Source of the DNA: a virus
Direction: 5' to 3' (one strand)
DNA length: 24,252 bases
IMG/VR virus record: IMGVR_UViG_3300034073_005278
Location: 1-24,252 of that record
In this document: piece by piece, positions 1 through 24,252 of the stretch
Numbering within the stretch: the first letter of the stretch is position 1
How the letters are laid out: each line of letters begins with the position of its first letter
The notes under the pieces: generated by a model
What the model saw: only the letters and a program-made list of their open reading frames with translations
Database searches by the model: none
Told to the model about the DNA's origin: nothing
Program-made: the position numbers and the translations under genes

Positions 1-62
1 CGCCACAGTGGCGGGAGAACATGATTGCAGGCGTCAAGAAAAGATGGGAAAGGTACAGAAAA

Positions 63-539
63 ATGAAAAATGAAAATACTTTTGGTAAAAAACTTGCATG
101 CTATCTCGCTAGCGGTTGGTTTTCGCCTGATCAGGACAAGCAGTTGACAAAGCTTGAGGCTGTCTTCGACAGTCGAGCTGAATGGATCTCTCTGGCTTCG
201 CCACGAAGGATCTTCGTCTGCCCACCAGACGCATCCTTGGAGGTCCAGGACAATGTCTTCAACGGCAATGTTGAACACATCAAGAAGGCAGACTTCTGCC
301 TCGTCAACACGACATATCGTGACATCGGCACGATCTGGGAGGCCGGCGCTGCATATGCCTACGGCACAAAGATCGTTTACTTCTGCGAAAATCTTCCACC
401 TGGTGCAAAGTTCAACCTAATGCTCAGTAGATCAGGTATCAAGGTTTGTACTACATTTGAGCAGCTTGAAGACTACCTTGAAAGGTGCAAGGCCGCCGGT
501 GAGATGTTATACGAGCCCTACGACAAGGAAATTGAGTGA
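63..539 (+). CDS. Nucleoside 2-deoxyribosyltransferase-like protein
   Basis: This family moves 2-deoxyribose between bases in nucleotide salvage, or hydrolyses deoxynucleotides. The sequence shows the family's opening strand and loop (YLASGWFSPDQ) and the signature DIGTIWEAGAAYAYGTK, in which the Glu is the expected nucleophile. The length of 158 aa fits the family. I chose ATG 63 because GGAAAGG (47-53) sits 9 bases upstream and the domain begins soon after it. ATG 21, in the same frame with GGGAG 3 bases upstream, is an alternative that adds 14 basic residues. The frame is open to the window edge, so a longer protein cannot be excluded. An upstream gene probably ends here, either at TGA 22-24 or at TGA 71-73; the latter would overlap ATG 63. 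A terminator follows. With the thymidine kinase and dCMP deaminase downstream it suggests deoxynucleotide supply. Confidence 0.8.
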   Translation: MKNENTFGKKLACYLASGWFSPDQDKQLTKLEAVFDSRAEWISLASPRRIFVCPPDASLEVQDNVFNGNVEHIKKADFCLVNTTYRDIGTIWEAGAAYAYGTKIVYFCENLPPGAKFNLMLSRSGIKVCTTFEQLEDYLERCKAAGEMLYEPYDKEIE

Positions 540-550
540 GTTATAACTCA
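537..550. repeat. 14-bp perfect palindrome over a stop codon
   Basis: TGAGTTATAACTCA reads identically on both strands and includes the TGA stop of the deoxyribosyltransferase gene. It lies 18 bases before the terminator stem. It could be an operator half-site pair or chance; no second copy was seen in the window. Confidence 0.45.
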
Positions 551-567
551 TCGCTGAACTAACTTCG

Positions 568-597
568 AAGGCCATTGTGAAAATCGATGGCCTTTTT
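568..597 (+). terminator. Rho-independent terminator
   Basis: AAGGCCAT (568-575) pairs perfectly with ATGGCCTT (587-594) around an 11-base loop and runs into five T (593-597). It separates the deoxyribosyltransferase gene from the homing-endonuclease locus, so the latter needs its own promoter or read-through. Confidence 0.8.
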
Positions 598-621
598 AGC
601 ATTTGTATATATGTATTTTTC

Positions 622-930
622 ATGGACACAATAGATACACCAAAAATTGTATGCGAGATTTGCAATACTGCGTTTACACACAAGAACATACAGATAAGAA
701 CGTGCAGTAAAAAATGCAGTTATGAGCTGAGAAATAAAACAAGACATCATGTAAAGCATGAACCTGTTGAAAAGAAATGCATTGAATGTCTTGAACCCTT
801 CCAAGACTATAGTAAAAAGAAGTTAGTGATCAAATGCCAAAATTGCGTTTATGCAAACATGGCATCAAAAGAAAACAGAACGGAAGTTATCATCAAACAG
901 ACGAAAGAAAATTACAGCAAAGCCTGCTGA
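622..930 (+). CDS. Zinc-finger module of a split homing endonuclease (HE1a)
   Basis: This 102-aa protein has two cysteine clusters. The first is CEIC followed by CSKKC, and the second is CIEC followed by CQNC. Both are of the zinc-ribbon type seen at the start of many phage homing endonucleases. The intact endonuclease at 3295-4182 carries four clusters of the same style fused to its nuclease domain, which suggests this is the detached DNA-binding part of one enzyme. Its stop (TGA 928-930) overlaps the next start as TGATG. That means either translational coupling or an old frameshift in one gene. No clear Shine-Dalgarno precedes ATG 622. An in-frame GTG at 577 lies inside the terminator and was not chosen. 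Base composition is visibly AT-rich compared with dnaE. The zinc-finger call is from motif reading only. Confidence 0.6.
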   Translation: MDTIDTPKIVCEICNTAFTHKNIQIRTCSKKCSYELRNKTRHHVKHEPVEKKCIECLEPFQDYSKKKLVIKCQNCVYANMASKENRTEVIIKQTKENYSKAC

Positions 931-1541
931 TGAAACGTCTTCATCAGGAAAGAGATTTTATCTCTGATGAAGGCATACGTCAATTGTCAGAGAAAGCCAA
1001 AAGCAGGTGGCGGTCAGATGATTATAGATCGAGCGTCAAGAAGCGCAACTTAGAGAAATATGGTGTAGAGCATTGGACGAAAACTGAAGAGGCTAGGAAA
1101 CAACTCAGCGAAAGATCAAAAAAATATAGGGCCTCAGATGAAACGAAGCAGAAGATGAGGGTTAGCGCTGCTAAACGCCTACGTGAAGGTCGTAATTTGC
1201 ACCCATTCCACGGCAAGGGTGGGTACAGACAAGACATTGATCTTTACGTAAGAAGCAGATGGGAGGCTAACTTTGCGAGATATTTGCTTTTGACGAATCA
1301 AAAATTTGAGTATGAAAAAGTGAGTTTTTCGCTTCGAGACGGAAGAACATATACACCTGATTTTAAAGTTGAAAATATGCTGTATGAAATCAAAGGATGG
1401 TGGACGCAAGCTGCAAAAGAAAAATTTAAAATCTTTAAGGAAGATTATCCTGAAACCGTCGTGCAAATAATAGACGAGGCAAGGTACAATCAGATCCAGG
1501 ATCAGTACGCTGCTTTGATTCCGAATTGGGAATATAAATGA
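930..1541 (+). CDS. Nuclease module of a homing endonuclease, PD-(D/E)XK/Vsr-like (HE1b)
   Basis: The protein has 203 aa. The N-terminal half is basic and helical with repeated segments of NUMOD type (RQLSEKAKSRW..., KQLSERSKKY..., and the phage-endonuclease phrase EKYGVEHW), likely DNA binding. The C-terminal half has a nuclease core: Glu112 in RSRWEANFAR, Asp144 in YTPDF, and Glu153-x-Lys155 in YEIKG. The same residues recur in the endonuclease at 3295-4182. ATG 930 is in TGATG overlap with HE1a. The frame is also open upstream to an ATG at 834, but that reading lacks the CxxC pattern seen in the other frame. The stop overlaps the dnaE start as ATGA (1538-1541). It would cut a specific target to mobilise itself or the neighbouring locus. 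The exact family (EDxHD/Vsr-like versus PD-(D/E)XK) is uncertain. Confidence 0.65.
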   Translation: MKRLHQERDFISDEGIRQLSEKAKSRWRSDDYRSSVKKRNLEKYGVEHWTKTEEARKQLSERSKKYRASDETKQKMRVSAAKRLREGRNLHPFHGKGGYRQDIDLYVRSRWEANFARYLLLTNQKFEYEKVSFSLRDGRTYTPDFKVENMLYEIKGWWTQAAKEKFKIFKEDYPETVVQIIDEARYNQIQDQYAALIPNWEYK

Positions 1542-3253
1542 CCAACATTCTTAGGCCACCTACACATTTCATCAGCCTTCACTCACACTCACATTTTAGC
1601 ACTTATGACGGCCTGGGGCAGCCATCAGATCACATTGATTTTTGTGTCCAAAATGGATTGTCAGGTTGGTCTCTTACCGACCATGGCAACGGCAACGGAT
1701 TGGCCCACGCCCATGCCCATGCCAAAAAGATCATCAAGTCGAAAGGGCACAAGTTCAGGCAGCTCTACGGCGTTGAGTTCTATTTCGTTCCTGATTTGGC
1801 CGATTGGAAGGTCAGGTACGACCTCTCCAAGAAAGAAGACTCCAAGAAGGGCGATGACGAAGAAGAAGCAGGTCTGGTCGTCGAGGACGCCGATGAGACA
1901 CGTTCCGACAGCGATCGATTCGTCGATGTCAACAAGCGTTACCACCTTGTGGTGGTCGCGAAGAACAACGTAGGCCTTTCCAACCTGTTCACTCTCGTCA
2001 AGAAGAGCTACGTCGACGGTTTCTATAAGTTTCCTCGAATTGACTTCAAGTTGCTGAAAGAGCATGGGGCAGGTCTGGTCGTTTCGACTGCCTGCGTCGG
2101 TGGTTATCCCAGCGGCATTATCTATAGCGAGTTTGGCGACAAGAAGTTCGCTGAGCTAGACCCATCATTGGTCGACGATGAAGTCGTGAGGGGCAGGATC
2201 AGAAACAAGCTGGAGAACGTCGTCGATCGATTCGTCGATTGTGTTGGACACGAAAACTTCTTCCTAGAACTTCAGTTCAACAAGCTGCCTGCCCAGGACC
2301 TGACCAACAGGATGATGATCGAGACAGCTGCATCGACAGGCTGCAAGCTTCTTTCCACCGCAGACTCACACTATCCAGAACCTGCCCTGTGGGAGGCCAG
2401 GGAGATCTATCGACAGCTACAACCTGGTCGCATGAAGATTGGTGTAGAACCTAAGCCTCTTCCTAAGTTCGAGGAACTGAAGTGTGAGCTGTACCCAAAG
2501 AACGCTCAACAGATGTGGGACGAATATCTGGGACGCCGTGAAGCCTATGATTGGTACAAGGGAACAGAAGACGTCGTCCGAACCTCCATGGAGAATGGTC
2601 ACGACATTGCCTGGAACCTTTGTGAGGAGATCTGGTTCGACACATCGGCCAAGCTTCCCACCTTCGGAACACCTGAAAAATCAGGCTTCAAGCAACTTGT
2701 CGACCTCGTCAAGGAAGGTTTGGTCGCCGAAGGCCTTGACAAGAAGCCTGACTACGTCGCCCGTGCCAAGATGGAGTTGGACGACATCAAGTACCTGAAG
2801 TCTGAGGACTACTTCTTGACGCTTCAGAAGGTTTTCAAGTTGGCCGAAAATCGAACGTTGCCTGGTTCAGGCCGTGGCTCAGGTGCAGGTTCACTCGTCA
2901 ACTACCTGCTAGGCATTACCCACGTCGATCCCCTCAAATATGACCTGCTGTGGGAGAGGTTCATGGGTCGCCACCGCTGTTTAGATCCAGCTACATTGGT
3001 GAAAATGTCAAGTGGGGATCAAATCCCTATCAGTTCTGTCAATGTAGGTGATGAAGTGGTGACAGGTCATAATCGCTCTCAGAAGGTGAAGTCTAAGTTT
3101 GTCACGAAACACAAGAAGCTTATGAAGCTTACTATTGGCAATCAAATCATCACGTGTTCTCCTAATCATCGTTGGATTGTACTTCGTGATGGTTTGGAAG
3201 TTGAAGTAACCGCAGATCAAATTCTTACAACAGATTTGATTAGAAAGCTCTAA
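1538..3253 (+). CDS. dnaE: DNA polymerase III alpha subunit, N-terminal half fused to split-intein N-half
   Basis: This is the first 480 residues of a bacterial-type replicative polymerase (family C), followed by 91 residues of intein. The PHP domain opens the protein. All nine metal-ligand positions of active PHP exonucleases look filled: His15, His17 and Asp24 (LHSHSHFSTYDG), His49 (LTDHGN), Glu in GVEFYF, His in HLVVVA, Cys in TACVGG, and Asp and His in TADSHY. Metal-dependent proofreading is therefore plausible, unlike in E. coli DnaE. The start of the palm follows (GSGRGSGAGSLVNYLLGIT, LLWERF). The extein stops at Arg480, just before the catalytic aspartates, and Cys481 begins the intein. 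ATG 1538 overlaps the endonuclease stop. A tandem TAA TAA ends the ORF. The other half is at 4118-6355, and the polymerase needs trans-splicing to be complete. Confidence 0.95.
   Translation: MTNILRPPTHFISLHSHSHFSTYDGLGQPSDHIDFCVQNGLSGWSLTDHGNGNGLAHAHAHAKKIIKSKGHKFRQLYGVEFYFVPDLADWKVRYDLSKKEDSKKGDDEEEAGLVVEDADETRSDSDRFVDVNKRYHLVVVAKNNVGLSNLFTLVKKSYVDGFYKFPRIDFKLLKEHGAGLVVSTACVGGYPSGIIYSEFGDKKFAELDPSLVDDEVVRGRIRNKLENVVDRFVDCVGHENFFLELQFNKLPAQDLTNRMMIETAASTGCKLLSTADSHYPEPALWEAREIYRQLQPGRMKIGVEPKPLPKFEELKCELYPKNAQQMWDEYLGRREAYDWYKGTEDVVRTSMENGHDIAWNLCEEIWFDTSAKLPTFGTPEKSGFKQLVDLVKEGLVAEGLDKKPDYVARAKMELDDIKYLKSEDYFLTLQKVFKLAENRTLPGSGRGSGAGSLVNYLLGITHVDPLKYDLLWERFMGRHRCLDPATLVKMSSGDQIPISSVNVGDEVVTGHNRSQKVKSKFVTKHKKLMKLTIGNQIITCSPNHRWIVLRDGLEVEVTADQILTTDLIRKL
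2978..3250 (+). other. Split intein, N-terminal half (Int-N, 91 aa)
   Basis: The segment starts with Cys in CLDPATLV (block A nucleophile) and includes VGDEVVTG. It ends with a block B region (TIGNQIITCSPNHRWIV) that holds the conserved His. The flanking extein residues are RHR. The ORF ends about 36 residues after block B, as is typical of the N-half of a split, endonuclease-free intein. The partner Int-C is at 4118-4273 and together they make a 143-aa minimal intein. Confidence 0.92.
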
Positions 3254-3255
3254 TA

Positions 3256-3290
3256 AGAATATGTATTCTCGGTAAACATTCCCGGGAATG
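3256..3290. promoter_or_regulatory. Two inverted repeats in front of the inserted endonuclease gene
   Basis: AGAATA-TG-TATTCT (3256-3269) and the perfect 14-bp palindrome CATTCCCGGGAATG (3277-3290) fill the gap between the Int-N stop and the endonuclease ATG at 3295. In RNA the second can fold as a 5-bp stem with a CCGG loop. It would cover GGGAAUG, the only Shine-Dalgarno-like sequence for that gene, so it may lower its translation. Operator function is the alternative. Confidence 0.5.
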
Positions 3291-3294
3291 CTAT

Positions 3295-4182
3295 ATGAAA
3301 AAGACATTACAGTGCCTACATTGCAGTAAGCAATTTGAAGTTTTTTATGAGATGGGTGACCAAGGCAGCTTGAATGCTTGCAAACGCAAGTATTGCTCGA
3401 AATCCTGTAAAAGAAATTTCAATAAAGCACACCCAACATCAGACCAAAAAGTCGCCTTGAACTGCATGCAATGCAGCACTGTTTTCTATAGGCCTTTATC
3501 GCAGTCGTTGACAGCTAAATTTTGCAGCAGAGAATGCATTCATAAGTCGACGCATAGATTTTGCAGCACATGTAAATCACAGATATCAAGTAGAATACGT
3601 GATGGAATTTGTTATGACTGTCGTCTTTCTGCACGAAGAATTTCTTTTAAATGTGAAGTATGTGCCAAAACTTGGCAGGATCTTCCTTCAAATTCAAAAA
3701 GATTTTGTTCGCGTAATTGTCAATGGCATGCTCAATCGTCAGGTCTTGTTAAGTTGGCCACGCATGGTAGGTGCGGATTCAGAAGTGATTTAAACGATGG
3801 CAATTACTACAAAAGTTCTCTTGAGGCAGATTTTGCGCGAGTATGTCGGTACAGAGGCCACAATTATCATTACGAACACAAAACATTCGAATTGACAATA
3901 AAAGGAAAGAAAATTTTCTATACACCCGATTTTTACTTGCCAGAGCAGAACCTCTACATTGAGATGAAGGGAAATCGACGTGATCATCGATACGATTCGA
4001 ACCTGAACTGTGCAGAAGAATTGAAAAAATTAGGAATCAACATTCGTGTAAACTTGATGTCAGAGTTTTATGATGACATTAAGGGGCTTGACATTCAAAA
4101 CATCGAAGGCTTCAATTATGATGGAACAAAATCACTTATTCAACTACGTCCCGGTCACAGCAATCGAAGTACTAGAACTTGA
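3295..4182 (+). CDS. Free-standing zinc-finger homing endonuclease in the dnaE break (HE2)
   Basis: The protein has 295 aa. Four cysteine clusters span about residues 1-155: CLHC...CSKSC, CMQC...CSREC, CSTC...CYDC and CEVC...CSRNC. A nuclease domain follows with Glu177 (SSLEADFAR), Asp212 (YTPDFYL) and Glu223-x-Lys225 (YIEMKG). This is the same core as in the endonuclease at 930-1541. The gene is in a different frame from both polymerase halves and its 3' end overlaps the start of the second half by 65 bases. Its place between Int-N and Int-C matches the 'fractured gene' arrangement first described from marine metagenomes. It probably cuts unbroken or unoccupied dnaE alleles to spread the insertion, but no cleavage site is shown by the sequence. 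It is AT-rich compared with the exteins on either side. Confidence 0.85.
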   Translation: MKKTLQCLHCSKQFEVFYEMGDQGSLNACKRKYCSKSCKRNFNKAHPTSDQKVALNCMQCSTVFYRPLSQSLTAKFCSRECIHKSTHRFCSTCKSQISSRIRDGICYDCRLSARRISFKCEVCAKTWQDLPSNSKRFCSRNCQWHAQSSGLVKLATHGRCGFRSDLNDGNYYKSSLEADFARVCRYRGHNYHYEHKTFELTIKGKKIFYTPDFYLPEQNLYIEMKGNRRDHRYDSNLNCAEELKKLGINIRVNLMSEFYDDIKGLDIQNIEGFNYDGTKSLIQLRPGHSNRSTRT

Positions 4183-4273
4183 TGCTGAAGTCGATCTAAT
4201 CGACATTGAAGTCGAAAACGATCACACATTTTTTGTGTCTCAGGATGGGACGAATTTTGTTCTAACCCATAAC
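4118..4273 (+). other. Split intein, C-terminal half (Int-C, 52 aa)
   Basis: Block F is DIEVENDHTFFV, and block G is FVLTHN with the penultimate His and terminal Asn. The +1 extein residue is Ser (4274-4276). These are the residues needed for class 1 splicing with Cys at the other junction. Its coding start lies inside the 3' end of the endonuclease gene. Confidence 0.92.
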
Positions 4274-6355
4274 TCAGGTTATCCTGACATCGACACCGAC
4301 GTCGGCGACCGTGACAAGCTGATCGAAGCAGCCAGAGAAATCTTCGGTAACGACGCTGTCGTCCCTGTCTCCAACTTCAATACCCTGAAACTGAAGTCGC
4401 TCGTCAAGGACGTCTCCAAGTTCTACGGAGTTCCTTTCGACGAGGTCAACGCTGTCACAGGCCCACTCGAGCGTGAAGTGGAGCAAAAGTCGCGCGATCC
4501 CAACATGGAAAAATCCATGTTCGTCCTGAAGCATGAGGACTGTATGGAACACTCCGAGAACTACAGGAACTTCATGGAAAAGTATCCTCAGGTCGAGGAG
4601 AAGATCAGGACACTGTTCATGATGAACCGCTCGGTCGGCCGTCACGCCGGCGGTGTCCTGATCTGTCCTCAGCTCGAGAAGCACATGCCTCTCATCACCG
4701 TTCGAGGTGAGCTTCAGACGCCGTGGACTGAAGGTGTCAATATTCGAAACCTTGAGGAGAATGGATTCCTCAAGTTCGACTTCCTCGGCATCAAGCAGAT
4801 GAAGATGGTGGAGGATTGCATCGCTCGAATCCTGAAACGGGAGCTAGGTCGTGAACCGATCTTCGAAGAGATCAAGAAGTTCTATGATGAGAAGCTCAAC
4901 TGTCGATACGTCGAACCAAACGACGACAAGGTCCTGAACCACGTCTATCGCAGCAATCGATGGCCAGGCATCTTCCAGTTCACATCCGAAGGCGCTCGGA
5001 AGTTCTGTCATGAGGTCCAGCCGACCTCGATCGAAGACATCGGCGTCGTCACTGCCATCTATCGCCCAGGTCCACTCAAGGCCAACGTTCACAAGAAGTA
5101 CGTCGAAGCCAAGAAGGACGCCTCCAAGGCGCAGTACGATCACCCTACCATCAAGGATGTTCTTGGCACGACCTACGGGTTCATTGCCTTCCAGGAGCAA
5201 TTCATGATGTTGGCACAGAAGCTCGCAGGATTCTCACCAGGTGAATCCGACAAGATGCGCAAGACTCTTGTCAAGAAGGACCTGACGTCCCTTGGCAAGA
5301 AGTCCGAAGAGAAAGAGGCCTTGGAAAAGAAGTTCATCGACGGCTGCATCACCGTCAGCGGCATGGAAAGGTTCAAGGCGAAGGAGCTGTTCGACAAGAT
5401 CGCGTTCTTCTCGTTGTATGGTTTCAACAAGTCCCACGCAATTGCCTATGCAATCGATTCGTACTACGGTGCCTGGTTGATGACCTACTATGAGACCGAT
5501 TGGCTGGCAACATGTCTTCAGTCTGAAAATGCCAACGTTGAAGGCCTGGCATGGATGATCTCAGAGATCAAGCAGCTCGGCTACAAGACCTCGACGCCTG
5601 ATATCAACCACTCTACGAACGAATGGACGTGGTCCGAGAAGCTTCACGCTTTCGTCCCGCCCCTGTCTTCGTTGAAGGGAGTCGGTGAGTCAGCCGTCGA
5701 GGAGATCATTGCAAATCGTCCATACAAGTCGATCGAGGACATGCTGTGGACGCCGGATGGCGTGTGGCGCCACTCCAAGTTCAACAAGAAGGCCATCGAC
5801 GCCCTGTTGAAGATGGAAGCCTTTGAGTCGCTGAGGGATCCTGAAACGTGCATCTGGGGCAACTACAGGCAGCTTCACTTCGCAATCGTTGAAAACATGG
5901 ATACCATCAAAAAATCCACGAAAAAAGATCCGCTGTCTGGTCAGAAGAAATTCTTTGAATTATTGGAGTCGTCACGAGAGATGCCCGATTGGACCCGTAT
6001 CGAGAAGATCGAGAACAAGATTTCTTGCTCCGGCACGATGGACATTAGCATGTGTGTTGAGTATGATATATTGCAACGTTTGCAGAACAAGGGAATTAGG
6101 TCCCTTGACGAGATTGATGGAACAGATATTTACTGGTTTGTCGTAAAGAACTCCATTCCAAAGACGACAAAGAATGGAAAGGCATACCTGCTGCTGGAGG
6201 CATTGAGTCCTTCAGGCAAGGTTTCAAAGATCTTCTGTTGGAAATGGGATGGAGAACGGCAGATTGCGCCTTACACGCTGTGTTTGGCTGAGGTTTCTAA
6301 GTCTGACTTTGGAATGTCCACTACATTTTGGAAATTGAATGAGGTTGATCAATGA
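4118..6355 (+). CDS. dnaE: DNA polymerase III alpha subunit, C-terminal half fused to split-intein C-half
   Basis: The first 52 residues are Int-C and the next 693 are extein. The extein begins SGYPDIDTDVGDRD. Its second and third aspartates match the E. coli DnaE catalytic pair, and the third catalytic Asp is in KFDFLG. Other DnaE landmarks are RSVGRHAGGVLI, AIYRPGPL, FQEQFM, YGFNKSHAIAYA, a helix-hairpin-helix-like SLKGVGESAVEEI and a C-terminal OB-like region (WFVVKNSIPKTTKNGKAYLLLE). Added to the N-half this makes an 1173-aa polymerase, close to the 1160 aa of E. coli. ATG 4118 is preferred because GAAGG (4105-4109) lies 8 bases upstream. ATG 4121 follows at once, and in-frame starts at 4070 and 4073 lie deeper in the endonuclease gene. 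The final 150 codons look more AT-rich than the core. Unspliced, this half lacks the PHP domain and the start of the palm. Confidence 0.95.
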   Translation: MMEQNHLFNYVPVTAIEVLELDAEVDLIDIEVENDHTFFVSQDGTNFVLTHNSGYPDIDTDVGDRDKLIEAAREIFGNDAVVPVSNFNTLKLKSLVKDVSKFYGVPFDEVNAVTGPLEREVEQKSRDPNMEKSMFVLKHEDCMEHSENYRNFMEKYPQVEEKIRTLFMMNRSVGRHAGGVLICPQLEKHMPLITVRGELQTPWTEGVNIRNLEENGFLKFDFLGIKQMKMVEDCIARILKRELGREPIFEEIKKFYDEKLNCRYVEPNDDKVLNHVYRSNRWPGIFQFTSEGARKFCHEVQPTSIEDIGVVTAIYRPGPLKANVHKKYVEAKKDASKAQYDHPTIKDVLGTTYGFIAFQEQFMMLAQKLAGFSPGESDKMRKTLVKKDLTSLGKKSEEKEALEKKFIDGCITVSGMERFKAKELFDKIAFFSLYGFNKSHAIAYAIDSYYGAWLMTYYETDWLATCLQSENANVEGLAWMISEIKQLGYKTSTPDINHSTNEWTWSEKLHAFVPPLSSLKGVGESAVEEIIANRPYKSIEDMLWTPDGVWRHSKFNKKAIDALLKMEAFESLRDPETCIWGNYRQLHFAIVENMDTIKKSTKKDPLSGQKKFFELLESSREMPDWTRIEKIENKISCSGTMDISMCVEYDILQRLQNKGIRSLDEIDGTDIYWFVVKNSIPKTTKNGKAYLLLEALSPSGKVSKIFCWKWDGERQIAPYTLCLAEVSKSDFGMSTTFWKLNEVDQ

Positions 6356-7140
6356 GCAATAATTTTCCTGAGAAAATCGCCGATAGAGAAAAGTACATCT
6401 ATGAGCAGGTCCTAGCTGGCAACTTTGATGCCGAATGGGTGCCGCTGGAGCACACGGCCGGCGGCAGAACAATAAAGTTCAATGTAATGAAGGACGCGCT
6501 GAAGATTGACGGTGTCAGAGTCAATGTTTCAGCTGAGCTGCAGCAAAAGTTAGCTGACGTTTTTGGTGCGTCGCTTTTGACTGCACACATCGCCGACTTG
6601 ATGTTCATCAACGCTGTTCACAGGATTGAACCGTGCCCGATGCAGATCTCTTCGACAGTGGCGTCGATGGTAAAGCACAGCCAGATGGTCGACACGAAGG
6701 TAGGTCAGAATCCAACAGGACTTGTTGCTTCTCCTGGAAAACACTGGATTCTCGATAAGAAGCTAGATTACAATACTTCTAAATCTTGTAACTACGGTTG
6801 GCATTTCGTAGGAACAAATTACAAAGGAATTAAAGGACATCCTGCGGCTTCAAAGCAAAATAAACTGAACGGTGCGCCCGTGTCGGTGATCCAACCAAAT
6901 GCTTGCGCTCACGACATGAAGCATTCTGATTATTCACAGATTTGCCAACTCGTATCGCAGGTCTGCTGGATCGATGGAGTTGAATATAAAATTTCCAATG
7001 TGTTACAAGATCCCTCAAAGTGCGACCTGGCGACGTCAGGAGGCCCATTGATCTATGTACGACAACCCGGAACAATGCCTTCAGTTGGTACAACTGTTCT
7101 TTTTCCTGTTAAGATTACGTCCAGCAAAGGAATTGTGTGA
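6352..7140 (+). CDS. Conserved phage-type protein of unknown function
   Basis: The protein has 262 aa and is coupled to dnaE by ATGA (6352-6355), so it is co-translated with the polymerase C-half. I do not recognise the family. The N-terminal 80 residues are charged and helical. The C-terminal half is rich in His, Cys and aromatic residues. It contains NYGWHFVG, GHPAAS, VIQPNACAHDMKHSDYSQ and WIDGVEYKIS, which look like an enzyme core: the closely spaced His and Asp in HDMKHSDYS could bind metal or act in catalysis. There is no signal peptide or membrane segment. A role in replication is suggested only by position. A peptidoglycan or amidase-type hydrolase is possible but not supported enough to name. 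Confidence 0.7.
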   Translation: MSNNFPEKIADREKYIYEQVLAGNFDAEWVPLEHTAGGRTIKFNVMKDALKIDGVRVNVSAELQQKLADVFGASLLTAHIADLMFINAVHRIEPCPMQISSTVASMVKHSQMVDTKVGQNPTGLVASPGKHWILDKKLDYNTSKSCNYGWHFVGTNYKGIKGHPAASKQNKLNGAPVSVIQPNACAHDMKHSDYSQICQLVSQVCWIDGVEYKISNVLQDPSKCDLATSGGPLIYVRQPGTMPSVGTTVLFPVKITSSKGIV

Positions 7141-7144
7141 GCGT

Positions 7145-7342
7145 ATGCCGACTTATGAATATAAGTGTGAATCTTGCAATCAACAACTTGAGGTTGAGCA
7201 ATCTATCAAAGACGATCCTTTGGAGACATGTCCACATTGTCATTCTGCTTCTTTGAAAAAGCTTATTAGTCGTTCTTCCTTTGTTTTAAAAGGATCTGGT
7301 TGGGCTGCCGACAATTATTCCTCAACAGGTACAAATAAATGA
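7145..7342 (+). CDS. FmdB-family zinc-ribbon protein
   Basis: This 65-aa protein begins MPTYEYKCESC, the canonical start of the FmdB regulatory-protein family. It has Cys8, Cys11, Cys29 and Cys32 in two CxxC knuckles that should bind one zinc. The tail (FVLKGSGWAADNYSS) is also typical of the family. FmdB proteins are small putative regulators of unsettled function. The start is fixed by family resemblance; AAAGGA lies 13 bases upstream, which is rather far. Its stop overlaps the epimerase start as ATGA. Confidence 0.85.
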   Translation: MPTYEYKCESCNQQLEVEQSIKDDPLETCPHCHSASLKKLISRSSFVLKGSGWAADNYSSTGTNK

Positions 7343-8301
7343 GGATATTGATAACAGGTGGAGCAGGCTTTATTGGAAGCAACCTCACTGCCAAATGTGT
7401 AGAAAATAGACACGCTGTTGACATTGTTGACAATCTTTCAAATGGGCATATTGCATTTGTGCACCCTAGCGTCATTGAAAATGATCGATTGTATATTGCT
7501 GATTTTTCTTCCGACGTTATTTTACAAAAAATTAATAATAAGTCTTATGACGTCGTTGTTCATTTGGCTGCTCAACCTCGCGTTGGTTATTCCGTAGAAC
7601 AGCCATATGAGACGCACCAAACAAATGTTACTTCAACAATGAAGTTACTAGATGCATGCAGAAACAACATTAAAAGATTCGTTTTCGCATCAACATCAGC
7701 GGTGTATGGGAATGTTAAAGAATTGCCTACAAATGAAAATTCTGAAAAAAATTATCAATCTCCTTATGCCCTTCAAAAGTTGATCATAGAAGATTATCTT
7801 AGGCTATATAATAAACTTTACGATTTTGACTCTATTAGTCTTCGTTTTTTTAACGTTTTTGGTCCAAATCAATTAGGTAATTCTCCTTATGCTACGGCTG
7901 TGTCTTCATGGATAAATTCCATTATGAAAAATGAATCTATGAGATCAGATGGTGACGGTACACAATCACGAGACATGTGTTATGTCGACAATGTTGTCGA
8001 CGCTTGTGTCAGGTCCATCCTTGTTGAAGGTAAATTTGCAGGTGAAACAATGAATGTTGCCTGCGGTGAAAGAGTTACGAACAAAGAAATACTTCAATAT
8101 CTTATAAAGAAATTTCCTAATGCGAAGTCACACGACGCCCCGTGGAGACCAGGTGATGTAATGCATACGCAGGCTGATATTACAAAAATATCAGAATTAC
8201 TTGGTTATAAGCCTCTCGTTCATTTTTGGGAAGGACTAGATATTACCCTTGATTGGTATAAACAAAATTGGAAAAAAATAAAGAGCCTATCAAACGAATA
8301 A
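7339..8301 (+). CDS. NAD-dependent sugar-nucleotide epimerase/dehydratase
   Basis: The protein has 320 aa and is an extended short-chain dehydrogenase. The Rossmann NAD motif GGAGFIG is at residues 7-13. The catalytic set is Ser120 region (FASTSAVYG) plus Tyr143-x3-Lys147 (SPYALQK), with the downstream RFFNVFGPNQ and the PWRPGD loop near the C-terminus. These place it with UDP-glucose or UDP-GlcNAc 4-epimerases, though substrate cannot be read from the sequence. It would act in the cytoplasm on nucleotide sugars. With the phosphomannomutase-like gene at the window end it suggests that the phage alters a surface glycan or glycosylates its own products. It is distinctly AT-rich, unlike dnaE, which suggests separate origin. 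Confidence 0.9.
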   Translation: MRILITGGAGFIGSNLTAKCVENRHAVDIVDNLSNGHIAFVHPSVIENDRLYIADFSSDVILQKINNKSYDVVVHLAAQPRVGYSVEQPYETHQTNVTSTMKLLDACRNNIKRFVFASTSAVYGNVKELPTNENSEKNYQSPYALQKLIIEDYLRLYNKLYDFDSISLRFFNVFGPNQLGNSPYATAVSSWINSIMKNESMRSDGDGTQSRDMCYVDNVVDACVRSILVEGKFAGETMNVACGERVTNKEILQYLIKKFPNAKSHDAPWRPGDVMHTQADITKISELLGYKPLVHFWEGLDITLDWYKQNWKKIKSLSNE

Positions 8302-8329
8302 GTTATTAAGATATTATTAGGAGCCAAGC

Positions 8330-8893
8330 ATGTTCAATCCGCAGTTCATCATTTATACAGGACCAATGTTTTCGTCAAAAACGACAGGATTGTTGTCTTC
8401 AATTGATAGATTCAAATATCAGGGTAAAAAAGTGATAGTCTTCAAGCCAAAGCTGGACGATAGGTATAGTGAGGATTTTGTGTGCACGCACAGCGGCTGG
8501 AAAGTAGCTGCAAACTGCGTCAAAGAAGGATCTGACATACTCGAGACGCTGGCTGAGATGAAAGACAATCCTCATGTCATTGCAGTCGATGAAGCTTTTA
8601 TGATACCTGGCATCGCCAAGGTGTTGACGTGGCTGTATAGAAGCGGCTATTCCGTTGTCGTATCCTCTCTGGATCTTTCTGCGACTGGTAAGGTTTTTGA
8701 TGAGATTGAAAAGATGCTTCCTTGGGCGACACATGTCGAAAAAAGAAGCGCAGTCTGTACCGTTTGCAGCAAAGATGCTTATTACACCTACAAAAAGCAA
8801 ATGGGAGGAGACGAAATTGAAGTAGGCGGTTCAGAATTATATGAACCAAGGTGTCTAAGGTGCCATCCTCTAATTTTTGATCCTGAAAAGTGA
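8330..8893 (+). CDS. tdk: Thymidine kinase (type II)
   Basis: This enzyme phosphorylates thymidine to dTMP with ATP. The 187-aa sequence has the P-loop GPMFSSKTT (residues 11-19) and the Walker B and catalytic base VDEAF (Asp87, Glu88); most relatives have Gln where Phe90 stands. The structural zinc is held by Cys143, Cys146, Cys175 and Cys178, with the lasso segment VGGSELYEPRCLRCH closing over thymidine. Length and domain order are normal for the tetrameric bacterial class. AGGAG (8319-8323) gives a good ribosome site. The dCMP deaminase begins one base after its stop. Together they feed dTTP synthesis. Confidence 0.95.
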   Translation: MFNPQFIIYTGPMFSSKTTGLLSSIDRFKYQGKKVIVFKPKLDDRYSEDFVCTHSGWKVAANCVKEGSDILETLAEMKDNPHVIAVDEAFMIPGIAKVLTWLYRSGYSVVVSSLDLSATGKVFDEIEKMLPWATHVEKRSAVCTVCSKDAYYTYKKQMGGDEIEVGGSELYEPRCLRCHPLIFDPEK

Positions 8894-8894
8894 A

Positions 8895-9329
8895 ATGATA
8901 AGACCCAGCTGGCCCGAGACGTGGATGGCAATTGCGCATGAGATCTCAAAAAGATCATATGATCCGCAACTGAAGGTGGGAGCAATCATTGTTTCCGAGG
9001 ATAATACTCGAATGTTATCGGTAGGATATAATGGCAATTACAGAGGCGGACCTAACGAGCGCGAATCAGATGAACCAGGTTTAGGCGGTTTGATCCATGC
9101 TGAAATAAATGCATTGGTAAAGTGTGATTTTAATTTTCACAAAAAGAAACACATGTACTTGACGCACTCGCCGTGTCGTCAGTGCGCGAAGTTGATTGTC
9201 AATGCGGAAATAACAAAAGTGATCTATGACTCACTTTACAGGGACTCTTCTGGCATTGATATTCTTATGTCTGCAGGTATTGACATACTTAGCTTAAGCG
9301 AAGCCATAATTAGGAGCAAGGCTTTATGA
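8895..9329 (+). CDS. dCMP deaminase
   Basis: This enzyme makes dUMP from dCMP for thymidylate synthesis. The 144-aa protein has the zinc-dependent deaminase signature: His68-Ala-Glu70 (IHAEINAL) and Pro93-Cys94-x2-Cys97 (SPCRQCAK). His and the two Cys bind zinc and Glu shuttles protons. The substrate region GYNGNYRGGPNE is typical of deoxycytidylate deaminases. The same frame extends to a TTG at 8877, but ATG 8895 was chosen because the family starts close to the SWPETWM helix. No thymidylate synthase is in this window. ATGA overlap with the next gene shows coupling. Confidence 0.92.
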   Translation: MIRPSWPETWMAIAHEISKRSYDPQLKVGAIIVSEDNTRMLSVGYNGNYRGGPNERESDEPGLGGLIHAEINALVKCDFNFHKKKHMYLTHSPCRQCAKLIVNAEITKVIYDSLYRDSSGIDILMSAGIDILSLSEAIIRSKAL

Positions 9330-9610
9330 AGAATCTTAAAGATGAAGATGTCCTTAGGGTCATGAGAGAAGAGTGGTATAAGAAAGTGAACGCCTTGTCC
9401 GAGGCTGTTGACCTGATGTTAAGTACAAAAGTTGATGGTGAAGAAAAGCAAGTCGTTTCCAAAGGCCTAAGTATTCGGCACAAGAAAGACAAAAAGATTT
9501 TCACTGTTGGTGAAGTTGGCCCAACACATGTGCGCCTTGTCTCACCCGATGGCCAAGAATTAGATCCAATTAGCGCAGAAAAACTGGAGGATGAATATGA
9601 GCTTGCTTAA
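9326..9610 (+). CDS. Small protein with SH3-like C-terminus, unknown function
   Basis: This 94-aa protein is not recognised by family. The first 45 residues are helical and charged. Residues 46-90 (KGLSIRHKKDKKIFTVGEVGPTH and onward) alternate short strands and turns as in a KOW/SH3-like barrel, ending in an acidic helix. ATG 9326 overlaps the deaminase stop as ATGA. The 3' end contains GGAGG (9586-9590), which serves as the ribosome site for the superoxide-dismutase-like gene. Confidence 0.75.
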   Translation: MKNLKDEDVLRVMREEWYKKVNALSEAVDLMLSTKVDGEEKQVVSKGLSIRHKKDKKIFTVGEVGPTHVRLVSPDGQELDPISAEKLEDEYELA

Positions 9611-10310
9611 GAACGATGACCTTGACTCAATGCTGAAAGGTCTTGTGAAAGACGCTGTCAATACCACCGTCACATCTAAATTACCTAAACTTGACGAAGC
9701 TTATCGTCACGAAGCAAAGCCTTTTAAGCAGGTCTCAGAATTGGTTTCACAGAAGACCAAAACGGCCCATAGCGAACTTTATAAAAATTACGTAGAGTCA
9801 TTAAATAAAGTTTCTGCCGAGCTCGACACTGCAAACAAAGCTGAAGCTAATCCAAGGCATTCACAGTTTCGCTCTCTTAAAATAGACGAAGTGTTCAACC
9901 TAAATGCTTCTTGGTTGCATGAGCTTTATTTTGCCAATTGCTTCGACCCACATAGCGAAGTCACCATGGATTCAATGGCATTCCTTCGGATAGAAAGAGA
10001 CTTTGGATCCTTTGAAGATTGGCAGCGTGATTTTATGGCCTGTGCGCTATCCAGCCAAAATGGCTGGGCCGTGACGGGATACCACATGTTTTTGAAAAAA
10101 TTCGTCAACATGATGATTGACGGTCACTCCGGCCATGTTCCTGTTGGTTTCTATCCGGTCATTGTTGTCGATATGTGGGAGCATGCTTACTATCGTGATT
10201 ACCTTACCGACAAGAAGAGCTACCTAATTTCGCAGATGCGTGAACTCAACTGGACTGTCATAGAAGAAAGATTTAAAAAGGCTGATTCGATGGGGCAGGT
10301 GCTGAAATGA
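9597..10310 (+). CDS. Fe/Mn superoxide dismutase-like protein
   Basis: This 237-aa protein carries a Fe/Mn-SOD fold after a phage-specific N-terminal extension of about 35 residues. The four metal ligands are all present: His58 (TAHSELYKNY), His108 (ASWLHELYF), Asp192 and His196 (DMWEHAYYRDY). Their spacing (50, 84, 4) is close to that of E. coli SodB (47, 83, 4). Tyr65 stands where the gateway Tyr34 is expected. Superoxide dismutation is therefore possible, although a structural role for the fold is also conceivable. ATG 9597 is preferred to ATG 9591 because GGAGG touches the latter. ATGA overlap leads into the acidic protein that follows. No signal peptide was seen. Confidence 0.88.
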   Translation: MSLLKNDDLDSMLKGLVKDAVNTTVTSKLPKLDEAYRHEAKPFKQVSELVSQKTKTAHSELYKNYVESLNKVSAELDTANKAEANPRHSQFRSLKIDEVFNLNASWLHELYFANCFDPHSEVTMDSMAFLRIERDFGSFEDWQRDFMACALSSQNGWAVTGYHMFLKKFVNMMIDGHSGHVPVGFYPVIVVDMWEHAYYRDYLTDKKSYLISQMRELNWTVIEERFKKADSMGQVLK

Positions 10311-10867
10311 ATTATTTGCGAAGAGTCGTCAAGCTTCTTCGCGAAGCTGACTCATCTGAAAAATTTGAACAAGAAAAAGGTGAAGATTCTATTGATTCTC
10401 AAATTGATCAATTTTTTTCTGACTTTGAAAAAGAAGGAAAAAATTCTCAGCTTGAAGGCTTAGATCTCTACAGGATGACGAAAAGATTTTTGCTCGAGGC
10501 TGAGGAAGACGAAGAAAAAGACAAGGAAGAAGATAAACCAGAAGAAAAAGACGCAGAAGAAGAGCCACCGGCCGAGGAAGAAAAGAAAAAGCTTACAATC
10601 GAAGACATCAATATCGATTCATTCGCTGACGGTGTAATAAGGCTAATCGACAATTACGATTCTCTTCTGGAAATTAGAAATACGATATTGAGGCGCGCTG
10701 TCAATCACTTACTGAAAGATTATGAGCCTGATGTTGCCGATGCCTTTAAAGAATCAGTGGAAGATAGGCACGGATTGACAATAGGAAAAAGTAAGTTTGA
10801 AAAAGAAGACGATGATTTCCAGCCACCAGGCGCAGATCGGGCAGGAGCAAGCCCCGGCGGAGCATGA
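10307..10867 (+). CDS. Highly acidic protein with propeptide-like N-terminus
   Basis: This 186-aa protein of unknown family begins MNYLRRVVKLLREADSS, a short amphipathic helix ending in Leu-Arg-Glu before Ala. A second such stretch (YRMTKRFLLEAEED) lies near residue 60. A run of Glu, Lys and Asp about 30 residues long follows, and then a helical domain (residues 95-150) and a Pro/Gly-rich tail. Acidic, low-complexity proteins with [LI]-x-E cleavage sites are typical of T4-type prohead core or internal proteins, so that is my leading guess. It sits downstream of the SOD-like gene with ATGA coupling. Confidence 0.7.
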   Translation: MNYLRRVVKLLREADSSEKFEQEKGEDSIDSQIDQFFSDFEKEGKNSQLEGLDLYRMTKRFLLEAEEDEEKDKEEDKPEEKDAEEEPPAEEEKKKLTIEDINIDSFADGVIRLIDNYDSLLEIRNTILRRAVNHLLKDYEPDVADAFKESVEDRHGLTIGKSKFEKEDDDFQPPGADRAGASPGGA

Positions 10868-10870
10868 TCG

Positions 10871-11173
10871 ATGAGGACAGACATTCTTGCAGAAAAGAAA
10901 TGTATTCATGTTAAGCTTGACAAAGACACACATTTTGCACTTCGTGCAAAGTTGTTCAAGCACAACATCTCAATGCAGGATCTTTTTGAAGAATGTGCTA
11001 GAATGGTTGCGACTGAAACCTCAAGAGGACAAGTTATCGTTGAATCGATTGTAAATAGAAAAATAAAAGAAGCCATCTCAGGCGTCAAAAAGAAACGCGA
11101 AATTATTATGAGTGAACTTGACGCAGATACGCTGTACAATATGATAAATGGCAGCTCGGAAAAAGAAACATGA
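10871..11173 (+). CDS. Small ribbon-helix-helix-like protein
   Basis: This 100-aa protein has a likely ribbon-helix-helix (MetJ/Arc-type) core at residues 10-48. A strand (KCIHVKLDKDTH) is followed by two helices (ALRAKLFKHN and MQDLFEECARMVATE). A basic helix (KIKEAISGVKKKREII) comes next. Such proteins bind DNA as dimers and often repress their own operon, but no target site is evident. ATG 10871 was chosen; it is 3 bases past the previous stop. The 3' end overlaps the next gene as ATGA. Confidence 0.7.
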   Translation: MRTDILAEKKCIHVKLDKDTHFALRAKLFKHNISMQDLFEECARMVATETSRGQVIVESIVNRKIKEAISGVKKKREIIMSELDADTLYNMINGSSEKET

Positions 11174-11451
11174 AATCATCTGGCATTAAGGCTTTGTTCG
11201 ACAGCCTCGTTGAAAAGTCTGTATCTTCATCAGACACGACATCAAAAATATTTGAGCTGATACAGACCGTCGCGTCCGAGTCAAAAAAAATTGTTGAAAA
11301 TGTTTTAATCATGAACGAAAGAATAAATCAACACGAAAAGATTATTCTTGAACTTTGCAAGATTGTGTCAGAAAATCCTGAAAAGAAACAAAATTTTAGT
11401 TCCTTAAACATTAGCTCCTTTAAATCTAGCAAGGATACAAAACCAAATTGA
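11170..11451 (+). CDS. Small coiled-coil protein, unknown function
   Basis: The protein has 93 aa. It starts MKSSGIKALFDSLVEKS, another helix with Leu-Val-Glu before a polar residue. A heptad-like helix follows from about residue 24 to 68 (IFELIQTV...IVENVLIMNERINQHEKIILELCKIV), then a Ser/Lys-rich disordered tail. No family is recognised. The ATGA overlaps with the previous gene and the near-overlap with the next place it in the same operon. Confidence 0.7.
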   Translation: MKSSGIKALFDSLVEKSVSSSDTTSKIFELIQTVASESKKIVENVLIMNERINQHEKIILELCKIVSENPEKKQNFSSLNISSFKSSKDTKPN

Positions 11452-11453
11452 TT

Positions 11454-11843
11454 ATGTTGACACTCACAGGCATAAAGAAATTTATTAAAAAATATTGGGG
11501 AATATTGGTAGGCTCCCTCGCGTTGGTTTTATATTTTTTTTGGAAAAAGAAACCTGACACTGACACTCTTCCATCTGATATAATACAATCAGGAAAACAG
11601 TTGTCGCATGATGTTGACACGGCAAGAGATACCGAGCGGACGGCGTTGGATGAAGAAGATAAACAACATTCCAAAAAAACTGAAGAAATAAAAATAAAGT
11701 ACGAGGAAAAGAAAGATCAACTTGATGCTGCTACGAAGGCAGAGGCTGAAAGATTATTTGTTGAGTACAAAGACGATCCCGAGGGGCTCGCTGAAGAACT
11801 TTCAATCGTTACAGGATTTAGGGTAGTAATTCCAAAGGATTAA
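11454..11843 (+). CDS. Membrane-anchored coiled-coil protein
   Basis: The protein has 129 aa. One transmembrane helix lies at about residues 15-32 (WGILVGSLALVLYFFW), bounded by Lys on both sides. A long charged coiled coil follows at about residues 45-110. This topology resembles phage inner-membrane spanins or other anchored rods. It heads a run of three membrane proteins that may act in lysis or envelope contact; no endolysin is recognised beside it. An in-frame TTG at 11448 is possible, but ATG 11454 is more likely. Confidence 0.7.
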   Translation: MLTLTGIKKFIKKYWGILVGSLALVLYFFWKKKPDTDTLPSDIIQSGKQLSHDVDTARDTERTALDEEDKQHSKKTEEIKIKYEEKKDQLDAATKAEAERLFVEYKDDPEGLAEELSIVTGFRVVIPKD

Positions 11844-11846
11844 TCT

Positions 11847-12350
11847 ATGCAATTTCAAAAAGCAATTTCAACAATTCTGTTACTGTCTTTTTTGACAAGC
11901 ACCGCCGCCGCACAGCAGGTTGAAGAGTTGCCCAAAGTTGAAACCCCGCAGGGAGAAGTAGATCCTGGTGAAGCTATTTCTCCTATGCGCATAAGTCAAC
12001 GAGCACCTTTCACAGGTGTAATGTTATCGCCAAAGGCTTTGGCAAGCATTATCGCAAAGCTAAAATCAATTGAAACTAGAATTAGTTTAGCAACTGAAGA
12101 AGCAAAAGAACAATCAGCTGAGGTTTGTCGACACGAAAAAGAAGTAATCAGCATTCGTAACACTGCCGACAAAGATATTCTAACGGCCAGAATTGAAGAC
12201 AATAATAGAAATTTGCAAGCCTATGAAAAAAGAATTGCTGAAGTAAAAGAATCACAAACAGATCCAGCGTTGTTGATTGGCCTCGGCGCCTTAGGCGGTG
12301 TTGCAGCAACAGTTCTTACAGTTTTTGCTGTTACTCAATCTCTGAAATAA
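11847..12350 (+). CDS. Exported coiled-coil protein with C-terminal membrane helix
   Basis: The protein has 167 aa. A signal peptide is clear: a basic start, the hydrophobic core ISTILLLSFLTSTAAA and a probable cut before QQ near residue 23. A Pro-rich stretch follows, then a helix rich in Glu, Lys and Arg (residues 70-135), and finally a Gly/Ala-rich transmembrane segment (LIGLGALGGVAATVLTVFAV). The bulk would lie in the periplasm tethered to the inner membrane. AAAGGA (11834-11839) is 7 bases before the ATG. The family is unknown; lysis or envelope function is inference. Confidence 0.75.
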   Translation: MQFQKAISTILLLSFLTSTAAAQQVEELPKVETPQGEVDPGEAISPMRISQRAPFTGVMLSPKALASIIAKLKSIETRISLATEEAKEQSAEVCRHEKEVISIRNTADKDILTARIEDNNRNLQAYEKRIAEVKESQTDPALLIGLGALGGVAATVLTVFAVTQSLK

Positions 12351-12397
12351 AATTTTGAGAAATTGTGCATATTTAGGTCATTGAAAGGGAATTCATC

Positions 12398-12682
12398 ATG
12401 GCTGATGATGCACAGACAAAAGAGCCTTCAGTTGATTCTATTGAAAAGATAAAGCCTTCTTGGTTTTGGATCAAGAACAGCAAAGGTGAGGCATCGGTGT
12501 CGGTTACGTTTCTTACGGTCGCATTCGTGGCTACAACTGTTTCGTATGTCGCTTCCATGTTTGAATCAATAGGTCCGCTTGTTCCTCGTCAGTTCGACGC
12601 TGGGGCCTGTTCTGCTTATTTCATTCCTCTTTTAACTTTGTATTTTGGACGTCGTTGGACAGAGGCAAAAAAAGGAGATTGA
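12398..12682 (+). CDS. Small two-helix membrane protein, holin-like
   Basis: The protein has 94 aa. A charged N-terminus of about 30 residues is followed by two hydrophobic segments: VSVTFLTVAFVATTVSYVASM (residues 33-53) and ACSAYFIPLLTLYFG (residues 68-82). A basic tail follows (RRWTEAKKG). Size and topology suit a class II holin, but no family identity is certain and it could be another phage membrane protein. GAAAGGGA lies 8 bases before ATG 12398. The 47-base gap upstream shows no terminator or strong promoter. Confidence 0.7.
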   Translation: MADDAQTKEPSVDSIEKIKPSWFWIKNSKGEASVSVTFLTVAFVATTVSYVASMFESIGPLVPRQFDAGACSAYFIPLLTLYFGRRWTEAKKGD

Positions 12683-12683
12683 A

Positions 12684-13745
12684 ATGAAGCAGGACGCCAC
12701 AATTAGAATGGTTGTAAAAACCTTGTTGGAGGACAAATCATTAGGTCCTGCAATGGTCAAGGTCAACCCAGTCATTGATCAATCAGCGGCATTGACAGAT
12801 CCAAGCAATGTTGATTTTAAACCGGCGAGCAAGCCTGAACTACAGGCGGCTATGTCAACAATGATGGCAAATGTACCGGATGAAAAAATTCCCGACATAT
12901 ACGATACCATTAAGCACGCAATGACTGTTGCTGCTGACGAAAGCAACGAGGATGAAAAGATGAACAATAAAATTGTAGAAGAGGCTATAAGGCACCAGAT
13001 TAGGAAGATCATTCAGGAGGCATTACCTACCTTGCCTAGGCCTAAGCTTCCAACTCCGTCTAATCCTTTAGGTCCAGTTGACCCTGATATAATTGATACA
13101 AAGGGCATGTCTGCCTATGAAAAGAAGGTTGCGCTTTCCAAAGCTAAGCATGCAAAGCCGGCTGATGTCCAAGCCTATTTAAAAAAGGCCGAAGAGGAGT
13201 GGAAAGCTGCAGGCAAAGAAATACCGCCAGGAACAATACCAGGTATAACGAAAGGTGCACCTGGCGTTGGATCGAAAGTTGCTCAAAAACCAACTGAAAA
13301 GCAACTCAGCGATTTGCGTGCTGAGCTTGAGGCATCAATGCTGGGTTCTGCTGAAGAAAAAGAGGTCGGAGGAAAAAAGAACCTAATGGGTGATGAAAAA
13401 CTTCGACAGTTGGCCGTTGAATTTGGATACAAAAATCCAAATGGCGTTGCACAATTCATCGACAGGGTTCTTCAGGACAAAGTCAAACAGCGCTTGAACA
13501 ACCCGGAAGCATATGAGATCGCTACGCTTGAAGCGATGGAAGCATATATCAATAAGCTTCTTGAGCTTGATCTAATCGAGCCGCAAGATGCTTCCCTAAT
13601 GAAGCAACATCCTGAGTTCGTTGGAAATGTTAGCATGACAGGTGAGGAAGAAAACCCAGAAGATGAAGGCTCATTCTTCAGAACAAAGTTTTTAGCTCCT
13701 CGCTTAAAAAAGCTTGACAAGATGTTTAAGGCATCTGGAACTTGA
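12684..13745 (+). CDS. Large helical, probably virion-associated protein
   Basis: The protein has 353 aa and no recognised family. The N-terminus (MKQDATIRMVVKTLLEDKS) again has the amphipathic helix ending in [LI]-x-E, and a second motif (IRHQIRKIIQEALP) lies near residue 110 before a Pro-rich linker. The rest is mainly helical, including EEKEVGGKKNLMGDEKLRQL and LEAMEAYINKLLELDLI. Two internal [LI]-x-E sites fit processing by a prohead protease. AAAGGAGA (12671-12678) supports ATG 12684. A structural or internal head protein is the best guess from composition and context only. Confidence 0.7.
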   Translation: MKQDATIRMVVKTLLEDKSLGPAMVKVNPVIDQSAALTDPSNVDFKPASKPELQAAMSTMMANVPDEKIPDIYDTIKHAMTVAADESNEDEKMNNKIVEEAIRHQIRKIIQEALPTLPRPKLPTPSNPLGPVDPDIIDTKGMSAYEKKVALSKAKHAKPADVQAYLKKAEEEWKAAGKEIPPGTIPGITKGAPGVGSKVAQKPTEKQLSDLRAELEASMLGSAEEKEVGGKKNLMGDEKLRQLAVEFGYKNPNGVAQFIDRVLQDKVKQRLNNPEAYEIATLEAMEAYINKLLELDLIEPQDASLMKQHPEFVGNVSMTGEEENPEDEGSFFRTKFLAPRLKKLDKMFKASGT

Positions 13746-13749
13746 TTGT

Positions 13750-14508
13750 ATGCACGAGTCAAGTTGCATAGTCGCTGCTGTTCAATACAAGCCTGAGCTG
13801 CTTGATGTTCACAAAAACATCGCTGCGGCTCAACAGTACGCTTTTGAAGCGGCCGGGAAGGGCGCTAAGGTTATTGTACTTCCTGAACTTAGCCTCAGCG
13901 GCTATGCAATTAACTCCAAGGCTGAAGCTGCGTCAGTGTCGCAGGAAAGAAATGGGTACCAAACAGAAGCTTTTGTTCCAATCGCAAAGAAATTTAATTG
14001 CAAAATTGTTTTCGGATATGTCGAACTTTTAGAAGGAAAATTGTATAATTCAGCCGCAGTGGTAGGCGCAGCAGGTCTTGAAGCGAATTTTCAAAAACAT
14101 AACCTCTGGGGACCAGATGCGCTGTGGGCTACAGCCTCGGAAACACTCAATCCTGTCGTGGTAACGCCTGCTGGTCGCTTAGGCGTTCTCATTTGTCGCG
14201 ATGTGATAAACAATTATAGAGAATCTTATAAATTTCACAAGAGCGAATCAAGGTTCTACAAAAGAGGTTCTGTCGATACAATAGCTCTCTTGACCAACTG
14301 GGGCGACAGCTATGGGTATCCTGACAGCGAATGGATGGACCTGGCAGAAGAAACAGGTGCCAACGTTGTAGTGTCTAACAGAGTAGGCAAAGAACGTGAC
14401 CTAAAATTTAAAGGTGGTTCTTGCGTGATCGACAAAACTCGTAAAGTTTGGACGCACGGTTCTTCGTTTACAGAAGCCGCTGTCATTGGGGGAGTTGTCC
14501 TACTGTGA
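13750..14508 (+). CDS. Carbon-nitrogen hydrolase (nitrilase superfamily amidase)
   Basis: This 252-aa protein has the full nitrilase triad: Glu46 (LPELSLSGY), Lys116 (FQKHNLWG) and Cys149 (GVLICRDV). Family phrases NWGDS and VSNRVG follow. Members hydrolyse nitriles, amides or carbamoyl groups, and one branch supplies ammonia to NAD synthetase. No NAD synthetase domain is attached here, and the substrate cannot be told. ATG 13750 is the natural start because the first strand (CIVAAVQYKP) begins at once. The next gene starts at a GTG overlapping its stop. A complete triad argues that this is a working auxiliary metabolic enzyme. Confidence 0.9.
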   Translation: MHESSCIVAAVQYKPELLDVHKNIAAAQQYAFEAAGKGAKVIVLPELSLSGYAINSKAEAASVSQERNGYQTEAFVPIAKKFNCKIVFGYVELLEGKLYNSAAVVGAAGLEANFQKHNLWGPDALWATASETLNPVVVTPAGRLGVLICRDVINNYRESYKFHKSESRFYKRGSVDTIALLTNWGDSYGYPDSEWMDLAEETGANVVVSNRVGKERDLKFKGGSCVIDKTRKVWTHGSSFTEAAVIGGVVLL

Positions 14509-14885
14509 AGCAACTTCAAAAATTACACGAAGAGTTTATTGATGTTGCCCGCAGGCCAATGTCATTCAATAAATTGCCGATAAAGCCTATCGAAGGTGAT
14601 ATTGCGATTGTGCCTGTCAACAAATGGTCGATCACAAAAGATCCTGCCTCAATGAGGAAAACTTTTAAATTTTTTTCGACAGATCTTAGAAACAGATTTG
14701 TAAAAAAATTGTTGCAATATGAACTTGAGACGCAGCACAACGCAATCCTTACGATCGAAGAAGGATCAGTAATGATCAATGTATACACGAAAGATGTAGA
14801 CATGGTCACTGAGCTCGACAAAGACTATGCTAAGTTCGCTGATATCCTTTACAAGGATATTGTTTATAATCCTTCTGATGAATAA
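14505..14885 (+). CDS. Pterin-carbinolamine-dehydratase-like fold protein
   Basis: The protein has 126 aa. The C-terminal two thirds (from KWSITKDP on) follow the PCD/DCoH pattern: a helix, then TQHNAILTIEEGSVMINVYTK and VTELDKDYAKFAD. True dehydratases have a His-His pair and a THD motif. Here only one His remains in QHN and Lys stands in YTKD, so catalysis is doubtful and a binding role is more likely. GTG 14505 overlaps the amidase stop (GTGA), and GGGGGAG lies upstream. Its stop overlaps the next gene. Confidence 0.6.
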   Translation: MKQLQKLHEEFIDVARRPMSFNKLPIKPIEGDIAIVPVNKWSITKDPASMRKTFKFFSTDLRNRFVKKLLQYELETQHNAILTIEEGSVMINVYTKDVDMVTELDKDYAKFADILYKDIVYNPSDE

Positions 14886-15291
14886 CTTTATTTCGGATCC
14901 GAAGGAATTGGTAAGTGAATCACTTCAAGATGTCCTTCCCTCAGAAGAAGTAACTGATGCCTACAATGAAATGTTTATTTCTGTGCTGTTGATGACAGAA
15001 AATCACAACGATTCTCTTGTTGGCACTTTAATTGGAATCGAATTCTCAGAAAAAAATCCGAAAATCGACATAAGGATATCGCTCGACGATGCTTTTTCTT
15101 TGATTTCAAAAAATTTTTCTGAACCTTCTCAAATTGCTTTTAGTGAAATTGCCCTTGCATACAATGAAAAAGTTACCAAGGTCGTTGGTCCTTTTGACAT
15201 AGTTAATGCAAAAATTATAGACTTTGATTCCAATGCAAAGCTATGCGTGCTTGCAATAGACCTAATTAATACGTCCAAGGAACTGCCATGA
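14878..15291 (+). CDS. Unknown beta-rich protein
   Basis: The protein has 138 aa. An acidic helix (residues 5-30) precedes alternating strands (FISVLLMT, SLVGTLIGIEF, KIDIRISLD) and a final strand pair (VVGPFDIVNAKIIDF, KLCVLAIDLI). The pattern recalls phage neck, tail or baseplate beta-barrels but no family is recognised. ATG 14878 overlaps the previous stop by 8 bases. ATGA coupling joins it to the next gene. Confidence 0.65.
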   Translation: MNNFISDPKELVSESLQDVLPSEEVTDAYNEMFISVLLMTENHNDSLVGTLIGIEFSEKNPKIDIRISLDDAFSLISKNFSEPSQIAFSEIALAYNEKVTKVVGPFDIVNAKIIDFDSNAKLCVLAIDLINTSKELP

Positions 15292-15803
15292 AGAAAACAC
15301 CTTTGAAAAGCATTGATTCATACCTACAGAGCTTGATACACGAAAGCGTGTCTGCTGCCAAGAAGAAAAAACTTATAAAAGAAGAAGATGAGCAGCAGGC
15401 AGTAGAAAATCCCGCCGAAGAAGAGAAGAAAAAGATGAAGTCGGGAGACATCACAACGGACGACGTCATCGAGAAGCTCAATTCAATAAGGTCAGGAAAG
15501 TCCTTCAAGGATCAAACTATTTCTTCAAGTTTGGAAAAATATATTTCAGACATGTCCGAAGCAGAGAGGACAGCCCTCTTTGCCTTCCTGAAGGGGATCT
15601 CACAGATTGTCACGGGAGAATTTGACGCTGAATCTGCGGTGGAGCCTTCAGACAAGCCGGCCGGCGTTGAGATGAAAAAGTCAGCGAGCGCAAGCAAAGT
15701 AACCATAAAACCCACCGTCGTCAAAAAGTCAGCGGCGCCAGAGAAAAAATCGCCGTCGTCAGAAGATACTTCAGGACCCGTGCCAATTAAGCCAAAGAAG
15801 TGA
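15288..15803 (+). CDS. Low-complexity protein with propeptide-like N-terminus
   Basis: The protein has 171 aa. The N-terminal helix IDSYLQSLIHESVSAAKKKK ends in Ile-His-Glu before Ser, the [LI]-x-E pattern shared with several neighbours. A Lys/Glu-rich segment follows, then a helical domain (residues 45-105), then a long Ala/Ser/Pro/Lys tail that should be disordered. Compositionally it resembles a phage core or scaffold protein. No family is recognised. Confidence 0.65.
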   Translation: MKKTPLKSIDSYLQSLIHESVSAAKKKKLIKEEDEQQAVENPAEEEKKKMKSGDITTDDVIEKLNSIRSGKSFKDQTISSSLEKYISDMSEAERTALFAFLKGISQIVTGEFDAESAVEPSDKPAGVEMKKSASASKVTIKPTVVKKSAAPEKKSPSSEDTSGPVPIKPKK

Positions 15804-15807
15804 TAAG

Positions 15808-16044
15808 ATGGAAGACATGAAGATTGAAAATCCAATCAGAAAATCGATAGCCCTTCCTAGGGGAGGCCAGCTCGACGTCGACCTCACACCTGACTTTCTC
15901 AAGGTCGTGGCGACCCACTTCGAGCTCGCCTCACAGGAACAAATCACAGATGATCACATACGTATGTACATCTGGGGCGCTTTTAAGAACGCTCTCGATC
16001 GTGCTGAAAAGGGTGAAGGCCATGTCGAGGAAACAGTTAGTTGA
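15808..16044 (+). CDS. Small conserved unknown protein
   Basis: The protein has 78 aa. A short strand region (IALPRGGQLDVDLTPDFL) leads into two helices (FLKVVATHFELA and DDHIRMYIWGAFKNALDRAEK). The fold is compact, with no motif that I can link to a function. It begins 4 bases after the previous stop. Its 3' end overlaps the next gene by 23 bases. Confidence 0.7.
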   Translation: MEDMKIENPIRKSIALPRGGQLDVDLTPDFLKVVATHFELASQEQITDDHIRMYIWGAFKNALDRAEKGEGHVEETVS

Positions 16045-16312
16045 GTTTGTTCAGCTTTTCATTGAACAAAAAACAAGATCGACCCAGTTGTCAGACGGAT
16101 CAATCGTCGAATGGGGGTCCGACCAGCACGTTACTGAGCTCCGAAAGCAAGTCGCTGAGATTCAGCACAAAAGGCAAAGTTCACCTCGTGGCTCTGCCAC
16201 CCGAGCCGACTACCGTCGAGCAGAGTCAAGGCTGAAAGCTGAGCTGAAATCTGCGATGAGGCACGCTGAAAAAAGGCAACTGCAGGAAGATCAAATTCAA
16301 CAAGGAGATTGA
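16022..16312 (+). CDS. Small basic coiled-coil protein
   Basis: The protein has 96 aa and is rich in Lys, Arg and Gln. It begins with a hydrophobic helix (KQLVEFVQLFIEQ), then continues as a long basic helix to the end. AAAAGGG (16007-16013) precedes ATG 16022, which I chose over earlier in-frame starts lying within the neighbouring gene. It is possibly a nucleic-acid-binding or assembly protein; no family is recognised. Confidence 0.65.
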   Translation: MSRKQLVEFVQLFIEQKTRSTQLSDGSIVEWGSDQHVTELRKQVAEIQHKRQSSPRGSATRADYRRAESRLKAELKSAMRHAEKRQLQEDQIQQGD

Positions 16313-16314
16313 TT

Positions 16315-17517
16315 ATGGGCGGTGCTGCAGGTCACATGCAACATCTGTACGATAATCGTGATTTTACTGTTCGAGAAATCAAGAAGATCCTGAAGAACGC
16401 CGCCGAAGGGCGGCTTCAAAGTACGATCGAAAAATTCGATGGCCTGAACCTCGTCTTCACATGGGATGACTCAACATCACAGTTGAAAACAGCAAGGTCG
16501 CTTGGCGACATCAAGGGCGGTGGCCTGAATCAGGCCGCATTTGCAGCCAAGTTCGCAGGACGTGGCCACCTCAAAGATGCTTTTTGTGAGGCTTTCCAGG
16601 CGCTTGATCGATTCGTCAGCACCTTGGGCAAAGACCAAAAGGCTTCAATCTTTGGTGACCGTGGGAACAGGTGGTATTCAGTCGAAGTGCTGCACAGCTC
16701 AAGCGCCAACGTGATCGCCTACGGTCACAAAGCAATTGTGTTTCATTCGTGGCCCATCATGGAACTCAGCACTGCCGGAAATATTCAAGCAGCCGATGAC
16801 GTTTCAGGATTTGAAATTCTTGCACCAAGAACGATGAAGCTGATCAGCGGATGGAAATTTTATGGTCCTCAGCACGTTAAATTAGGTCGAATCGCTGACA
16901 AATCAGCCTTGACCAACGCAGTTGCCAGAATTGACGCAGCCGTGGAGTCAGCCGGATTGAACGACTGTTCAACGCTGCATCAGTGCCTAAGCAAGCAGCT
17001 CCGCCTCGATGTGTCCCGGCTTGGATTCAAGAAAGAAATTGCTGACATGATCGTAGACAGGGCCATGGAGGCACAGGACGCTCCTACCCTGAACGACATT
17101 AAAAAAATGATCAATAAATCGCAGTATGAAGATGTGGCTGCATTTATTAGAGCGTCTCCTGGTCTTCTCAGGAGTTACATTGAGCCATTTGAGCTGGCCA
17201 TCAATGACTTTGCGATCGAGCTGCTGCGAGGCGTTAGATCGAATCTTGTCATAGACCACACAGGTGAACTTGACCGAATTAGGTCGGCCACGGCCTCGGC
17301 CATGGTCAGCATAGAATCGCTGGGGGATCCATCGGCCAAAAATTTTCTTGAATTTCAGCGTAAAAAGCTAGGATCGGTCGACAACATTGCATCGACCGCC
17401 GAAGGAATCATGTTCAGCCACAAGGGAAGAACTTATAAATTCACAGGATCATTTGCGTCTGTCAATAAGATTCTTGGGTTTTTTAGATACGGAAATAAAA
17501 GCCAAAAGGCAGCTTAA
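16315..17517 (+). CDS. Ligase-like covalent nucleotidyltransferase candidate
   Basis: The protein has 400 aa. It opens GHMQHLYDNRDFTVREIKKIL and has IEKFDGLNLVF, with Lys40 in a KxDG motif like motif I of DNA/RNA ligases and capping enzymes, where Lys takes the AMP or GMP. Further matches are a motif III-like stretch (RWYSVEVLHSS), a motif IV-like Glu363 (EGIMF), and downstream lysines (Lys370, Lys375 in YKFTGS) that could serve as motif V. A helical domain (residues 190-340) is inserted between them. Similar GHM...EKxDGxN proteins occur in marine phages without assigned activity, as far as I recall. AAGGAG (16302-16307) supports ATG 16315. The next gene is an HxGH nucleotidyltransferase. Ligase activity is inference. 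Confidence 0.6.
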   Translation: MGGAAGHMQHLYDNRDFTVREIKKILKNAAEGRLQSTIEKFDGLNLVFTWDDSTSQLKTARSLGDIKGGGLNQAAFAAKFAGRGHLKDAFCEAFQALDRFVSTLGKDQKASIFGDRGNRWYSVEVLHSSSANVIAYGHKAIVFHSWPIMELSTAGNIQAADDVSGFEILAPRTMKLISGWKFYGPQHVKLGRIADKSALTNAVARIDAAVESAGLNDCSTLHQCLSKQLRLDVSRLGFKKEIADMIVDRAMEAQDAPTLNDIKKMINKSQYEDVAAFIRASPGLLRSYIEPFELAINDFAIELLRGVRSNLVIDHTGELDRIRSATASAMVSIESLGDPSAKNFLEFQRKKLGSVDNIASTAEGIMFSHKGRTYKFTGSFASVNKILGFFRYGNKSQKAA

Positions 17518-17520
17518 GAT

Positions 17521-18075
17521 ATGAAGATCGGATTGATTGCGGCCGCCATGAAGCCATATCATGCAGGACACCACTGCCTTGTGAATTTGGCCTCACAAGA
17601 CAACGACCGTGTTGTGCTATTTGTTTCAACAGGCGACAGAAAAAGAAAAGGTGAGGTGCCCATCCTGGGAAAAGACATGCTCACTATTTGGTTGTCTTTT
17701 ATTGAGAAATCGCTGCCTGGAAACGTTGAGGTCAGGTATGTTCCAGGACCTGTCACGAGCCTGTATGAATTTTTATCCGAGCTGGACCAGAAAGACTTCA
17801 CGCGCAGCATTACGATCTATTCTGGAGATGACGACACTAAGAACTATAAAACCCATTTCCTTCAGAGCGCAGCACCTTCGCTCTTCAAGAAGGGCCAAAT
17901 CGTCTGCAAAGGCATCGACAGGAATTCGACTGTCAATGTCAGCGGAACGAAAATGCGCGAATTCTTGAGGGCAAAAAACGCAGAGGACAAGCTTGCGTTC
18001 ATTTCGTTTTTGCCGAAGACGTTGCAGCGTCACGGCGCAGAAATTTATGATGTTCTTTCCAGAAATGTACGTTGA
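17521..18075 (+). CDS. HxGH-motif nucleotidyltransferase (cytidylyltransferase/NMNAT-like)
   Basis: This 184-aa protein belongs to the HxGH Rossmann-like superfamily. His14-Ala-Gly-His17 (MKPYHAGHHCLV) binds the nucleotide phosphates near the N-terminus. The C-terminal NVSGTKMREFL corresponds to the ISSTxxR-type motif. Members include NMN, pantetheine, FAD and glycerol-phosphate nucleotidyltransferases, and the sequence does not decide among them. The gene lies 3 bases after the ligase-like gene, so the two are likely made together. No nudix or kinase domain is fused. ATG 17521 is fixed by the first strand (KIGLIAAAMKP). Confidence 0.8.
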   Translation: MKIGLIAAAMKPYHAGHHCLVNLASQDNDRVVLFVSTGDRKRKGEVPILGKDMLTIWLSFIEKSLPGNVEVRYVPGPVTSLYEFLSELDQKDFTRSITIYSGDDDTKNYKTHFLQSAAPSLFKKGQIVCKGIDRNSTVNVSGTKMREFLRAKNAEDKLAFISFLPKTLQRHGAEIYDVLSRNVR

Positions 18076-18099
18076 GAGAAATCAAGATATTAATTGGTC

Positions 18100-18327
18100 G
18101 TGGAACAAAAGATAGAAGAAGCAATTCAGTTCGTCCATGGATATGCCCCCGACATAAAAGAATGGAGAGCCCTCAAGAAAGAACTTTTAAAATGTTTAGC
18201 TTCTGAAGCCAGAAAAAATTTTTCGACAAGGGATCCTGTAACCAAAAAGCAGAACTTTAATGAATTCGAAAGACTGATCGCAGAAAGATGGGAAGTAATA
18301 TCTGGCAATACGCTGATATTTAGCTGA
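18100..18327 (+). CDS. Small unknown helical protein
   Basis: The protein has 75 aa from GTG 18100 (VEQKIEEAIQFVHGYAP...); a TTG at 18094 in frame would add two residues. It is mainly helical with a central basic stretch and ends ERWEVISGNTLIFS. There is no convincing Shine-Dalgarno, and TATTAA (18088-18093) lies just upstream. The start is the least certain part of this call. No family is recognised. Confidence 0.55.
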   Translation: MEQKIEEAIQFVHGYAPDIKEWRALKKELLKCLASEARKNFSTRDPVTKKQNFNEFERLIAERWEVISGNTLIFS

Positions 18328-18335
18328 AGATTAAT

Positions 18336-19343
18336 ATGTCACAACTACTTAGGTCCTACGTTAGGCAAGTTTTGAAAGAGTATGACGACGGCATGTACAC
18401 GTCCATGAGCGACGGTCAAAGTACATGGGGTCAATCCGGAACTGCCGATCTTTATAAAATTTTTGTGTCGCCGTTTACCGATGTCGTCAAGACTGTCGCG
18501 GGCAAGTCAAAAGAATTGGTAAGAAGTGTGCGAACGCTTCTGCACGTCGCCTTTGAGGCTGTCGTGACAACAATTCTTCCCTTCGTTGAAGATTCGTACG
18601 ATGAGATCTTTGAAAAAGAAAAATCTGACATGGCTAAAATCAAGAGCCAGTACCAGTCCGTATACGATGCCAATAGCGCAGCCTTCGAAGGTGATGCTAA
18701 AGGATTAGCTTTTCTAATGGCTCCTGGGCCCATGTTGGCTGCGGGTCTCATTAAAAGAGGTCCTGATGTGGCGCTTCGTACTTTAAGTGTCCTGACGGGA
18801 GGCCTTGTTGATGGTCCACAATCAGGTGGTTCATCGGGAGGCTCTTCTGGTCGCCGCTCGAAACTCAACAATAGCAGGTACCGGGGAAATTTGTTTCTTT
18901 TCGAGCAAGATGAAAAAGAGAAATTAAACAAAGTGAAAGAACTTTTGAAAAATCCAAAAGTTCTTGCCGCGATGGAAAAAACTTTAGGTCCTATTAGACA
19001 AGAGCTTGTTGATGCCAAAATTGAGAAGGCAGACGCCGCTTTAAAACTTGCCCAAGGTGTTATACAGGCAAAGAGCATGGGCGACATCAAAAAAGTTCTT
19101 TCGACCGCTTCATCCAAAGCTGAGAAGGCCGTTGAAGACAAGATCAAGCAAATGAAGGACGTTCCACCTGAAATGGCAAAGCAGGTGCAAGAGATGTTAA
19201 AAAGCGACAAATTGCCCAAGGGTTCTTTCGACGTTTTGAAAAAAACATTCACAAAACCTCTTGAAGATGAATTAAAGACGCTGAAGAACCAAGAAGTAAT
19301 TGACAAATACAAGGAAGTAATCAGGGCAATTAACTCTTTCTAA
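18336..19343 (+). CDS. Large helical protein with propeptide-like N-terminus
   Basis: The protein has 335 aa. It begins MSQLLRSYVRQVLKEYDDG, the clearest example here of the amphipathic helix ending in [LI]-x-E. A long charged helix follows, then a hydrophobic patch (residues 125-165, including AFLMAPGPMLAAGLI) and a Gly/Ser linker (GPQSGGSSGGSSGRR). A second possible cleavage site is FLFEQD. A Lys/Glu-rich helical C-terminal domain completes the protein. The patch could be membrane active, as in an ejected internal protein. Function is unknown; a virion-internal role is inference from the motif. Confidence 0.7.
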   Translation: MSQLLRSYVRQVLKEYDDGMYTSMSDGQSTWGQSGTADLYKIFVSPFTDVVKTVAGKSKELVRSVRTLLHVAFEAVVTTILPFVEDSYDEIFEKEKSDMAKIKSQYQSVYDANSAAFEGDAKGLAFLMAPGPMLAAGLIKRGPDVALRTLSVLTGGLVDGPQSGGSSGGSSGRRSKLNNSRYRGNLFLFEQDEKEKLNKVKELLKNPKVLAAMEKTLGPIRQELVDAKIEKADAALKLAQGVIQAKSMGDIKKVLSTASSKAEKAVEDKIKQMKDVPPEMAKQVQEMLKSDKLPKGSFDVLKKTFTKPLEDELKTLKNQEVIDKYKEVIRAINSF

Positions 19344-19363
19344 ACAAATGAGTCTTTGTGTAG

Positions 19364-19369
19364 TACTAT
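19364..19369 (+). promoter_or_regulatory. Possible -10 element next to a start codon
   Basis: TACTAT lies 7 bases before ATG 19377, and no Shine-Dalgarno is visible in the 33-base gap. If used, transcription would begin about at the ATG and give a leaderless mRNA. No -35 match is present. Confidence 0.2.
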
Positions 19370-19376
19370 CTGCGAT

Positions 19377-19667
19377 ATGGGTAAGCGTCCTAAAAATTAC
19401 AATATCGCAGAACTGCAGCCTGATGAAATAAATTCACTTCGTTCTTTGGTCAAAGAATTCATGTTAAAGATTGAATCAATTGACAATGAAGTAGAGCTAT
19501 TGAAGCAGGACAGAAAAGAAGTGATTGAAGAGTATCAAGAAAAGCTTGATATGAAAACTTTGCAGGCGGCACTAAAAGTCGTCAAGATTCAGCAAGGTGT
19601 TGAACACAAAGACACTTTTGATCTGTTCTTAGAAGCCTTGACGGGTGTGGAAGCAGGTTCACAATGA
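19377..19667 (+). CDS. GapR/DUF2312-like DNA-binding protein
   Basis: The protein has 96 aa. The body matches the helical layout of GapR (DUF2312): EINSLRSLVKEFMLKIESIDNEV, a second long helix, KEVIEEYQEKLDMKTLQAALKVVK, and a terminal HKDTFDLFLEALTG. GapR of alphaproteobacteria clamps overtwisted DNA ahead of replication and transcription. A phage copy could act on its own genome topology or interfere with the host protein. Similarity is judged by eye and is moderate. ATG 19377 has no clear ribosome site. The stop overlaps the next gene as ATGA. Confidence 0.6.
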   Translation: MGKRPKNYNIAELQPDEINSLRSLVKEFMLKIESIDNEVELLKQDRKEVIEEYQEKLDMKTLQAALKVVKIQQGVEHKDTFDLFLEALTGVEAGSQ

Positions 19668-20062
19668 AAAAATCAGAAAAAAAGCCAAAGATCCATAGAC
19701 AAAAAACTTATGACTTGAACTTGACAAAGTTTGAGTTATTGCATGTTCGTGACATGCTTAGCATTCTTTTGCCCCCTGATGGACAAGAGACTTTATCTCA
19801 GTCATTGGCTCTTTTAGAAGGACGTAAATTAATCGAGTCAAAATTGTGGAACAAGGTCGTAGCTTTGTGTGAGGCGGCTGATTTGCCTATTGATTCCGAG
19901 GCGCCTGATTATATCATCGCTCCCACATCTGCCCCTACGCTAGGCGTGTTTCATGTCAATCACGACGCTGAGCAATCCGACGAAGGAGAAGAATCATCAG
20001 GATTTTTGCCATCTGAAGAAGAGTCAGACGACGATGACGAAAGCGAAGATGGAGATGACTGA
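19664..20062 (+). CDS. Unknown protein with acidic tail
   Basis: The protein has 132 aa. A basic lead (residues 1-14) comes before a helical domain (residues 15-75, LTKFELLHVRDMLSILLP and onward). The C-terminal 30 residues are almost all Asp, Glu and Ser. Acidic tails like this occur on DNA-mimic or histone-type phage proteins and on single-strand-binding proteins. Here the family is unknown. ATGA joins it to the GapR-like gene and TGATG to the next, suggesting the three are made together. Confidence 0.7.
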   Translation: MKKSEKKPKIHRQKTYDLNLTKFELLHVRDMLSILLPPDGQETLSQSLALLEGRKLIESKLWNKVVALCEAADLPIDSEAPDYIIAPTSAPTLGVFHVNHDAEQSDEGEESSGFLPSEEESDDDDESEDGDD

Positions 20063-20472
20063 TGAAATACAGCGTTGGGCAAGTCATCTATGCTGTGCTG
20101 AATAAAAAAGCACAAATTTATCCTCTTCTTGTCGTCGAAGAAATTATAAAAAAGACGATCAAAGGTGAAGCGACGAATTACATTGTTCAAACAGGTGCGG
20201 AAGCATCCAGCACATCGAACCTTGAACAAATTGAAGGTGAATTTTTTGACAATCCTGCCGAAGCAAAAAAAGTGTTGACACAGCGAGCTACATCGCAGAT
20301 TGAAAGAGTCGTTGAAAATGCTATATTAAAAGCTAACGAATGGTACAAAAATTCGCATCAAACTACAGATGAAGAAATTCATGAACTGCCTCCGTCAAAA
20401 TCGACGCTAGAGCAAACAATTACGCTGCCTGATGGAACTGTTGCAAGAATAAAATTACCTGCTGGTGAATGA
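20062..20472 (+). CDS. Unknown conserved phage-type protein
   Basis: The protein has 136 aa. It starts MKYSVGQVIYAVLNKKAQIYP, a small beta-barrel-like N-terminal domain (residues 1-60) with VVEEIIKKTIKGE. A helix with WYK (EWYKNSHQ) and a C-terminal hairpin (TITLPDGTVARIKLP) follow. No function is known to me. Its start shares a base with the preceding stop (TGATG). Confidence 0.7.
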   Translation: MKYSVGQVIYAVLNKKAQIYPLLVVEEIIKKTIKGEATNYIVQTGAEASSTSNLEQIEGEFFDNPAEAKKVLTQRATSQIERVVENAILKANEWYKNSHQTTDEEIHELPPSKSTLEQTITLPDGTVARIKLPAGE

Positions 20473-20475
20473 AAT

Positions 20476-21714
20476 ATGTTTGATCAAAGATTTAAAGGAA
20501 TTGTTCGCAATTTTTCCGCTGATGATGTCAATCGTCTTAGAGGAACTCTTCGTATCCAACACACCTTGGCGGACGAAGGATCAAGAAAACTTTGGAAAAT
20601 GATGCATGAACAGCCCTATGTTCATGCTCTAGGTGCTCTCACAGGCAACCAGGCAGTCCAGCAGGTCAAAGCTGGGCTCAAGGCGATCTACCTATCAGGA
20701 TGGCAGGTTGCAGCCGATGCGAACCTTGCCGGTGAGATGTATCCTGATCAAAGCCTGTATCCTGCCAACAGCGTGCCGTCGGTTGTCAAGAGGATCAATA
20801 ATGCTCTCACGCGAGCCGATCAGATTGACACCGCGGAAGGCAAGATGGGTACCGATTGGTTTGCACCCATCGTCGCTGATGCAGAGGCCGGATTCGGTGG
20901 ACCTCTAAACGCATTTGAGCTCACTAAGGCACTCATCGATGCCGGCGCGGCAGGTGTCCACTTTGAGGACCAGTTGGCCTCAGAGAAAAAGTGCGGTCAC
21001 ATGGGTGGAAAGGTGCTCGTCCCAACCTCTCAGTTCATCCGTACCCTTACAGCAGCTCGTCTTGCTGCGGACGTCATGGGTGTCCCAACGGTCATCATAG
21101 CTAGAACTGATGCCGATTCGGCCAATCTGATAACCAGCGACATTGATCCATACGACCGCGACTACATCGAACCAGGCAAGCGTACCCCTGAAGGATTCCA
21201 CTACCTCTGCCGAACTGGCCTCGAACGTTCGATAGCCCGTGGACTAGCCTATGCTCCCTATGCAGACATGCTCTGGATGGAGACTTCCACTCCTGACCTC
21301 GAACAGGCCAAGCTATTCGCCGAGGCCATTCATAAGCACCACCCAGGAAAACCACTGGCCTACAACTGCTCACCATCCTTCAACTGGAAGAAGAACCTCG
21401 ATGACTCAACCATTGCCAAGTTCCAACGAGAGCTCGGAGCCCTGGGCTACAAGTTCCAGTTCGTCACCCTCGCAGGCTTCCACTCACTCAACCACTCCAT
21501 GTACCAGTTGGCCCATGGCTACAAGGATCGAGGCATGGCAGCCTACTCAGAACTACAACAGGCTGAATTCGCTGCTGAGAAAATCGGTTACACGGCCACG
21601 AAGCACCAAAGGGAGGTCGGCACCGGTTACTTCGACGCTGTCTCACAGGTCATCTCGGCAGGTAATTCATCTACTTTGGCACTTCATGGCTCAACTGAAG
21701 AAGAACAATTTTGA
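20476..21714 (+). CDS. aceA: Isocitrate lyase
   Basis: This enzyme cleaves isocitrate to glyoxylate and succinate, the first step of the glyoxylate shunt. The protein is complete at 412 aa (E. coli AceA has 434). It keeps the catalytic KKCGH loop (residues 171-175, Cys173), IARTDA (substrate Arg), YNCSPSFNW (Asn, Ser, Ser of the substrate site) and [12 protein letters not shown] near the C-terminus. The metal-site region [17 protein letters not shown] is also intact. Codon use and GC in the core look closer to the dnaE exteins than to the AT-rich neighbours, which may mean acquisition from a host or adaptation to high expression. No malate synthase or other shunt gene is in the window. The gene starts 3 bases after the preceding stop. 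Activity is very likely; its role in infection is inference. Confidence 0.97.
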
Positions 21715-21722
21715 AAATCGAC

Positions 21723-21728
21723 TATAAT
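21723..21728 (+). promoter_or_regulatory. Possible -10/late-type promoter before a leaderless start
   Basis: TATAAT is followed 6 bases later by ATG 21735. The octamer TATAATTA matches the T4 late promoter TATAAATA at 7 of 8 positions, and no -35 is evident. A start at the usual distance would fall on the A of the ATG. No Shine-Dalgarno was seen. Confidence 0.3.
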
Positions 21729-21734
21729 TAATTC

Positions 21735-22247
21735 ATGCAAATTACAGGTAAGGCACTTCAAAGCCTCTTGCGTGAAGCAATTAAGAAAAATAAAATTCTT
21801 CCTGAAAGGCCTTGGTCTGTCGAATATACATTTTCTATGACAGGTAACTTAGCTGACGATTCAGAAGGGTCGTCAGTTGATGGCTTTGCCGCTGTAATGA
21901 CGTCAGCTTCGGGCAAAATTTTAAAAATTATTGTAGATTCATATTGGAATCCTCAGGCCGGTGATCAGTCAGGCAACTCAATCAAGGCTGAGATCAATGG
22001 TGAAAAAGCAGAATCTGCTTACGTTCCTTTTAAATTCGATGACGGCTCAAAGCAAAAGTTGCTAATATCAAATTCCCCTGTGTTTGGTGTTATAACAGTT
22101 TCGCATGCAATTACAGCTGATTCGTTGCCTATTGTGTACCTTGTCGTTCCAAATCCTTTTGACGTGAACGACGATATTCAATTTGATATTGAAAATATTG
22201 GCAACGGCAAAATCGACGTCGACATGTCACGCTACGTAAACGTCTGA
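21735..22247 (+). CDS. Beta-rich protein with propeptide-like N-terminus
   Basis: The protein has 170 aa. The N-terminal helix GKALQSLLREAIKKNK ends in Leu-Arg-Glu before Ala, which is the T4-type prohead protease pattern. The remainder alternates strands (VEYTFSMTG, GFAAVMTSASGKILKIIVDSYW, GVITVSHAI, PIVYLVVPNPF) and looks like a single beta sandwich. It follows isocitrate lyase after a 20-base gap. If the N-terminus is a capsid-targeting peptide, the beta domain would be a packaged internal protein. No family is recognised. Confidence 0.7.
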   Translation: MQITGKALQSLLREAIKKNKILPERPWSVEYTFSMTGNLADDSEGSSVDGFAAVMTSASGKILKIIVDSYWNPQAGDQSGNSIKAEINGEKAESAYVPFKFDDGSKQKLLISNSPVFGVITVSHAITADSLPIVYLVVPNPFDVNDDIQFDIENIGNGKIDVDMSRYVNV

Positions 22248-22270
22248 TTCTTAGATAGGATATTTTGGTT

Positions 22271-22555
22271 ATGAACTCAATGTTGACTCAATTACGTCTC
22301 ATTATAAAAGATGAGCTTATTCGAGAGATAAAGAAAAAAATATCTGCTTCACCTGAATACATGAAAAAAGAAGATGTTAGGCAGCAATTGCAAGATGAAA
22401 TTGCGATGCTAATAAAGTCAAAAGCAATCAAAACTCAAAAACAGTTGGACACTTGGTTCGTCAAAAAGACATCAACAACATCCAACGCTGATGAGCTAAT
22501 GGCTTTGAATGCGCTAAAAATGATTCCATTCAGCATTTTTCAAAATCTAAAATGA
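22271..22555 (+). CDS. Small basic helical protein
   Basis: The protein has 94 aa. Almost all of it is helical: QLRLIIKDELIREIKKKI, then VRQQLQDEIAMLIKSKAIK and a C-terminal helix. It has an excess of Lys. LIRE before Ile may be another [LI]-x-E site but is less convincing. ATG 22271 is preferred to TTG 22265. The stop overlaps the next start as ATGA. The family is unknown. Confidence 0.65.
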   Translation: MNSMLTQLRLIIKDELIREIKKKISASPEYMKKEDVRQQLQDEIAMLIKSKAIKTQKQLDTWFVKKTSTTSNADELMALNALKMIPFSIFQNLK

Positions 22556-22716
22556 AGCAGCTAACAGAAGGAATTGATTACACGGTTGAAGACGGCAAAA
22601 TTGTTTTTACTAAAACGTTCTTACTTAATCGTGGATACTGTTGCAATTCAAAGTGCAGAAATTGCCCCTACAAAATAATTAAAGAGACAAAAGAAGAGAT
22701 TAATAATGAAAGTTAG
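22552..22716 (+). CDS. DUF5522-type small cysteine-rich protein
   Basis: This 54-aa protein reads GIDYTVEDGKIVFTKTFLL then NRGYCCNSKCRNCPYK. The layout, a short beta lead followed by RGYCC-x3-C-x2-CPY, is that of the DUF5522 family. The four clustered cysteines could hold a metal; the function of the family is unknown. Both ends overlap neighbours: ATGA with the previous stop and 11 bases with the next start. This supports it as a real gene despite its size. Confidence 0.75.
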   Translation: MKQLTEGIDYTVEDGKIVFTKTFLLNRGYCCNSKCRNCPYKIIKETKEEINNES

Positions 22717-22951
22717 AATTCAGCCTGTTACAATTTTTCCGGATACAGCAACTTACATTGAGTTGACAGGAGCACAAATTAGAAGCTTTTCAAGTGCTTT
22801 TATTACATGGTCGCTCTTGAGTGAGGAAAATTTGTCATTGAAATCTGGTGCTGTTGAAATTTCAGGCGAAGAATATCAAGGCTGGTCCGATGATGATCCA
22901 TACTTAGTGGACCTTGTCGTAGCAAAGCTTAATTTAACAAAAGAAGCCTAG
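22706..22951 (+). CDS. Small beta-rich unknown protein
   Basis: The protein has 81 aa and begins MKVRIQPVTIFPDTATYIEL. The strand-turn pattern continues through AFITWSLLSEENLSLKSGAVEI and ends in a helix (VDLVVAKLNLTKEA). It resembles small structural or tail-accessory phage proteins by composition only. Its start lies inside the end of the cysteine-rich gene. Confidence 0.65.
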   Translation: MKVRIQPVTIFPDTATYIELTGAQIRSFSSAFITWSLLSEENLSLKSGAVEISGEEYQGWSDDDPYLVDLVVAKLNLTKEA

Positions 22952-22966
22952 TCGATGAAATGTCCG

Positions 22967-22990
22967 TGAGGCTGTGATAATGTAGCCTCA
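22967..22990 (+). promoter_or_regulatory. Hairpin and possible extended -10 over the next start codon
   Basis: TGAGGCT (22967-22973) pairs with AGCCTCA (22984-22990) around a 10-base loop, and the final A is the first base of the ATG. The loop contains TGTGATAAT, an extended -10 form (GATAAT 22976-22981). There is no T-run, so it is not a good terminator. It could control the start of the family X gene. Confidence 0.4.
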
Positions 22991-23580
22991 TGGGCATTGG
23001 CAAGATCGACATCCGGCAGGCAGAAAACATCGCGAAAACCGTGCTAAGCCATATATCACCAGCGATATCTCGTGGTGAGATCGCTGGGTCAATTCGTCGA
23101 CGAAAAGAAGTCGTAGGAGATATTGAGATCGTCGCCGTCTCTGATCAGCGTGATCGACTCTTGTCGCTTCTTTCTGAGGTGGGTCAACTGATCAAACCGG
23201 GCGTGCCAGGCTGCATTCCATGGACGTTCAAGCCAACCGCTAAGTATATTCGCCTGCGACTGAACGAAGGGATGAACCTTGACCTCTTCATGGCGACGCC
23301 TCAGAATTGGGGCGGTTTGTTCCTGATGAGGACTGGTTCTGCGGTCGACAACAATGGAAATCCTTTCAGCGGATTTGTTCCATCGATTTTCAAACGGTGG
23401 AAGGTGTTGTCCGGAGGAGGTCGCATGACAGATTGCATGCCAACCATGCCGACCGGTGAACAACTCTGGGTCCCAGAAGAACAGGATTTCTTTGACCTGC
23501 TAGAGATGAATTTTGTTCCACCGGAGCTTCGAGCGTCTAAAAACATCATCAAAAAGTATATTTGCCAACAATCGTCATGA
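22990..23580 (+). CDS. DNA polymerase beta-like (family X) nucleotidyltransferase, palm only
   Basis: The protein has 196 aa. The family X signature is AGSIRRRKEVVGDIEIV (Gly33-Ser34, acidic pair Asp44 and Glu46), with the third carboxylate Asp98 in MNLDLFMA. The downstream NWGGLFLMRTGS is typical of the thumb side. The 8-kDa HhH domain and the PHP exonuclease of bacterial PolX are absent, so this is a minimal palm and thumb enzyme. It might fill short gaps or add nucleotides in repair. No Shine-Dalgarno is seen; a hairpin covers the start. Confidence 0.85.
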   Translation: MGIGKIDIRQAENIAKTVLSHISPAISRGEIAGSIRRRKEVVGDIEIVAVSDQRDRLLSLLSEVGQLIKPGVPGCIPWTFKPTAKYIRLRLNEGMNLDLFMATPQNWGGLFLMRTGSAVDNNGNPFSGFVPSIFKRWKVLSGGGRMTDCMPTMPTGEQLWVPEEQDFFDLLEMNFVPPELRASKNIIKKYICQQSS

Positions 23581-23604
23581 CTATGCCCAATAGTTACGGC
23601 TGTC

Positions 23605-24252
23605 ATGAAATTAGTTGTATTTGACCTCGACGGTACGCTGGCTCCCAGCAAATCACGAGTTCAACCTAAGATGATCGAAGCCTTGAAGCGGTTATTGCAC
23701 CGCTTCGACGTCGCCGTCATTTCAGGTGGCGCCTGGGCTCAATTTGAATCGCAGTTGATTTATGGCTTAAATTTAAGCCCCAACGACCTGAAGAGGATTC
23801 ACATGTTTCCAACATCAGGCACCAGCTTTTATCAACACAGCAGTGAAGGCTGGCGGTGCATCTACTCTGAGACCCTTCGACCCGCTGAAGTCAAAAAGAT
23901 CATTGCTGCTTTTAAGAAAGTTCTTGACAATCCAGGCATCAAGATGCCGAGAAGACTTTGGGGTGATCAACTAGAAAACCGCGGAACTCAGGTCACGTTC
24001 TCGGCGATGGGACAGCTGGCACCTGTTGAAGAAAAAAAGAAATGGGATCCGACATTTTCCAAGCGATTGATTTTAATAGAAAAGCTAATGCAGTTAATCC
24101 CGGAGTTTGACATCCGGGCCGGAGGATCCACCTCGATCGATGTGACCCACAAGGGAATCGACAAGGGTTATGCCATTGCCCAAATTGAAAAATACCTTGG
24201 ATTCTCGAAGAACGAGATGTTGTTCATCGGTGATGCCATCTTCCCAGGAGGA
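23605..24252 (+). CDS. HAD-superfamily phosphomannomutase-like protein, 3' end cut by window
   Basis: The first 216 codons are present and the frame is open to the last base. The phosphoryl-accepting motif VVFDLDGTLA (Asp7, Asp9) is followed by SGGAWAQFE, then RGTQVTFSAMGQ and WDPTFSKR. GGSTSIDVTHKGIDKGYAI and LFIGDAIFPGG come near the end. This is the HAD-IIB pattern of eukaryote-type phosphomannomutases, which interconvert mannose 1- and 6-phosphate, though bacterial and phage relatives may be phosphatases. It suggests sugar-nucleotide supply together with the epimerase at 7339. ATG 23605 has no clear ribosome site. Confidence 0.85.
   Translation, partial: MKLVVFDLDGTLAPSKSRVQPKMIEALKRLLHRFDVAVISGGAWAQFESQLIYGLNLSPNDLKRIHMFPTSGTSFYQHSSEGWRCIYSETLRPAEVKKIIAAFKKVLDNPGIKMPRRLWGDQLENRGTQVTFSAMGQLAPVEEKKKWDPTFSKRLILIEKLMQLIPEFDIRAGGSTSIDVTHKGIDKGYAIAQIEKYLGFSKNEMLFIGDAIFPGG

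What the first reader, a model, noticed from the sequence alone, without database searches (positions are those of the whole stretch)
1538..6355. Fractured dnaE: split intein with an endonuclease gene in the break
The polymerase is encoded in two ORFs separated by a free-standing endonuclease gene. Int-N (Cys at 2978) and Int-C (Asn-Ser junction at 4273/4274) have all class 1 splicing residues, so the products should trans-splice. The junction (RHR / SGYPDIDTD) is 6 residues before the catalytic aspartates, a different place from the cyanobacterial DnaE split intein (at the YCFNKSH equivalent, which is uninterrupted here). Fractured genes with split inteins are known from metagenomes; I do not know of one at this dnaE site.
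Basis: partly seen in the sequence, partly recalled or inferred. Interest (0 to 1): 0.8.

Follow-up and report, generated by a model that had tools for sequence, protein, structure and literature searches.

The report
Phage polymerase gene split by intein
In this virus of bacteria the gene for the DNA-copying enzyme is cut in two by a self-splicing protein element carrying its own DNA-cutting gene; the two protein halves should weld themselves back into one enzyme, and related viruses show the same trick at up to five different places in the same gene.

Summary
Window 1538-6355 encodes a phage DnaE in two ORFs: DnaE residues 1-480 plus a 91-aa Int-N, then Int-C plus DnaE residues 481-1173. A 295-aa nuclease gene (3295-4182) lies between them. 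All class 1 splicing residues are present. A close relative (L002; about 93% DNA identity over the 5' 3 kb, 94% over the two dnaE exteins) has an uninterrupted 1173-aa dnaE, the exact length of the predicted spliced product. This is a 'fractured gene', a kind described in 2009. The insertion point lies four residues before the catalytic PDIDTD motif. A motif scan found 17 more viral contigs with an intein at this site, most of them split, eight with the same nuclease family in the break. No true match turned up in a pattern scan of 84,980 bacterial and archaeal species genomes or in a search of 50,697 named phages. One sister pair shows the same intein split plus nuclease in one phage and fused without nuclease in the other, with intein DNA about 95% but adjacent extein DNA 80% identical: good evidence for compatible halves and recent horizontal movement. 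Relatives carry split inteins at four further dnaE sites; one dnaE is encoded in four pieces. Trans-splicing and homing remain inferred, not measured.

The parts
1538..2977 (+). DnaE N-extein (residues 1-480; PHP domain and first part of the polymerase core, ends ...FMGRHR)
   Evidence: Pfam PHP and DNA_pol3_alpha; collinear with L002 DnaE 1-480
2978..3253 (+). Int-N, 91 aa, Cys1 to stop TAA at 3251-3253; block B CSPNH
   Evidence: Invariant Cys1 and conserved block B His in 17 aligned inteins; PF14890 hit
3295..4182 (+). Free-standing PD-(D/E)xK-type endonuclease gene (295 aa): Cys-rich zinc-finger-like N-terminal part, nuclease domain from about residue 155 with E177, D212, E223-x-K225
   Evidence: Invariant in 9 homologues; fold matches TnsA, I-Bth0305I, Vsr
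4106..4109 (+). Possible ribosome-binding site (AAGG) 8 nt before ATG 4118
   Evidence: sequence
4118..4273 (+). Int-C, 51-52 aa (start at 4118 or 4121), block F DLIDIEVENDHTFF, block G VLTHN; overlaps the 3' end of the endonuclease gene by 62-65 nt
   Evidence: alignment of 17 Int-C; TIGR01443 hit
4274..6355 (+). DnaE C-extein (residues 481-1173 + stop), begins S-GYPDIDTD with the catalytic Asp pair at 4286-4288 and 4292-4294
577..1541 (+). Second endonuclease gene directly upstream, related to the one in the break; interrupted in the window by a 1-nt shift near 868, intact (321 aa) in L002; its stop overlaps the dnaE start (ATGA)

Best explanation
This is a mobile split intein at the active-site edge of a phage DnaE. 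The two ORFs are translated separately. Int-N and Int-C associate, fold into one class 1 intein, excise themselves, and join DnaE 1-480 to 481-1173 (Arg480-Ser481 bond) to give the full polymerase. The nuclease in the break is the homing part: it would cut dnaE alleles lacking the element at or near the same site, and repair from the occupied copy would spread intein plus nuclease with a short stretch of flanking DNA. Shown: gene anatomy, conserved residues, empty and fused alleles, purifying selection, fold. Inferred: splicing activity, nuclease activity and target, homing.
For: Catalytic residues conserved. Empty allele in close relative L002, spliced length identical. dN/dS window vs L002 about 0.025 (N half) and 0.008 (C half). 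Int-N, Int-C and nuclease under purifying selection in pairs of diverged fractured loci: dN/dS 0.04-0.13 where dS was calculable. L025 (split + nuclease) and its sister L032 (fused, no nuclease) share intein DNA at 96%/95% while adjacent C-extein DNA is 80%: the halves are complementary and the element probably moved. Divergence from L002 peaks beside the insertion (13 of 66 nt vs 5.8% elsewhere, P 9e-5), as co-conversion would leave. Patchy presence on the DnaE tree, with window sister to empty L002. Eight other loci hold the same nuclease family in the same break. Fused homologue predicted at pLDDT 94, best PDB matches gp41-1 and other inteins.
Against: No splicing or cleavage measured. The intein structure predicted is a homologue's fused form, not the window's two halves. 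The nuclease model is moderate (pLDDT 80, pTM 0.50, nine sequences). Co-conversion is one reading of the flank divergence; the pattern was noticed before it was tested. Higher intein than extein identity could partly reflect slower evolution.
Confidence: 0.85

Rival explanations
1. Split polymerase without splicing: the halves associate non-covalently, as the split NrdA of phage Aeh1 does, and the intein pieces are relics.
For: Non-covalent reassembly is documented for phage genes split by homing endonucleases (PMC2988022).
Against: Both intein halves keep the splicing residues in 17 loci and are under purifying selection; unspliced Int-N and Int-C would sit next to the catalytic aspartates.
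Confidence: 0.06
2. A decaying or mis-assembled locus: the insertion inactivated dnaE, or the contig is a chimera.
For: The window is a metagenomic contig, and the upstream nuclease gene carries a 1-nt frameshift.
Against: Independent contigs with the same order, including L022 with 66-77% identical proteins; open frames; dN/dS far below 1.
Confidence: 0.03
3. Splicing works but the nuclease is a passenger rather than the mobilising enzyme; spread is by ordinary phage recombination.
For: Some site-C inteins lack a nuclease (L037, L040, L044, L043, L032, L039), and in L035 a possible restriction endonuclease and a DNA methyltransferase occupy the break instead.
Against: Nuclease conserved with its catalytic residues in nine loci, under purifying selection; intein more similar than exteins in L014/L041, L025/L032 and L037/L040.
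Confidence: 0.2

Closest known systems
Fractured genes of Dassa et al. 2009 (Nucleic Acids Res 37:2560; text not held, known from citations and memory) and the AceL NrdHF fractured gene (PMC7891396)
   Same: Conserved DNA-metabolism gene broken by a split intein with an endonuclease gene in the break; probable phage
   Different: Host gene here is dnaE at the catalytic PDID motif; AceL NrdHF is a class 3 intein with a GIY-YIG nuclease, this is class 1 with a PD-(D/E)xK-type nuclease; I could not check whether dnaE is among the gene types of the 2009 paper
Cyanobacterial split DnaE inteins (Ssp, Npu)
   Same: Split class 1 intein in DNA polymerase III alpha
   Different: Different site (Y|CFNKSH there; RHR|S-GYPDIDTD here); cellular rather than viral; from memory, the cyanobacterial halves lie far apart in the genome without a nuclease gene between them
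gp41-1 split intein
   Same: Closest solved intein fold to the fused homologue (Foldseek E 1.6e-8, TM 0.78-0.86, 26% identity)
   Different: Host gene is a phage helicase; only weak sequence match to this Int-N (E 0.037)
Trichodesmium erythraeum dnaE (Liu and Yang 2003, cited in PMC5874633)
   Same: Several inteins in one split dnaE
   Different: Cellular; the insertion sites were not compared here
I-Bth0305I / Vsr-fold homing endonucleases
   Same: Nuclease domain fold similar (Z 7.2 over 81 residues and 6.7 over 92 residues)
   Different: Active site here is E...D...ExK; best structural match is TnsA (Z 8.6)

Membership tests
Class 1 intein | Nucleophilic residue 1, block B His, block F, block G His-Asn, and Cys/Ser/Thr at +1 | tested here: met
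   Cys1, CSPNH, DIEVENDH, HN-S in window; conserved in 17 sequences
Split intein | Halves encoded on separate ORFs | tested here: met
   TAA stop at 3251-3253; Int-C in another frame overlapping the nuclease gene
Split intein | Trans-splicing activity | not testable with these tools
   Needs co-expression; only indirect support from the fused sister form L032
Fractured gene (Dassa type) | Conserved gene broken by a split intein with a free-standing endonuclease gene in between | tested here: met
Cyanobacterial DnaE split intein site | Insertion before the CFNKSH motif | tested here: not met
   Site is 4 residues before the PDIDTD catalytic motif; YGFNKSH uninterrupted in window
PD-(D/E)xK nuclease superfamily | Helix Glu, Asp, and E-x-K on the core strands | tested here: met
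   E177, D212, E223, K225 invariant in nine homologues; core fold matches TnsA, I-Bth0305I and Vsr
EDxHD homing endonuclease family | EDxHD active-site motif | tested here: inconclusive
   Fold similar to I-Bth0305I, but E-x-K is conserved; the family motif was not aligned residue by residue here
Homing endonuclease | Cleaves the empty allele and drives gene conversion | not testable with these tools
   Indirect: flank divergence peak and intein/extein identity contrast

The most novel reading that the evidence does not exclude
The replicative polymerase of this phage group is a repeated landing ground for split-intein elements. Five distinct dnaE sites are occupied in different relatives, with a site-specific nuclease type in the breaks. 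One gene (L037) is encoded in four pieces to be joined by three split inteins. Elements switch between fused and split states, and an opened break can take other cargo such as a possible restriction endonuclease plus methyltransferase (L035).
Probability: 0.6. Interest if true: 0.65.

Novelty: new member of a known kind. Interest (0 to 1): 0.55.

Why it matters
It adds a well-sampled dnaE site, with empty, fused, split-only, split-plus-nuclease and cargo-bearing alleles, to a kind of gene organisation known from few examples. That series makes the order of events (homing, splitting, nuclease loss, refusion) testable. The inteins at different sites of one gene must splice without cross-joining, so they are candidates for natural sets of orthogonal split inteins. 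Because the break adjoins the catalytic aspartates, polymerase activity should depend on splicing.

Tried and rejected
Group I or other known RNA intron in the break: no Rfam match in window 1-7500 beyond chance-level hits. Close relatives of the window nuclease by peptide patterns in viral contigs: none; the motif scan at the intein/extein junction worked instead. The genome contigs junction scan gave three chance hits only; it demands HN, then a codon fitting S/T/C, then xx-PD[F/I/L]DxDF, so an intein with another ending would be missed. Window and L014 junctions found nothing in named phages; the window Int-N query hit only the extein part. Dassa 2009 and Carvajal-Vallejos 2012 are not held. 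A plasmid search with the fused intein failed on a wrong frame and was not repeated. Start at ATG 4070 for Int-C: no ribosome-binding site, and the stretch before 4118 lies within the nuclease gene. The extra nuclease copy in L018 is free-standing, not in another broken gene.

Full report
What is there. Window 1538-6355 encodes a phage DNA polymerase III alpha (DnaE) in two ORFs. The first carries DnaE residues 1-480 and a 91-aa Int-N that ends in a stop. The second carries Int-C and DnaE residues 481-1173. A separate gene for a 295-aa nuclease lies between and overlaps the start of Int-C by 62-65 nt. Pfam, NCBIfam and PHROGs place the DnaE domains in collinear order across the two ORFs.

The empty allele. 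A 55.6-kb viral contig (L002) is about 93% identical in DNA over the 5' 3 kb and 94% over the dnaE exteins. Its dnaE is uninterrupted, 1173 aa, the exact sum of the two exteins. (One search failed to load the loci; the alignment figures come.) The residue after the junction is Val in L002 and the required Ser in the window. Between the two alleles 194 substitutions are synonymous and 18 fall in the 11 codons that change an amino acid; dN/dS is about 0.025 for the N half and 0.008 for the C half. The 33 nt on either side of the insertion differ at 13 of 66 positions against 5.8% elsewhere (P 9e-5, a test chosen after seeing the pattern). This is what a short co-converted tract would look like.

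The intein. A junction-motif scan returned 17 further viral contigs, all with an intein at this dnaE site. Across 17 aligned inteins Cys1 and the HN-[S/T] end are invariant, and the CSPNH block B and DIEVxxDHxF block F are nearly so. Two are fused mini-inteins (L032 = L009, L039 = L017). In L037 and L040 a single stop codon and restart separate the halves. The fused L032 intein is predicted at pLDDT 94 and pTM 0.86; its best PDB matches are gp41-1 and other inteins.

The most telling pair. L025 (split, with nuclease) and L032 (fused, without) are sisters on the DnaE tree. Their intein DNA is 96% (N part) and 95% (C part) identical, their adjacent C-extein DNA only 80%. So the same halves that are separate in one phage form one intein in the other, and the element has probably moved between them. 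L014/L041 and L037/L040 show the same contrast.

The nuclease. Nine loci, the window included, hold this nuclease in this break. They share Cys pairs in the N-terminal part and invariant E177, D212, E223 and K225. The predicted nuclease domain resembles TnsA (Z 8.6), I-Bth0305I (7.2) and Vsr (6.7); the model is of moderate quality. This fits a PD-(D/E)xK-type nuclease. Homing is inferred.

How it most likely works. Two polypeptides of 571 and about 744 aa are made; the intein halves associate and splice; full DnaE results. The break is between the equivalents of E. coli R396 and V397, four residues before the catalytic Asp pair, so the unspliced halves are unlikely to be active (inference). 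The nuclease would cut empty alleles and copy the element in.

The wider pattern. Reading whole dnaE loci in the relatives shows split inteins at five sites (L002 numbering): A about 189 (STA|...HN|CVGG), B about 447 (GRG|...HN|SAPGS), C 480 (this one), D about 600 (NRS|...SN|CGRHAGG), E about 866 (FNK|...SN|SHA, next to but not the same as the cyanobacterial site). ORFs in the breaks at A, B, D and E differ by site and look like distinct nucleases, with weak family matches. L029 has A+E, L035 A+C, L036 C+D, L041 and L023 C+E, L044 B+C and L037 A+C+D, so L037 DnaE would need three joinings. In L035 the C break holds a D12-class DNA methyltransferase (E 1e-33) and a 192-aa ORF with only a weak endonuclease match, possibly a restriction-modification pair.

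Known or new. The organisation is the fractured gene of Dassa et al. 2009; AceL NrdHF is a described case (PMC7891396). I could not read the 2009 paper, so I cannot say whether dnaE was among its genes. No true occurrence at this site was found in a pattern scan of 84,980 cellular species genomes or in named phages, within the limits of those searches. I file it as a new member of a known kind; the five-site, multi-piece pattern is the more novel part.

Noticed in passing
L033 2004-2050, L034 2292-2340, L036 1101-1150, L014 987-1035, L041 1751-1800, L042 2152-2200, L044 1815-1860, L039 1475-1520, L050 2480-2600 (coordinates after orienting dnaE to the + strand): In nine relatives dnaE has a stop codon right after HxHxxFS near codon 20, followed by a few extra nt, often with a frame change, and then the conserved sequence resumes. 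In seven the nucleotides before the resumed frame are a Ser codon of the same TCN box as the one before the stop; in the other two a codon differing at its first base. A short ribosomal hop would restore the exact length of uninterrupted relatives. Six of the nine have an intact endonuclease gene directly upstream (same kind as window 577-1541); window and L002 have that gene but no stop. This resembles the T4 mobA/gene 60 bypass cassette. Recoding is a hypothesis.
   Followed up: partly
L033 809-1039 and L034 1150-1300 (oriented): A second copy of the dnaE start (RFVGLHGHTG / RFSGLHGHDGFS) lies upstream of the endonuclease gene, so that gene sits between two copies of the dnaE start.
   Followed up: partly
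window 577-1541: The upstream endonuclease gene is frameshifted by 1 nt near 868 compared with the intact 321-aa gene in L002; in an A-rich stretch, so a sequencing error is possible.
   Followed up: partly
L035 4982-6399: Site-C break of dnaE filled by a D12-class adenine methyltransferase and a 192-aa possible restriction endonuclease instead of the usual nuclease.
   Followed up: partly
window 20476-21714: Isocitrate lyase (PF00463, E 7e-100), unusual for a phage; among 16 related contigs only L008's record has it, 67% identical.
   Followed up: partly
window 9591-10310: Protein with an iron/manganese superoxide dismutase C-terminal domain (PF02777, E 3e-19), embedded in a larger phage protein.
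   Followed up: no
window 3-539; L002 4427-5569; L029 472-1683: Nucleoside deoxyribosyltransferase ORF that in L002 and L029 continues at its N-terminus with what looks like a GIY-YIG/NUMOD-type endonuclease sequence (the GIY-YIG part by eye).
   Followed up: no
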